Shown here one piece after another: positions 1 to 64,000 of a stretch of 64,000 bases of DNA (the first letter of the stretch is position 1; every line of letters begins with the position of its first letter). This DNA comes from Candidatus Gracilibacteria bacterium (GTDB lineage Bacteria; Patescibacteriota; Gracilibacteria; BD1-5; UBA2023), in contig JAQUAB010000002.1 in the NCBI GenBank assembly GCA_028687475.1, positions 1-64,000 on the forward strand. The letters are read 5' to 3'. The position numbers and the translations under genes were made by a program. Under the pieces are notes generated by a model, which saw only the letters and a program-made list of their open reading frames with translations, was not told the origin of the DNA and searched no databases.

Positions 1-130
1 CATGAGCGTTATTCTCAGAGAATACGAGCAAAGACTCGATTCAGTTGCAACACTTATCCAAAAAGTGAAAGATCGTCAATCACAAACTACTGGAGATTTG
101 GTAAAGCGATATGAAGTATTTCGTCAATAG
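1..130 (+). CDS. C-terminal end of an unidentified gene (cut by window edge)
   Basis: An open frame runs from the left edge to a TAG at 128-130. The first visible ATG is at position 2, giving at least 42 residues rich in charged amino acids and probably helical. Because the frame is still open at the edge, this is more likely the tail of a longer protein than a complete gene. I do not recognise the family. Confidence 0.4.
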   Translation, partial: MSVILREYEQRLDSVATLIQKVKDRQSQTTGDLVKRYEVFRQ

Positions 131-224
131 TCTAACTTGCATTTTCCACGTTTTTCATATACTGACTTCTAGTCAAAAGCGTTCGAGCGGCTATCACCCG
201 CGAGCTGAGGAAAGAAATGTTTCT

Positions 225-254
225 GTCATTGCGAGAAACGAAGCAATCCAGCAA
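225..254 (+). repeat. 30-bp dispersed repeat, copy 1
   Basis: The 30 bp are nearly identical to 339-368: both start GTCATTGCGAG and end AAGCAATCCAGCAA, with one difference. The ends ATTGC and GCAAT can pair, so each copy is an imperfect inverted repeat. It lies in the non-coding stretch 131-420. Confidence 0.7.
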
Positions 255-338
255 CAAAGTAGAATCCTCCGGAGTTGTAACACTTCGTGAAAAAATCTAC
301 CAATCAAGTATCCGCTTTCGGTGGTACCTCTTGGATTC

Positions 339-368
339 GTCATTGCGAGGAACGAAGCAATCCAGCAA
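339..368 (+). repeat. 30-bp dispersed repeat, copy 2
   Basis: Second copy of the 225-254 element, same orientation, 84 bp further on. From memory, similar ATTGCGAGGAACGAAGCAAT elements occur between genes in several unrelated bacteria; this was not checked. The rest of 131-420 holds no gene that I can support. Confidence 0.7.
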
Positions 369-378
369 TAGAAAATCT

Positions 379-414
379 AAGCCCTAAGCACACGTTTATT
401 TCGTGGGCTTTTTT
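379..414 (+). terminator. Hairpin followed by T tract
   Basis: AAGCCC at 379-384 pairs with GGGCTT at 405-410 and is followed by TTTT. It lies immediately upstream of the next gene's ATG at 421, so it probably ends transcription from the left. Confidence 0.45.
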
Positions 415-420
415 GGTTTT

Positions 421-1329
421 ATGAAGAAATTCCTGAAAAAACATTTATGAAGAATTATTTTATGAATAGTTATCACTTTAGTAGTAGTACATTTTATTGT
501 TAATTTTGAGCTTATTCAGAATACAAAAATGATCTGAGAATCATGGATTAATCTTATAAATTGATGTATTCTTATTATTACAATGTCCATTGGATCAATT
601 TTTCTTATATGGTTACTATTTTTGATGCACAAAGAAACAGCAAAAGATTTAGAAAGATTCCTCTTAAAGAATCTTACAACAGCATGTTTCCTGCTAATTA
701 TGATTCTGGGGTTTCATGGAATCTTATGAAATATAGAGAAGAATTTTACTCTAACTGCTATAGGAGCAATACTTGTATTCTGGTACTGATATAAAACTTA
801 TGAAAGAGATAAAGAAATTCAATTAATACAATATTTTTCTGAGAAATATAATAAAATAAACTATGAGATAAAGAATGCGGAAGAATACAGTGAAGATTTA
901 ATGATAGCAAGATTTTCTGAATTAATTAATCTTTGGTATAGTGAGTTCCATTTATGGAAACAATGATATATATCTGATAGCTTGTGGAATGATTGGGAAT
1001 ATTGGATTAAATCAGACACTTTCATTTATATAGACGAAGGTCGAGCAGGCTATAGTGATAGATATTGATATAAATATCAACTTGAGGATGCTAAGGCATT
1101 TGATATTTATTTTTTGAAAGCACTAAGTTGAAATATTGGATTTTTTAAATTTTCTAAAGAAAAAAAGTATTGAATGATAAGTTGGAAAGATTTTCTTTTA
1201 ATGTTATATCCAACCATTAATGATTGCCATAAAATGATACAAAAACATACAAAAGAAGATATTAAAGAGTTATGATCTTTTAAATATATAAATGAATTAT
1301 TCATCGCCCTCGAATCTGATCTTAAATAA
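421..1329 (+). CDS. Unidentified four-TM membrane protein
   Basis: A 302-residue protein appears only if TGA is read as glycine; 11 in-frame TGA codons lie between the ATG and a TAA. Hydrophobic segments near residues 12-30, 44-67, 83-101 and 107-121 suggest four membrane helices. A charged cytoplasmic domain of about 180 residues follows, rich in Trp, Tyr and acidic residues. The layout loosely recalls DUF4760-like proteins, but I cannot assign a function. The gene ends 13 bp before the first copied ileS start, so it bounds the ileS cassette region on the left. Confidence 0.7.
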
Positions 1330-1342
1330 TAACTATTCTCCC

Positions 1343-1396
1343 ATGTCCTTCCCCTCCATCTCCCCAAAACAATCCTTTCCAGCCCTCGAATTTTAA
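1343..1396 (+). CDS. Mini-ORF: copy 1 of the ileS 5' end
   Basis: Encodes MSFPSISPKQSFPALEF and a TAA. The first 16 residues match the true IleRS start (MPFPSISPKQSFPALE) at all but residue 2, while most base differences are silent, for example TTC/TTT and GCT/GCC. Identity stops exactly where the mini-ORF terminates. Its stop lies 15 bp before the HAD gene ATG, a spacing that would allow translational reinitiation. This is a truncated copy of a gene start, not a known gene. Confidence 0.75.
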   Translation: MSFPSISPKQSFPALEF

Positions 1397-1411
1397 ACCA
1401 ACTTTTTTCTC

Positions 1412-2029
1412 ATGCCAAAACAATACCTCATCTTCGATTTCGATGGTACGCTCGTGGATAGTCTATGAGATACTGGGAAAACCATACTCAGCATACTTTC
1501 TGAAGTTCCTGACACGAACATCGACAAGGCAAATGAATATTTCCTGAAAAGTACATGAACACCACTGATTCAACAAATTGAAGAATTTTATACATGAAGA
1601 AATATAAATTCCCGAGAATTAAGTGAGAAAATATATACAAAATTTCTCACATTTGATTGGCAATTTTTCCCATGAGTTCGAGAAAAGATCCAGGAATTGG
1701 CAGGAAAATATACGCTTTTTCTCACCACAGGAAACTCGACTCCGGTAGCTGAGAAACACCTCAAAAAATCGGGAATCTATGAGTATTTCGCAGTCATTCT
1801 CTGAAGTGAAAAAATACTCAAATGACACCAACATCTGGAAATATTCGAATGATATTCCCAAGACAAAGAGTTCTATCAGAAATCTATCTACATTGGCGAT
1901 GGGAATTCAGACAGAGACTTCGCCAGAGAAAAATGAATCGACTTCATCCATATCTGAAATTCTGGAATAGACAAATATGAGATTCCTTCAGTAGTTGATA
2001 TTGATTCGATTCTCAATCTTCTCACCTAG
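1412..2029 (+). CDS. HAD-family hydrolase (phosphoglycolate-phosphatase type)
   Basis: The 205-residue frame contains nine in-frame TGA codons and ends in TAG. HAD motif I is DFDGT at residues 10-14 with the nucleophile Asp. Motif II is the Thr/Ser in LTTGNS, a Lys follows, and motif IV is GDGNSD near residue 165. A small cap domain lies between motifs I and II. Family members dephosphorylate small phosphorylated metabolites or nucleotides; the substrate cannot be read from sequence. The gene sits between two truncated copies of the ileS start, so it looks like an inserted cassette. Its leader AACTTTTTTCTC-ATG has no Shine-Dalgarno motif. Confidence 0.8.
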
Positions 2030-2069
2030 TTTTTAATCTTGAATTTTTAATCTTTAATTTTGAATTATC

Positions 2070-2120
2070 ATGTTCCCCTCTATCTCCCCAAAACAATCAT
2101 TCCCAGCTTTCGAATTTTAG
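2070..2120 (+). CDS. Mini-ORF: copy 2 of the ileS 5' end
   Basis: Encodes MFPSISPKQSFPAFEF and a TAG: the IleRS N-terminus with one codon missing and one Leu-to-Phe change. Copies 1 and 2 share the same truncated end GAATTTTA, which differs from true ileS (GAATCCGAG), so the two truncated forms are related to each other. The stop is 20 bp before the kinase ATG. Confidence 0.75.
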   Translation: MFPSISPKQSFPAFEF

Positions 2121-2140
2121 ATTTATTTTATGTATTTTTT

Positions 2141-2659
2141 ATGCACGTTCTTCTCTGTGGCATATCTTGAGTATGAAAAACAACACTTGCAAAACAGTTA
2201 AGTAAGGATTTTTGATTGATTTGTAGTACATCAAGTGATGATATTCATACATGGATTCGTAAGAACTTCTGATTTTTAGGACAGGGTGAATTGGATATTA
2301 ACTCTCCGGAATATAAAATAACTCAACTTATAACAAAAGTATATCAACAAGTTGAGATACTTTTACAATCAAGAAGAAAAAATATGGTGATTGATGCTGC
2401 AAATCAAACTGAAAAGATACGATCTAGGATAGCTAAGTTGCTGCCTGAAAAACCGATAATCATATATATAACTTGTAACCAGGAAGAGCTTTATCATCGT
2501 TTACAAAATCGGGATAATCCAGAAGTATGGTTAGAATTGCATCTCAAACAAAAAACTAGCTTTGAACCTCCTGAAAATCCAGATATAATCTATAATACTT
2601 CAACTGATTCCTACGAGTATGTAAAACATCAAATTGCCTTAAGAGGCAAAAATAAATAG
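2141..2659 (+). CDS. Small P-loop kinase-like ATPase
   Basis: Encodes 172 residues and ends in TAG. The N-terminal Walker A block GISGVGKTT has its second and third glycines encoded by TGA, so the protein exists only under table 25. A later beta-strand with Asp (MVIDAAN) and a C-terminal strand (PIIIYITCN) followed by an Arg-rich lid-like stretch fit the AAA_33/zeta-toxin-like small-molecule kinase fold. Substrate unknown. It lies between copy 2 of the ileS start and ileS itself, with 33 bp to the ileS ATG. Confidence 0.65.
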
Positions 2660-2692
2660 CTTTAAAAATCAAAACTTTTTAACTTTCATTCT

Positions 2693-5600
2693 ATGCCTTT
2701 CCCATCCATCTCCCCAAAACAATCATTCCCAGCTCTCGAATCCGAGATTCTCGCGTATTGGAAAGCGAACAATACCTTCAAGAAATCCATCGAATCCCGT
2801 CCAGAGGACAATCCATACCGATTCTACGACGGTCCTCCATTTATCACCGGAACTCCGCACTATGGAAGTCTTCTTTCAAGTATCGTGAAGGATGTGGTCG
2901 GACGATACTGGACGATGCGCGGCAAGCGTGTCGACCGCGTCTGGGGTTGGGACTGTCATGGTCTCCCGATAGAGGAAAAAGTCCAGAAAAAGCTCGGTCT
3001 CAAGTCAAATCGCGAAATCGAGGAACACGGGGTAAAGTCATTTATCGACGGTTGTTATGAATATACTCAATCTACCTCTGCAGAGTGGGATTGGTATATC
3101 GACAAGATCGGTCGTTGGGTGGATATGGATCGTGCGTATCGCACCATGGATCAGGACTATATGGAGTCCGTGATGTGGGTGTTCAAGCAGCTCTGGGACA
3201 AGGGTCTCATCTACGAGGGAAAGCGTGTTTCGCTCTACTCTTGGAAGCTCTCGACTCCGATTTCCAACTTTGAGGTGGCGATGGATGACACGTATCAGGA
3301 CGTGAACGACCCAGCGATTACGGTGAAGTTCCGACTTGAGGCTAATGATAAATTCCCAGAAAATACCTCTATCCTCGCCTGGACGACGACTCCATGGACA
3401 ATACCTGCGAATATGGCGCTCGGAATAGGGGAGAAGATTACCTACGTTCTCGTAGAAAATAATGGTGAGAATTATATCGTTGCTGCAACTCGTGCGGAGA
3501 CCGTATTCAAAGGAAAAGGAGAATACACGGTTGTTCGTGAATTCTCTGGCGCTGACCTCGTCGGACTCTCATATATTCCACCATTTCCAGAGTACTATAA
3601 GAATAAGTGGGATGCCTTATCTCCTGAGTGAGTTCAATCAGAAATTCTAAAACATTTAACCAATTCTAAAGCGTATTTTGATTGATTAAAAGAAGGAAGA
3701 CTTAGAACTTATCACAAAGTTTATGCTGCGGATTTCGCGACTGATACCGATGGTACTGGTATCGTACATATCGCGCCAGAGTTCGGAGATGTCGACTTCG
3801 GTCTCGCGAAAAAGTACGGAATCCCCGTGACAGAGGCAATGGACGAGGCAGGGAAGTACACGGCAGAGATTTTCGACTACGAAGGGACTCACTACCTCGA
3901 CCTCGAGAATCCTGAGAAATGAGCCAACAAGATCAATATCGAACGCATGAAGGCGAACAATACACTCTTCAAGCTTGAATGAATCACACACCGCGTGCCA
4001 TTCTGTCCACGCTCTGGAACTCCACTCATGCAGCGCGCACAATCATCATGGTTCATCGATATCCAATCACAGAAAGACAAGCTCCTCGAAGCGAACAAGC
4101 AGATTAACTGGTTCCCAGAATACTTGAAGGAAGGTCGATTTGCAAAGGGAATCGAATCCGCGCCAGACTGGTGCATCTCTCGTACTCGTTTCTGGTGAGC
4201 ACCGATGCCAGTGTGGATGGGAGAAGACGGCGAGCAACTCGTTATCGGTTCTCGTGAAGAGATTTTCGAACTCAACAAGCCGTTTGGACAACTCACGAAG
4301 CTCATCATCACTCGCCATGCAGAAAGTGTTGCAAATGTAGAAAAACACTATGACGATACTGGGGATTCTCCGCTCTCAGAAAACGGAAAGAGACAGGCTG
4401 AAGAACTCATGGCAGAACTGAAAGATAAATGAATTGATATCATTATCACTTCACCGTTTCTTCGCGCAATCCAGACAGCAGAACCTCTCGCAAAAGAACT
4501 TGGAATTAAAATTATTACAGATGATAGACTGAAAGAAACTGATCATGGAAAATTTGCAAATGCAGACTACAACAATGAAAATACTCGGAAACTTGTTCGC
4601 GAACAAAGAGATAGAATTTTTACAGATAAAAGCGTAAAATTCTGAGAAACAGGAGAATCATATACAGATGTCGAAATGCGAGTAAAAACCGTAATAGAAG
4701 AAATATGTGAAAAATATCCTGGAAAAACTGTGTTTATCGTGAGTCATGGATTCCCTGTCAGAATAGCTACAGAATATCTTACTGGAAAACGAGCATCAGA
4801 AACAACAAAGAATGCTGACGCGAGAACATTTATCCTCGACGTTACCAATAAAAACCTTCTCAACCTTCACCGTCCATATATCGACGCTATCAAGCTCAAA
4901 TCTCCAAAAACAGGAAATACTCTCACACGTATACCAGAAGTCCTCGACGTCTGGATGGACTCAGGTTCTATGCCGTACGCGCAGATGCACTATCCATTCG
5001 AGAACAAGGGTGAGATGGAGGCGAGCTTTCCAGCGGATTTCATCGCGGAATACGTCGGTCAGGTTCGTGCTTGGTTTTATGTGATGCACGTTCTCGGAGT
5101 ACTCCTCAATCCGAACAATGAACCGACTCCAACTCCATCATTCACGAATGTTATCACAACCGGTGTCATCAATGGAAATGATGGCCGCAAGATGAGTAAA
5201 TCATACGGAAATTATCCTGATCCTCGTGCGACGATCGAGAAATACGGAGCTGATCCGATCCGTTTCTATATGCTCAATTCTCCACTCCTCTCAGGCGGAG
5301 ATATGGACTTCAAAGAAGAGGGAATTATGGAGACGATCAAGGGTGTGATGCTCCCAATCTGGAACACGTATTCATTCTTCACAACATATGCAAACATCGA
5401 CGGCTGGACGCAAGATGAGACAGAAATCTGGTTCACTCGTCATGCGGAAAGTGAATCGAATGTGATACAGAAAATGAGTGATGGAACTGATGATCCGAAA
5501 CTCACAGAAAAAGGAAGAGAGCAAGCAAAGAATGCTGGAGAAAAACTCCGTGAACAAGGGAAGAATTTCGATGTCATTATCTATACAGATCGCGTTCGTA

Positions 5601-7045
5601 CATACGATACTGCTCGTATTATTGGCACAGAAATTGGATTCATAGGAGAATATATCGTCCATGATGGATTCGCAGAACAATCAGCTGGGGAATATGCGAA
5701 CAAGACGCTCCAAGAAATTGCTACAATGAAATGACTTCCAACCGATACGAGTCATGTGGAACTCAGAAAAATCTACAAAAATAATTCTGCAGAAAATCTC
5801 GAACAATTCGAGAAAAGAATCCTTGCAGCCTATGAAGATGTCCTCGCGAAATACAAAGGAAAACGAGTACTCATAATAGCTCATGCAGGAACACCTCGTC
5901 CGATTCTCGCGAACTATATGGGAATGGACAAAGAAACAGCGAATTACAATACTACTATCCACAATGCTGACCCATTCCGACTCGCAACGACCAAAATCGT
6001 AAATCCGCTCGACCGTTGGATCCTCTCGAAACTTCAGGTTCTCATCGGACAAGTACACGACGCCATGGAATGATACGACATCTCTCGTGCCTGTCGTGCC
6101 ATCGTCGACTATATGGATGAGCTCACGAATTGGTATGTCCGACTTTCCCGCCGACGTTTCTGGGGATCAGATATGACTGATGATAAGAAATCCGGATATG
6201 AGACACTTCACACCGTACTCGTGGAAGTATCGAAGCTCCTCGCTCCATATATGCCATTCCTCGCGGAAAGTATTTTCCAAGGATTGACTAGAAAGGAATC
6301 TGTTCACCTCGAATATGTAACCTTCCCAAATCGTCATCTCATATCGAGTGATCTGAATCGTGATATGGAAATCTGTGAACATATCGTCTCCCTCGGACTC
6401 GCGCTTCGCTCACGCAAAAATATCCGTGTCCGTCAGCCACTCCAGTCTGTCACGATCACGCAAGAACTCGACGAATACTACCAGTCCATCATCCGCGATG
6501 AACTCAATGTGAAGGAAGTCCGATTCGAGAATCCAGAAAGACTCGCGAAAAAAATCTGCAAACCTGATGCTCGAAAGATTGGTCCAAAATACGGAAAAGA
6601 TGTACAGAAAGTCATCATGGAAGCAAAGAATGGAAATTTCGTAGAAAAGGAAAATGGTATCGTCGATGTTAGTGGATTCATCCTCGAAAGAGGGGAATAC
6701 ACAATGGAATACCTTCCACTCGAAGGTGTCGGCGACGTCGAAGGTGGCTATGGTATGGTGATTTCTCTCGATATGAACATCACAGAATCACTGAAGCTCG
6801 AAGGATATGCTCGCGACCTTATCCGTGCCATCCAAGAGATGCGAAAAGAGGCTGACTACCAAGTCACAGATCGTATATCGCTCCATATTTTCGGTGAGAA
6901 ACACGAAGAAATCCTCGCATCATTCGGAGAAATGATCCAATCCGAAACGCTCGCTACAATCGCTCCGCTCATGGTGAATCCTGACCTCCAGAAAGAAGTA
7001 GAAATCGATGAGGGAATCACTCTCACAATCCAGATAGAGAAATAA
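2693..7045 (+). CDS. ileS: Isoleucyl-tRNA synthetase with two inserted histidine-phosphatase domains
   Basis: This 1450-residue frame charges tRNA-Ile with isoleucine. The HIGH-type motif is HYGS (56-59), KMSKS is at 833-837, then the anticodon-binding domain and a C-terminal region typical of the archaeal/eukaryotic-like IleRS clade (usually about 1030-1060 aa). The extra length is two complete histidine-phosphatase domains. One spans about 537-724, inside the connective region just before HRPYID, with catalytic R541-H542, R591, E615, H685. The other spans about 909-1102, between the catalytic core and NPLDRW, with R916-H917, R967/R969, E995, H1064. Both have all catalytic residues. The inserts favour AAA, GAA and GGA, while the core uses AAG, GAG and GGT. 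Several TGA codons read as Gly. Confidence 0.95.
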
Positions 7046-7059
7046 ATCTCAGAAATAGG

Positions 7060-7089
7060 AAATCTTCCAACTTACTTGGAAGATTTTCT
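7060..7089 (+). terminator. ileS terminator
   Basis: AAATCTTCCAA at 7060-7070 pairs with TTGGAAGATTT at 7075-7085, followed by TCTTT, directly downstream of the ileS stop codon. Confidence 0.75.
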
Positions 7090-7118
7090 TTGCATTTCGT
7101 CATTTTCCCATATGATAT
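7090..7118 (+). promoter_or_regulatory. Candidate promoter for the metallophosphoesterase gene
   Basis: TTGCAT (7090-7095), a 17-bp spacer and TGATAT (7113-7118) lie between the ileS terminator and the ATG at 7150. The TTGCAT -35 box recurs at other gene starts in this window. Confidence 0.4.
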
Positions 7119-7149
7119 GCGATAATTGAATTCTTTATTTCATCCGAAC

Positions 7150-8241
7150 ATGCTCCAACTCTTAGTATTTTTCGCTATCTTCACCAGTATCATCTTCTGA
7201 TGGGCGTATGCTATGAGTATTCTGATTATAGGACTATTCCCATTCCTTTCTGCATTCACACTTCATTGGATGCTATTTTCTCTCTCAAGTACGACTCTCT
7301 TCATCGTCGGACTCATGGCAGGAAATGTATTCCAGAGTGAGATTATCAGTGTGATATATCGAATCGGATCCATATGGCTCTGAGCCTTGACGATCACGGG
7401 TGGAATCGCTATTGTATTTATGATTATAGCGCAAATATTTGGGCTTACGTATACGCATGTTGGATTTTTCATACTTTTCATTATTTTAGCATTGACAGTA
7501 AATATCTGGGGAATCTATGCGAGCTATGTTCCGAGAATCACCGAATACAGCGTGAACATAGAGAAAAATCATGATTGGCATGGGAAGAAAATCATTATGG
7601 TGGCTGATACTCACTATGGAAACATTTATGGTCGAGAAGACGCTCGAAGACTCGTAGAAAGAATCAATTCACTTTCTTGAGAAATTGTTATTATTCCTGG
7701 GGATTTTTTCGATGGCCCAAAAATCGACTATGAAGCCGTAGCTCAAGAATTCAGAAATATCAAAGCACCTCTGGGAACACTTTTTGCCAATGGGAATCAT
7801 GAAGAATACAGAAATACTGGAGTCATCATCGAATCGCTCGAGAATGCTGGAATCACTATTCTCAACAATAAAAAAGTGACTCTGAATGGAATGACTTTCG
7901 CAGGTGTCACGTATCATGCATCCGAAAGTGCCGCAGGACTGGGGCACAATCTCGATACACTCAATCTCAAAAAAGATGAACCAGTAATTCTCCTCAAACA
8001 CAAGCCAACACTCTACACGACGATACAAGAATATCCGATTGATCTCGTGGTATCAGGACATACGCACCGCGGACAGATGTGGCCTTTTTCTTATATCACG
8101 GATCTGATATACAAGAAATATTCTTATGGTATGAATATCGATAATACACTCACTTCTATCACGACAAGCGGTGTCGGAAGCTGGTGACCACCACAGAGAA
8201 TCGGAACACGCAGCGAGATTGTGGTCATAAACATACAATAA
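7150..8241 (+). CDS. Membrane-anchored metallophosphoesterase (YkuE/YaeI type)
   Basis: Encodes 363 residues. Four or so N-terminal hydrophobic helices (about 1-120) anchor a calcineurin-like phosphoesterase domain. Metal-binding motifs appear in order: ADTHYG (DxH), GDFFDG (GDxxD), NGNHE, KHKP and GHTHRGQ. Relatives hydrolyse phosphomono- or diesters such as lipid head groups or UDP-diacylglucosamine; the substrate here is unknown. Three TGA codons are read as Gly, including one in SGEIVIIPGD. It is transcribed alone between the ileS terminator and a response regulator gene 34 bp downstream. Confidence 0.85.
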
Positions 8242-8275
8242 AAAATCTCTACAATATTAAAGATTCCTCGGAAAT

Positions 8276-8938
8276 ATGCATATTTCTATCATCGATGATG
8301 AGAAAATCCTCACAAAAAATGTCGCAAAAAAACTCAAGAATAATGGATATTCTGTGAGTCCTTTTACCTCATACAAGGAATTCATACAAAAATGAGATCA
8401 TCATTCTGATCTCTATATTATCGATATTTCACTCTGAGATGGGAACGGTTTCGACATCATAGAAAATCTCAGAAAACATAAATGTATAGCTCCAGTCATG
8501 ATCATATCATGATATGAAGATAGTGATAATATCATCTATGGACTCAACATCGGAGCGGACGATTACCTGACAAAACCATTTATTCCAGAAGAACTCCTTG
8601 CTCGAGTCCATGCACTTCTGCGTCGACCACGAATGATTCGAACTGTAGAAATTCTCTCCTATAAAAATATTCACCTAAATGTTTTTGAGGGAAGTGTCGA
8701 AGTAGATGGAGAAATCATTTCTCTCTCAAAAAAAGAATTCCTCATTCTAGAACTCTTTCTCAGAGCGCCAGGAAAAATAATAGAACGGTCTGAACTTATC
8801 AGAAAAGTCTGGTGATCATATCAAGAATTGGAAGTATCAGATAATACAATCAATGTCACACTCTCGAGAATAAGAAAAAAATTCGGAGAAAATTTCCTCC
8901 TCGAGACTGTATACAACCATGGTTTTGTACTAAAGTAG
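8276..8938 (+). CDS. OmpR/PhoB-family response regulator
   Basis: Encodes 220 residues. The receiver domain (1-115) has the acidic pair D7-D8, phospho-acceptor D50 and K99 in LTKPF. The C-terminal winged helix (about 125-220) has the family's recognition-helix pattern (DNTINVTLSRIRKKF). It should activate or repress promoters when phosphorylated. Its 3' end overlaps that of the opposing regulator gene by 9 bp. Its partner kinase may be the sensor at 9673-11769 or one elsewhere. Confidence 0.9.
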
Positions 8939-9667
8939 AGAATCCTTTGAAGAATTATTTTCTATAAAAATATACCCTTCACCACGAATATTGCGTATCC
9001 ATGTATGGAGGGAAAAAGGCTGGAGCGAACGTCTGAGACGAAGTATATGAATCCGTATGTTTCGTCTCGTATCGAAACAAATATCTCACCAAACTTTCCC
9101 TGTCAAAAAAGGTTCACTCAAGAGTTTTTCTGCATTCACAAAAAAAAGAGAGAAAATATATTTGTTGGTTTTGGTTAATGAGATTAGTGAATCTTCAAAG
9201 AAAAATTCATTCCTATCAACATCGAAACAAATCTTCTTGTACATATACACATTGTCTGTGCAGGAACTTTTTCATTCCATGTGATAGTACTTGAACCAAT
9301 GCATCACGCGAATCTCGAGTTCTCTCATACGAACGCCCTTTACGATATAATCATTCGCTCCTATGGTGAACGCATTTTGGATTTTCGAAATATCATCTCT
9401 TCCACTAATCACAATGATAGGAATAGTGATTCCCGCTTCACGAATGGACTGGATAATATGAAATCCGTCATATGGGTTTCCCGAAGTATTGGGAGCAAGA
9501 TGAATATCAGTAAGTATGATATCATATCCTTCAATCAGGGAAAACATGCAAAGAAATTCCGAAAATGAATGCACGATGTCAACACGATTCACGAGAGAAT
9601 TTTTCTGGAATGCCTTCTTCAAGTGTTCAGCGAAAAAACAATCATCTTCAATGATGAGAATATTCAT
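8930..9667 (-). CDS. Second OmpR-type response regulator
   Basis: Encodes 245 residues ending in TAG. In the standard code it stops after the receiver domain (131 aa); reading the TGA at 9272-9274 as Gly adds a degenerate winged-helix domain (NIRIHILRLRRSL, GEGYIF). The receiver has E7/D8/D9, phospho-acceptor D54 and the terminal Lys. It is 5 bp downstream of the sensor kinase gene on the same strand, so the two are very likely co-transcribed and form a cognate pair. Confidence 0.85.
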
Positions 9668-9672
9668 AGAAA

Positions 9673-11769
9673 CTATACGGGAATAATAATATCAATGCGT
9701 GCACCGTGGAAATACGTTCAGTTATTTGCAGAAATTCTTCCATTGTGCATTTCTACGATACGTTTGCAGAGATAGAGTCCAATGCCCAGTCCTGCCGAAC
9801 CAGATATTCCCGTAGTATATTTGTCAAAAATAGTCAGTATATCAATATCAGAAAATCCTTTGCCGTTATCTTCAATCGCAAAGTGGAATTGATGGTCTCG
9901 GACATATGCTTCGATATATATTTCTGGTTCGTCTGACTGAGAAAATTTGAGAGCATTATTGAGCAGATTCGTGAGGACTTGTTGGAACTGAATCTTGTCG
10001 ATAGAGATAAATCCCATACCCGAATCGATTCGACGAACAAAATGGACATTTTCATGTATCTTCTCATAGATATCCAATTCCATATTAAGCAAGTTCTGGA
10101 TCTGAATGCGTTCCTTAAAAAGACTCACAGATCGAGTATCATAATACTGTACAGAAAAAAGTTTCGAGAGAAGATCTCCCACTTTCACGAGTTGCGCATT
10201 AAGAATTTCGAGTTCTTCATAGACATTTTCACGAGAAATCTGCGTATCAGAAATATCATCCATAATACTATCTACCTGAAGTATCGCGCCAGCAATTGGT
10301 GATTTTATCTCATGAGAAATCATGCTGATGAATTCTTTTTGCTTGTTGATGAGATCGTTATATTCTATCGTTTTTTCATCCACTTTCTTGTCGAGATTTT
10401 GGGAGAAATCTTGGAGCTGTTGATAAGTTTTTAGATACTTCGTATGAAGCTCGAGAAATGTAACAAAATCACGTAACAAACGAATCTCACTAATCGTATA
10501 GAATTCACCAAATGGCTTAAAACCAATAATAAATAATCCTTTCAATTGATTATCTTTATTGTCAAACAATGGAAAAATCAGAGAATATTTCGGGGAAATT
10601 TCTGACATAATTTTTTCCATGTCGTATTTGCGGCATTTTTGTTCGATAAATACAACATCATTGATAAAAATTTTCTCCTTATCAGTAGACAGGAATTTTC
10701 CTAATTCTCCAATGTTTTCTGAGGAATCAAAAAGCTGAATATATGATGTGGCGGTCATGAATATTTTTGAAAATTCCTTTTTCAAGAAAAAATTCAATTC
10801 TTCAAGATTTGTAATATTTGGGATAATTTTCTCCAATCTCTGAATATGGAAACGCAGTTTTTCTCCGTTGGCATCTCCCAGGAAAATCCGTGATAGAATG
10901 TTGGATATAATATAAAAAAACGTAATCGCAATCAATGAATCAATGATTCCATAAGTATCTTGCAATGTCCAGAAATTAGAAAGAGAATTCTCAATAGTCG
11001 AAAAAGAAAATTCTTTCACAAGATTCAATAATCAAACACTCATCGCGAGAGAAAGAAAATGTATACCTATTTTTCCGTATCAGTATCAGAACTGTGGAAA
11101 ATAGTATCGCTTAATCGTATAAATGGTAAAGAGTGCAAAGAATCCAAAAAATAACACTATCTCTTTTTCCAGTATCCAGATTCCAAAAATAGGAAGAATG
11201 AGTTGTAGAACAATAAGGGAAAATATAAGAAGAAAAGCCCCGAGAAGTATATTTTTAAGACGTACACGATTCAAATACGTTTGTCTTCTGATTTGTCTGA
11301 AAGAAAAATATATAAATAAAGCAATAAAAATACTATGAAGCAGAAGATGGACTGGGAATAATATTCATGTAACTTCACGATATACATCACCTTCCTTTAC
11401 CAGTCTAGCAATAATAGTGTCAGTGAAGAGATATAATGATAGGATTGCTGCAAAGCCACAAAGAACTAAATATAATTTCTTCGATGAAAAAGTAGCCTGA
11501 GATTTGTGAGAAAAGAAATAAACAAAGAGAAATAAACTATACACCCATACAACCCCTATGGCAAAGGCAAATCTGGATAAGAATAACAATGTCCCTTCTC
11601 AATAAAATCAAGAAAAGAATAAGAAATACGCAAGGAACCATAGTGATGATCCAATGGAAGAAAGGAAAAAGAAAAATCATCAGAGATTTTTATATTGTCG
11701 CCACAAAACAATTCATCAAAGAATCGATAGGGAAGTAGACAAAAGATAAATAAATGTATAATAACTCAT
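9673..11769 (-). CDS. Multi-TM sensor histidine kinase
   Basis: Encodes 698 residues from ATG to TAG, assembled across many TGA codons. The first 230 residues hold about seven hydrophobic helices, an arrangement like the histidine-kinase 7TM sensor type, and another helix lies near 260-285. A GAF-like middle region follows, then the HisKA domain with H486 in SHEIKSP. The ATPase domain has an N-box (NLLNNALKFS), a D-x-G-x-G box (DNGKGF) and a G-box (GLGIGLYL). It autophosphorylates and should feed the adjacent regulator at 8930-9667. In standard code only a truncated soluble part would be seen. Confidence 0.85.
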
Positions 11770-11798
11770 AAATTTTTACAGAATTGAAAAGAGCTAGA

Positions 11799-12665
11799 CT
11801 AACAGTACTCCCGAATGAGCTTCACAAATCATTTAGGTCATTGAGTAAATCTTTCTTTATACATTGTGATCGGATCAGGATATACAATAAGATTCGAATC
11901 ATACATCTGTTGCATTCTCGCTGGATTCCCATTCAGAGAAACACATTTTCATCAAATACCAAGAGAGAGTTTATACATAGTGTTTCTTTTATCAACTTCC
12001 GTTATTCATGGAATTGCATAATTTTCTGGCAATATTTCTGCAAACCTTTTTAATATTCCAAATAGTACAAATGGACTTTGATATTTTTCTATGATTCCTA
12101 TAGAGGAAAGCGTCAATATCCGTTCTGGAGAATATCAGAGTACAGCACGCGCTTCTCTTTCTAATCTATCCAACCAATCATCACCGAGAGAGCCATTATG
12201 ATCGATTCACAATGGATTATAATGTTGGAATTCCCGGAACGCTGCTTCCCGAATATTTCCTATATACCCATCTTCTAGCCCAACAATTTTTCCTGTTTCT
12301 TTTTCTCGACAGAGCACAAGAAAAGCATTCACACTTTTTGTATAACGTGCACGAATATCTGTTACATGTTGCGAACCAAACAAAAACTTCGTCATTCCTC
12401 CACATTCCTTATCTGGACATGGAATAGCAGAATCTCAGAATTCTTCTTGTATCAATTCTCAGACCATTTTCTCAGCAAGAAGTTCCGCTGGAAATATATC
12501 TTCAGCAGCATATATTTTTTTGCAATCTGGACACTGACACAGCTCTCACAATGAATTCATTCTAGACCAAATATCCTGACTCACAATCTGAATTTCTTGA
12601 ATCACTGAATCTGACAAGTTCTGAGGATTTTCTACAGCCTCAATCTCCAACGCTGAGTTTTTCAT
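11799..12665 (-). CDS. Unidentified protein with cysteine pairs, upstream of sensor kinase
   Basis: Encodes 288 residues, ATG to TAG. Residues around 40-90 hold a zinc-ribbon-like set of cysteines (CQCPDC and CPDKC). The middle (FLVLCREKETGKIVGLEDGYIG) has the strand-turn look of an acyltransferase (GNAT) core, but I cannot confirm this. It lies 29 bp upstream of the sensor kinase on the same strand and may be the first gene of that operon, so a role in the same response is possible. Confidence 0.65.
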
Positions 12666-12799
12666 AAAAATAAAGGTAAAAAAATAGCACGTTTTTTATA
12701 CATGCTATTTGTTGCAATTGTGTTACTTTCCGAACCAAAAACATTGCATTGATTTTCTCCGATTTCGACATAGAATCTCTGGAAGTTAACTTCCTATTT

Positions 12800-13181
12800 A
12801 TGAGATCATTTATTCATCTTCATCCGCACAGAAAGCTTCAGATTATTATCGTGATTTTTCTGGTGAGCTGGCTTGTTGGAACATTTCTGATCCATCAATT
12901 TGAATCAGCACAAAATTGGTCATACTTTGATGCCTTCTATTTCACAGTCATCACAACTGCAACTATTGGCTTCTGAGACTATATTCCTCACTCAATAGCT
13001 GGAAAGATTCTCACCATGATGTATGCTTGTTTACGTTCCGCTTTTTCTCTATTCTATGACCCTGATATTTCAAGGGAAACTCCAGAAGATTCATGAACAG
13101 GAGGAATTATTCGAAAGAAATATCTGCAACACAGAAAAAGATATTGAGCGTATCATCGAGGATACACCTCTCAAAAAATAG
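12800..13181 (+). pseudogene. Two-TM potassium channel, frameshifted
   Basis: The first frame gives an N-terminal helix (about 12-33), a pore helix and the selectivity filter ATIGFGDYIP, whose second Gly (codon 59) is TGA, then KILTMMY. The natural continuation (LVYVPLFLYSM, LIFQGKLQKI, a charged tail ending DTPLKK and TAG) lies in the next frame. A 1-nt shift near 13021-13030 therefore breaks an ion channel of the Ion_trans_2 family. It may be a real inactivation or a sequence error. It stands alone between an unknown gene and nrdB. Confidence 0.75.
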
Positions 13182-13266
13182 TGAATTATTATTGGTTCTA
13201 TGACAGGATGTCTTCTGGCAAGTGGAGTTGCATGGATTATCGCGGAAAAAATATAGGAATTTTCTC

Positions 13267-13311
13267 TTGCATTTTGAAACTTTTTCGTACAATGATTTCC
13301 ACAATATATTG
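13267..13311 (+). promoter_or_regulatory. nrdB promoter with NrdR-box-like operator
   Basis: TTGCAT (13267-13272) and TACAAT (13288-13293) form a promoter with a short 15-bp spacer. Just downstream, CAATATATTG (13302-13311) is a perfect palindrome that fits the NrdR-box core C-w-A-T-A-T-A-T-w-G. It would overlap or sit just past the start site, 15 bp before the nrdB ATG, a repressor-compatible position. Only one box is visible. Confidence 0.5.
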
Positions 13312-13325
13312 TATCTATTAAGCAT

Positions 13326-14384
13326 ATGTCTACACAAGATAAAGGAAATGTTGTTCAGAGAAATCCTATATTCAACCCAGAAGGGAATGATCTTATTTCT
13401 GCTCGAACGATTATCAAAGCTTCCACAACAGGAATTTTCAATCTCAATGATGTGAAATATCCATGGGCAAAAGCGATGTACCAAGTCATGATTGGGAATT
13501 TCTGGGTACCAGAAAAAGTCTCTGGACTCAAGGACGATCAACGAGATTTTCATAGTGTTCTCACACCTGAAGAACAACGCGCCTACAAAGGAATTCTCTC
13601 ATTTCTCATTTTCTTGGATTCTATCCAGACCGTGAATCTTCCGAATTTTTCTGACTATATCACCAGTCCGGAAGTGAATCTCATTCTCGCAATCCAAGCC
13701 TACCAAGAATCCATTCATTCACAGAGCTACGCGACTATTCTCGAGACAGTGGTGAGCTCTGAAGATCGTGATGCTATATACTATTATTGGAGAGAAGATG
13801 AGATTCTCCTCAAGCGCAACGCCTATATCGGGAAAATTTATCAGGATTTCATCGACGAACCAACGGATCACAATTTCTTCCGTGGAATCGTCGCGAATTT
13901 CCTATTGGAAAGCCTCTACTTCTACAACGGATTCGCTTTCTTCGATACGCTCGTCGACCACATGAAGATGCCAGCAACTGGACGTATGATTGCCTATATC
14001 CGTCGTGATGAACTCACACATGTGACACTTTTCGCGAACATCATCAAGGAAATCCGAAAAGAATTCCCAGAAGTCTATGATGAGAAACTTCTCCGTGAGA
14101 TGACCAAAACTGCCGTCGAACAAGAAATCGAATGGTCAAAACATATCCTCGGAAACAAAATCCCTGGACTCAATGGAGAAACTACAGAAGGATATACTCG
14201 TTGGCTCGCCAATCAGCGTCTCTCGATGCTCGGACTCGAACCACTCTACCCAGAAGCCATCGTGAATCCATACAAGCATCTCGATCGTCTTCAGGACCCA
14301 AATGCTGACAAAGGAAACTTCTTCGAGACAACGGTTATCAACTACACACAGAGCTCGAATATGGCAGGAAGCTGGGACTTCTAA
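13326..14384 (+). CDS. nrdB: Class I ribonucleotide reductase beta subunit
   Basis: Encodes 352 residues. The R2 subunit houses the metal/tyrosyl-radical cofactor that NrdA uses to make dNTPs. The ferritin-like ligands are D98, E128, H131, E195, E229 and H232, and the radical tyrosine Y135 is present four residues after H131. Length and motifs fit class Ia/Ib. The gene contains no in-frame TGA and uses well-adapted codons. No nrdA is in the window, so the alpha subunit must lie elsewhere. A hairpin terminator follows immediately. Confidence 0.95.
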   Translation: MSTQDKGNVVQRNPIFNPEGNDLISARTIIKASTTGIFNLNDVKYPWAKAMYQVMIGNFWVPEKVSGLKDDQRDFHSVLTPEEQRAYKGILSFLIFLDSIQTVNLPNFSDYITSPEVNLILAIQAYQESIHSQSYATILETVVSSEDRDAIYYYWREDEILLKRNAYIGKIYQDFIDEPTDHNFFRGIVANFLLESLYFYNGFAFFDTLVDHMKMPATGRMIAYIRRDELTHVTLFANIIKEIRKEFPEVYDEKLLREMTKTAVEQEIEWSKHILGNKIPGLNGETTEGYTRWLANQRLSMLGLEPLYPEAIVNPYKHLDRLQDPNADKGNFFETTVINYTQSSNMAGSWDF

Positions 14385-14390
14385 AAAGAA

Positions 14391-14420
14391 AAATCCTCCG
14401 AGAAAAATCGGGGGATTTAT
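14391..14420 (+). terminator. nrdB terminator
   Basis: AAATCCTCCGA (14391-14401) pairs with TCGGGGGATTT (14408-14418). The T tract is weak, but it lies right after the nrdB stop. It also stands at the end of the opposing gene, so it may act in both directions. Confidence 0.65.
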
Positions 14421-14426
14421 TTTGGA

Positions 14427-14891
14427 TTATTCAGGAAGCTCTTGTGGAATCAGAGATTTTCCCTCTATCTGATTCAGGATATCACAAAAACGTGAATGAA
14501 ACTGAAAAAGCTGATATATAAGAAGCGTATGAGCATGTGATAAGTCACCATGAGAAATAACTCGAACAAGTATATGAGAAAGACGTTCAATGCTATTAGT
14601 AGGATGATTTGTGTCAATAAATCGCTCTCGACCTTCATGATAAGTTTTTACAAAACCAAAAAAGAGACTCACTCTCTGGAAATAATTATGTATTTCTTCG
14701 TATTTATTCTTCAAAAACACATTGGAATCAATATGTTCAAGAATGCCTATCACTCGTCAAAGATATAGAGATACCCTCTTGAGAGTCAAGGCAATTCATC
14801 ATTCTTGATGTAATGCCTGACTCAAAGTTATATTTCCATATTCTTGGAAAGATATTTTTGATGATTCATTTTCTATGGTAAATCTATTCAT
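14427..14891 (-). CDS. Unidentified small protein
   Basis: Encodes 154 residues, ATG to TAA, with several TGA codons. It is mostly helical, His- and Leu-rich (for example SHILVRVISHGDLSHAH), with no signal peptide or recognised motif. It is convergent with nrdB and divergent from lepA. The family is unknown to me. Confidence 0.6.
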
Positions 14892-15030
14892 GCTTTAGAA
14901 AAGAAATTTATAAGATATATGTATTCAGTATTCTCTGGAAATCAAGTTTTACACAGAAGAAATACGAGAACTTTTTGCTTTTGCAATGGTTTTTTGTAAT
15001 ATGTCGGCATTAATTTTTCTCGTCCAATTC

Positions 15031-16911
15031 ATGAAACCATCTTCTATCCGAAATTTCTGTATCATCGCCCATATCGACCACGGGAAGTCGACTCTTGCTG
15101 ATCGCCTCATGGAAATCACGGGAACTCTCGAAAAACGTGAACTCCAGTCTCAGACGCTCGACAATATGGATCTCGAACGCGAGCGTGGCATCACTATCAA
15201 GCTCACTCCCGTTCGTATGGACTGGAAATGAGTCGAACTCAACCTCATCGATACTCCAGGGCATGTGGATTTCCAATACGAAGTATCGCGCTCTCTCGCA
15301 TCAGTCGAAGGAGCAATTCTCGTCGTAGATGCGAGTCAAGGAATTGAAGCGCAGACCCTCTCAAACGTCTATCTCGCAATGGAGAATGATCTCGAAATTA
15401 TCCCAGTACTCAATAAGATTGACCTCCCATCAGCCGATGTGGATCGTGTGAGTGAAGAAGTCATGAACCTCCTCGGATGCAAAAAAGAGGATATTATCCC
15501 TGTCTCTGCAAAAACCGGACTCAATGTCGAAACAATTCTCGATGCTGTCATTGCTCGAGTACCTGAACCAAAAAAACTCTCACCCGATTCTGAACTTCTT
15601 CCACATGAGTCAGAAGCGAATGAATCATGAGTGACGAAGGCTCTCATTTTCGATTCTCAGTATGATAGCTATAAGTGAGTTGTTGTATACCTGAAGCTCT
15701 TCTCGGGAGAAATCAAAAAAGGAGACAAACTCGAATTCATCAACACAGGAGCAAAGGTGGAAGCCCTTGAAGTTGGATGTTTTCGTCCGAAATACTCACC
15801 GACGAATGTACTCTATGAAGGCGAAATCGGCTATGTAGTAACAGGACTGAAGTCAATCGCCGAAGCTCGTGTCGGTGATACCGTATTCGCAGGGAATCCA
15901 GAATCCAAGAAAGCTATCAAGGGATTCAAACGCATCACTCCGTATATCTACGCAGGAATCTATCCAGTCGAGACCGATGAATATCCGAAGATGAAAGACG
16001 CTATGGAAAAACTCATGCTCAATGACTCTTCGCTCGTCACTGAACATGAAGCATCGCCAGCACTCGGATACGGATTCCGTTGTGGATTTCTTGGACTCCT
16101 CCATCTCGATATCGTGAAGGAGCGTCTCTGGCGAGAACATGATATGGACGTCATCATCACGAGTCCACAGGTAACCTACAAGGTTCTCATCAACGGCGAT
16201 AAATGCGCTGATTATCCACGCAATAGTCCTGAACTCACAGAATTCGAGAATCGAAAATGTACCTATATCTGGATGTCGAATCCAGAAGATCTCCCACGCC
16301 CAGGAACCTATATCCGCATCGAAGAACCGATTGCGAAAGTCGAGATGATCACTCCGAATGAATATATCGGAAACCTCATGAGTCTCGCACAAGAGAGAAG
16401 ATGAGTCTTCAAGAATCAGACCTATCTCGATGCGAATCGTGTCGTCCTCCACTATGAGATTCCTATGAGTGAACTTGTTGGGGATTTCTATGATGATCTG
16501 AAGTCTCTCTCCTCTGGATATGCGAGTCTCCACTATGAGCCGCTCCGATTCCAGGAAGACGATATCGTGAAGATGGATATCCGTGTCGCTGGGGAAGTGG
16601 TCGATGCTTTCTCGATGATGGCACATCGCAGTCGTGTCCGCTATCTCGGTGGACGTATCTGTGAGAAACTGAAGGACAATATCCCGAAAGCCCAATTCGC
16701 CATCGCCATCCAAGCCGTCGTCGGGAATGATGTCGTCGCTCGTGAAGATATCTCCGCCCTCCGCAAGGATGTGACCGCGAAGCTCTATGGAGGTGATATC
16801 ACTCGAAAACGAAAACTTCTCGAGAAACAGAAAGAAGGAAAGAAAAAGATGAAACAATTCGGACGAGTCTCTATTCCAAGTGAAACATTCGTGAATATAC
16901 TGAAGAAATAA
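15031..16911 (+). CDS. lepA: Elongation factor 4 (LepA), ribosomal GTPase
   Basis: Encodes 626 residues. The G1 motif AHIDHGKS is at about 11-18, followed by DTPGH and NKID. The LepA-specific C-terminal region (GYASLHYEP through [16 protein letters not shown]) confirms EF4 rather than EF-G. It binds ribosomes and affects back-translocation and initiation. ATG 15031 gives the standard start ([11 protein letters not shown]); an upstream in-frame ATG would add an odd hydrophobic tail. An extra segment of about 15 residues separates domains 1 and 2. TGA codons encode Gly in WKGVEL and YKGVVVYL. A terminator follows. Confidence 0.95.
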
Positions 16912-16912
16912 G

Positions 16913-16945
16913 AAAAATACCTCATAATTAAGTGAGGTATTTTTC
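16913..16945 (+). terminator. lepA terminator
   Basis: A 12-bp perfect stem, AAAAATACCTCA (16913-16924) with TGAGGTATTTTT (16933-16944), lies between two convergent stop codons and is likely bidirectional. Confidence 0.85.
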
Positions 16946-16952
16946 TAAAAAG

Positions 16953-18542
16953 TTAATTTCTGATACCTCTATAAACATCATCTATAGACACATATTCCGT
17001 ATTATCGAGAAAAAATACAGAATATCCAAGGGATTCGAAGCATTTTTCTACTATCTCACGAGGTACACTTCCATAATCACCACTCTGTCCACCAATAAGA
17101 ATCGTATTTTCTGGCAGTACAATATATTGTGCTCATCCAAATCTTTCTGATCCACTTGGAATATTTATATCCTTATGATTTCCTACATCACTTGGCATCT
17201 CTCTTGTATATGTTTTGCTTTTTGCAGCCTTGATAGTACTTGGTGGAGCGGATTGAGATTTACGAGAACCTATTACAACAGAGAATTTTTTCTGTTCTCC
17301 TCCATAGACAAGGACCAACTTACCAAAATCTCCAACGGAAAGTGATTCATTCTTTTCTCCGACACACGTATACTCGCATGATTCGAAAAATGTATCTCTT
17401 TCCTGCGAAAACACCTTCAATTCATCTTTGTATCAACCCAAATCGAGTAAAAGTTTATGAGGATTTTCTTCTCGAGCAATCCTCAGTTCTTCCGCTAACC
17501 TTATTTGCTCTTCAGTCATTTCCTCTTGATGCACTCAACTATCTCCTTCTCTCCAATTTCAATCATCATCAAGTCAACCAAAGTTAAAGTGATTTAACTC
17601 TGTGGTATCATTAGGGGTGGTGGTAATATTATCAGTTTCTAGCTCCTCAAAGTCTCCAAGAACTTCTGTAAGAGATTTTCCATAAAATTCATTCAATCAA
17701 TCTTCTAAATAATCATCTGTTTCTGAGAGTTCAGCTACTAGATCATCCATCTCCTCAGGATCTATATCAGAATCGAAATCCGAAAACGGATGAAGTTTCA
17801 TATTTCATTCCGCGAATTCATCTTCCAGCTCATGTCAGAGAACTTCGGAAATTGGTTTTCCAAAAAGAATCGCCTGTATATTTGCTTGACGAGCATAGAT
17901 TTTGGAGACAATTGCATGTGACTGGATAATACTACCAAGTTTCCCCCTTTCCTGACGCAACGGCTCAAGAATTTCATAGACACGATTCCTTTTTGGAACA
18001 TTTTTAATTCTCCAATCTAATTCTTCATAATTCGTCTTTATTCCTGGATAGTATTTATCCGCTTCAGCGAAATAATCTCAGCTATATGTATATTGATATA
18101 AATCTCTTCATGCAAGATGGGCAAGCTCCCGTGGAAATAACTCAAAAAGCTTAGATATTCCATTTTTATGATTCTCATCAATATCAAAAGTTTCTTGTAT
18201 AACTCAACAATGTATCAAGAATCGGAATATATCCATTTGATCAGAATAATCACCGTCCCAATTACATTCACGACATCCAAATGTTTGTTGGCACTGAAAA
18301 ATACGTAATCCTCATTTTACCTGACACCGTGGACAGTCTGCAACATATATTCAGTCAGATGATAGATATTCCTTATATTCACCAGAATCTTTAGGGAGTG
18401 TATCTACTTGCATTTTGAGTTTTATCACTGCAAGTTCCATAATATCTATTTTGGATCGGATTTCATTCATTACTGAATCAAGAGATGCTTCCGTATATTC
18501 TTGCTCTTCTGGATCAAGACGACAATCAAGATGAAGTTCCAT
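16953..18542 (-). CDS. Unidentified large acidic protein with zinc ribbon
   Basis: Encodes 529 residues, ATG to TAA, visible only when many TGA codons are read as Gly. An N-terminal helical stretch (1-60) precedes a four-cysteine ribbon near 66-95 (CPRC and CREC, with CQQTFGC between), similar in spacing to the zinc ribbons of primases and other nucleic-acid proteins. The middle is strongly acidic (DSDIDPEEMDD), and the C-terminal half is beta-rich. No catalytic motif is apparent. It is convergent with lepA and 85 bp downstream of the transglycosylase gene. Confidence 0.7.
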
Positions 18543-18627
18543 AAAAATATAAATAATATTCTACTATATTACAGATAATATTAATCTGTCAACTAATTAT
18601 TTATATTTTATCGTATACTATATTTCT

Positions 18628-19605
18628 CTACCCAAGAATCGCAATTGCATAGAGAACCCCTGGCCTCATATTCTTCGCATAAGGTCATACATTATACAAT
18701 GCAAGAGGTATAATTTTGCTGACATCCAAAATAGAAAAATCATACTCCGGCGGGAAAAGATCTTTTTTGTTTGCATGACGAAGCTGATTGATTCTATAAA
18801 TATCATCATCATTCAGATTTTTTACGATAGTTTCTGCTTGTTCATATTTCTGTGCTGAATCTGAGAATTGTTGAAGATACCTCATGTATACTGAACCAAA
18901 AATAATATTGATATCTGGATTGTAGAGCTCTACCTTGAGTGCAGATATAAGATTGTCATATGCAGCTATTGAGCTTCAGAGTTTTTCTTTGTTTTTTGAT
19001 CGAAGAGAGAGAAGAATACTACGAACAAACTTCTTGAGAAGAATAATTTTTCTTTTATCTTCATCATATGTTATCTTCCCGATAGTATCATTCTGAAGAG
19101 AGAGAAAGAGTGATCAGTACTTTTTTACTCAATCAATTCCTTGCATATCATCAAGCACAATATCTTTCACTTGCATGAGTCACTTAGCTCATTTCGATGA
19201 TGTCCGGTCAGAAAATCCACTTGATTCACGTTGAATCAGATTCATCATAGTCTCTGTATCAAGGTATAGGTCATGAAATACGCACATCCAGAAAACTCCG
19301 CGATCATTCATAGGAACCTTCGATAGAGAGTGCATATTTCTTTCTTGTTGTTTTTCAAGAGAAATTCGTTCAGCTTCCTTTATAGTAATAATATGCTCGA
19401 CCAGTTCACGAGCCTCAACTGAGAGAGAAAACGGTGTTTTTTTATATTCTTCAGTGGAAGAGATAGGGCTATAGAGTCCATCTTTTGCGGAACTTCCAGA
19501 GAGGAGTCCCGCACAGGCAATAGCAATAAAAGAAGAAAGATACTGTGAAGTCTTTCTTCTTGGTTTTCGGAAATGTGATAGAAGGAGATTCTCGGATAAA
19601 AACAT
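18628..19605 (-). CDS. Lytic transglycosylase (SLT domain), membrane- or signal-anchored
   Basis: Encodes 325 residues, ATG to TAG. A hydrophobic segment at about 23-38 is a signal peptide or anchor. The SLT fold is recognised by RESSGF with catalytic E127, SSKGAKGLMQ (its Gly encoded by TGA), NPDINIIFGSVYM and LALYNVGP. It cleaves peptidoglycan glycan strands to form anhydromuramyl ends, acting outside the cytoplasmic membrane in wall turnover or assembly of envelope machines. The middle region is longer than in minimal SLT domains. Confidence 0.75.
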
Positions 19606-19652
19606 AGCGGGAGAAACTTATAGAAGAACATGAGAAAGTCAAAAGTTTTTTG

Positions 19653-19684
19653 GAAAAACCCCCTTATACAAGAAAGGGGGTAGA
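19653..19684 (-). terminator. pyrC terminator (minus strand)
   Basis: ACCCCCTT (19658-19665) pairs with AAGGGGGT (19674-19681). Read on the minus strand the hairpin is followed by TTTTTCC, placing it 24 bp past the pyrC stop. Confidence 0.8.
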
Positions 19685-19707
19685 TTCAAATAATATCCAC
19701 ACAATAT

Positions 19708-20865
19708 CTATCCTTGAATACTCCACTGTACCTCTTTCCCGGCCCACATTGGCACAATAGTAACATCAGAAAGGGAAGTCTGGTATGCATCTGGTATAAC
19801 AAATGGTGTTTTCTCAAGGATAACCATTTTCTCTTGCTGAGGTTTTCCATACACTACTTCACCATTATCAGCGAAGAAACGCTGGAGCCTCTCGGTCTTC
19901 TCTTCGAATGAAAGAGAAGTACCCATCTCACCCTGCCACCAGAGATCGGTCGTATCTGACATCCACCAGTCGGTAACAACCTGAAGTGCTATAGGCGAAG
20001 AAAAAACTCCGCTCGCACAATGAGCACACTCTTTTGCACTCTGCGGATGTGGTGCTGAATCAGATCCAAAAAAAACTTTTCGACATCCAGAATAGACAAG
20101 CTTCTGTATGGCTTGCAGATCTTCAGGATCCTTCAGTGTCGGCTTGCAATGGAGGTGTGGGTCGAATGCATGGCTGCCTTCCTTATCATGCGCTGTGAGA
20201 AGGAGATGTTGAGGAGTGACTGTTCCATAGAGGTTCGGGTATTTCTCATTCCCAACAAGTTCTGCCATCTCACGAGTCGAAATATGCTCGATAATAACTG
20301 TGAGTCATGGATATTTTTCTGCTATGCGTTCAGCAAGTGGCCGAAATTCCCGTTCCGCACGATGAACAAAACCTTTTATAATCCTTCCGACGATATCTCT
20401 GGTAACCGTTGTCTCAGGGTGAAGCGAGAGTGCGATACCACATTCTGCCATCACTTCGAATATCTCTCTCGTTTTCGCATCATCAGGGTCGATATCTCCT
20501 GTAGCTCCACCCGAATTTGTAGTCACCCCACCTGGGTAATATTTCACAGCTCCGATTTTTCCAGCACAAGCCCGGATCATCTCTGGGGTTGTTGTAGGTT
20601 TCAACGAGAGAGTCATGATTGGATTCACGCCTTCAGGAAGAAGTTCTATGATTTGCGCGTGATACCGATCCACATCATCTGCATTCTCTATATGTCGAGG
20701 AAGAAGATTCGGCATTGCCAAAACTTGAGCAAATGGTGATTGCAATGCACAAACTGCCTCGAGAATAGCATTCGGCTTCTGACCTGCCTCATCAGTAGCA
20801 GGTCCATTATAGCCTCTCAGATGTGTATGGAAATCTGACGGTGAGCGAAGTGTGATAGTATTCAT
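19708..20865 (-). CDS. pyrC: Dihydroorotase
   Basis: Encodes 385 residues. It cyclises N-carbamoyl-aspartate to dihydroorotate in UMP synthesis. The zinc site shows DFHTHLR at the N-terminus, the lysine that is normally carboxylated in VKYYPGG, then SLHPE, EHIST, HLHCKP and FGSDSAPH. These match the PyrC (E. coli-type) class, slightly longer than the usual 350 aa. One TGA (Gly in KYPGLTVIIEH) would split the gene in the standard code. It is divergent from the pyrD-B operon, an arrangement that suggests shared regulation. Confidence 0.95.
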
Positions 20866-20932
20866 AGGAGAAAATAGAAAAGGAAGAGTAAGAAAAATTG
20901 TAGAGAATTCCTCAGAAAATCAAAAACAAAAT

Positions 20933-20960
20933 TTGCGATAATACATTTTTATCCTATAAT
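20933..20960 (+). promoter_or_regulatory. Promoter of the pyrD operon
   Basis: TTGCGA (20933-20938), a 16-bp spacer and a perfect TATAAT (20955-20960). The start site would fall near 20967, only a few bases before the ATG of a tiny leader ORF. Confidence 0.6.
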
Positions 20961-20969
20961 CCAGACTCA

Positions 20970-20993
20970 TGGAAATTCAATACAAAACATAAT
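20970..20993 (+). CDS. Possible seven-codon leader peptide of the pyr operon
   Basis: ATG to TAA encodes MEIQYKT. It begins about 3 nt after the predicted start site and ends 8 bp before a terminator-like hairpin, the geometry of a transcription-attenuation leader. It is too short to be supported by composition; the case rests on position alone. Confidence 0.35.
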
Positions 20994-21000
20994 TTTCTCC

Positions 21001-21034
21001 AATGGCAAAAGATTCGTTCTTTTGCCATTTTTCG
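21001..21034 (+). terminator. Attenuator-like hairpin in the pyr leader
   Basis: A perfect 12-bp stem, AATGGCAAAAGA (21001-21012) with TCTTTTGCCATT (21018-21029), loop TTCGT, is followed by TTTTC. It lies between the promoter and the pyrD ATG (21114), so it would control read-through into the operon. No promoter is evident between it and pyrD. Confidence 0.6.
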
Positions 21035-21113
21035 AACTGAGTTAGTTTTTTTGATTACAGTACGAGTATCTCTCAGTCAGAATTCACCATTTATAATTTA
21101 TAATTTTTCTCTT

Positions 21114-22028
21114 ATGCCTTTCTTCGATACGTTCGCGATCATGAATGCTTCTGGCCCGCACTGCACAACTCTCGAGGAACTCGAACTCATTGCACAATCT
21201 GACGCAGATTATGTTATCATGAAATCCTGCACTCTTGAACCACGTGAAGGTAATCCAGAGCCCAGATACCATGCATTCGAAAATGGATCTATCAACTCTA
21301 TGTGACTTCCGAATCTTGGATATGAGAAATATATTGAGTTTTCGCATATACTTTCCGAAAAATATCACAAACCAATCATAGCAAGCATTGTTGGCATGAA
21401 ACCTGAAGATTTCCCCACAATCGTAGAAGCATTCGAATTACGAAGCAAAGTTCAAGCCCTAGAAATCAATCTTTCTTGTCCAAATGTTGTTGGTAAACCA
21501 CAGATTGGATATGATTTTGATGACTCTCGGACTATCCTTGAGAAAGTTTGCAAATTCAAGAAAAATACAGCGTTCGGAATCAAACTTCCGCCATATTTTG
21601 ATTTTGCCCACTATGAAGCGATGGCAAAAATACTTCTCGACTTTCCTATCGATTTCATCACATGCGTAAACTCAGTTGGAAACACTCTTGTGCTCGATCC
21701 AGTAAATCATAAACCAGTCATTAAGCCAAAAGGGTGATTCGGTGGACTCTGAGGATCAATCATAAAACCTGTTGCCCTCGCGAACACCAGAAAATTCTAT
21801 GAGCTGATTGGAGACAAGATTCAAGTTGTTGGATGTGGTGGAATAGTCAATGGTATCGATGCATACGAATATTCACTCTGTGGTGCGAGTGCTATACAGA
21901 TAGCTACAGAATTCGACCGAGTAGGCCCTAGTATTTTCTGAAAAATACAATCTGAGGCGAGGGAATATGCACAATCCCAAGGATGGGAAAATATAGAGGC
22001 TGCGAAGGGAAAACTAGAAGTTTTATAA
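21114..22028 (+). CDS. pyrD: Dihydroorotate dehydrogenase, class 1A type
   Basis: Encodes 304 residues (class 1A enzymes are about 311). It oxidises dihydroorotate to orotate on FMN. The block NLSCPNVVGKPQ carries the class 1A catalytic cysteine and signature, and the phosphate-binding loops VVGCGGIVNG and ASAIQIATEF are at the C-terminus. Class 1A enzymes are cytosolic and normally use fumarate. No pyrK is nearby, consistent with a one-subunit enzyme. TGA codons give Gly in PKGGFGGLGGS. It is the first gene of pyrD-E-F-PRPP-B. Confidence 0.93.
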
Positions 22029-22041
22029 CACTACTCACATT

Positions 22042-22764
22042 ATGCTTACACCTACAAAACGTGAATTTATTGCCTACTGTGCAAATAACTGAGTACTCCA
22101 ATTCAATACAGAAACACCATTTATATTGAAGTCTGGACGGAAATCCCCTTGGTTCTTCAATGCTGGTAATCTCATGCAACATGGCGAATGACTCGCAAGA
22201 ATAGCAAGAATCTATACGGATTCACTTATCGCGAATTTTAGTGATAGTGATGGTAACATCGATGCGGACATACTCTATGGACCCGCTTACAAGTGAATTC
22301 CTCTTGCTGCGGTCGTAGCACAAGAATACTACAATCGAACAGGGAAAAGTATTGGTTTCTCATCGCATCGCAAAGAGATCAAAGATCATGGTGAGGGAGG
22401 AAATGGATTCGGGATGAATGTACGAGGGAAGTCATGTATTCTCCTCGACGATGTCATCACTGCAGGAACCGCATTCCGTAAATCAGTCGAAGATATAGAA
22501 AAAGATGGCGGAACGGTACGATGACTCGTGGTTCTTCTTGACCGGGAAGAGATCACAGGTGATGCGAGTATACCGAACCCCGAGAGTGAGAGAATATCTG
22601 CAATCATGCAAGCCGAGAAAGAGAACAACGTCACAATCGTATCGAGCCTCTCTCGTACTGATGTGAGGAGTGCTATAGAGGAGAATCTTGTCGGAGATGT
22701 TTCGATAGGTAAAGCTATGGATACATACCATGAAACGTATGGAATATATCCATTTTCCAAATAA
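22042..22764 (+). CDS. pyrE: Orotate phosphoribosyltransferase
   Basis: Encodes 240 residues. It joins orotate to PRPP to form OMP. The N-terminal ILKSGRKSPWFFN is the orotate/PRPP-contact strand, and CILLDDVITAGTAF is the PRPP-binding motif. YGPAYKGIPLA is typical of PyrE, its Gly encoded by TGA. It starts 13 bp after pyrD and is followed by pyrF, so the two last steps of UMP synthesis are adjacent but not fused. Confidence 0.95.
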
Positions 22765-22782
22765 ATAATCCAAAATTTTCTC

Positions 22783-23571
22783 ATGAGATTCTATGAACAA
22801 CTCAAACACGCAATAGAAAAAAATAATTCTCTTCTTTGTGTTGGCCTTGATCCTGATATTTCTCGGATTCCGGATGGAATATCAGTATTCGATTTTCTCA
22901 AAAATATCATCGATGAGACATATGACCTCGTCTCTTGTTATAAGCCACAGATAGCGTACTTCGCGAGTTATGGATGAGAAAGAGATCTCGAGAATATCAT
23001 CCACTACATACAGAATAACTACCCAGAAATTCCTGTTATCCTCGATGCGAAGCGAGGTGACATCGGAAGTACTGCAGACCAATATGCCAAAGAAGTGTTC
23101 GAAAGGTATGGGGCTGATGCTATCACCGTAAATCCATATATGTGAGGTGATACGATTGTGCCATATCTCAACTACCCAGACAAAGGTGTCATCATTCTCT
23201 GCAAGACATCGAATCCTGGAAGTGGAGATTTCGAAGATCTCACACTCACAAATGGCCGAAAACTCTATGAAGAAGTTGCCTATCGAGCAAGTCAGAAATG
23301 GAATAAAGAAGATCAAGTACTTCTCGTGGTTGGATGAACGTATCCAGCAGAAATCAAGAAAGTCAGAGAAATTGTCGGAGATGATATGTTTTTTCTCATA
23401 CCGGGTATCGGTGCACAAGGGGGCGATATCGAAGCCACAGTAAAGGCTGCAAAAAATAGTGAATGAAGTGGTATGATCATCAACTCAGCACGAGCAATAC
23501 TCTATCCGAAGACAGGAACAAGCAGGGAAGAGGCAATTCGAACACGAGATATTATTAACTTATATAGATAA
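22783..23571 (+). CDS. pyrF: Orotidine-5'-phosphate decarboxylase
   Basis: Encodes 262 residues. It decarboxylates OMP to [11 protein letters not shown] opens the barrel, and [10 protein letters not shown] supplies the catalytic Lys/Asp network. PGIGAQGGD is the phosphate loop. The length and motifs fit the group-2 (mycobacterial-type) PyrF. Several TGA codons encode Gly, for example NPYMGGDT and VVGGTYP. It is separated by 3 bp from the next gene. Confidence 0.95.
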
Positions 23572-23574
23572 TCT

Positions 23575-24441
23575 ATGATCACTTTTCTTCATCCTCATTT
23601 CTCCTATCTGGTAGAGAAAATCCCGGGCGCAAAGATTATCCAATTCGAGAAATTCTCAGATGGATGGCCTCGGATCTTCCTCGAAGAAAAAGAAAAAATT
23701 GCAGGATCGAAAATCACCTATATTGGAGATTTCCGATATGTTGATGATTTTTTCTGACAGATCGCATTTCTCGATGGAGTGGCACGATATAGCCCGGAAG
23801 AAATGGATATTATCATTCCATTTTTTCCAGCGGCTTCTATGGAGAGAGATACTCCGAGTGGAGAACTCTCGATCGCAAATGTCTTCGCACGACTCCTCGG
23901 AACTATCGGAGAACGACATCCAGGAAGAGTTCAGATTCATCTCTATGATATCCATGATGAACGTGAGATTTTTTATTTTCCTGCCAATCTCCAGATTCAT
24001 CACCACACAACGAGCACAATACTCAAAAAAGAGATTCTTTCCTGATGAAAAAACCCCGTCATTCTTTTTCCTGATGCAGGAGCAAAAAAAGCATTTTCTC
24101 GATTTTTCTCTGACTATGAGATTGTCACTTGTGCGAAAGTACGAAAATCACCAACGGAGATAGAAATGTATTTCGAATGAGGAAATCTCGAATGAAGGGA
24201 AGTATTCATTATTGATGATCATATCAGAAGTGGTGGGACACTCGTCGAAGCCTGTCGATACGCACGTGAAAAATGAGCTCCCAGAGTCTCAGCATTTGCT
24301 CCGCATGCAGTGTTCGCAGAGGGAGTGAAGTCTAGTTTTCTCGATGCATTCGATGCATTCTATACCACTGATACTATTCCTGAGAATCATGCGAGATTCC
24401 AAGGGAGTGAGAAAGTAAAAGTTCTGGATTTCTGGTTTTAA
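23575..24441 (+). CDS. PRPP-synthetase-like phosphoribosyltransferase-fold protein
   Basis: Encodes 288 residues. Ribose-phosphate pyrophosphokinase features are present: PFFPAASMERDTPSGELSI resembles the ATP-binding region, YDIHDEREIFYF the Asp-His element, and VFIIDDHIRSGGTL the PRPP/ribose-5-phosphate loop. Sequence is divergent, so the call is PRPP synthetase-like. Tight placement between pyrF and pyrB suggests it supplies PRPP for PyrE. An adenine/other phosphoribosyltransferase role is less likely because both halves of a Prs fold are present. Confidence 0.75.
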
Positions 24442-24471
24442 TACGTATTTATTTTTAATCTTCATATTTCT

Positions 24472-25377
24472 ATGCGTCATATTATTTCTTCGAAACAGTT
24501 CTCTCGTGCAGATATAGACTACCTCATGTCTGAGGCACGGAAGATGGATACTATCCTCTCGAAATGAGGAAGCAGAATGTTCGACGAAAAAATCATGGCA
24601 ACGCTTTTCTATGAGCCATCGACCCGTACGCGACTCTCATTCGAATCAGCGATGCATCGACTCGGTGGGAAGGTAATCTCTGAGACAGATGTCACTTTTT
24701 CGAGCCAATCGAAGGGAGAAATACTTGCAGATACCATCCGTATCGTCTCTGGATATGCGGATATCATTGCAATACGTTCGAAAAACACAGGAGATGCGCT
24801 CCTCGCAAGCCAATACTCCAGTGTTCCTATTATCAATGCAGGTGATGGTTCAGGAGAACATCCGACTCAGTCACTCCTCGATCTCTATACCATCACGAAG
24901 TCATTTCCACAGATATTCGAAGACAAGCCAATGCAGGTTACTTTTGTCGGAGATCTCCGCTATGGTCGCACCGTACACTCACTTTCGCTTCTCTTGCGGA
25001 ATTTCGCGAATGTATCGATAGCGTTCATAGCACCAGAAAATCTCAATATCCCAGAAGAATACAAAAAAGAAGAAGATTTCGTCAGTGAGACCCTCTCCGA
25101 TGAACTCCTCTCAAAAAGTGATGTCATCTATATGACTCGTGTTCAGAAAGAACGATTTCCAAATCTCGAATCGTATGAAGCAGTGAAAGATGCATTCATA
25201 TTCGATGAGGATACAGTAGGGAAGATGAAGTCTGATGCCATCCTCATGCATCCTCTCCCGAGAGTGAATGAGATCACACTCGGAGTTGATAATCTTCCAC
25301 AAGCACGATACTTTGAACAGGCGCGAAATGGAGTTCCTATGAGAATGGCACTCATCAAGTATTGTCTCGAACACTAA
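24472..25377 (+). CDS. pyrB: Aspartate carbamoyltransferase catalytic subunit
   Basis: Encodes 301 residues. It condenses carbamoyl phosphate and aspartate, the first committed step of UMP synthesis. The carbamoyl-phosphate motif FYEPSTRTRLSFE, GEHPTQSLLDLYT, the aspartate-binding MTRVQKERF and the HPLPR loop are all present. No regulatory subunit (pyrI) follows; instead a terminator ends the operon. carA/carB are not in the window, so carbamoyl phosphate must come from elsewhere. Confidence 0.96.
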
Positions 25378-25383
25378 AAATCC

Positions 25384-25420
25384 AAGTCCTTTACTTCCTC
25401 TGAAGTAGGGGACTTTTTCG
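25384..25420 (+). terminator. Terminator of the pyr operon
   Basis: AAGTCC...TACTTC pairs with GAAGTA...GGACTT around a CTCT loop (25384-25415), with TTTT following, immediately after the pyrB stop. Confidence 0.8.
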
Positions 25421-25546
25421 ATTCTGACAACAAAAATAACAATCGTTCAAAAGTCTATATACCAAAAAATAAATAAATATTTGACAGAAAGTTAGAAAAA
25501 TATAACATGCAAATGTGTGAAATATTTAACATTTAACTTTTTATAT

Positions 25547-26092
25547 ATGACACTTAAAACGTATAGAAATATTCGTATAGGCGTTACTATACTCCTAGCA
25601 ATGACCATTTCTCAATCCATTATTTTTGAGAATTTTATACTTCCTATCGTCGCGATAATTATCTCGACACTGATTCTTTTATTTTTCCGAGGCAAGGTCA
25701 AGGATATTATCGCTGATGAAAGAGATTACCTTTTAGCGGGAAAATCCGCTTTACTGAGTATGCAAATTTTCTCTTGGATCGCCGTCTTGGCGATGTTTGT
25801 GCTTTTTTATTTCAAACATCTCAATCCAGCGTATGAATATATCGGGATGACTCTAGCTTATTCAGTATGTCTTTTGATGATTATGTACAGCATGATTTTT
25901 ACCTTTCAGAGCAAGGAAAGTATTTCTAAACATAGAAGTAAATTTATTGTTTTTGCTATTATTCTCGCTCTTTTTATCGGTATTTTTTCCATTCGCTTTT
26001 TCTCTGGAGAAGATAATTGGGTTTGTCAAAATGGTGTTTGGGTAGAACACGGACATCCTGATTTTCCTGCTCCAAATACTATTTGTAATTAA
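25547..26092 (+). CDS. DUF2178-like four-TM membrane protein
   Basis: Encodes 181 residues from ATG 25547. Hydrophobic helices lie near 12-28, 30-46, 72-90, 100-120 and 131-149, with a conserved-looking charged loop [17 protein letters not shown] between the second and third. This ADERD loop followed by further helices recalls DUF2178. It has no TGA. A TTGACA at 25481 with an AT-rich -10 may be its promoter. The next gene, 5 bp later, is a small XRE regulator, the usual partner. Confidence 0.75.
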
Positions 26093-26097
26093 TACTT

Positions 26098-26295
26098 ATG
26101 AAAAATAAAATAAAAGAATACAGAATAAAACTCGGACTTACTCAGGAAGATCTCGCCAATAAAGTGAGTGTCAGACGTGAAACTATAGTATTTTTGGAAC
26201 AAGGAAAATATAATCCGTCACTGAAACTCGCCTATGATATTGTGAAGATTTTTGATATGAGTATTGAGGATGTTTTTATTTTCGATGAGACATAG
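26098..26295 (+). CDS. XRE-family helix-turn-helix regulator
   Basis: Encodes 65 residues, essentially one HTH_3 domain: [19 protein letters not shown] is the HTH and [14 protein letters not shown] the following helices. These single-domain regulators are commonly encoded with a membrane protein of the preceding type and may repress the pair. The genes are separated by 5 bp. Confidence 0.9.
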
Positions 26296-26417
26296 GATAC
26301 AAAAAAGATACGATTCTCGGACTGTACAATTTTTCTATTCAATTTTTTTTCGAAAAAGTTGTTTTTTTATTTTTTCCCTTATACTAGGTCACAACTCCTA
26401 ATTTCTAACTTTTTTCT

Positions 26418-26855
26418 ATGGCAGAACGTTCACTTATTATCTTGAAGCCTGATACAGTACACCGCGGTCTCGTTGGTCAAGTTACTACTCGCATCGAACA
26501 ACGCGGATTCAAGGTTGTTGCAATGAAGATGGCTCTCGTATCTCGCGAGAAGCTCGATGAACACTACGGACACCTCACATCTAAGCCTTTCTACCCTGAG
26601 ATCGTTGCATACATGACTATGGGTCCTGTTGTATTCATGATTGTCGAGGGTGATAATGCTGTTGGTGGTATGCGTCAACTCTGTGGAGCGACTGATCCAG
26701 CTCAGGCTGAGATGGGTACAATCCGTGCAGACTATGCAACTACTATCCGTTACAACCTTATCCATGCTTCTGATAGTGCAGAAAATGCTGAAGTAGAAAT
26801 CAAGCGTTTCTTCGCTGATTCTGAGATTTGTTCTTACGAAAGAAAGGCTATCTAA
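26418..26855 (+). CDS. ndk: Nucleoside diphosphate kinase
   Basis: Encodes 145 residues. It transfers the gamma phosphate among NTPs and dNTPs through a phosphohistidine; the active site His is in NLIHASDS. ERSLIILKPDTV is the canonical N-terminus. It contains no TGA and many GGT glycine codons, consistent with strong expression. The ATG follows AACTTTTTTCT without a Shine-Dalgarno motif. A possible -10 TATACT lies at 26380-26385. The next gene begins 3 bp after its stop. Confidence 0.97.
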   Translation: MAERSLIILKPDTVHRGLVGQVTTRIEQRGFKVVAMKMALVSREKLDEHYGHLTSKPFYPEIVAYMTMGPVVFMIVEGDNAVGGMRQLCGATDPAQAEMGTIRADYATTIRYNLIHASDSAENAEVEIKRFFADSEICSYERKAI

Positions 26856-26858
26856 TCA

Positions 26859-27824
26859 ATGCGTTCCTCCAATAACTACACAACATCTCTCTTCTGCGTT
26901 CTTGCAGATCCTCGAGAAACTCGAAGAGTCGACACCTACCTGTCGGCTCTTTTTCCCGAAAAATCCCGCAGCTACATCCAGAAGATGATTGAAGAGGGAA
27001 ATATCACAGCGAATGGCGAACACTTCACAAAAAATAAGAAAATCTACCGTGGAGATGTCATCGAAATGCGATGGAAGGTCGAAGCAATGCATCTCGAAGC
27101 AGAGGATATTCCTCTCGATATTATTTTCGAGAATGATGACTTCGCTATCATCAACAAGGATGCGGGCATGAATACTCATCCCACACCAGGCGAAGAATGA
27201 CGAAAGGGAAGTCTCGTGAATGCTCTTCTGCATCACTTCAAGACTCTTGGAATCAGGAGTGATGAGCAAGCGAGTTCAATAATTAATGGCGTCGAAAAAC
27301 CAGGAATTGTCCATCGTCTCGACAAAGACACAAGTGGTGTCATCATGATAGCGAAAAACGATCGTGCCATGCACGCGCTCCAACTCAAAATAGCAAAACG
27401 CACTATAAATAAAACATATCTCGCACTCGTTGTCGGAAAAGTGAAAGATCAAGAATGATATATCGAGTCCTTCATCGGACGCGATCCGCACGACAGAAAA
27501 AAGATGACAACGCTTGATCCAGTAAACCCAAAACTCGCTAAAACGAAATTTAGCAATAAATGATTTTTTGGCAATAAGTATACACTTCTCGAAGTAGATC
27601 TTCTCACAGGGCGTACACATCAGATACGAGTCCACCTCTCATCTATCGGATATCCGATTGTGGGAGATAAAATCTACGGAAATGAAAAAGAAAATAAAGA
27701 AGCGGAAGAAAAATATGGACTCAAACGACAATGGCTTCATGCATGGAGATTGAAGTTCAATCTTTTTGGGCAAGATTTTAGCTTCGAGTGAGAACTCAAA
27801 GATGACCTCAAGAAATTTTTATAA
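26859..27824 (+). CDS. RluD/RluA-family pseudouridine synthase
   Basis: Encodes 321 residues. An N-terminal S4 domain (about 22-80, [14 protein letters not shown]) precedes the catalytic domain with [10 protein letters not shown], whose Asp is the nucleophile, and [10 protein letters not shown]. Family members convert rRNA or tRNA uridines to pseudouridine; S4 plus length best fits RluD (23S helix 69), but the target is not certain. Four or more TGA codons encode Gly. Confidence 0.9.
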
Positions 27825-27903
27825 TGATTTCCATTTTTCCCTATTCTATCTATACTGAGTGACAGAAAAACTAGACAAACTATCCTACTAGCAACTCGCA
27901 ATT

Positions 27904-28266
27904 ATGAATATCCGACAAAAACGCCTTGCTGACGCCATACGAAGCTATGCAAGCCAAACAATTCTCAACTACGAACAGATGCAACCTCATAATTTCGGGA
28001 TTATATCTGTCACCAATGTTGATATCAGTATTGATTATTCTTATGCTGACATATTCGTCACTGCTCAGACGAACGAGAAAGAATTGCCACACTTCATCGC
28101 ACCAGTAGCACACGACATTGAACGACATATCGGAAAGGAATTCTCTCTGAGAAAAACTCCGCGCATACGATTCAAGCTCCCAAAAGAAGCACGAAAGGAA
28201 ACAAATATTCTAGAACTTATCAATACGCTCGATCATCAATATGGACTTTCTCAGATGGATTCGTAA
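27904..28266 (+). CDS. rbfA: Ribosome-binding factor A
   Basis: Encodes 120 residues. A KH-like small protein that helps mature the 30S subunit. RQKRLADAIRSYASQ opens the fold, VTNVDISIDYSYADIFVT is the central strand pair and TPRIRFKLP the final strand. No TGA. Its last 26 bp overlap the start of ftsQ, which suggests translational coupling. Confidence 0.9.
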   Translation: MNIRQKRLADAIRSYASQTILNYEQMQPHNFGIISVTNVDISIDYSYADIFVTAQTNEKELPHFIAPVAHDIERHIGKEFSLRKTPRIRFKLPKEARKETNILELINTLDHQYGLSQMDS

Positions 28267-29299
28267 CTTCTCGAAAAAATATAAAAATCGTGGTTTTCAA
28301 TCGGAAGTCAAAAAAGAAAAACAACAAAAATATTTGTTTCGTGATTCTTGAAGTCAGATTCAGACAAAACGATGAGGAATTTTTCGTGAAAAAAAACGAG
28401 CCTTGAAGCCATTCACGAATTTTTTCCAAGAAAAGATCTATAACAACACTGCCTTTCTCTATGAAGACAAGCGAATTCTCTGATACATCGGAGCGATCCT
28501 GATAGTACTCTGTATCTATATATTCTTGTTTTCTCCATATTTTCAGATATCCCCTTCGAAAGTACTTATTAGTGCGGAGACAGATGGTATCGATATAAAT
28601 ATTGCATATCGCTCCATAGAAGATATCTATGAACAAAATCTGTTCTTCTTCGATGAGGAAAAACTCGCGCAGAATCTCAAGAAATATCAGAACAATATCG
28701 AAACTGTGAGTATCGACCGTCTCTATCCAAATGGACTCAAAATTATCATAAAGAGTCATCCGATACTCTATCGAGCAAGTGTGTCTGGTAGAACCAACAA
28801 AATATGGTGACTCACTGCGAATGGTGTTCTCATCCCACTTGCGAAAGAAAAAATCGAGAGCCTTCCTGCTTTTGATATCATAACGAACATTGGAGAAGAT
28901 GAATTACTGGATTACAAAAGTATCATAGATGAAAACAAACTTGCGGCTATCAATAAAGTATTTGAGATTTTCAAAGAAGAATGGAGTGAAATAAAACTCG
29001 GAAAAACGCGATTTCTCACACAAGAAAATGAATTCCATGTTTCACTCGAGAATGGTGGAAGAATACTATTTGCACTCCAGGATTTCTCTGTAAACAAGAC
29101 AAAAGATGCAGATATCTATAAAAATCTCAAGAATCAACTTCTGACTCTCAAAACATATATCGAGAAAAATCATGCCGTGTTCGAATCTGATGGTCTGATA
29201 TATATTGATGTTCGTATTCCTGGAAAGGTTTTTGTCTGCAAAATCAAAGATGTTTGTACAAAAAATCTGGATTCTATCTATGGTGATAGATATAAATAA
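28241..29299 (+). CDS. ftsQ: FtsQ/DivIB-type division protein
   Basis: Encodes 352 residues. A basic cytoplasmic tail (1-79), one membrane helix (about 80-98), then a POTRA-like domain (FQISPSKVLI through VSIDRLYPNGLKIIIKSH) and a beta domain. The POTRA block with RLYPNGLKI is characteristic. It would link FtsB/FtsL to the divisome. Five or so TGA codons lie in the first 100 residues. It overlaps rbfA and is followed by nth after 11 bp. Confidence 0.8.
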
Positions 29300-29310
29300 T
29301 TTTCGCAATA

Positions 29311-29955
29311 ATGAAGAAATCTATACTTGATGATATTATTCAGGAAATTATACGGCTCTACGGAGGCAAGAAAATAGAGCTAGACTATACGACGCCATTT
29401 CAACTTCTCTGTGCTGTCATACTTTCTGCACAGACAACCGATAAGCAAGTCAACAAAGTCAGTCCACCATTTTTCGCGAAAGTTCGCGAAGCAAAAGATA
29501 TTATAGATATTTCTCTTGAGGAGATAGAATCCGATCTGAAATATGTGAACTTTTTTCGGAATAAATCTCGATATATCAAGGAAACTGGAACTCGCCTCGC
29601 GAATGAATACCATGGAGTCATTCCGAATGATATCAAGCTCCTACAGACATTCCCAGGAATCGGTATCAAAACAGCCAAAGTAATACTCTCCGTGCTCTAT
29701 GATATGCCCTATATCGGTGTAGATACGCATATTCATCGAGTGCTGAATCGGATAGGAATCGTGACAACGAAAACCCCAGAACAGACAGATAGGGAAGTGG
29801 ATATTCTTTTTTCACAGACTCAGAAACAGAATTTTCATCATCCGTGTGTTCTGTTCGGCAGATATACTTGTATCGCGAGAAATCCGAAATGTGAAACCTG
29901 TAGTATAAAAAAATGGTGTGCCTATTATAAACACACCATCAAGAAAATTAAATAG
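29311..29955 (+). CDS. nth: Endonuclease III
   Basis: Encodes 214 residues. DNA glycosylase/AP lyase for oxidised pyrimidines. The HhH motif LQTFPGIGIKTAKVIL contains the catalytic Lys, VDTHIHRVLNR holds the catalytic Asp, and the C-terminal 4Fe-4S loop has the exact C-x6-C-x2-C-x5-C spacing (CIARNPKCETCSIKKWC). No TGA. It converges on the AMMECR1 gene with 2 bp between stops. Confidence 0.96.
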   Translation: MKKSILDDIIQEIIRLYGGKKIELDYTTPFQLLCAVILSAQTTDKQVNKVSPPFFAKVREAKDIIDISLEEIESDLKYVNFFRNKSRYIKETGTRLANEYHGVIPNDIKLLQTFPGIGIKTAKVILSVLYDMPYIGVDTHIHRVLNRIGIVTTKTPEQTDREVDILFSQTQKQNFHHPCVLFGRYTCIARNPKCETCSIKKWCAYYKHTIKKIK

Positions 29956-29957
29956 AA

Positions 29958-30500
29958 CTATATGTCACTCAAACTTTCGGTTTTAATACCAAAAATCACA
30001 TAATCATTCGGATTGAGCTGCGTTGGATCAAGTTCTGCTTTTCGACAAGCCAGATTGAAATAGTTTTTCGGTGCAGAATCGAGATGTACCATATGAGGCA
30101 GAATGATCGACATTTTCCCGAGATTCTGGGAGAGAAATATTATTCCTTCATTCCGAGTATCGAGGTCTTCGATTTTCTGAAGCATTCTCCGATCTGAGAG
30201 AGAAAAAATATCCACTCGAATCCGAATATCAGCCAATTTTTCTGGATTCTGGATTTCTATAGCAAAACGAGGATCCTTCAAACACAGCAGAGTATTATCG
30301 ATACATTCATAGAGTGTATTTTCTTTTTTACACTGGATTCGTCCGCTCGAAGCGATAACTTTTCCCTGGTAGTACAATGTCACAAATACAGATTTTTTTG
30401 TCTTCGTATGTTCGAGAAGAGTTCACTCAATATCAGAAAGAGTAATAATTCTTTTTTCACGAAGGTAGATTTCGAGCGTTTTACGAACAAGATTTTGCAT
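29958..30500 (-). CDS. AMMECR1-domain protein
   Basis: Encodes 180 residues, ATG to TAG; the start is recovered only by reading one TGA as Gly. VFVTLYYQGKVIASSGRIQ, LKDPRFAIEI and IRIRVDIFSLS fit the AMMECR1 fold found in all domains of life, of unknown biochemical role. The usual LRGCIG motif is weakened (ASSGRIQ). It is the last gene of a four-gene minus-strand cluster cutA-lspA-membrane protein-AMMECR1, 6 bp from its neighbour. Confidence 0.8.
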
Positions 30501-30506
30501 AAATTC

Positions 30507-31274
30507 TTATTGATGAAAATGAGTAAGAGTTTCGGTAGCCTGCCTTTCACTTTCTTTTTCTTCTTGCTCTATGCGAGCAAAAATAGAACCAATCGGGTCA
30601 GCACCAGTCACAGTATACATACGATAATATGCCCAGAAAATAACGCCTGATATCATCGCACCCAATGTCTGTACCACAATCACCAGACCAAGAAGAAGAA
30701 ATAAAGCATTACTCGAAACGGAAAATGAAACATAAGCTAATGCTACGACGATTATTGTCACGAGAAAGCTCGCGATTCCAGAATACAGTGTCAGAAGTAT
30801 ATATCGATATTGTGTCGTCAATCCGATAATGAGCTGAAAACAAAAAGCATTCAATATGACATGTAATGCAAATATAATCAATATAGTCGAAGAATCGAGT
30901 CAAAGATTGGAAATAATCAGATAAACAGGTGCGAAGAATACATAGAGAATAATAGACATGATAGCAATCTGAGCCAATGTCGTTCGTCCTCTAGTGTAAA
31001 TATTTGGGAATATTTTCGAGAGCAAAACAATATAAATAATATTCCCAATAATGAGTCAGAAGAATGTAATCATCGCTAAAAGGAGTGGGGATACCCCAAC
31101 TTCCAATGAAAGATTTCCAATCAGAAAATAAGAAAAAGTGAGTATAATCACTCCAGAAACAATAGAAACAATGAAAGCCGACATAATAGACATCGTAACT
31201 CCGAGTCCGTCATATCTTGGTGGTGTGAGAATCTCTTCAGGACTGAGATTATCGAGATTTTCGGAAGATAACAT
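30507..31274 (-). CDS. Unidentified six-TM membrane protein
   Basis: Encodes 255 residues from ATG 31274. After a polar N-terminus with a PPRYDGLG motif there are about seven hydrophobic stretches and a short charged C-terminal tail (ARIEQEEKESERQ). It overlaps lspA by 26 bp, so both are probably translated from one message. I do not recognise the family. Confidence 0.75.
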
Positions 31275-31761
31275 AAGCAAGAATAAGGAGAAAGGCTCAA
31301 ACTGAGATAAATATATCCGCAATATTCAAAATGGCAAAATATTTCACCGCGATAAAATCCACCACATGCCCGACAAAAATCCGTTCATAGGCATGAGAAA
31401 GGGCTCATGAGAGAATCAGAACATATCCAGCATCGAGCAATTTCGATTTTTTCGGATACTCTACAGAGAAATACTGGTACAGAATCCCTCCGATAAGCAA
31501 CAAAGTAATGATTTGTAGCATGATTCCATGAATTGGCAGGGAAAAGGCAATTCCAGAATTATACGAGAGATGGAGAGAGAAAAAATCCGTGAAAGAAATA
31601 ATATTATCACGACAATATTCGACTGTCGCAGCACTATTTATTTCTGGATGAACACATATTTCTTTCCATGTTCAGAAAACCGTATCCTCAACAAAAATCT
31701 TCGATCCCATATCGAGAGCAATACAGAAGAACAGGGAAATGGTGAGGAAAAAAATGCGCAT
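31249..31761 (-). CDS. lspA: Lipoprotein signal peptidase (signal peptidase II)
   Basis: Encodes 170 residues. It removes signal peptides from prolipoproteins in the membrane. The two catalytic aspartates are in HVVDFIAV and LNIADIFI, and SYNSGIAFSL is the conserved NxGxAF-type motif. About four membrane helices. Several TGA codons encode Gly, including one in the final helix (ISVGAFLL). A client lipoprotein is visible in the window: the RND adaptor at 47567 has an LSSC lipobox. Confidence 0.9.
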
Positions 31762-31767
31762 AAATCT

Positions 31768-32094
31768 CTAAAGAGTTGGAGGAAGAGAACATTCGGATTG
31801 GATCCATGCCTCATACGAAGCATTCGCTTCAACAATTCCGAGCTTGATAATACATGGAGTTGTATCCTTATGAGTCGCCTCGATCGTTGACTTCACGATT
31901 TCCCAGTTCTCATTCCGAGTCTTGTAGATAGTGACTATTTCAGCACTTTTGGTGAGAAATCCTTCCCACCAAAAAACACTCTCGATTGGCATATAATTCG
32001 CACAAGCGATGAGATGTTTATTGAGCAATTCGCTCGTGATTCGTACTGCTTCAGGCTTCGATGGATGTGTGACGTATATAAGTGTGAATGACAT
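31768..32094 (-). CDS. cutA: CutA1-family protein
   Basis: Encodes 108 residues. Trimeric ferredoxin-like protein linked to divalent-metal tolerance. LIACANYMPIESVFWWEG and TKSAEIVTIYKT are the family blocks, and ATHKDTTPCIIKL the C-terminal strand. No TGA. Stop-to-start distance to lspA is 6 bp. Confidence 0.93.
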   Translation of the reverse strand: MSFTLIYVTHPSKPEAVRITSELLNKHLIACANYMPIESVFWWEGFLTKSAEIVTIYKTRNENWEIVKSTIEATHKDTTPCIIKLGIVEANASYEAWIQSECSLPPTL

Positions 32095-32126
32095 ATTTCC
32101 AAAACAATAAATAATAGCAATTCTTA

Positions 32127-32741
32127 TTAATTCCCCATTTCACCACTCACAATAGATTCTCTCACTGGTATCATCGTATACTCAATCGCTCCGACGAGCA
32201 TTTTGAACGCTTCACCTCGTGTGATGCTATCATTCGGTCGAAAATGAGTTGTTATATTAATAATTCCTGCTTCAGCAAGTGCATTGATATAGCCAGAAAG
32301 AGTATTACTTTCTGAAACATCAGAAAATCCAGTAGCAGTTGACGTGAGAGTGAGTTTTGCTGCATTGGCTACGAATTTTGCGAATTCCGCTCGAGTCACA
32401 GGATCATTCGGTCGAAAATAACTCGCACTCGCAATCAATCCATTCGAATTGGCAGTTTCGATATATCCACAGAGATTCCCAAGTGCAGCCGAAACGTCAG
32501 CATACACCGTTCCAGAACATTCTCCTGAAGGGATTTTCATAGCATTGACGACGAGCTTCGCAGACTCAGCACGAGAGAGTTTATCAGTGAGTCGATATCC
32601 GACTTCGAAATTTTGTGCATTGATAACGCCAGTTGCAGAAAGTGTTTTGGCATATTGGAGAAATTCACTTGCAGCAAAAGTATTGGCAAACAAAAATGAC
32701 GTAGAAAAACTGATTACTAGGAGACGAAATAGCTTGGACAT
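32127..32741 (-). CDS. Exported SLH-domain protein
   Basis: Encodes 204 residues. A signal peptide (1-23, ending NTFAA) is followed by three S-layer-homology-like repeats with the signatures KLSRAESAKLVVNA, PVTRAEFAKFVANAA and SITRGEAFKMLVGA, each preceded by FRPND or a similar turn. SLH modules usually bind secondary wall polymers, so this may be a surface-anchoring protein made only of repeats. No TGA. Confidence 0.88.
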   Translation of the reverse strand: MSKLFRLLVISFSTSFLFANTFAASEFLQYAKTLSATGVINAQNFEVGYRLTDKLSRAESAKLVVNAMKIPSGECSGTVYADVSAALGNLCGYIETANSNGLIASASYFRPNDPVTRAEFAKFVANAAKLTLTSTATGFSDVSESNTLSGYINALAEAGIINITTHFRPNDSITRGEAFKMLVGAIEYTMIPVRESIVSGEMGN

Positions 32742-32800
32742 AGGGGTAAAAAATAAGGAATTAAAAGTTTTTTGTTCACATTTGATTCAGAGAAATTTAT

Positions 32801-33349
32801 TTAAGAAAGAAAGGTGTTTGTCAGACCAGTAGAAGATGTTGGTTGGATAAATTCTATAGTTATTCATCATATAACAGATCATGACGGAACTACTGAAGAA
32901 TCATCTATTACAATAATTCTATTAATTTTTCATCAAAAATCCTCACAAAACTTTCGTATCTGCTCCAATCGTAAATCTTTTTTGTGAGTTGCTTCATAGA
33001 GCCACTGCCTCCACTCAAATGGATTAGCAATATTTCTAGGTTTGTACATAGTCTTTTGAACAGAGTTTTGTCATATAGCTTTAGCAAGTATTTCTTCAGG
33101 AAGAGTCTTTCTCCAATCAGAAGAAATAACTATTTTCACATTTCATCAAATGCTCTGAATGAAACTATTCAGCACTCGCTTTTTCTCCTCAGAAATGGTT
33201 TGCAAGACAAGATCATATCTTCCAATCTTTGTCCAGTAATTTCTCCAAAAAATCTGTCTCCAATGATCCGAAAGACTAATGAATGGACACATAACACCAT
33301 CTATATCAAGAAAGATAAAATTAGTTGAAGATTGTTTTTCTGTTTCCAT
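32801..33349 (-). CDS. HAD-type hydrolase, SAK-like
   Basis: Encodes 182 residues, ATG to TAA. Motif I is FLDIDGVM (10-19), motif II is VISSDWRK and a late acidic motif is VIDD. The pair DIDGV...SSDWR resembles HAD domains of the RNA-repair-associated HAD_SAK type. The C-terminal third contains several TGA-encoded glycines. It is 20 bp downstream of the HD hydrolase and follows it on the same strand. Confidence 0.7.
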
Positions 33350-33369
33350 AATAGTACAACAATGAAAAG

Positions 33370-33960
33370 TTACTGATAAATCTCCTTCGCATCGATTTTC
33401 TTGAGATTTCATTTTTTCCACCAGTCAGTGAATCCCGTTTTCTGGAGCTCTTGCCAGAGTTTTTTCGCACTCTCCGTTCTGAGCGCTTTCCCAACATTGA
33501 TGATCCAATCCTCAGCCTCATGGAATCCGAGTTCCATATATTTCTTCGCCTGAAACGCCTGTTCGAGATAGTCAGCATCCTTCGCAACTATTCCTTCAAG
33601 TGTCGTCCGATGCTCGTATTCATGAAAAAGCTCGAGAATATCAGCACCAAACTCGATATCCTGGAATTGATCCTGCATCACTTGTTCTTCGACTTCCATC
33701 TTGTTCGTGATATATCGCGTCGCTACCTTGTGCATATCACCCACTCGACTCTCGGCAATATCATGCCAGACAAGCATGCTCGCACACTTATTCGCATCAG
33801 CTCACTCCATCTGGGCAAGGATATAGGCAATCTGTGCAGCGTTCAGGCTATGTTCCGCGACAGAGTCAGGATTCGAAATGCCCGCCATTCTCCAACCCTC
33901 ATGTTTGATTTCTTTGAGTTGGAAGCATTCGAAGATGAGATTGGTGAGTTTTTTGAGCAT
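33370..33960 (-). CDS. HD-domain phosphohydrolase (YfbR/HDDC2 type)
   Basis: Encodes 196 residues. HD metal ligands are visible as SVAEHSLNAA, WHDIAESRVGD and the later Asp. Relatives are 5'-deoxynucleotidases. The standard code would truncate both ends; the last 12 residues follow a TGA Gly. The first 16 codons (MLKKLTNLIFECFQLK) occur a second time at 34387-34437, upstream of an intervening MazG-like gene. The start is 3 bp after the MazG stop. Confidence 0.85.
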
Positions 33961-33963
33961 AGC

Positions 33964-34356
33964 TTATAGGATATTATCAAGAGTATCTTGTTCCTGCTTC
34001 AATCTTTCTTTTTGCATTCTCTTTACCTCAATCCAATTCCCATTATTAGAACCATCTATATTGAGACGTTCGCTAAATTTTGTATAACATCGTTCAAATA
34101 CTTTTTCTTTATTGATTTTTCATTCCTGTTCTAGATTCTCGAGAAGACAAATATAATCCCAAAAAACATCTCCGAGCTCATCTTCGAGATATACTTGTTT
34201 TCCATTTTCTAGCTCTTCTTTTACTTCATTCATTTCATCCAGAATTCCATCAAAAAAAGTCTGACTTCACTTAAAAAAATTTCCGTCACCGTGTTTCATA
34301 AGAAATGGTATACGTTTCTCTGTGAGAATAATGAGTTTCTGGATAATAGAAAGCAT
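33964..34356 (-). CDS. MazG-like nucleotide pyrophosphohydrolase
   Basis: Encodes 130 residues, ATG to TAA, with two TGA glycines. The MazG/all-alpha NTP-PPase core is ILDEMNEVKEELE plus LEDELGDVFWDYICLLE, supplying the four acidic metal ligands. It would hydrolyse (d)NTPs to monophosphates. It sits between the HD gene and a copied HD-gene start, so it appears to be an inserted cassette. Confidence 0.8.
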
Positions 34357-34386
34357 ATGATAGATTAAATAAATACTCTTTTTGCC

Positions 34387-34437
34387 TTATTTGAACTGGA
34401 GACATTCGAAGATGAGATTGGTGAGTTTTTTGAACAT
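34387..34437 (-). CDS. Mini-ORF: copy of the HD-gene 5' end
   Basis: Encodes MFKKLTNLIFECLQFK and TAA. It matches the first 16 codons of the HD gene at 43 of 48 bases. The stop replaces the next Glu codon. The mini-ORF is 51 bp, the same length as ileS copy 2, and lies 30 bp before the MazG ATG. Confidence 0.75.
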   Translation of the reverse strand: MFKKLTNLIFECLQFK

Positions 34438-34466
34438 TAATTAAGAAGGATAAAAAAATACACAGA

Positions 34467-34957
34467 CTACAATTCTAATTCAAAATGCAAGTCAGAAATA
34501 TCTCAAACGAGTTGGATAAACCAAACAGGAACCCTATTCACTGAAAATAATCCATCTCATTGTTTCCAGCTAACAATTTCTCCAGCCTTCAATAATCGAG
34601 TTGCTGCTTTCCGATAAAATCAGATAGCATCAGGTACTGAAAATAATATAATTTTTTGGGTTTTAAATCTTTTCTCACTTCCTGAATAAATCTACTAAGA
34701 CATAAAATTCAAAGTCATGGATACTTCCGTAATCAAGCATTTCGAAATCTTATAGGATTAACGAGAGTATTTTTAACGAGGTTTGCAGTATGTAATCGAA
34801 TAATCTTGATTACTCCTACTCATACATGATTATAGATAATCTCTCCAACAAAATCATATTCCCCCTCATTATTCTTTGAAACAAAGAAGTTTATATAGGG
34901 AAGATTTGGATATTGTTTAGATGTTCATTTTTCTATTACCAAGTCTTGTTCATTCAT
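34467..34957 (-). pseudogene. Decayed gene with two frameshifts
   Basis: From ATG 34957 one frame reads MNEQDLVIEKGTSKQY to about NTLVNPIRF. Coding-like sequence then jumps to EMLDYGSIHDFEFYVLVDLF in a second frame and to KIILFSVPDAIGFYRKAATR through HFELEL and TAG (34467-34469) in a third. Each piece has protein-like composition with TGA as Gly, so this is most likely a recently broken gene. I do not recognise the family. It lies between tyrS and the copied HD-gene start. Confidence 0.55.
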
Positions 34958-34970
34958 AAAACTTGAATTC

Positions 34971-36149
34971 TTATAAAAACACTCTTTTTGCTTTCTTCTT
35001 TCCCATCTCAACCAGAGTTCCTTCGGGAGAAATTGTAACGAGAAATTTCGGATCTGTAATCACTTCGCCATTCACTCGGACAGAATTCCCAGCGAGTGCA
35101 TTGCGAACATCTCAGGAAGTTGCACAGAAGTTTAATTCTTTCAGAATATCTCCAATAAACATTTTCCCGTCTAGCAACTTGGAACTAGTTACTTGGAACT
35201 TCTCGATACTTCCAGTATCGAGGGGATCATACGGTTTCCCATGATACATCGTGACGACATAGTCAGCAAGTTCTTTCTTCAGGATATTCGGATGTTCACC
35301 AGATTCCAGTCGTTTTGCAATGACATCCACCTGTTCGATGGTCATATCCGTCGCGAAGGTGAAGTAGTGAACGATGAGACTATCATCGACATTGATGAGC
35401 TTCTGATACATATCGAATGGAGTATCATCGATGAGGATACAGTTTGGGCTTGTTTTACTCATCTTTTTTCCATCCGTTCCGACGAGGAGATCGAATGTCA
35501 TAATATCCTGCTTCGGCAGTCCAAATGCATTCATCATCGTACGTCCAGCTAAGAGATTGAAGTACTGATCATTCCCACCGAGTTCGAGATCACAGGAACC
35601 ATATTTCTTCGCGATGGCGACACTATCATATCCTTGCATGATAGGATAGAGAAATTCCTGAAGGGAAATGCGCTTTCCTTCCTTGTAGCGCTTCGAGAAA
35701 TTATCACGATCGAGCATCTCCGCCACGGAGAAATTCTTCGCAAGTTCACCAACTCAAGCAAAATTCACTACATCGAGTCATTCACTATTGTAGTAGACAT
35801 TGATCTTCGAAATATCGATGACTTTCGAGAATTTCTGGAGGAATACCTCACAATTGCGACGAGTCTCCTCTCGTGTGAGCATCGGACGTTCTGCATCTTT
35901 ATCACTCGTATCACCGACTTGTGCCGTCGCATCACCGAACAAGAGAACAATCTCATGTCCGAGCGCTTGGAATTCCTTGAGCTTCAAGAATGGTACCATA
36001 TGCCCGATATGAATCTTCGCAGCGGTCGGATCGATTCCGAACTTCACGCGGAGCTTTTCTCCAGCAAGGAGACGTTTCTCGAGATTGGCTCGGTCGATAA
36101 CATTGGACACTCACTTCGTGAGGAGATTATGGATTTGAGAATTTTGCAT
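34971..36149 (-). CDS. tyrS: Tyrosyl-tRNA synthetase
   Basis: Encodes 392 residues. Charges tRNA-Tyr. HIGH is HIGH in KIHIGHMVPF, KMSKS is KKMSKTSPN, and an S4-like C-terminal domain (about 335-392, SGDVRNALAGNSVRVNGE) binds the tRNA. Three TGA codons encode Gly, one in the S4 domain, and they would break the gene into three. The ATG at 36149 lies 2 bp from the clpP stop on the same strand, so clpP and tyrS are co-transcribed. Confidence 0.96.
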
Positions 36150-36151
36150 AA

Positions 36152-36772
36152 TTATAATACCTTATCAATAAGTCCATACTTCATCGCCTCTTCTGCGGTC
36201 ATATAGTTGTCACGATCACAATCCTTTCGGACTTTATCGAGGTCTTGTCCACTATGACTCGCGAGAATTTTGTAGAGAACTTCACCGGTTTTTATGATAT
36301 GATCCGCGGCAATCTTGATATCGATAGCTTGACCTTCCATGCCACCGAGTGGCTGATGGATCATGATTTCTGAGTGCTTGAGTGCATAGCGTTTTCATTT
36401 CGCACCACCCGCGAGAATGATAGAACCCATAGAAGCCGCGAGACCAACACAAACCGTGATGACATCTGGCTTGATCGACTGCATCGTATCATAGATAGCG
36501 AGACCCGCTGTCACATGACCTCCTGGAGAATTCACATAGAGTGTAATAGGCGCTTTCGGATCTACTTTTTCGAGATAGAGAAGTTGTGCAATCACCGTAT
36601 TCGCAACCGCAGAATCAATCGCATCACCGAGAAATACTATACGATCCTCGAGAAGTCGAGAGTAAATATCATACGCGCGTTCCTGACCACCAATTTTATC
36701 GATAATAGTAGGAACAAGAAAATCAGAAATTGTTTTTTTCTTCTGCTTAGAAGTGAGAGTCTTTTTGGACAT
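36152..36772 (-). CDS. clpP: ClpP protease subunit
   Basis: Encodes 206 residues. Catalytic subunit of Clp proteases. The triad is S114 in GLAASMGS, H139 in EIMIHQP and D151. The loop GAKGKRYAL has Gly126 encoded by TGA, an invariant position. The N-terminus carries a Lys-rich extension ([12 protein letters not shown]). No Clp ATPase gene is nearby. Confidence 0.97.
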
Positions 36773-37067
36773 AAAAATAAGATTAAGAAGCTCTCTGGAG
36801 TATAGAGAAAATAGTATTTTTTGCAAAAAATATCGAGAAAGAAAGAAAAGACTTTGTGTGAATAAATGGTGAAAATATGAAAGAATTTTATTAAATAAAG
36901 TAAGATGATAAACGGTGGATTTTTCTTTCTATGATAAGAAAGTGCGGAGATACTCTTATAATTTTTCTCTTGAATTTCGAGATTTGTACAGATTGGAATC
37001 GCTTGCATTTTTCTGAAATTTTCTATACAATCCCTCATGCTTTTTATCTTTTTATTTTCTTTCTCTT
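36773..37067. other. Intergenic region between divergent clpP and exported-protein genes
   Basis: The 295 bp hold no supported ORF. Only the right end has recognisable signal: TTGCAT (37003-37008), 17 bp, TACAAT (37026-37031), a promoter for the gene at 37068. A clpP promoter should lie on the left, but I do not see a clear one. Confidence 0.5.
37003..37031 (+). promoter_or_regulatory. Promoter of the exported-protein gene
   Basis: TTGCAT (37003-37008), 17-bp spacer, TACAAT (37026-37031); start site expected near 37038, 30 bp before the ATG. Confidence 0.55.
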
Positions 37068-37682
37068 ATGAAAAAAATATATTCTCTTCTCGTTATCGGA
37101 ACGGTCATCTGTGGAACTTTCGTATCTGTGCATGCTGATTCTGAAGCCAGTACAACAGTATCAACAGGTACAACAGCAACCGCATCTGGGCAATACAAAA
37201 ATCGTGGACAAATGATGAAAGAAATGCAAGAAAAACTCAAACAAAAACGTGAAGAAAATAAGAAAAGACTCGAAGAAATGAGAAAGAATCGAACTGGATC
37301 AGGACGTGTTCAATATGGTTCAGGACGTGTACAGACTGGAGTTGTGCTCACGACAGAACAACTTGCTTGTGCTCGTGCTGCTGTAACAAAACGTGAATCA
37401 AGCGTTCTTTCTGCTATCACTTCGCTTTCTACCGCTTTGAACAATGCATTCACTGCTCGTGCTGCAGCATTCGATACGGCTTGGACAATTTCTGGTTCGA
37501 CTGAGCGCAAGGCAGCTATCAACACTGCTTGGACAACATGGAAAAATGCAGTCAAAACTGCACGTGAAGCTGACCGAGCAAGCCGAAAATCTGCATGGAC
37601 AACATTCAGAGCCGAAGCACAAACATGTAAAGTTCCTGAAGCTATTGCAGATACAGAAAATGCAAATCTCGAAAACGAATAA
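37068..37682 (+). CDS. Exported Ala/Lys-rich coiled-coil protein
   Basis: Encodes 204 residues. A signal peptide (1-23, ending VHA) precedes a Thr/Ser-rich linker, a charged helical stretch (MKEMQEKLKQKREENKKRLEEM) and a C-terminal helical region. In the latter a short motif (DTAWT, NTAWTTW, SAWTTF) recurs at about 20-30-residue intervals. Two cysteines (about 106 and 187) could form a disulfide. It has its own promoter and terminator and no TGA, so it may be abundant. Function unknown. Confidence 0.75.
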   Translation: MKKIYSLLVIGTVICGTFVSVHADSEASTTVSTGTTATASGQYKNRGQMMKEMQEKLKQKREENKKRLEEMRKNRTGSGRVQYGSGRVQTGVVLTTEQLACARAAVTKRESSVLSAITSLSTALNNAFTARAAAFDTAWTISGSTERKAAINTAWTTWKNAVKTAREADRASRKSAWTTFRAEAQTCKVPEAIADTENANLENE

Positions 37683-37702
37683 TTTCTCGTTTTTCTAATT
37701 CA

Positions 37703-37732
37703 AAAGAGACTCCACATCGGGTCTCTTTTTTT
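37703..37732 (+). terminator. Terminator of the exported-protein gene
   Basis: AAAGAGAC (37703-37710) pairs with GTCTCTTT (37721-37728), followed by TTTTT. Confidence 0.85.
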
Positions 37733-37822
37733 GGGAAAGATGCAGAATTAATCGTATTCTTTCTGACTCAACTTGCGTTATTTGCTTTTTTTTATATTCT
37801 GATGCCAGTTATAATTTCCTCT

Positions 37823-38062
37823 ATGAATCTCATTCTCCTCGGAATATATCTTGTCGTTCTTGTTATTCTTTTTGCATTTGTCGGAATCGTCATTATGCAT
37901 ATTGGGAATTTTCGTCAATATTCGAGATTTCTCACGCCTGTTATTCGTATATATCTCGTGATTGTTATTCTGATTGCTTTATTTGGTGCATACAAAATAT
38001 ATAACGACTACACTCCTTCGAAAATCAATAGAAATACGAATCTCAATCAGATGGATTTCTAA
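37823..38062 (+). CDS. Small two-TM membrane protein
   Basis: Encodes 79 residues from ATG 37823, with helices at about 4-28 and 44-64 and a short polar tail. An in-frame ATG at 37802 would add seven residues. TTGCGT (37773-37778) and TATTCT (37795-37800) suggest transcription starts near 37807, so 37823 is preferred. It precedes ychF by 48 bp. Family unknown. Confidence 0.6.
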   Translation: MNLILLGIYLVVLVILFAFVGIVIMHIGNFRQYSRFLTPVIRIYLVIVILIALFGAYKIYNDYTPSKINRNTNLNQMDF

Positions 38063-38110
38063 TACTATATACACTCCTAAAAAAATCTCTTAATTCTTTC
38101 TCTTTTTCTC

Positions 38111-39199
38111 ATGCAAGTCTGAATCGTCGGTCTCCCAAATGTCGGTAAATCCACTCTCTTCAATGCACTCACCAAGTCATATGCTGCCGAAGCAGCTAAT
38201 TTCCCATTCTGTACTATAGAACCGAATACTGGTATCGTGAATGTGAACGACGACCGTCTCGAACAGATTCGTGTGGTAGTGAATGGTGCGAAAAATATTC
38301 CTGCAACGGTCGAATTCGTCGATATCGCTGGTCTCGTGGAAGGAGCATCGAAAGGGGAAGGTCTCGGAAATAAGTTCCTCTCCCATATTCGAAATGTCGA
38401 TGCGATTCTCCAAGTCGTTCGTGCTTTTGATGACTCGAATGTTCACCATGTGAATGGTTCTGTTGATCCAAAACGTGATATCGAAGTGATTAATCTCGAA
38501 CTGATTTTTGCTGACCTCGAGACACTCGACAAGCGTATCGGAGACAATCAGAAAAAAGTTCGCGCTGGAGACAAGGAAGCAAAATCCCGTGAAGATATCT
38601 ACAATCGCCTCAAAATCCACCTCGAAGAAGGAAAAATCGCGTCACTTATGGAGATGACCGACGATGAGAAAAAAGCAATCGCCGATCTTCACCTCCTCAC
38701 GAACAAGCCATTTATCTACGCAGTGAATCTGCAAGAGAATGCTGTAAATACACCTATAGCAACTCTTCGCGATAAGATAGGAATCACTGATTCTCAGATT
38801 CCTGTGCTCCCTGTGAGTGCAAAAATCGAGATGGATATGCTCGAATTCTCAGAAGAAGACAAAAAAATGTTTCTCGCTGATATGGGAATCAACTTTAATC
38901 CTATGGATAACATCATCAAGACCTGCTACGACCTTCTCGGACTCCAGTACTACTTCACCGCAGGTGAGATCGAGGTTCATGCATGGACGATCCACAAGGG
39001 TTGGACTGCACCAGAAGCTGCTGGAGTGATCCATACTGATTTTCAGAAGAAATTCATCAAGGCAGAAACCGTGAACTGGAAAGACCTCGTCGAATTCGGT
39101 GGATGGTCTGGAGCACGCGAAAAGGGAAAAGTCCGAATGGAAGGGAAGGAGTACATCGTCCAGGATGGGGATGTGATGTTGTTTAAGTTCGGAGCTTAG
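38111..39199 (+). CDS. ychF: YchF/Ola1-type translation-associated ATPase
   Basis: Encodes 362 residues. OBG-like P-loop protein that binds ribosomes and prefers ATP. The start MQVGIVGLPNVGKST has TGA at codon 4 for the first Gly of this near-invariant block. NFPFCTIEPN, VDIAGLVEGASKGEG and the C-terminal TGS domain (YIVQDGDVMLFKF) complete the family pattern. A strong terminator follows. Confidence 0.96.
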
Positions 39200-39210
39200 T
39201 TATTCAATCT

Positions 39211-39238
39211 AAAAGACCAGGGGTTGCCTGGTCTTTTT
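39211..39238 (+). terminator. Terminator between ychF and a convergent gene
   Basis: AAAAGACCAGG (39211-39221) pairs with CCTGGTCTTTT (39227-39237), followed by T. It overlaps the stop codon of the opposing gene and is likely bidirectional. Confidence 0.85.
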
Positions 39239-39734
39239 ACAAATCCAATCCTCCAAAAGGATTTCTTGGTTTTGGCTCATTTCTTTTCTGATTCATTTTT
39301 CTTTCTTGAGAAAAATACTCAGAATATGCCAATACAAGAGATTCCATACGAGCATATTTCTGGAAACGATCGAGTTCAGTATTTCCACGAATTTCATTAT
39401 TAATAAGTGCAGTAATTGCTTGCAACTTCTCTTCCGGAACTCATTCAGAACGCATGCTCTTATACATTTGTTCGATTATATCATTTCCTTTCTGGACCCA
39501 AAAATCAGAATTTCTATCCACTTCTTTTTTTCCAGCATTATTATATTTTCCATAACTTTTCCCATCTGGAGTCATAAAAGTTGACTCTACTAAGAAAGTT
39601 TGTTCCCATTTCAAAATAACCTGACGAAGATTTTTTTGATAAAATGAGTATACCTGTGGTGGAACAGGAAGATGCTCAGAATTATATCATAATCTTTCTA
39701 TAGTTGTTGATTTTGGTTTTTCAAGTTGAGACAT
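39237..39734 (-). CDS. Unidentified helical protein
   Basis: Encodes 165 residues, ATG to TAA, with four TGA glycines. Charged and helical; the C-terminus is Asn/Pro/Arg-rich (NQKRNEPKPRNPFGG). No signal peptide or motif recognised. It is convergent with ychF. Confidence 0.6.
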
Positions 39735-40253
39735 AATAGCAACAATAATATTATTTGCATAATAATATACTATCTTTGACAAAGATTACAAATTATATTT
39801 TCCTCAAATAATTCATTTGACATATGAGAAAAGGTTTTGAATAAAAAATCCCCTTCACTTTACGTTGGCATGAAAAGATTTTTATAGCCTGTGAGGGGAT
39901 TTTTATGTTCTCAGAGTTTCTTCACTTCTCATGAGAATCGATGTCTACTGCACTTGGGTCAGTTTTACGAGGATAACCAGCTTTTGTATTTTTGACTTTC
40001 CTTTATGGAAAATCGACTTGTATAGAGAAAGCAATTGTGCTTTGTATGTGTATTTATATTGATTCTGGATCTTCAATCGGTTTAAGCGATGAAGATTCAG
40101 AGTCGGCGAGTGAAGTTCACCATGTCTTGTGAAGTAGACAAAAGTATCTTAGCATTCTTTTTTGTTCATGTCAAAAAATTGAGATACTTTTTCTCAAAGA
40201 AAATTCCAAAACGATTCTGGAATTCAAAATATGCAAGATGTGTAAGGGAAAAA
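39735..40253. other. Long intergenic region with a large hairpin and a possible gene remnant
   Basis: Contains a long-arm hairpin (AAAAATCCCCTTCAC near 39846-39860 with GTGAGGGGATTTTT near 39890-39903), which could terminate transcription in either direction. On the minus strand about 25 codons between roughly 40003 and 39925 read KNTKAGYPRKTDPSAVDIDS, with protein-like composition but no start codon. A 1-nt shift would end it (EETLRT, TAA) just before the hairpin. This may be a decayed small gene. Nothing else is supported. Confidence 0.35.
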
Positions 40254-40772
40254 CTAAACCCGAATCTTTGTCACTTTCTCACCGTAGCGTTCATTTTTCT
40301 TGGTGATATTTTTGCTTGTGAGTGCGAATCCGAAGAGTGCCACCCAGAATCCGAAGAATCCAACCCAGAAATCAGTATCGATCACGAATTCTGAAGACGA
40401 ACTTGTTGTTCCGAGATTTGAGAGAGAAATCTCACCAGAAACATTTTGAACAACAGGAGCAACAGTTTTCTCAGTATTCGTCTCGATGAAGAAGAGGGAA
40501 ATAATCATCATAGCAACACCGAGTCCGAATACTATCCATTTCCATACTTTTCGACGCCAGAGTCCTGGATCGAGAATCCCACGAACAAGTCCAACAAGAG
40601 GGAAGAAGTAGAGAATATAGATGAGATATGATGGAATGAAATTGTAATTCCATGTTGTCTTCTGGATTCCGAAGGTAATCACGAGGATGAGCACGAGTGC
40701 GAAAACAATGCGAACAAGACGAATCGTCTTATCAGAAGGTTTTGCTTGGATGGTTTCGATAAGTTTGAACAT
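40254..40772 (-). CDS. Unidentified four-TM membrane protein
   Basis: Encodes 172 residues from ATG 40772; a longer frame to 40826 exists but would run into the RNA terminator region. Helices at about 19-36, 45-64, 77-93 and 136-152; a Ser/Thr-rich external loop lies before the last helix. No TGA. Family unknown. Confidence 0.7.
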   Translation of the reverse strand: MFKLIETIQAKPSDKTIRLVRIVFALVLILVITFGIQKTTWNYNFIPSYLIYILYFFPLVGLVRGILDPGLWRRKVWKWIVFGLGVAMMIISLFFIETNTEKTVAPVVQNVSGEISLSNLGTTSSSSEFVIDTDFWVGFFGFWVALFGFALTSKNITKKNERYGEKVTKIRV

Positions 40773-40825
40773 AGTTGGAAAATAATGAATGCGGAGTGAG
40801 TATAGAGAAAAAAGGGGAGAATTCA

Positions 40826-41083
40826 AGAAAAAATGCCTCGCACTCAGTAGAGGCGGGCATTCAGAGTTTGGCGGAAAGTGGCATCACATGACCAGGGGAG
40901 TATTTCAAGGTCGGCTCCACGGCACCTTGCGATGCTTATTCTCATCCGGACGTTAGCACCCGAGATGAGACATTCTTCATACGAGCTAACTACACCCATA
41001 CGAAGCGGTTCATAGCCTCCGCCCTATCCTACACAGATCACATAAACCTGGGGTTACCAGAATCTTAGTGAGCCACTTTCCTA
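40826..41083 (-). ncRNA. Small RNA with a 23S rRNA domain V (H75-H79/L1-stalk) core
   Basis: On the minus strand two segments match 23S rRNA signatures: GTGTAGGATAG then GGAGGCTATG (41044-41021) and GGAGCCGACCTTGAAATA (40918-40901), followed by CCCCTGGTCATGT. In 23S rRNA they flank the L1 stalk. Here the stalk interval is about 85 nt instead of about 18. A 14-bp closing stem pairs GGAAAGTGGCTCAC (41081-41068) with GTGATGCCACTTTCC (40887-40873). A promoter (TTGACT/TAGAAT, 41115-41089) lies just upstream and a strong terminator just downstream. No other rRNA sequence is in the window. It could be a functional L1-binding RNA or an rRNA-derived relic; the matched signatures rule out a protein gene. 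Confidence 0.6.
40832..40861 (-). terminator. Terminator of the 23S-like small RNA
   Basis: On the minus strand AATGCC-CGC-CTC pairs with GAG-GCG-GGCATT around TACT (12 bp with single-base bulges), followed by TTTTTT. Confidence 0.85.
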
Positions 41084-41088
41084 TCACG

Positions 41089-41115
41089 ATTCTATTTATT
41101 TAGCAAATAAGTCAA
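41089..41115 (-). promoter_or_regulatory. Promoter of the 23S-like small RNA
   Basis: On the minus strand TTGACT (41115-41110), 15-bp spacer, TAGAAT (41094-41089). The expected start near 41083 coincides with the 5' side of the closing stem. Confidence 0.45.
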
Positions 41116-41157
41116 CACATTCTCGATTTTTATTGTGAAATATACTTATTTTTTCCT

Positions 41158-41186
41158 TTTGCATAGAATACCACTTTCGATATACT
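41158..41186 (+). promoter_or_regulatory. ftsK promoter
   Basis: TTTGCA (41158-41163), 17-bp spacer, TATACT (41181-41186). Expected start near 41193, the A of the ATG, so the message may be leaderless. Confidence 0.6.
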
Positions 41187-41192
41187 ATGCCC

Positions 41193-43376
41193 ATGGCAAG
41201 AAAGAAAACACAACACCAGAGCTTCATGACTGTAGAGCTCCAGAATATCCTCGCATGAGGAATATTGATCGTTCTCGGAGTCCTCATGTTCCTCTCCACC
41301 AAGGAGACATCTGTTATCGGTCAGTATTTTGCGATTGCTTGAGGCAAGCTTTTCTCCCCAGAATGATATCGTTGGATATTTCCTCCGATTACTGTCGCGC
41401 TCGGAACGATGATTCTCGTGAAAAAGGCTTCTTGGTCTTCGACGCGTTTTATAGGACTTTTTATATATTTCATCGCAACGACTTCTCTAGTCGGACTGTG
41501 GAAAGATAAAACGATAGGTATTTTTGATCTCCATAAGAATATGGTAACATTCCTCGGACAATCTGCTGCAGTACTTACACTCATCGTTCTCTTCTTCGCG
41601 AGCCTCTATATGACACTCCGAATCTCCTATAGAACCATTCTTTCGAAAGTTCGCGATAGGGTACCTTCGCTCTCTACGATGCGAGAAGTAGTACTTCCAA
41701 GTTCCGAGGAAGAAGATGAAGTCCCGAAAAAAGTAAAATGAGATAATCCCTACAAAAAGAAAGCGGAAGAACTCGAGAAAAAACTCGCTGACCTCCACAA
41801 GGCGAAAGAAAAACGCGAAGAAAAAGTACCACTCTCTGGAAAAGCAATTATTTCCAATGCATTTTCTGGACTCACGAAAAAAGTTCCTCTCGAAACCATC
41901 GATGGAAAAGTAATAGAATCCAAAACCCCTGCGAAGGCAGTAGATTTCGGAACGTGGGACTTCCCGAGTGTGAAACTCCTGAATGAGATCGAACACAAAA
42001 ATACCGTCTCACCCGATGAGATCGAAGAGAAATCTATCCTCATCCAGAAGACATTTCTCCAGTTCGGCATCGACGTCGAGATGGAAGAAGAGTGTGTATG
42101 ACCGACAGTGATACAGTACCGTCTCCGTCCATCAGAGTGAGTCCGATTATCGAAAATCGAATCCCTAAAGAAAGACCTTACTCTCGCACTCAAAGCAAAA
42201 TCTATCCGTATCCAAGCACCAATCCCAGGACTTGGACTCGTGGGAATCGAAGTACCGAATGAGAAACGGGATATTGTCGGAATCAAGGAAGTCCTCACAG
42301 ATGATACATTCAGACACCACAAGTCGAAACTCGCGCTCGCAATAGGGAAAGATATCAATGGGGATTTTATTGTCGGGGACCTGGCGAAGATGCCGCACCT
42401 CCTCATCGCGGGTCAGACCGGTTCAGGGAAATCCGTGGGAATGAATGGATTCATCCTCTCGATGCTCTATAAGAACACTCCATCGGAACTCCGTATGATC
42501 ATGGTAGATCCGAAACAAGTCGAGCTCGGTATCTATGATGGTATCCCTCATCTTCTTACACCAGTGATCAATTCGCCAGACAAGGCACTCAATGCGCTCA
42601 AGTGGTGAGTTGCCGAGATGGAACGTCGCTATAGTACGATGAAACCAATGAACGTGCGCAACCTCGAAGAGTATAATGCGAAAGTTGGCAATAAAGATAG
42701 AATGCCAGTTATAGTCATCATTATCGACGAACTCGCTGACCTCATGATGAGCGGGAACAAGAAAGAAGTCGAAGCAGCCATCACACGTATTGCTCAGAAG
42801 GCTCGTGCCGTCGGACTCCATCTCATCCTCGCGACACAGCGTCCATCCGTCGATGTTATCACCGGACTTATCAAGGCGAATGTCCCATCTCGTGTTGCAT
42901 TCACTGTTGCATCCAATATCGACTCTCGCACGATTCTCGATCAGATCGGAGCCGAAGATCTCCTCGGTCGCGGTGATATGCTCTACTTCCCGACCGGTGC
43001 CATGGCAACCACTCGTATCCAATGAGTTCTCGTCGAGACGGATGAGGTCGAACGCGTCGTGAATCATATCAAGCGCACGATCGATCCTGCAATGCTCGAA
43101 GATATTTATGATCACTCTATTATCGAAGGAGATCGTGGGAATTGGGAGGGAAGTGTCGGTGGAGACAATAGTGGAAATAGTAACTTCGAAGAGGATCCAA
43201 AAATCATCGAAGAAGCGATTGAACTCGTACGCAATGCAGGAAAATGTTCTACATCCATGCTCCAGAGACACCTCAAGCTCGGTTATGGCCGAGCTGCTCG
43301 TGTCGTGGATATTCTCGAAAACCTCGGCATTGTCGGACCTGCGGACGGAAGTAAGCCGAGAGAGGTTATAGGATAG
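41193..43376 (+). CDS. ftsK: FtsK/SpoIIIE DNA translocase
   Basis: Encodes 727 residues. Pumps DNA through the division septum. Four N-terminal helices (about 17-160), a charged linker, the beta/alpha motor with Walker A GQTGSGKS (about 407-414), Walker [12 protein letters not shown] and the gamma DNA-recognition wing at the C-terminus ([18 protein letters not shown]). TGA codons encode Gly in several conserved spots, including IQGVLVE after the ATRIQ block. ATG 41187 is an alternative start two codons upstream, but it would precede the likely transcript start. Confidence 0.96.
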
Positions 43377-43773
43377 TCTCATCCATTGTTGGTACAAATT
43401 CTCAATCTGAACGTCTATGATTCGCGGCTAATTGTTGCTCATACGCTTGCATTGATCCTGCTTTTTCGATTGCATCAGGAAGTGGTGGACGAACTGATTG
43501 CTCAAGGATTTGATGTATCTGTCCTAAGTTGCTTGCACAATACAATAAGACACCACGAACATTATCTCACTCTCTCGCGGTTGGATCAATTCCTCAATTC
43601 CTCAACTTTGTTGCAATAGCAGAATGTCCCGTTTTTCATCGAGGCAACCGTTTCACTAAATCCATAGGAAGTGAATACATGATATCATTTATTGACAAAA
43701 GAACACCTGGAAGATTCTTTGGTTTCTTATGTTCTGCAACTGTTTCTAATGAATTGATTTCTGAAAGTGACAT
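43366..43773 (-). CDS. Unidentified protein convergent with ftsK
   Basis: Encodes 135 residues, ATG to TAA, with four TGA glycines. The middle (GKTGHSAIATKLRNGG) and the Gln-rich second half suggest a soluble helical protein. It overlaps the ftsK 3' end by 11 bp tail-to-tail. In the standard code no ORF of this length is visible. Family unknown. Confidence 0.6.
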
Positions 43774-43808
43774 AATATTAATAAGAAAATGAATAAAAAA
43801 CTGACCCC

Positions 43809-44444
43809 TTACACAACCCTTCGTACCTGTACCTGGTCCAGTAAATTCCTAATCTCTGGAGTTTTTTGTATATAGAAATCCTTAATTCCATCCTGAAGAA
43901 GTTCCGCAAAACTTAATGCTTCTTCTAAAAGTGTCGCACAGGTTGACCCACTCCCTATATCCCTAGGAAAAACTCAGAGTTGATGAAGTTGCATACATGC
44001 AATGAGAAGATTAGGAATTTCTCTATAAAACTCCTGAAGATTATTGGTATCTAAATATTCTTTGGCTATTTTTTTGGAAAGAAGATAAGCTTGTGAAAAA
44101 GCATACGCTTTCGTTCTTTCCTTTTCCCTTCTCTGACATTCAAAATGAGGAAGAAACTCTTTTGGAACTGTCATCCATTTTGCCTCATCATAATATCCTG
44201 CAATTATCCAGAGAGCACGTTTTCGTGCATCGTCTATAGATTTATCCTGTAGAAATAATAGAAGAGCTCACACATCATCTTTTAACTCATCAAACAATTG
44301 CGCGATATCCACTCATGTAAGTTTCTCATCTGACATGATACGAAGAATAGCTCGATGAATCTTTTCTTTTGGAAGTTCACAATCAGGAAGACCCTGAACA
44401 TCAATTCCCCATAAATTATTTCTTAATTGAACTACTTGTCACAT
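43809..44444 (-). CDS. Unidentified helical protein
   Basis: Encodes 211 residues, ATG to TAA. Almost entirely helical, with DEKLTGVDIAQLFDELKDD and LLIACMQLHQL stretches. It has no signal peptide. A few TGA glycines, for example QLGVFPRD. Same strand as the gene at 43366-43773, 35 bp upstream of it, so possibly co-transcribed. Family unknown. Confidence 0.65.
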
Positions 44445-44477
44445 ATTTTAATATATAATTAAATTAATTGTCAACAA

Positions 44478-44506
44478 TTTGCAATATATACTTTTCTCTC
44501 TATACT
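44478..44506 (+). promoter_or_regulatory. map promoter
   Basis: TTTGCA (44478-44483), 17-bp spacer, TATACT (44501-44506): the same -35, spacing and -10 as the ftsK promoter. Confidence 0.6.
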
Positions 44507-44545
44507 GCAAGTGAATTTTATAAAATCTTTCTTTTTAGTCTATCC

Positions 44546-45331
44546 ATGCCACGAATCCTTATAAAAACTCCCGAACAAATCGAATGAATCCGCAAAGCAG
44601 GAAAACTCACAGCTATGACACTCGATATGATCGGACAGTACGTAAAACCTGAAATATCCACTCTCGAACTCGATAATATCATGAATGCATTTATCCTGAA
44701 AAATGGGGGAGTATCCGCATGTATCGATTACCTCGGGAATAATAAGTGGGGGAAGTGACCAAGTGCCTACAAGAAATGTACTTGTATTTCTCTCAACGAT
44801 GTTATCTGTCACGGAATTCCTCGAGAAGATGAAGTACTGAAAGAAGGAGATATTCTCAATATCGATGTCACAACGATTGTCGATGGATATTTCGGCGATG
44901 CGAGCCGCATGTATACGGTTGGGGAAGTGAGTGAACAGGCGAAACATGTGGTGAATGTTGCGAAAAAATCGCTCGAAATCGGTATAAAGGAAGTTCGTCC
45001 AGGAAATCATTTCGGCAATATCGGGTATGAGATAGCGAAATATGCGGAATCAAACGGATGTTCCGTTGTCCGCGAATACACGGGACATGGCGTCGGAGTC
45101 CACTTCCACGAAGAACCATACGTCTATCACAAAGCTGAGAAAAATAGTGGCCCAAAAATGCAACCAGGCATGATATTCACGATCGAACCGATGATCAATA
45201 GTGGAAAATTCGCCACCAAGCTCGACAAAGACCAATGGACTGTCCGAACGAAAGACTGATCTCTCTCAGCACAATGGGAACATACTATTCTCGTGACAGA
45301 GAAATGATGTGAAATACTCACAAAAGCATAA
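44546..45331 (+). CDS. map: Methionine aminopeptidase type I
   Basis: Encodes 261 residues. Removes N-terminal Met from new proteins. Metal ligands appear in NIDVT and DGYFGDAS (two Asp), GHGVG (His), IEPM (Glu) and QWEHTI (Glu). The standard-code ORFs break at TGA codons that fall on conserved glycines, for example WTVRTKDGSLSAQWEH. Stand-alone gene with its own promoter and terminator. Confidence 0.96.
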
Positions 45332-45334
45332 AAC

Positions 45335-45363
45335 AAAATTCTCCAATTATGGGGAATTTTTTG
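45335..45363 (+). terminator. map terminator
   Basis: AAAATTCTCC (45335-45344) pairs with GGGGAATTTT (45351-45360), followed by TT, directly after the map stop. Confidence 0.8.
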
Positions 45364-45458
45364 TGAAAGAAAATGAAAAAATCTTTCAAAATTTAATATT
45401 TCTGTAATATTTGGTTCATATAATGAATGGCGCATTTATCCTATAATTTCCCAATAGT

Positions 45459-45668
45459 ATGCGTCGTGAATCAGTCTATTCTTCAAATATCATATCCATC
45501 TGATATGACCCCGAGCGTCAACTCCTCGAAATTGAATTCCATGGTGGTGGCATCTACCAATATATAGGAGTTCCTCATCATATATATAATGCTCTCATGT
45601 CCGCACCATCACATGGAGTGTATTTCGCACAAAATATCCGACTGAAGTATCAGATGGTGACGGAGTAA
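45459..45668 (+). CDS. KTSC-domain small protein
   Basis: Encodes 69 residues, the entire KTSC domain: SNIISIGYDPERQLLEIEF, GGGIYQYIGVPHHIY, SAPSHGVYF and the terminal IRLKY. The SIGYD Gly is TGA. KTSC domains are often attached to lysyl-tRNA synthetases or stand alone, with unknown role. Converges on the YkgJ-like gene with 4 bp between stops. Confidence 0.85.
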
Positions 45669-45672
45669 AAAA

Positions 45673-46113
45673 CTACTTCCCCCACCTCTCTATCTTCACC
45701 CGCGCAACTTTCACCGACAATAGAAGTCCATCATCTATAGATATATGATTCAGGAGCTCTGCCACGAACTGGAGTATAGCAGCACGAGACTCTGGAGATT
45801 CGATGATACGAAGTCTGATAGTCTCGAGTAAGGAAGAGATGATACTCGTCCGATGAGGAGAATCGAGTGGAATCCGTCGAGAAAAAGTCGTCACAATCGG
45901 TCAACCTTCGAGACAATCATATACATCACACGAATCACGGAATCCAGGATGTCGTGCACGTGTTGCATGGATACGACACCGATTCGAGATATCGAGGTAT
46001 CCGCATTTTTCTCATGCGCGCTTCACGAGTTTCCCCGTCGACTGGTCGAATATATCATACACGCGACAACAGAGTCCATCACACCGTTCACACATCGTAT
46101 CCGCCGTAGACAT
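45673..46113 (-). CDS. YkgJ-like cysteine-cluster protein
   Basis: Encodes 146 residues, ATG to TAG. CERCDGLCC near the start, KCGYLD, NRCRIH and DSCDVYDCLEG give the Cys pattern of the YkgJ/zinc- or iron-chelating domain (PF03692 type). The C-terminal half is helical. Metal identity and function are unknown. Three TGA codons encode Gly. Confidence 0.75.
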
Positions 46114-46168
46114 AGTCTAAAAGATAAAAAATAGGAACTATGTATATTTCTGAACTATTTATGAAACA

Positions 46169-46198
46169 AAAATCCTTCTCACAAAAAGAGAAGGATTC
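46169..46198 (-). terminator. htpX terminator (minus strand)
   Basis: AATCCTTCTC (46171-46180) pairs with GAGAAGGATT (46188-46197); on the minus strand the stem is followed by TTTGTTTC. It lies just past the htpX stop. Confidence 0.75.
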
Positions 46199-46203
46199 TG
46201 GAC

Positions 46204-47124
46204 TTATGGAAGTTGGTAGTTTTCTTCGAGTGCTTTGATACGATTATCGAGCGAGGGATGCGTCGACCAGAATGAATCTGGCTCAGATATCATGAATGCC
46301 GTGAGTTTCCCGTTATCTACATGACGATCTTGGAGTTTCGTGAGTTGTTGGAGACGTTTGAGTCCAGCTATCATACTTGCCTTCGAAGTGAACTCAGCTC
46401 CGCCGAGATCTGCACGATATTCTCGCATACGAGAGAAATACATGATAACAATAGAAGCAAGAAGTCCGAATACAACTTGTAATACATTGTATACCAGAAA
46501 ATATGAGAGCTGGGAAATACCACCTTCATCACTATCAGAACGTGAGAGAAAACCGGCAACAATGCGGGATACAATGTGAGAAAGTACAATGACGAAAGTA
46601 TTCATCACACCGGTAATAAGTGTGAGTGTTACCATGTCACCATTGAGCACATGTGCCATCTCATGCCCGACGACTCATTCGATTTCGCGATTTTCCATAG
46701 TATTCAGAAGTCCTGTAGAGACTGCGACGAGAGCACTATTTCTGGATGCACCAGTTGCGAAAGCATTGGGTTCTGCCGATTCATAGTATCCTACTTCTGG
46801 CATGTCGATATTCTTCGATTTCGCGATACGCTCGACCGTCTGATAGACGAGCTGGAGACGAGCATCTTCCTGATGGAGAGTAGCAGAATCCAGGAGAATT
46901 ATCCCATACATTTTCTTCGCCTGCCATCGAGAAAGAAGAAGAGAAATAATAGCTCCACCGAACCCGAATATCGCAGCAAAGGCAAGAAGACTCGTGAAGT
47001 CACCATATGCCGTGAGAAGATTCGGATAGAAATAATTCACCACAGACATGACGAATCCAAGAAGTACAAGGACTGCCAAGTTCGTGAGAAGAAAAAGAGA
47101 AATACGTTTGATATAGGTAAACAT
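46204..47124 (-). CDS. htpX: HtpX-family membrane zinc metalloprotease
   Basis: Encodes 306 residues. Degrades damaged membrane proteins. Two N-terminal helices, a cytoplasmic catalytic loop and two further helices. The zinc motif HEMAH (154-158) follows a TGA-encoded Gly150, and the third ligand is in EYRADLGGAE. SEPNAFATG-type block (SAEPNAFATGASR) precedes it. Divergent from the AbrB-type regulator gene. Confidence 0.95.
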
Positions 47125-47294
47125 ATGTATGAATAATTTATAGATTAAATAAGGATTGCTTATCTTTACATTGGTACAACATTATCATTTATGGAGCACG
47201 AATACATTGTATGAATTTCTATGAAAAATCAACTTGATTTTATTGCATCATTCCTTATTATCCTACTTGTATTACTTTTCTAACTTTTCATATT

Positions 47295-47537
47295 ATGTTC
47301 GGTAAAGCCAAAAAAGAAGTTCCAGCCAAAGCAAGCATCGGAGTCAAAATGCATGGTTCTGTCACTGTCGGAACTAAGGGACAGATCGTTATCCCGAAAG
47401 ATGTTCGCGATATGCTCGAAATAGGTGAAGGCGATACACTCATGACGATGACGAAATATGGAAAATTCGTCGGATTCATCAAGGCGGAAGATATGGAAGA
47501 ATTCATCGAACTTCTCAAATCTGAGTGTAACATATAG
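47295..47537 (+). CDS. AbrB/SpoVT-type DNA-binding protein
   Basis: Encodes 80 residues. The swapped-hairpin core is GSVTVGTKGQIVIPKDVRDMLEIGEGDTL, followed by a helix. Such proteins are dimeric transition-state regulators or antitoxin-type repressors. It is 29 bp upstream of the RND adaptor gene and may regulate that pump. TTGCAT at 47243 with TGTATT near 47268 may be its promoter. No TGA. Confidence 0.92.
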   Translation: MFGKAKKEVPAKASIGVKMHGSVTVGTKGQIVIPKDVRDMLEIGEGDTLMTMTKYGKFVGFIKAEDMEEFIELLKSECNI

Positions 47538-47566
47538 AACGATTTTACTATTTAGAAACATTTATC

Positions 47567-49405
47567 ATGAAAAAGAATATTTTTATTCTCGGCATATTAT
47601 TGAGCCTCGTACTGAGCTCATGCTGAAGTGACACTACTGATACTACTACGCTTTCTGGATCAACAGGAACAGGAGTTACCAAAACTCCATTTCTCATATC
47701 CACTCTAAAAGTCTCTGATACTCTCGGAACAGTAGAGGTCGAAAAAACGAGTCGTATCACTGCGAGTTCGAGCCTCACACTCACGAGCCAATGAGCAGGA
47801 GAAATCGGAAAACTTCTCGTGAAAGAAGGACAAAAAATAAAAGCTGGAACGACGATTGCTGTTCTCAAAGATACTATCAATAATTTCGACCTTCGACTCG
47901 CTCAGGCAGAAAATACAGTGACGATGCAGGATGCAACTATCGCAACTACGAAAATCAATCTCGATCAGGCTGTCGAAAATGCTCGAATTGGACTCGAACG
48001 TGCTCAGCAATCATACGACACCCTCACAGATAAAAATGCGATTCAGTATGATACACTCGTGAATAGCAATGGTAAAACTCTCGATGCCTACAACCAGAAC
48101 TACAAGAGTTATATTTCCGATGTTGATCGTCTGATGACACAACTCCTTTTCGAAGGAGACAAAATCCTCGGAATCACTACCACAAATGAGCATGCGAATG
48201 ACAATTGGGAGCACTACCTCGGAGTACATAATGGTGATAGTTATGCACTCGCAAAAGAAGAATGGGGGAAAATGTATGAAGTTCGCGGAGCGATTCGTGC
48301 ACGAATGGAGAAAGGTGCCTATCTCCAAACACAGACAATCAATGATGATCTGGAACTCGTGGGAAGCGGGTATACTGAACTTCAGAAATTCACAGATGCT
48401 ATGATTCTAATGATACAGAATAATCTCATAGGAGCTGGGCTTTCTACTGAACTTCAGAGTGGATGGGTCACTGCATGGAATACCTACAAGTGATTGGTTC
48501 AATCGGGAGAAGCAACATTCAATGGCTGGAAATCACAGACAACTGTGTTTTTCAAATCCTATCAGAATAGTGAACTCGCGACGAAACTCGCTCTCGCAAG
48601 CCTCTCGCGCAATCTCACAGCAGAAGAAAATGCAATCATAAATGGATCAACCGATATACGTGTCAACTATGAATCTGCACGAATCGATCTCAAAGACAAG
48701 ATTACCAACGCAAAACTTTCTCTCGATCAAGCGCAACTCGCATATAATAATGCTCTCAAGTCTCGTGAAGCAACTCTCACACAACTCGATGCAACGAAGA
48801 GAAATTCCCAGATCGCACTCGATCAAGCTCGTCGTGACTATGCCAAACTCTCTATCTCAGCACCGGTCGATGGAACTGTGACAAAGATGATCGCAAATGT
48901 CGGACAGACCGTGAACGCAGGAAGTGCTATCGCAGAATTTTCTGGAAAACAACCCCAGATTGTCGTCGATGTTGATTCGTCTCTCGCGAGTTCACTCGGA
49001 ATTGGCAATACAGTGAATATTTCTGTAGACAATACAACTCTCACAGGAACAGTAACTGCCGTTTCTCATATTGCGAATGCGAACCTCCTTTCTACTATCA
49101 GAATCGCGGTTCAGGATGGAGAGAAATATATCGGAAAAAGTGCTTCTATAAGATTCACTTCTATAGCAAACAATAATAGTGGTTCTATACTTCTTCCTAT
49201 TAACGCCGTGAAGATCATATCAGAAGAAGAAGGAGAAATTTCTCTTTTCTCTCCGGAAACTGGTCTCATGAAAAAAACGGTCACACTCGGGCAAGTCAAC
49301 AATACAAGCATCGAAGTATTCGGACAATTCAATATCAATGATGCTATCATAACGACAGATATAAGCAACTATGATGAACTCCGAAATACACTCACGCTCC
49401 AATAA
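47567..49405 (+). CDS. RND efflux membrane-fusion lipoprotein
   Basis: Encodes 612 residues. The lipoprotein signal ends LSSC, with the +2 Gly encoded by TGA, so LspA should process it. The lipoyl half-domains (GAGEIGKLLVKEGQKIKAG and SAPVDGTVTKMIANVGQ) flank an unusually long coiled-coil hairpin of about 300 residues. A beta-barrel and membrane-proximal domain follow. It would bridge the pump to the outer layer. Typical adaptors are about 380-450 aa, so the hairpin is enlarged. It is 17 bp upstream of the pump gene. Confidence 0.88.
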
Positions 49406-49422
49406 AATAATGCAAAAATACT

Positions 49423-52400
49423 ATGAATAATCGTCATCAAGAAATACGGGAAAAATTGAACACTGGATTCTTTGGTTTCTGGGTGAAACAGTTTCGAATC
49501 TCCTATTTGGTTGTCATTGCACTCATCATCATGGGGATGATCGCCATTATCAAAATCCCAAAAGAATCGAGTCCATCCGTCAATCTCGGCATGATATCAA
49601 TCATGACTCTCTATCCTGGAACCAGTCCAGTCGATATGGATTCTCTCGTGACAGACAAGATCTACAAAAAAATCAAAGATATCAAATGAATCGATACTAT
49701 CACTTCGAACTCTGTGCTCTGAGCATCAAACATTTTGGTCAACGTTCGTACTGATGCGAATACAAAAGATCTCCTCAATGATATCAGAAATAAAGTGAGT
49801 GGCGTACAACTTCCTGCTGATGCCAAAACACCAATCATCACCGAAATAGAAACTGATACTAATAGCACATTTTCCGTTTTTCTCTATTCGAAAAATCCGA
49901 ATACAAGCAAGGCTCTCCTCTATGATCGTGCCATACAACTCCAACATGCTATCGAGAAAGCAAGTGGCGTGAATAAAGTGAATCTCTCTGCAGGAAGTAC
50001 ACAAAAATCAGTCGGTGTATGAGGTGGTGGAAATGATTCAAGCTATGATGTAGATATTATTATTTCTGATGAGAAACTCAGTAATCTCGGACTCAATATT
50101 GGCACAATAGCGAGTATCATTCAGTGATACAATCGAGATCAACCGATAGGCAATTATTCTGTCTGAGACAAGAATTATGATTTCCGCATAGAAGGGAAGA
50201 ACAAGGAAAGCTTTGACTTTCTCCAGATTCCTATTTCTCTCCCAAAATGAGGAACTATTCTCCTCGGCGATATCGCTAGTATAGAAAGAAAATATATCAG
50301 TGATGCTACAAACTATCTCGTTCTCTGAGGAACAGGAGAAGTTCAATCATACGAATATGTCGGACTCACAGTGAACAAAACAGATAGCGCTAGTATTTTT
50401 ACTGCGAGCAAAAATGCGAAACAGGTCATCGAAGATACTTTCAAGAATTCGGATTTTTCTGGTTTTTGATACAGTTATGGGAATGACCTCGCCGACACAA
50501 TCAATGATGATTATCAGGAATTGTTACATGAGGCGATGATCACACTGTCGCTCGTATTCGTAGCGATGTATTTATTCGTTGGGTTCAAGGATTCACTTTT
50601 CGCAACCATCACCCTACCACTTGCATTTCTGGCGACATTTTTGCTCCTCTATTACAACGGATACACGATGAATTTTCTGACGAATTTTTCATTGATCCTC
50701 TCGTTCGGTATTGCAGTAGATACGATTATCGTGATCGTCCAGGCTGCAAGTGCAAAAATCCGCGTCGGATATAATCCAGAATCTGCCATCATGCTCGCTC
50801 TCAGAGAATATGCAGTGCCGATTATTGCTGGTGTGATGACGACTATTGTGGTGTTTATTCCGATGATGACTCTTCCAGGAATTATCGGAAAATTCCTCGC
50901 CTATATTCCTGTCACGATTTTCTGAGTACTTGCTACAGGACTCGTGCTCGCACTGACTGTCAATAGTGCACTCTATCTCCTGTTCGTCAAAAAAAGAAAG
51001 ACCTATGTCGATGATGCACATGCGCTCGAATATGCCACCGATGAAGAGAAAGAACTTCTCCTTATTGAACGTGACGGAAAAGCAAGAATTGCAGAAAAAT
51101 GAGCACCATTACGAATCCGAATAATCCATACTATCACCGAATGGTACAAAAAAATCCTGAGAAATTTTCTCGAACACACGTACCTCAGAAGAACCGCAAT
51201 TATCGCTCCTGTTGTATTTCTCTTTTTCGGATTCATTGTTTTCGCACCAAAAATTGGGGTGGATATTTTCCCAGCTTCAGATAATAACATCCTCAATGGA
51301 ACTATAGAATGACCCGTGGGACAACGCACAGAGACAACCGTAAAAGCACTTTCTGGGATGAGTAATATTCTTTCTGGATATGACGAAGTCGACTATGCAA
51401 GTGTCAGTATCCAAGATAATACAGCCACTCTCAGTATTCAACTCCAGAAAAAGAAGATTCGCGATAGCAAAAACCAAATGGATGTTTTTGCTTTCGAAAA
51501 AGTCATCGGAGAAAAATTCAAGATATATGAAGCCATGGGATACAAAGTCGCCATCGAAGCACTCAAATGAGGACCTCCAGGATCGAAAGCAATCGGTATT
51601 AAGCTCCTAGCAGAGAATACTGATGGACTTCCAACACTCATCAATGTATCAAAAGATTTCGAGGCATTCCTGAAAAAAATGCCAGGAACCAAAAATGTTG
51701 GACGATCTTCGAATGATACCCCGTGACAATTCATCTTCAAGCTCAAAAAAGATCTCCTCGCAGAATATGGAATCAGTCCAGCACTCATATACTCTCAGAT
51801 TACCCAGACAGTGAATGGTATCACTGTAGGTTCCATCGAGGACAACAATGAGGATATGGATATCAAAATCCGATCCAGCAAATTCTGAGACGATGTGAAA
51901 ATGGAAGACATACTTTCTATTCCGATCACCGTCGGAACATCGAGTTATATGGTACGAGATTTTGTAGACACCACCATCACCAATGCTACAGCGGTGGTGT
52001 CTCGAGAAGATGGTGATATCCAGATAACCGCGGAAGCCAATCTCGAACAATGACTCGATACCGTGACGAATCAAGCGAAACTCATAGAATACGCGAAATC
52101 ATATCCATTTCCAAAATGAATTACCTATTCGAGTGGATGAGAAAATGAGTCAAATAGTGAACTCGTACTTGCGATTGTGTCAGCATTTTTCATCGCACTT
52201 ATCGTCATATTCGCGATTCTCACGCTCCAATTCAATAGTTTCTCTCAACCAGCGATTGTCCTCTATTCAGTCATCATGTCGATACCATTTGTGATGATAG
52301 GACTCCTTTTGACAGACAACAAATTCTCTCTTCCTTTTGGTATTGGATTCATTGCCTTCACAGGAATCGCTGTGAATCATGGTATTATCCTGATTTCTGC

Positions 52401-52710
52401 TATCAATGAGAATCTGAATAAATGAATGGAATGAATAACAGCACTTGTCGAGGCAGGATCAAGCCGTCTCGAACCAATGCTCCTCACAACCGTGACCACC
52501 GCACTCGGTATCCTTCCGATTGCACTTCGTGATAAGTTCTGGTCTGGTATGGGATTCACGATCATCTTCGGTATCATCGCCGCATCCGCTATCACTCTCT
52601 TCGTCGTGAAGGGAATCTACTATGAGATATACGTTGCGAAACACGAATCCATATGGACAAAAATAAAAAGGAAATTCTCTGAACGAAAGAAAAGAAAAAT
52701 CAGTGAATAA
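49423..52710 (+). CDS. RND-family transporter (AcrB/MdtB type)
   Basis: Encodes 1095 residues, the usual length for a full RND protein. One N-terminal helix and two large porter domains alternate with two six-helix bundles. Helix 4 has the Asp-containing segment LSFGIAVDTIIVIVQ, corresponding to the proton-relay region. The Arg/Glu-rich loop and final VNHGIILISAINE are typical of ACR_tran. Powered by proton motive force; substrate unknown. At least a dozen TGA codons. No TolC-like outer factor lies nearby. Confidence 0.93.
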
Positions 52711-52716
52711 TATACA

Positions 52717-52748
52717 AAAAACCTTGAGGAATTTCCTCAAGGTTTTTT
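52717..52748 (+). terminator. Terminator of the RND operon
   Basis: AAAACCTTGAGGAA pairs with TTCCTCAAGGTTTT, with T5 following, right after the pump stop codon. Confidence 0.9.
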
Positions 52749-52758
52749 TATGAAGTAT

Positions 52759-53160
52759 CTATACCCCCAGAGTCCTCATGGCACGAGCTTCAGTTCGAGA
52801 CATAGCTGATTCAGTATTATCTAATAATTGAGATATTATATAATCATAAAGCATTCATTGTTCCTTACTTAATCCATCTTTATCACTTCTATATTCAGCA
52901 TTCTCAAAAGAAGCATATAATTCCTCCAATAAATCATCAATATCTCGTACCCTTGTCTTCGCATCCATATTCGAATAGTATTGCCAATCTTTTTGTTCCC
53001 CATGAAGAAAAAGCCAAAGAAATTGTTCCCCTGAAAGAGAGGCCTTATAATCAATAAGCCTTGGATTCTTTGCGGGTAATTCCTGTATTCCTATCACAGA
53101 TTCGAGTGCATTCTTGATTTCGTCAGGAATACTCCCATAAAGAGCTTCTATATCTTCCAT
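52759..53160 (-). CDS. Unidentified acidic helical protein
   Basis: Encodes 133 residues, ATG to TAG. Acidic and helical (DIDDLLEELYASFENAE). One TGA glycine. Convergent with the RND operon. Not recognised. Confidence 0.6.
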
Positions 53161-53220
53161 AAAATAAAGAATAAATAATACAGGTAAATACTACCATACT
53201 TCTCTCTAGAATGCAAGAAT

Positions 53221-53610
53221 CTAATTCCTCACACTTCCAATACGATACTCACTGAATCGCACACGTTTTTGGGCAATGATATTTTTTATACTTTTCTCAT
53301 TCGCATTCAATACGGCTCTGCCACTCTTGAGCTCGAGAAAAATAATCTCTCGAAGAGATCATTCTGAGAGTCCATCAAAGATAATATAATCCGTACCTTT
53401 CCCGATAAATACCATATCTTTCGGTGTATAGGGAAAATCAGGAAGTGCTGGAAGAATTTTCTCATATATTTCTCACGTGATACTGTTGCGCGAACCTCGG
53501 ATAGCATCGCGTTGGAAGGATTTCTTCTGACCGAGAAAAACAATCTTCGCGAGAAAAAATCCAAGAAATAATCCGAATACCGTTCCGATAATAATATACT
53601 GAATCTCCAT
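53221..53610 (-). CDS. Holliday-junction-resolvase-related endonuclease with N-terminal anchor
   Basis: Encodes 129 residues. A single helix (5-24) is followed by a nuclease-like core: FIGKGTDYIIFDGLSEGSL and IIFLELKSGRAVLNANEKSI supply the G-x-D and E-x-K pattern of the Endonuc_Holl family. Predicted distant relatives of archaeal Hjc; substrate unproven. Two TGA codons encode Gly, one of them in SEGSL. Confidence 0.8.
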
Positions 53611-53695
53611 GATAAAAATGAATTATTTATAACTATTTCCCGCTTTACTAATCTGTTGTTTTCCATATTATCCTCCCATCTCTAAAAATCAAATT

Positions 53696-54361
53696 ATGAT
53701 ATCAGTTATCTGTACGAACGATGTCCGCGTGCGCGATGGATTCGCGAATGCGCTTTCTCTCGAAAAAGTCGAAGACACTTCAACAAAAATCATGTACCAG
53801 AAAGGGAAGTGGGTGTTGATCTTCTTCCGTGAAAATTTCTCAAAAGATGATCTCGACTGGATCACTTCTTCATACATTCCTGATCGCATCTATCTTCCGT
53901 ATTTTGGAACATCGATCGATGTGATGCACGAAGTCGGTGATATCATTGTTCCGAATGTATTTTTCTCCTACAATCCGAGAATCGAATCCATAGAAATATC
54001 AGAAGAAAACCGAGATTCCCTCATGGAATGAGTACAATTTCTCACACACCTGGAAGAACAGAAGGATTATTATGTGGAAGATTTCGGGCTCTCAGTCGGA
54101 GGAATCATCGTACAAAATGCTCCAGAAAAAATGAACGACGAACTCATGACGAAACTCATGCTGGTATACGAAGCAGATATCTATGCCCCTTCTGACATTC
54201 AGGGAAGCATCGAGATGGTGCAGGATGAGAATATCCCGAGTATCATCCTCTGTGGAACCGTGGAAGGGAAGGTAGGAAAGTACCAGTGAACAACTCCGCC
54301 AGTGGACTTCGTTATCCGAAATATGATTACAACCATTCGTCTGCTCGAAGATGAAGCATAA
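53696..54361 (+). CDS. Nucleoside phosphorylase/nucleosidase-like protein
   Basis: Encodes 221 residues. The closing half (LVYEADIYAPSDIQGSIEMVQDENIPSIILCGTVEGKVG) resembles the purine-nucleoside-phosphorylase/MTAN fold, where an acidic pair near DMES...A binds ribose. The canonical GDxF and DMES motifs are altered, so catalytic function is uncertain. Two TGA codons. A strong terminator follows. Confidence 0.5.
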
Positions 54362-54391
54362 AAATTCCCCTCAAATTGAGGGGAATTTTTG
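54361..54391 (+). terminator. Hairpin terminator before tRNA-Gln
   Basis: AAAATTCCCCTCAA pairs with TTGAGGGGAATTTTT. Confidence 0.85.
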
Positions 54392-54401
54392 AGAGATGTG
54401 A

Positions 54402-54476
54402 TGGCTGGGATAGTAGGATTCGAACCTACGAATGCCGGATTCAGAGTCCGGAGCCTTACCACTTGGCGATATCCCA
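54402..54476 (-). tRNA. tRNA-Gln, anticodon CUG
   Basis: On the minus strand the acceptor TGGGATA pairs with TATCCCA, the D-arm is GCCAAGTGGTAAGGC, the anticodon arm CCGGA-CTCTGAA-TCCGG puts CTG in the anticodon, and the T-arm is GTAGGTTCGAATCCTAC. Discriminator G and an encoded CCA follow. The TGGGATATCGCC start is typical of tRNA-Gln. This is the only tRNA I find in the window. Confidence 0.95.
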
Positions 54477-54528
54477 ATAGACGAAAAACATCGGGATAAT
54501 AGAGAAAAACAGAATTTTTTCAAGTTTT

Positions 54529-55062
54529 TTATTCTTTTTCATTTGCAGAGAAGTATAGAATGGCATTCTTGAGTGACTTTCACATGCGTTCCACAATTTC
54601 ATTCCCGAGACAGTATCGAAAATAAGAGAAAGAGTTAATATCATCACCAGAAACATTTTTATACCTCCAACCACCATTACCTCTATCTGTTTTTGTAATA
54701 CTCTTGATTTTCATATTTTTGATAACCCGATACTCAATGCCCGTAGGACCATCATGAAATGATTGGAATTCATATTTATCCAAAGATACAGTAAACTTTC
54801 CAAGGAATTTATTCTGAGGATCTTTTATCTGCAATTCAAGATATGTAATATTTCCATTTTGATTTCTAGAAAGTTTTTTTGCATCAAAAGTAACCGTAAA
54901 AACCCCAGATAATGTTTCTATAGTATCTCTGAAGTTCTTTCATTTCCTATCCAAAACTTCCTCCGTATTTTTTCATACAACCTGTTTAATGGATTCATTT
55001 CAGGTTATATTTTTCGGTTCAGGATTGTATCACTCTCACCAGAGAGCCATTTGACGTGGCAT
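54529..55062 (-). CDS. Unidentified beta-rich protein
   Basis: Encodes 177 residues from ATG 55062 to TAA (a second ATG at 55050 is possible). Mostly strands; no signal peptide, with charged KNGNITYLELQIKDPQNKF and WRYKNVSG elements. Several TGA glycines, including WGEGYNP. Unknown family. Confidence 0.6.
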
Positions 55063-55063
55063 A

Positions 55064-55091
55064 TTTGCATAAATAAATATTTCCCTATAAT
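55064..55091 (+). promoter_or_regulatory. Promoter of the small membrane protein gene
   Basis: TTTGCA (55064-55069), 16-bp spacer, TATAAT (55086-55091). Confidence 0.55.
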
Positions 55092-55160
55092 TCTCTCATA
55101 TTCTCTCGGGAAATGCAAATTTCTGAAAGGAAATTCTTCTCTTTTTTATCGTATTCTTCT

Positions 55161-55406
55161 ATGAAAATTCTCATCGGACTCTTCTTCATCGCTATCGGGA
55201 TTGCGATCATGCGATATCGCTACCAGATATACAACTTCACTGGAGATTGGGATTGGGCACTCAAATACCTCGGAGGAAATGGAACCGTGCTCGCGATAAC
55301 CCTCATCGGGATGGGATTCGTGGCAGTCGGTGCTGCATGGCCTTTTGGTGCATTCGACAATACAAATGGAAAAGTACAGAATCCTACTATCGTGAATGGA
55401 AAATAA
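55161..55406 (+). CDS. Small two-TM membrane protein
   Basis: Encodes 81 residues from ATG 55161, preceded by TTATCGTATTCTTCT. Helices at about 3-20 and 45-65; a polar tail follows. An in-frame ATG at 55113 would add 16 polar residues and is less likely. No TGA. Convergent with the Rel gene, 3 bp apart. Confidence 0.65.
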   Translation: MKILIGLFFIAIGIAIMRYRYQIYNFTGDWDWALKYLGGNGTVLAITLIGMGFVAVGAAWPFGAFDNTNGKVQNPTIVNGK

Positions 55407-55409
55407 AAG

Positions 55410-57659
55410 CTAACCCATAGAAATGAGTCGCATCTCGATGAACTCTGGAATCGCGAAACGAAAACGATCCACTAATCGATCATAGAGATAATAGTCTTCT
55501 TCATCAGAGTGAAGGATAAATCTATCCGAAACATCCCCATTCGGAAGCTTGCTCGTCGTGAGAGATTCGATATTGACACCTGCCTGATAGAGAATATCGG
55601 TAACTTGTCGTAATAATCCCATTTTGTCGTGAAATATACATTCAACTTCGAGTGTCACACCATCAGTCTGTGCATTGCTCCACTGCGCTGGCATGCGACG
55701 ATCTGGTTGAATTTTTTCGATATTCGGACAATCGAAACGGTGAATCGTAATCTCACCCATTCCAATATATCCCATGATTTTATCTGGAGGAACCGGATTG
55801 CAACACTGAGCAAATTTGTACGGAATATCGCGTTCTTGTCCGATAAGAACCGTGATTTCTTCATCGGAAGAATTATGTATTCTTGATTTCTTTTCTTTCG
55901 GAATTGGCTCATCTTTTGTTTCGATTTTTTTCTCCGTACCAAGCATTTCCAGAATCACATCATCATGAATTGCCTTGAGTACACTCGATGGTTTTCGAGA
56001 CAGATTTCCTATCTGTACGAGCACATCTTCTTTTTGCTTCGTATCGAGAATATGTCCATCCATATTTTTCAGAAGAGAAAGCTCTTTATCGAGTCATTTT
56101 CCGTAGTTTTTCTCGAGATACGAATTCAGAATAAATCGTCATTTTTCGAGAAAAAATCCACGTTCCTCACGATTCATGAACTGACGAATATGTTCCTTGG
56201 CTTTCGCAGTTTTCACGAAAGAAAGCCAGATAGGATTCGGTTTGCGATGAACATCAGTGACGATTTGGACACTTTCTCCATTCCGAAGCGTATAATCGAG
56301 TGGAACCACTTGTCCATTCACTTTCGCGATTGTGAGTTCATTTCCGAATTTCGAGTGAATCGCATATGCGAAATCCACGGGCGTCGAACCCTTCGGCAAC
56401 GTGATAATATCACCCTTCGGTGTGAAGACGAAAATCTGGTCAGAAAAAACATTCACACTCATCTCGCTCATGAATTCTTTTCCTTCGATCACATTTTCGA
56501 CGATTCCTTTGATGGTTTTTACCCAATAACTGTCCTGAGACTTCGCGGAAGTTCATTTCTCCGAATATTCGAAATGCGCCGCCACTCAAATCTCTGCCTG
56601 AATATGCATCTCTGGAGTACGAATCTGGATCTCTGTCGGCTGTGAACGAACCTCTGGAAACAGTCCGACAACGGTCGTATGCAGCGATTGATATCCATTT
56701 TCTTTCGGCAGTGCGATATAGTCCTTGAAGCGCTTCGGCATCGGAACAAAGACGTTATGCAACACTCAGAGAATCTCATAACATCGAGGAATCGTATCGG
56801 TGATGATACGAATCGCGAACAGATCATAGAGATCACGCGCATGCGTATAGGAATATTCCTTGCGAAAAATCTTCTTGTAGATACTGTATGGCGCTTTGAT
56901 ACGGTAACTAATATCCCGAATCGGAACAGATTCTGGAATCATCTCACGAATGATTGTTTTCGCTTTCGAGAGAAAGTATTCCTGTTCTTCCTGAAGTTCA
57001 GCAAGTTCTCGTGTAATCTCTGCGAATTCTTTTGGGTGTAATACATGGAAACACTCTGTCTCAAGCATTTCCTTCATATGAAAGATACCGAGACGATCTG
57101 CAATCGGCGCATAGATATTGAGCGTCTCGAGTGCTATACGTTCACGTTTCTGAGGATCGGCATGATGCTGAAGTGTCTGCATATTATGGAGACGATCTGC
57201 GAGCTTCACGATGATAACACGAAGATCCTCTACCATCGCGATGAACATCTTGCGGAGGCTCTCGATACTTCGCTCTTCTCCACGATACTTGATAGCAGAA
57301 AGCTTCGAGAGTCCTTCACAAATAAGTGCCACCTCGTCGCCAAATTCCTTTGCAATATCTGCTTTTGTCCGATCCGTATCCTCGATAACATCATGAAGAA
57401 TACACGACTGGATTGTCACGAGATCTGGCTTCAGATGGAGGAGAAGTTTTGCTGCGAGAAGGGGATGGATGATGTACGGCTCTCCGCTTTTTCGCACTTG
57501 TCCATGATGCGCCTCTTTCGCGAACATATACGTATTCCATATACGGTCATGGATAATCTGCTTGTCGATATTCATGTACTCCGAAACAAGCTCGATGAGC
57601 TCATGAGCAACACTATCAGCTTCGGTATAATCGGCGATGTTCTCGATTTTTTCAGACAT
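55410..57659 (-). CDS. rel: Bifunctional RelA/SpoT-family (p)ppGpp synthetase/hydrolase
   Basis: Encodes 749 residues. HD hydrolase domain ([26 protein letters not shown]), synthetase domain ([32 protein letters not shown]), TGS ([21 protein letters not shown]) and a C-terminal ACT domain. RFKD in the synthetase matches the RXKD signature of bifunctional Rel/SpoT rather than RelA (EXDD). It controls the stringent response. A few TGA glycines lie in the synthetase half. Divergent from a TIM-barrel gene. Confidence 0.95.
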
Positions 57660-57828
57660 AAAACAAGGGGAATAAGATACAAAAAGTATACCGAGAGTGA
57701 CACAAAAAACAAATGGATTCTGAATTTAGCATTTTCGGCGAAACACGTACAAAAGTTTGGAATATTTCTGCTTTTCTGATAAGATAAGAACAATATTGGA
57801 TGTTTGTTTATTCTGTAATCCGAAAAAT

Positions 57829-58575
57829 ATGCTTCTCCTCTCGACTTCGTCGCTCGCATGATATGGACTCCATAAGGTTTTTCTTCTCGCGAAAGAAGCG
57901 AAATACGATGGTATCGACCTGGTGATTGATTTCGATCAATACGATACGTGCAATGCGGAATATATAGCAAGTCTCGTCGAAATATCTGGAGTGAAAGTCG
58001 AAAGCATCTCCGCGCCAGAAAGACGAGTCACAAAAAAACAAGTCGATGAAGTACTCGCTATTGCTGGGAAACTTGGGGTTTCTCTTGTAAATCTTCATCC
58101 GCCACACAGACTCGATAAAGAGAAAGATTGGTTCGGCGAATATCTCACAATCCTCGAAGCAAAATATCCGAATATCACCATCGCCGTCACGAATGCTCCT
58201 CCGAAAACTTGGCTCTTCATCATCTCTGAATATGGTGATGCCAGACCAGAAACTATCAAAAAGATCACATCACATACGGCACTCTCTATCGGAAATGTCG
58301 AACCGGAAAGTGGAATCGATCTCATGAAAACATTCACACTCCTCGGAAATACGATCAATCATGTCTATCTAACTGACAAGACTGAAGAGAAAAACTATCT
58401 CTTCCCAGGAGAAGGGAATATGCCTCTCGAGAGTCTCCTTATCCGCATGAAAGAATCTGGATACAATGGCCCATTCACACTCCTCGTGAACGCAGACGAA
58501 CTCTCTGCCGGAGAAGATGAACAAGTCATCAAACGCCTCCAAGAAGCTCGTTCATTTCTCGAGAGATACTATTAG
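57829..58575 (+). CDS. Xylose-isomerase-like TIM-barrel protein
   Basis: Encodes 248 residues from ATG 57829, preceded by GTAATCCGAAAAAT. Start MLLLSTSSLAGYG..., then GIDLVIDF, VSLVNLHPPHR, IGNVEPESG and a late NGPFTLLVNADE form the alternating barrel of the AP_endonuc_2 superfamily (sugar-phosphate isomerases/epimerases, endonuclease IV relatives). Metal-site residues are partly altered, so activity is uncertain. One TGA at codon 11. Confidence 0.7.
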
Positions 58576-58585
58576 AAATCTCCTA

Positions 58586-58616
58586 CAAAAAAACTCCTGA
58601 ATTTCAGGAGTTTTTA
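58586..58616. terminator. Bidirectional terminator
   Basis: AAAAACTCCTGAAA pairs with TTTCAGGAGTTTTT between convergent stop codons. Confidence 0.85.
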
Positions 58617-59243
58617 GTTAAACATCTTCATAGCGCGAAGCTTGTTCTCGACCGTTCATTCGATCTCGAGTCGATCACGGAGGAATATATTGCCTTTCTG
58701 AGCAAGAATCGAGAGAACGAGCTTATCGTTGTATTCGAGGCGATTCGAGAAATCATCGAGCGACATGATGGCATATTTCACTTTCTTTCCGAAAAACGTT
58801 TTCTCGAGGAAGTTATTGAACTCAATCTTATCGAGATCTCCGATAATGAAGATGTCGACGATATTGTTCGTGGTCTCATTGCGAAAATCCAGAACCGCTT
58901 CAGAAATCGTCACGAGATCCAGATTTTTGCGTCACTTGAAGAATTCTTTCACTGGCACAAGGATATTGTACGACTTCAAAAACATCTCGACAATCTCATG
59001 ATAAATCGCACAATTGTGATTCATCATATAATACTTTTTCTTATTCTGTTCGTATGACTTCAGTATCGTGAGTGCTTCGAGATTCATGAGCTCACGGCGA
59101 ACAGCATTGATCTGTTCATCAGTGTCACGACACAATTCACGGATAAAAAACCCAGTGCTAGAGCGAGCTACAACATCTTCGATGACGAGTTTTTCGAGAA
59201 GTTTGACGCGCGAACGCGAACCAAAAAGTTTGACGAGATCCAC
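58614..59243 (-). CDS. Winged-helix regulator with nucleotidyltransferase-like C-terminus
   Basis: Encodes 209 residues. N-terminal winged helix (LFGSRSRVKLLEKLV..., FFIRELCRDTDEQINAVRRELMNLE). The second half (VVDIFIIGDLDKIEFNNFLEKT...) resembles a truncated nucleotidyltransferase-fold domain of the type fused to wHTH regulators in archaea and CPR. Likely transcription regulator. Two TGA codons. Divergent from uvrD. Confidence 0.75.
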
Positions 59244-59357
59244 GAGGTATGGAACAGATAAGGTATACTAAGCCAGGAGTATATCAGAAAGGAAGGGAAT
59301 TGCAAGAAAAATGAATTTTCCCTCGATTTTTTCACCTTTTTCCATACACTGCCGCAC

Positions 59358-61634
59358 ATGTCCAACCTCAACCCACAACAACAAGAAGCTGTCCTCACCA
59401 TCGATGGCCCACTCCTCATCAACGCCTGAGCCGGATCAGGAAAAACCCATACCATCACTGAACGTGTCGTTCATATGATCGAGGATCGAAATATCGACCC
59501 ACGATCGATTTTCTGTGTGACGTTCACGAACAAGGCAGCCCGAGAAATGCGCGAACGTATCGGGAAACGTCTCGGAGTCGATATGAACGGTGTGAACCCA
59601 TTTCGCAACAATCGACTTCCAACGATTGGAACATTCCACTCGGTGGCATCGTTTTTCTTGCGCATGTTCATCGACAAGATTGGATATTCGAAGGATTTCG
59701 TTATCTATGACAGTGACGACTGTACTCGCCTCACGAAGGAGATCATGAAGCGTCAGAATATCGATGACAAGGAATTCAACCCTCGCGCGATCCACTCGAT
59801 GATATCAGGAGCAAAAGGGAAGTGACTCACACCGAATGAATACTCAGCAACGGTTGATTCCTATGCGAAGTCGGTCGTACTTGAGGTCTACAAGGAATAT
59901 GCGGCACGACTCAAAGCGGACAATGCACTCGATTTCGATGATCTCCTTCTCCTCTTCCGTCAGATACTCGATATCGATGAAGTGGTGGAATATTTCCATA
60001 ATCGGTTCCGATACTTCATGGTCGATGAGTATCAGGATACGAATCTCCTCCAGTATGAGATGATCCGTATCCTTGCGAGCAATACGCGCAACCTCTGTGT
60101 GGTCGGTGATGATTGGCAAGGAATCTATTCATGGCGTGGAGCAGACATCGAGAATATTCTCTCCTTCAAGAAGGATTACCCAGAAGCGAAAGTCATCAAC
60201 CTGGAAGAGAACTACCGTTCGACACAGATGATTATTGATGCCGCGAATGCAGTCATCAAAAACAATACGAATCAGATGAAGAAAACCCTCTTCACGAAAA
60301 ATCCTGTGGGCGAGAAAATCACTATGCTCGATGGACTCGATGAGAAACACGAGACGGAACTGATTGCTTCGCAAATTCAAAATTCAAAATTCAAAATTCA
60401 AAATTGAGAAAATGGAACGGAAGATAAATCTTGAATTAAGTATTGAGACTGGGCGATCCTCTACCGTACGAACGGACAATCCCGTCTCATCGAAGAATCA
60501 CTCATCCGAAAAAATATACCCTATAGAGTATTCTGAGGAGTGAAGTTCTATGAACGAAAAGAAATAAAAGATATACTTGCTTATATGCGCCTCATATTCA
60601 ACCCTGGAGACAGCATGAGTATGAAACGCATCATCAATGTCCCGAGTCGAAAAATCGGTGAGAAATCGCTCGAAAACTTCCTCGAAGTCCTCAGCCGTGA
60701 ACACCTCACGCTCGATGAATTCGCAGAGAATGATTTTCTCCTGAATTCCCTCACAGGAATTGGTGCAAAATGAATCCAAGGATTCTGCCTCACATACAAG
60801 ACGCTCCGTGAGCTCGCGAAAACAGGTTCTGTAGCTGAAGTCATGGAGAGTCTCATCAAGCGCACAAACTATCTCGACTATCTGAAGGAGGAATACACCG
60901 AAGAAGAATACGAGGGAAAGGTAGAAAATGTGGAAGAATTTCTCAATATGGCATCACGCTATGATGGGATGCTATTCCCAGAAAATCTCGCCACATTCCT
61001 CGAAGATATTGCACTCATCACCGACCAAGATCGTGATAATGAGAATAGCCAAGATATGGTATCACTCATGACCGTCCATCTCGCGAAGTGACTCGAGTTC
61101 CCGCATGTCGTCATCGCCGGAGCTGAGGAAGGAGTCTTTCCACATTCACGATCACTCCTCGAGGCCAGTGCTATCGAAGAAGAGCGTCGTCTCATGTATG
61201 TAGCCATCACTCGCGCCAAGGAAACTCTTTATATTTCTCGTGCCCACGAGCGATATAATTTCGGAAACTATAGCGCAAATCCGAAGAGTCGATTCGTGAA
61301 AGAAATCCCAGCAGAATATATCCATGTCGAGGAGAATCGCGGTTCAGCGAAGAGTATCTTCGGCGGTGGAAGTGAATGATTCTCGACATTCGGAAGTGCA
61401 TTCGGAAGCTCGCTCGGAGGAACATTATGAACTCCGAAACCAGGTATCAGTCCTGTACAAAAATCAGGCAAGAAGAACAATGCCTCAGACTTTGCTGTAG
61501 GGAATCGTATCAAACATCCTCAGTATGGAATCGGAACGATTGTTTCGCTCAAAGAAGCAATCGCAGATATCGCATTCTCCGGAACAGGAATCAAGAAGAT
61601 GAATATCGAGATTGCGCCGATAGAGAAACTATAA
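59358..61634 (+). CDS. uvrD: UvrD/PcrA-type superfamily I DNA helicase
   Basis: Encodes 758 residues. 3'-5' helicase for repair and replication restart. Motif I AGAGSGKTHT has its first Gly as TGA (codon 24). Others: TFTNKAAREM, FMVDEYQDTN, GDDWQGIYSWRGA, NYRST and VAITRAKETL. A Tudor-like C-terminal end follows (HPQYGIGTIVSL). A run of AATTCAAA units at 60373-60406 encodes QIQNSKFKIQN in the 2B/1B linker and looks like a recent expansion. Overlaps the pirin gene by 6 bp. Confidence 0.95.
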
Positions 61635-62522
61635 TTCCCCCATTTTCCCATCCCGATAATTCTGGAATGCCTGCATAATCTCAATATCCGTATTCATGAC
61701 GAATGGGCCATATGCAGCCACAGGCTCATCGAGCGGTTTTCCTGCCATGACAAGGATTTTTACAGGACTATCTGATACAAATTGAACCTCAGTTCCATCT
61801 TGGGAGAGAAATATCATGTCACCATTTGTGAGAGCTTTATCATTGAGAGCAATATTTCATTCAACAACGAGAATCATCGCATTGTATCACTCAGGAAATG
61901 TGAGTATATTTTTTCATACTCATTCAAGACGGATATCATAGAGTTCTACGGGAGAGAATGTTTTTGTGATTCCTGATTGTTCAATACTGATTCATTGTTC
62001 ATTTTTCACTTGAAGATTTCCTGCAATAACCCGAGCCCTTCCTCCATCAATAGCCACTTCTGGGATCATATCGCGGGTTAATGACTGATAGTGCGGTGTG
62101 GCCATCTTGTGTTCGCGAGGGAGATTCACCCAGAGTTGCACCACATGTTGTACGCCTCACATCCGAGCGAACTCTTCCGTCATGAACTCATTGTGCAGAA
62201 GTCCACTCCCCGCAGTCATCCACTGCACCTCATCAGCGCCAATCACTCCTCCGTGACCCGCAGTATCCTGATGTTCGATCTGACCCGAGTAGACAATCGT
62301 CACCGTCTCGAATCCTCGATGCGGATGATATCCCACCCCAGGACGATGCCCACCTGATTGTGGTTCGATCTTCCATGGAGCATTGTAGTCGAGCATGAGA
62401 AATGGGCTCGTCTCGTTGCTCATCTCACGACCATATCCAGGAATATATTGTGAAACACGGAATCCATCACCCACCATATGATTTCTTCGAGGATGTTCGA
62501 GTCTGATGTTTTTTTTGAGCAT
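61629..62522 (-). CDS. Pirin-family cupin protein
   Basis: Encodes 297 residues. The iron ligands are in GYHPHRGFET (two His) and LLHNEF (His, Glu), in the N-terminal cupin; a C-terminal pirin domain follows. Bacterial pirins are quercetinases or redox-linked regulators. Several TGA codons. Full pirin length. Convergent with uvrD. Confidence 0.88.
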
Positions 62523-62576
62523 AAAAATAGGATAAGTTATAACTCTTATCCTATAGAGAAAATCTGATAAATCAAT

Positions 62577-62837
62577 TTATTTTATAAAGTAATATACGAT
62601 AAACACTGTCCAAAAAAGGAGAATAACAGGAATCCACACTCGAAAATTCCTCTTTCCTGCTTTGTGATAGAGTGGCGCTTGCATCCCGAGCCATATACCA
62701 AAAACTCATCCGAGAATCGCAAAAATCCAGAGGGTTTTCTCTGATATTCTCCACCATTTGTAGATGGATTTCAGCTTATCTATCCACATGATAGCGTAGG
62801 CAAGGAGGTTGATGAAGAGGAGGAGATAGGGGAACAT
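62577..62837 (-). CDS. DUF1294 small membrane protein
   Basis: Encodes 86 residues, ATG to TAA. Three helices, with KSIYKWWRISEKTLWIFAILGGVFGIWLGMQ and HKAGKRNFRVWIP, the DUF1294 signature (RISE...GG..G...G...HKT.K..F). One TGA gives Gly in ILGGVFG. Function unknown. Confidence 0.88.
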
Positions 62838-62880
62838 TCCATTTATGAATATAAGATAAAGAACTTTGAAATTCTGAAAT

Positions 62881-62909
62881 TTGCAATTTACTGTTTAATA
62901 GAGTATTAT
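62881..62909 (+). promoter_or_regulatory. Promoter upstream of a membrane-protein gene
   Basis: TTGCAA (62881-62886), 17-bp spacer, TATTAT (62904-62909). Confidence 0.45.
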
Positions 62910-62938
62910 TTTATTGCTGTTCTGTATTAATAAATATC

Positions 62939-63334
62939 ATGAGAAAATACATTCATATTGTTATACTAGCTTTACCATTGATACTATATCCATTTCTTTT
63001 TATAGCAAATATAATGGGATTGGCGGCGATTGGATCTATAAAATATATATGAATATCTGTGTTGATTCCAGTATTATTTATGGTTTGATCTCTCCTGTAC
63101 CCTATAGTATATCTTAATTATCTACTTATTGCTATCTTCTCCAAAAACTTAAGAAACATCGTACTAATAACAAAATTTACTTATTGGTACTTAATAATAC
63201 GTATTTTATTATTTATTTTCTGGTGAAGCACTAACAATTATAGTACATTAATTCAACATAGTGCCCCCTATAACATACATTCATTAGATTCTGATGTTGA
63301 AAAAGCATTGGAGGAGTTTCTTAAAAATAATTAA
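62939..63334 (+). CDS. Unidentified membrane protein
   Basis: Encodes 131 residues, ATG to TAA, with three TGA codons. Helices at about 6-23, 28-66 and 78-97; C-terminal tail rich in acidic residues (DSDVEKALEEFLKNN). It ends inside the 3' end of the next, opposing gene. AT-richer than its neighbours. Not recognised. Confidence 0.6.
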
Positions 63335-63804
63335 AAAGTTTTTCTTAGAATACTACTCTTCCATTTCTCCGTCTCATACCCACCTATTCTCACAAACTCG
63401 AGAGCAGGGAAGCACTCATGGATCTTCCCCTCAGGAACTCGCTGATCATAGCCAAAAGCGAGAATGTCTGGATGGAGCGTGCGAATCGGCGCAAACATGT
63501 CCACTTCATCTCCGAGAATCACATTCGCATCTGGAAAGGATTTCTGCACATTCGAGAGACGCACATTCTCATTATCGACCGGACTTCGTCATTTTCCCGA
63601 GAGAACTCGTGCATCACGAGCGATGACAACTGTCATTTTCTTCGCGAATTTTTGCGCTTCAGAAAGGTAAAAAACATGCCCAGGATGGAAAATATCAAAT
63701 GTACCGAAAGTCATCACATGGTCAAGCGTCTTTTCTCTATGGGCTTTAAGAGATTTTCAAGTACTATCTTCCGCATCAGAATCAGATAAACCAGTCAATG
63801 ACAT
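63331..63804 (-). CDS. Cytidylyltransferase-fold protein (FAD synthetase/TagD-like)
   Basis: Encodes 157 residues, ATG to TAA. FGTFDIFHPGHVFYL carries the HxGH motif; VVIARDARV and RVPEGK-type residues follow, with GYDQRV and RLSNVQKSF filling the family pattern. Family members transfer CMP or AMP; the archaeal RibL FAD synthetase and glycerol-3-phosphate cytidylyltransferase are closest in look. An N-terminal extension of about 33 residues precedes the catalytic domain. A shorter start at MTFGTFD is possible. Confidence 0.75.
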
Positions 63805-63824
63805 AATGAGAGGATAAGTCAAAT

Positions 63825-63983
63825 ATGAGATACAACGCCTTTATGTACACAAAAGGTGCACAATTTTCAAAATTCTTTTGACAAGATATGGTGGAAAGAG
63901 TAGATTCAATAACACAATATCTTGTATATCTATGTGATACTCTTTCTCATTTCTCATCTCCAATTTCGACCAGTAGTATATAG
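63825..63983 (+). CDS. Possible small gene (52 codons)
   Basis: An ATG-to-TAG frame with one TGA codon. Composition is plausible (GQDMVERVDSITQYLVYL) but there is no promoter, motif or homologue that I recognise, so this is a weak call. The rest of 63805-64000 holds nothing else. Confidence 0.25.
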
Positions 63984-64000
63984 ATTTTTGATAGGTCTAC

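Follow-up and report, generated by a model that had tools for sequence, protein, structure and literature searches.

How did the beginning of an HD hydrolase gene come to stand a second time upstream of that gene, closed by a stop codon and separated from the intact copy by an entire MazG-type gene? The locus lies on contig C2 of a Gracilibacteria genome (G000; 1.06 Mb, 5 contigs, 0.39% contamination), whose bases 1-64000, the whole stretch of 64,000 nucleotides analysed here, are referred to as the window. According to the preliminary description, the HD gene's first 16 codons recur at 34437-34387 with a stop at their end and a MazG gene in between. This arrangement is genuine: a direct repeat of 33904-33960 and 34381-34437 extends over 57 nt with 86% identity (68 bits), the similarity starts exactly at the ATG in both copies, and the genes concerned match PF03819 and PF13023. 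A chance origin is excluded by 20 dinucleotide shuffles of the window, in which direct repeats at most 1.5 kb apart reached no more than 32 bits. The shorter copy, called stub in the following, reads MFKKLTNLIFECLQFK and then TAA, where the same codon of the full HD gene is GAA. In 60 long ORFs that do not overlap and together contain 19,550 codons, TGA occurs in frame 309 times, which fits code 25 with TGA encoding glycine, as in Gracilibacteria, so that the HD gene appears to end prematurely if read with table 11. A false stop caused by the wrong genetic code can be ruled out, because the stubs close with TAA or TAG, which also stop in code 25. An RNA leader was likewise rejected as the identity of the stub, as Rfam finds one tRNA only in the whole window.

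The repeat belongs to a gene order that begins with tyrS and consists of the following parts:

34971-36149, minus strand: tyrS, the conserved flank on the upstream side of the slot, called U (PF00579, E = 6e-64; TIGR00234 above cut-off); the clpP-tyrS order is kept in many relatives
34475-34957, minus strand: gene X, the first slot resident, 160 aa open in code 25, without Pfam match
34387-34437, minus strand: stub D', 16 initial codons of an HD gene followed by TAA, 86% identical to 33904-33960
34365-34385, minus strand: U', a copied tyrS 3' end, GCAAAAAGAGTATTTATTTAA (KAKRVFI and stop)
33964-34356, minus strand: MazG-type NTP pyrophosphohydrolase, the second cassette (PF03819, E = 7e-14)
33370-33960, minus strand: full HD hydrolase (5'-deoxynucleotidase-like), the D flank (HD_3, PF13023, E = 2e-26), its first ~60 nt donor-like

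The order is tyrS, gene X, HD stub joined to tyrS tail, MazG, and HD. A copy of the tyrS tail directly follows the HD stub, and gene X sits between tyrS and this stub; the copied tail and gene X (34957-34475) had both been overlooked before. Gene X may be frameshifted, since a second frame looks protein-like near its end. Over 21 nt, U' differs at 3 positions from the tyrS tail of the same genome (GCAAAAAGAGTGTTTTTATAA) and at 1 position from that of the relative G013 (GCAAAAAGAGTATTTATTTAG). Only 8 bp separate U' from the ATG of MazG, and the gap between tyrS and MazG is equally short in G023 and G004. The genome carries alleles of one slot in tandem behind tyrS.

The alternative alleles are present in relatives, of which 29 tyrS loci were surveyed; no tyrS frame was called in G017, G025, G007, and G008, so the next gene is unclear in these four. 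The slot is framed by conserved flanks, with clpP-tyrS before and CutA or LspA after it, and its whole-gene content varies or is absent: CutA follows tyrS directly in G002 and G021, HD is found in G013, MazG in G023, G004, and G014, a 294-aa gene plus MazG in G006, and LspA directly in G001, G003, G010, and G012, with other genes in the remaining readable loci. Because relatives hold different genes or none, even within the one genus that comprises G002, G013, G021, and G023, the single-gene content of the tyrS slot turns over quickly. This resembles the minimal mobile elements of Neisseria (Saunders and Snyder, 2002; Snyder, 2007, as cited in PMC3082526), which are described in that citing source as whole-gene cassettes exchanged between conserved genes by homologous recombination: in both cases, different whole-gene cassettes lie between two conserved neighbors. 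Unlike in minimal mobile elements, the exchange seen here crosses Gracilibacteria species and genera, and two or more alleles follow one another in tandem, separated by truncated flanks. No stub stands beside the same cassettes in the tyrS slot of the surveyed relatives. Between HD and CutA, a HAD_SAK_2 gene (PF18143) and a gene that is SLH-like by eye (32800-33349) are absent in G013 and are perhaps further cassettes of the slot. The TyrRS of G013 has 519 aa compared with 392 here, the ~127 additional residues being located before the S4-like end; after ileS (see below), tyrS is the second tRNA synthetase gene with a variable insert.

A second array precedes ileS:

1343-1396, plus strand: ileS stub 1, an upstream copy of the ileS start, MSFPSISPKQSFPALEF plus TAA
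1412-2029, plus strand: HAD_2 phosphatase cassette (PF13419, E = 2e-20)
2070-2120, plus strand: ileS stub 2, MFPSISPKQSFPAFEF plus TAG, 88% identity over 51 nt
2141-2659, plus strand: AAA_33-type kinase cassette (PF13671, E = 4e-15)
2693-7045, plus strand: full ileS, the D flank (PF00133, E = 9e-120; PF00300 in 2 stretches)

The ileS case reported earlier is thus real and contains two stubs, with ATGs at 1343 and 2070 ahead of the full-gene ATG at 2693, and the proposal that the ileS and HD cases represent the same phenomenon is supported. No copied U could be named at ileS, because the readable relatives differ in the gene preceding ileS. A donor search for the kinase cassette gave two weak matches only beyond the genome itself, and defence cassettes were rejected as an explanation, since among 6 proteins PADLOC yielded only weak matches, all of them for the kinase. 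The encoded IleRS itself is unusual: it is 1450 aa long and contains, inserted in frame, two histidine phosphatase domains (PF00300), a combination for which a literature search gave nothing relevant, and the open frame containing ileS in relatives ranges from about 1030 to >1700 aa. Among 34 genomes with a MazG match, 9 have a MazG-like gene at most 5 kb from the ileS start on the same contig (coordinates read by hand); HAD phosphatases lie within 2 kb of ileS in G044, G046, and G070, and in G016 an HD gene stands directly before ileS.

Short upstream copies of gene starts were sought in 704,000 bases of the same genome and in 1,161,151 bases of relatives. The scan covered C2 up to base 131,000, beyond which the contig is filled with repeats, and its rules miss stub 1 of ileS and stub 1 of the DUF2130 gene described below, both of which were found by other repeat searches. 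In the genome itself, 6 upstream hits comprised 4 true gene starts at 4 loci (ileS, HD, DUF2130, and porB), with 0 hits downstream; the other two hits were discarded, C1:109109 as not a gene start but the hairpin element itself and C2:97611 as terminator-like by eye. The scanned bases of relatives contained 0 upstream and 3 downstream copies, so recurrence is so far known from one genome. The expectation that the pattern recurs consequently holds for two more loci within 704 kb of the genome itself, one of them (porB) weak, and fails in 1.16 Mb of relatives. Two repeat features of other kinds were seen on C2, a tandem pair of a GTCATTGCGAGGAACGAAGCAATCCAGCAA-type repeat at 225-254 and 339-368 (97% alike) and ~10 kb of strongly repetitive sequence within C2:124001-144000, with repeat spacings mostly multiples of 51 bp.

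The DUF2130 gene at C1:119540 (PF09903, E = 2e-64) has stubs at C1:109406 (17 codons) and C1:109849 (~33 of 36 codons alike). A hairpin-plus-promoter-like element of 37 bp, of which the whole genome contains exactly three (C1:109102, 109460, and 119028), precedes each single-gene cassette of this array and constitutes its repeated U element. A NUDIX hydrolase (PF00293, E = 1e-21) forms the last cassette, and ~9 kb with a large RHS-like frame, named by eye, separate the second stub from the third element. In G015 a similar hairpin occurs immediately before the DUF2130 ATG, an arrangement that represents the empty state of the slot. The weakest case is porB (named by eye), with a stub of ~10 codons (30 nt, 93%, 46 bits) that runs into a decayed gene, NYN nuclease-like by eye; no copied tail was seen at porB. 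With MazG, HAD_2, the AAA_33-type kinase, and NUDIX, the carried genes are indeed often nucleotide or phosphate hydrolases or kinases, as had been suggested.

Could the stubs be functional leader peptides that drive translation of the inserted gene or regulate the gene downstream? Every stub retains its ATG and coding character and precedes a cassette gene, and the HD stub and MazG share one frame. However, at DUF2130 a hairpin resembling a terminator and a promoter-like element come after the first stub, stubs are missing beside the same cassettes in relatives, and divergence before truncation would also give the synonymous bias reported below. We regard such a function as highly improbable.

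The preliminary description invoked a dedicated, undescribed element, and a cassette system, be it integrase-like or not, that places a single gene at the start of another while restoring this start would account for the recurrence at unrelated genes, for the single-gene units of 268-727 bp, and for stubs of 16-17 codons at three loci. Yet the units are short and lack a visible recombinase: no mobility gene was detected by Pfam in MazG, HD, HAD, or kinase, and gene X has no match at all. Stub length is not fixed either, as shown by the spread from 10 over 16, 16-17, and 17 to about 33-36 codons. By eye, no site beyond microhomology is common to D' and U' at the different loci, and the legible junctions, those of HD and DUF2130 copy 1, consist of microhomology only: HD AAAGAAATCAAA meets tyrS AAAGAAAGCAAAA with AAAGAAA-CAAA in common, and the partners at DUF2130 stub 1 share TTTTC. 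Moreover, relatives carry cassettes in the same slot without stubs, and their 1.16 Mb contain 0 cases. A dedicated system is therefore very unlikely, and of the original reading the real, recurrent footprint stands; the unknown element is not supported.

Were the copies imported or made locally? Of the 22 codons that changed between stubs and host genes, 15 are synonymous, where 24% would be expected from random changes (p = 1.4e-5; tally by hand, excluding codon 2, junction codons, and differences between the two ileS stubs); HD alone contributes 2 synonymous changes among 4 counted codons and shows no excess. As the codon changes are mostly synonymous, the copies diverged as working genes, while both were still coding. 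The HD gene itself looks like a mosaic with a donor-like start: compared with G013 it has 2 mismatches in the first 60 nt (97% alike) versus 93 in the other 531 (~82%; Fisher p = 0.0025, the split point having been chosen after looking at the data), and this tract ends near nt 65. The start of HD is not generally conserved, because in G005 the first 60 nt (70%) are no more similar than the remainder. Furthermore, the ileS stubs begin with MSFP and MFP, variants found in other species, whereas the host gene has MPFP. DUF2130 stub 1 starts with MTNHQNL, comparable to MTTNQNL in G015 and MTTTQNL in G019 (MTnnQNL), and the host gene with MSNTNL. Two results count against import: an exact donor was not found, and the start of the host ileS is only weakly G002-like.

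These observations bear on the alternative that a segment of tyrS tail, gene, and HD start was duplicated in tandem via microhomology and one inner gene was then replaced or decayed. Such a duplication would yield the observed geometry, microhomology is present at the junction, and the DUF2130 stubs are nearer to the host gene (2/33 and 5/84 differences) than to the two relatives compared (7-9/33 and 18/84), a closeness that fits very near donors or self-duplication. On the other hand, the genes within the units are unrelated, U' is closer to the tyrS of another species (G013) than to its own, the divergence is mainly synonymous, and the stub variants agree with gene starts of other species. 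Simple self-duplication followed by decay, which the preliminary description had named among the findings that would refute it, thus explains the stubs poorly, and we consider it unlikely. A chimeric assembly of strains with different slot alleles is a further alternative: the genome is probably a metagenome assembly (the named genomes closest to it are MAGs of Gracilibacteria and Absconditabacterales) in which strains could differ at slots. Stub and gene, however, differ by 7-14%, which is above strain level, four loci are affected, assembler joins need overlaps exceeding the observed microhomology, and the assembly has 5 contigs with 0.39% contamination. We regard a chimera as highly improbable.

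We consider it probable that single-gene cassettes were repeatedly imported into conserved slots, in a manner like that of minimal mobile elements, and that the combination of a homologous and a microhomology junction left the old gene start behind. Exchange slots would exist behind tyrS, before ileS, and before the DUF2130 gene, where species hold different single genes between U and D. DNA of a related species, composed of the end of U, another gene, and the start of D, would enter the cell and recombine by homology within the start of D, while its other end would join the resident D via a microhomology of few bases, about 10-36 codons in. The product would be U-gene1-D'/U'-gene2-D, that is, tandem alleles, a dead stub D', and a complete D with donor-derived first bases, and repeated rounds would lead to the two-stub arrays at ileS and DUF2130. 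Stubs near 16-17 codons occur at three independent loci, and this import model gives no account of the shared length.

The donor may have been a linear piece, integrated by homology-facilitated illegitimate recombination, or a fragment whose ends were joined to a circle and which entered by a single crossover within ~50 bp of homology. In the former process, as outlined in the pertinent part of PMC3240628, one end is homologous and the other junction mostly comprises 3-10 bp of microhomology; the same part states that linear DNA can also be ligated to a circle and integrated by one crossover. The loci with readable junctions, HD and DUF2130 copy 1, would resemble those products in having one homologous end and one microhomology junction, but the events described there carry a deletion of about insert size, whereas whole single genes were added here and the homology amounts to about 50-65 bp. 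A circular donor is mildly favoured over a linear one by the shortness of the donor-like tract in HD. That sub-kilobase circles of one gene, with ~20 bp of one neighbor and ~50 bp of the other, stack by single crossovers in ~50 bp of homology is unlikely; if true, it would imply a frequent integrase-free cassette system with housekeeping gene starts as attachment sites. Natural transformation would be a plausible route of entry, because the genome has ComEC and DprA family matches and competence has been addressed in related organisms, with competence genes reported in another Gracilibacterium (in the section concerned of PMC6851277) and a discussion of competence in Patescibacteria (in that of PMC12455944). 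The two matches by themselves say little, because both families are widespread in control genomes (ComEC in 10/14, DprA in 11/14).

The claim that the mechanism is undescribed is not supported, as one-sided homologous recombination leaving remnants is already known from type VI secretion system effector-immunity arrays and orphan Rhs tips. According to the portion of PMC5361080 that deals with them, these arise by sequential displacement with a homology anchor on one side and an illegitimate join on the other; the displaced remnant stays, and repeated events build arrays. The retained remnant and the repetition leading to arrays are common to those systems, so far as that portion describes them, and to the loci studied here, and the one-sided anchor would be so too. 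The remnants differ: in that account, 3' regions and immunity genes remain, for which selection is assumed, while the loci studied here retain short, dead 5' starts that come from housekeeping genes and lie on the opposite side of the anchor. A literature search found no report of gene-start remnants at cassette insertions. The footprint is best read as a new, 5'-side form of displacement, brought about at exchange slots by recombination anchored on one side; known recombination can explain it, and no unknown mobile element is needed.

For annotation, it follows that short stub ORFs should not be called genes, and a series of unrelated hydrolase genes close to an aminoacyl-tRNA synthetase gene does not have to form a single-function operon. 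As legible fossils of imported genes, the stubs preserve the order, the direction, and the approximate source of each event, a rarity among uncultured bacteria. DNA uptake in Patescibacteria has so far been argued mainly from gene content, and scans for junctions of stub plus tail could map the routes and rates of import in this group.

Follow-up and report, generated by a model that had tools for sequence, protein, structure and literature searches.

The L1 stalk is a moving arm of the ribosome that ejects used tRNA. Away from the ribosome, the operators of its ligand uL1 on mRNAs take the form of irregular, bulge-containing stem-loops, and CsrB/RsmZ-type decoys are stable RNAs that titrate a protein by imitating its target in repeated short sites. 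The stalk head, H76-H78, is the part of 23S rRNA that binds uL1 (PMC5309774, PMC10931766), and its G2112-A2169 pair stacks on the tRNA elbow (PMC5309774). Further, uL1 binds sites on mRNA that mimic the rRNA, and bacterial L1 regulates even archaeal mRNAs (PMC10931766). The double T-loop of the stalk is shared with RNase P and T-boxes, and further RNAs using this motif have been predicted (PMC4810234). Translation components already recorded in phages include tRNAs and, in rare cases, ribosomal proteins (PMC13157829).

The window, i.e., the whole stretch of 64,000 nucleotides analysed here, is part of contig 2 of a 1.06 Mb genome (G000) in whose genes TGA encodes glycine (code 25), as in Gracilibacteria. 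The initial annotation had placed in it a free-standing unit having the 23S L1 stalk as its core, with a promoter, a closing stem, 23S signatures around an enlarged stalk and a terminator, far from any rRNA gene. All these elements were recovered where it had located them, and the strand, which it had not given, is the minus strand: the gene runs from 41081 to about 40830 (~250 nt). Its features, along with the flanking genes, are as follows:

41193-43376, plus: ftsK, flanking the RNA on one side
41089..41115, minus: candidate promoter, TTGACT (41115-41110), 15-nt spacer, TAGAAT (41094-41089), read from the sequence
40873..41081, minus: 209-nt structured part of the L1-stalk-like RNA (R1 and R2 covariance models; fold; homologue with 14 compensatory pairs)
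41072..41081, minus: 5' strand of the outer closing stem, GGAAAGUGGC (all 10 pairs form both here and in the homologue G002, three of them with double changes)
41036..41045, minus: 5' strand of the GU-rich, H76-like helix, UUAUGUGAUC (partner strand 40893-40884; in register, nine of the first ten pairs form)
41025..41034, minus: double T-loop strand 1, GUGUAGGAUA, E. coli 2110-2119 (G2112 at 41032, U2113 at 41031; invariant in the homologue)
41020..41024, minus: H77, 5' strand GGGCG (4/5 pairs with 40900-40896)
41014..41017, minus: H78 base, 5' strand GGCU (pairs with AGCC at 40916-40913; 3/3 pairs counted)
40920..41008, minus: enlarged outer H78, three helices replacing the usual tip (consensus fold; compensatory pairs in all three)
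40941..40969, minus: tip hairpin with loop CGGGUGCUAACGUCCG (stem with compensatory changes)
40913..40916, minus: H78 base, 3' strand AGCC (consensus fold)
40901..40909, minus: double T-loop strand 2, CUUGAAAUA, E. coli 2165-2173 (A2169 at 40905, A2170 at 40904)
40896..40900, minus: H77, 3' strand CUCCC (structure register count)
40884..40893, minus: H76-like helix, 3' strand GGUCAUGUGA (structure register count)
40873..40882, minus: outer closing stem, 3' strand GCCACUUUCC (structure register count)
~40828..40860, minus: intrinsic terminator, GC-rich 13-bp hairpin followed by T6 (fold prediction)
40799..40826, minus: separate promoter for the membrane-protein gene that lies downstream, TTGAAT-16-TATACT (promoter scan; block kept in relatives lacking the RNA)
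40254-40775, minus: membrane-protein gene, function not assigned, flanking the RNA on the other side

The structured part has a fold z-score of -3.6, with none of 200 shuffles reaching as good a minimum-energy fold. This fold prefers the single 14-bp closing stem originally proposed; the perfect 10-bp outer stem together with the GU-rich 10-bp helix at the H76 position offers an equally good, more ribosome-like alternative to the 14-pair stem, and the strands of these two helices can also pair with one another in other ways. The two double T-loop strands (E. coli numbering counted from A2058) retain G2112-A2169 as well as U2113-A2170; they are the best-conserved strands and represent the tRNA-elbow-binding element, which the initial annotation had missed. 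H77 is maintained by paired changes, appearing as GGGCG/CUCCC in the window, GGCAG/CUGAC in G002 and GGUGG/CCACC in 23S. The stalk is indeed enlarged: the two strands of the H78 base are 101 nt apart, against 31 nt in the 23S of the same genome. The tip loop CGGGTGCTAACGTCCG has 16/16 identity to a hairpin in domain II of gammaproteobacterial 23S (Rfam LSU ~990-1010), a weak match (BLAST E 0.012); the sequence is largely retained in G002 and is not found in the host's own 23S. The tip hairpin is possibly a second rRNA imitation, or the resemblance may be due to chance.

With respect to the boundaries of the unit, the terminator is present as proposed, at ~40860-40828, and was missed by a simple scan because its hairpin has internal mismatches. 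The homologue in G002 (locus L012) has a strong 13-bp terminator at the equivalent place, and terminators end the RNA alike in G000, G002 and the third bacterial genome described below (G181). The promoter fared less well: TTGACT-15-TAGAAT is there, and would start the RNA close to 41081, but its 15-nt spacer is below the optimum and it was not listed by a scan with 16-18 nt spacers. This weak candidate is the weakest point of the case for a transcription unit. The promoter of the homologue, TTGACA-16-TATGAT, is much better.

The kinship with 23S was assessed with a covariance model (R2) of 24 L1 stalks, 23 of which come from genuine 23S. It matches the window at 41040-40896(-) with 48.7 bits (E = 1.8e-8 in 91 kb), which bears out the proposed 23S signatures, and it likewise gives the G002 homologue 48.7 bits (E 1.8e-8). 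The window RNA shares with the 23S L1 stalk (H76-H78, RF02541 ~2130-2210) the double T-loop strands, H77, the H78 base and the H76-like GU-rich helix, whereas it differs in being a separate gene with a terminator and unrelated closing stems and, in G000 and G002, in the 101-nt H78 tip. Its flanks are not 23S, and it neither lies in nor completes a 23S gene. In the Rfam search suggested at the outset, the window copy reached no threshold and the window had no LSU (RF02541) match, while the phage copies L083 and L084 do reach the gathering score. RNase P RNA and T-box stem I carry the same type of tRNA-elbow motif; however, the motif in the window has the sequence and context of the L1 stalk, and neither the RNase P nor the T-box family model matched the region when E values of up to 10 were allowed. 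The sole Rfam match in the window is a tRNA gene at 54405-54476 (-).

The record of the nearest homologue-bearing genome (JACMPW010000015.1) describes a Candidatus Gracilibacteria MAG. The G002 homologue, from another genus, lies at a different locus (L012 1656-1475 (-)), flanked by a transporter gene and by one for a membrane protein (of DedA type in our reading of the sequence), with the next gene convergent. It is 72% identical to the window RNA, and 14 of 53 pairs are changed on both sides between the two. Thus, covariation across relatives, one of the checks originally proposed, turned out positive, and the pairing is under selection. A pattern scan species-wide gave nine matches, of which only the G002 copy is real and one is a mis-scaffolded 23S. 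A model of the two RNAs (R1) matches 75 other genomes of the class, reaching 49 bits (E = 3.6e-11), and of the matches looked at, all but the G181 copy are L1 stalks of 23S genes. R2 also matches twice in two further genomes: in G068 the second match is a full 23S on a 3.2-kb contig, and in G184 the equal-score matches at contig ends are taken as one 23S split by assembly.

The enlarged form is rare (2/353 class genomes), and its site sheds light on its history. The divergent membrane gene/ftsK pair is conserved across the family, and the RNA is absent from this site in two relatives (G014, G004), where the interval spans just 92-95 bp. Three others (G019, G021, G013) have in the same interval a tRNA-Ser, recognised from sequence, accompanied in two of the three by a tRNA-Gly. 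These empty or tRNA-bearing sites, together with the different locus in G002, indicate that acquisition of the RNA, or its relocation, took place within the family. The distribution is patchy, and the sources are metagenome assemblies.

In the class-wide R1 search, the one match outside 23S is at G181:C2:30876-30950 (L059 577-651 (+)). This is an ordinary-sized stalk (R2 74.8 bits) with its own closing helices. A strong terminator comes next, ahead of a tRNA-Pro; no counterpart of the stalk was found in 39 relatives. The bacterial copies thus differ in form, H78 being enlarged in G000 and G002 and ordinary in G181. Just 5' of the latter stalk (L059 475-575 (+)) there is a tRNA-like T-arm and acceptor, GAGAGGTTCGACTCCTCTC, in which ARAGORN calls no tRNA.

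Additionally, scans of IMG/VR uncovered free-standing heads of ordinary size in seven independent viral lineages: L080; L083/L088; L084/L086; L087; L089/L090; L091-L093; and L094. The viral status of L080, L087 and L094 is that assigned by IMG/VR alone, and L091 adjoins a terminase large subunit (phrog_675, E 3e-53). Each copy is closed by a stem of its own and matches 23S over just ~71 nt between new flanks, one flank of L080, which is at a contig start, being short. In L083 and L084, Rfam LSU matches exactly over the stalk (model 2129-2212), with nothing else of 23S nearby. When nine free-standing heads are scored on the stalk structure, 87% of cells are paired against 67% in shuffles and at most 51% in slid controls, and double changes occur in 17 of 24 pairs (7 of 8 in the H76-position stem). 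None of 500 shuffles reaches either the pairing or the double-change value, a test that kinship between rows can inflate; nevertheless, the viral lineages have unrelated flanks and stems. Hence, the proposal of a free-standing unit built on the stalk stands, given that it aligns with 23S, covaries in G002 and recurs in another bacterium and in phages.

Several other matches were set aside. L081, L082 and L085 from IMG/VR were discarded for their real 23S flanks. The matches in isolate phages come from contaminating rRNA or from records that contain 23S, among them Paenibacillus phage Pd_22F, whose match is flanked by 23S. Relaxing the viral patterns brought in no R2-scoring member except the weak L121 (E 0.05). 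Among plasmids, a distant-DNA search with the window RNA gave nothing, and the 395 plasmid records matched by the plain stalk are taken to be 23S genes on replicons.

As to function, we see about an even chance that an autonomous L1-stalk RNA gene specifies a trans-acting trap for stalk ligands, foremost uL1. A short non-coding RNA, presumably transcribed from the candidate promoter, would fold as the head and upper stem of the stalk and capture in trans what the stalk holds, first uL1 and perhaps also tRNA elbows. Capture of uL1 might relieve its autorepression or lower its occupancy on ribosomes, and phage versions could redirect the host's protein during infection. This reading is favoured because the retained segment is precisely the uL1-binding head (H76-H78), and because rRNA-like uL1 operators on mRNA provide a precedent; uL1 genes are present in G000, G002 and G181. 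The predicted action, by titration, would resemble that of CsrB/RsmZ in that a stable RNA imitates a protein target, but with a single copy of a ribosomal domain instead of repeated short sites. On the other side, uL1 operators on mRNA have, to our knowledge, no double T-loop, such that a whole tRNA-elbow platform exceeds the needs of uL1 binding alone. The rebuilt outer H78, the rarity of the RNA (2/353) and the weak window promoter also speak against a uL1 trap.

The main rival, which we consider a good deal less probable, is that the RNA is primarily a tRNA-elbow binder that holds, stores or protects tRNA through the double T-loop, with or without uL1. This would account for the double T-loop strands being the best-conserved part, with G2112-A2169 and U2113-A2170 each kept in 10 of 11 free-standing heads and the second pair covarying perfectly across 24 stalks (9 U-A, 15 C-G), and it would agree with the predicted existence of more RNAs with this motif (PMC4810234). 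The genomic settings point the same way: the window site is the tRNA-Ser/tRNA-Gly site of relatives, L083, L084 and L088 are within arrays of 8 to 11 tRNA genes, and the G181 copy is near a tRNA-Pro. However, such stable-RNA neighbourhoods fit a generic non-coding RNA too, and L089 has lost the canonical 2112/2113 bases. Moreover, the platform also belongs to the head fold that carries uL1, and its retention therefore does not separate elbow binding from uL1 capture.

We regard as improbable a cis-acting leader, in which uL1 bound to the motif would control the next gene downstream. The heads of three viral lineages (L087, L089/L090, L091-L093) lie roughly 25-45 nt 5' of a start codon, so that a cis role is possible there, and rplKA leaders offer a precedent (PMC10931766). 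Against this, the RNAs of the window, G002 and G181 end in a terminator, the next gene in G002 is convergent, and tRNA genes follow L083 and L088. In the window, the downstream membrane-protein gene has its own promoter, and the RNA is thus not simply its leader. While the window RNA is like an rplKA leader in imitating the uL1 site of 23S, it is unlinked to rplK/rplA (rplA is on another contig, at G000:C1:198936), includes the whole head with the tRNA-elbow platform and is a terminated trans-type unit. A search for an L1-like leader 5' of rplA was negative with R2 in G000, G002 and G181, and also with Rfam in G000 and G002. In these last two (L122, L123), rplA has no rplK directly upstream, and its leader shares a GTGGGAG element that matched no Rfam family.

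Still less credible is a neutral piece of rRNA without function, either a relic or an artefact of assembly. The rare and patchy occurrence with empty sites in relatives would be expected of such a fragment, but the compensatory changes contradict the relic option raised in the initial annotation, as does a 72% identical homologue at a different locus in another genus. Nor is there a misassembled operon or a decayed fragment, the 23S being complete elsewhere and the pairing being kept in G002. Phage forms recur in independent assemblies, including L089 and L090, where an identical RNA follows unrelated upstream sequence, and the units end in terminators and comprise the stalk only, with new stems in place of 23S flanks.

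Lastly, a replaceable ribosome part, i.e., an L1 stalk supplied in trans or a split-23S fragment, might be imagined from the near-complete head with its own closing helix but is very unlikely and already disfavoured, as the host 23S is complete including its stalk on another contig (G000:C5:307-3266), the RNA is nearer to the stalks of other bacteria (U2113-A2170) than to that of its host (C-G), and the phages have no other rRNA piece nearby. The complete 23S, which also bears out the claimed distance from rRNA genes, led us to reject a missing piece of a split 23S. A recent copy of the genome's own 23S was likewise rejected, on account of the better match to gammaproteobacterial 23S and the U2113-A2170 pair in place of the host's C-G. 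A second 23S (G000:C4:122781-124784), cut by a contig end, is 87% identical to the complete copy; the divergence may reflect either two rRNA operons or a binning problem.

We think it probable that free-standing L1-stalk RNAs constitute a new RNA gene class, which phages and candidate-phylum bacteria have repeatedly acquired, each independently, and in which an excised ribosomal domain seizes uL1 and/or tRNA elbows in trans. Membership in this class calls for a stalk head outside a 23S gene with its own closing stem, and the window RNA has both. Rfam 15 contains no family for such an RNA, with LSU alone reacting, to the phage copies only. In the open-access PMC literature, with subscription papers and preprints outside this scope, we found neither a free-standing L1-stalk RNA nor a report of a phage or bacterium bearing a working-looking rRNA domain as a gene of its own. 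Leaders already exemplify RNA mimicry of the uL1 site; we know of no earlier case of a stalk encoded as a gene in its own right and occurring in phages as well. These stand-alone copies in a bacterium and unrelated phages point to a kind of RNA not described before, perhaps one that captures L1 or tRNA, and their presence in seven viral lineages and two bacterial types makes the idea testable in several systems. If the RNA does bind uL1 or tRNA, it would represent a new way of tapping the translation machinery, would give structural studies a minimal L1 stalk made by nature, and would open a way to probe what uL1 does outside the ribosome.
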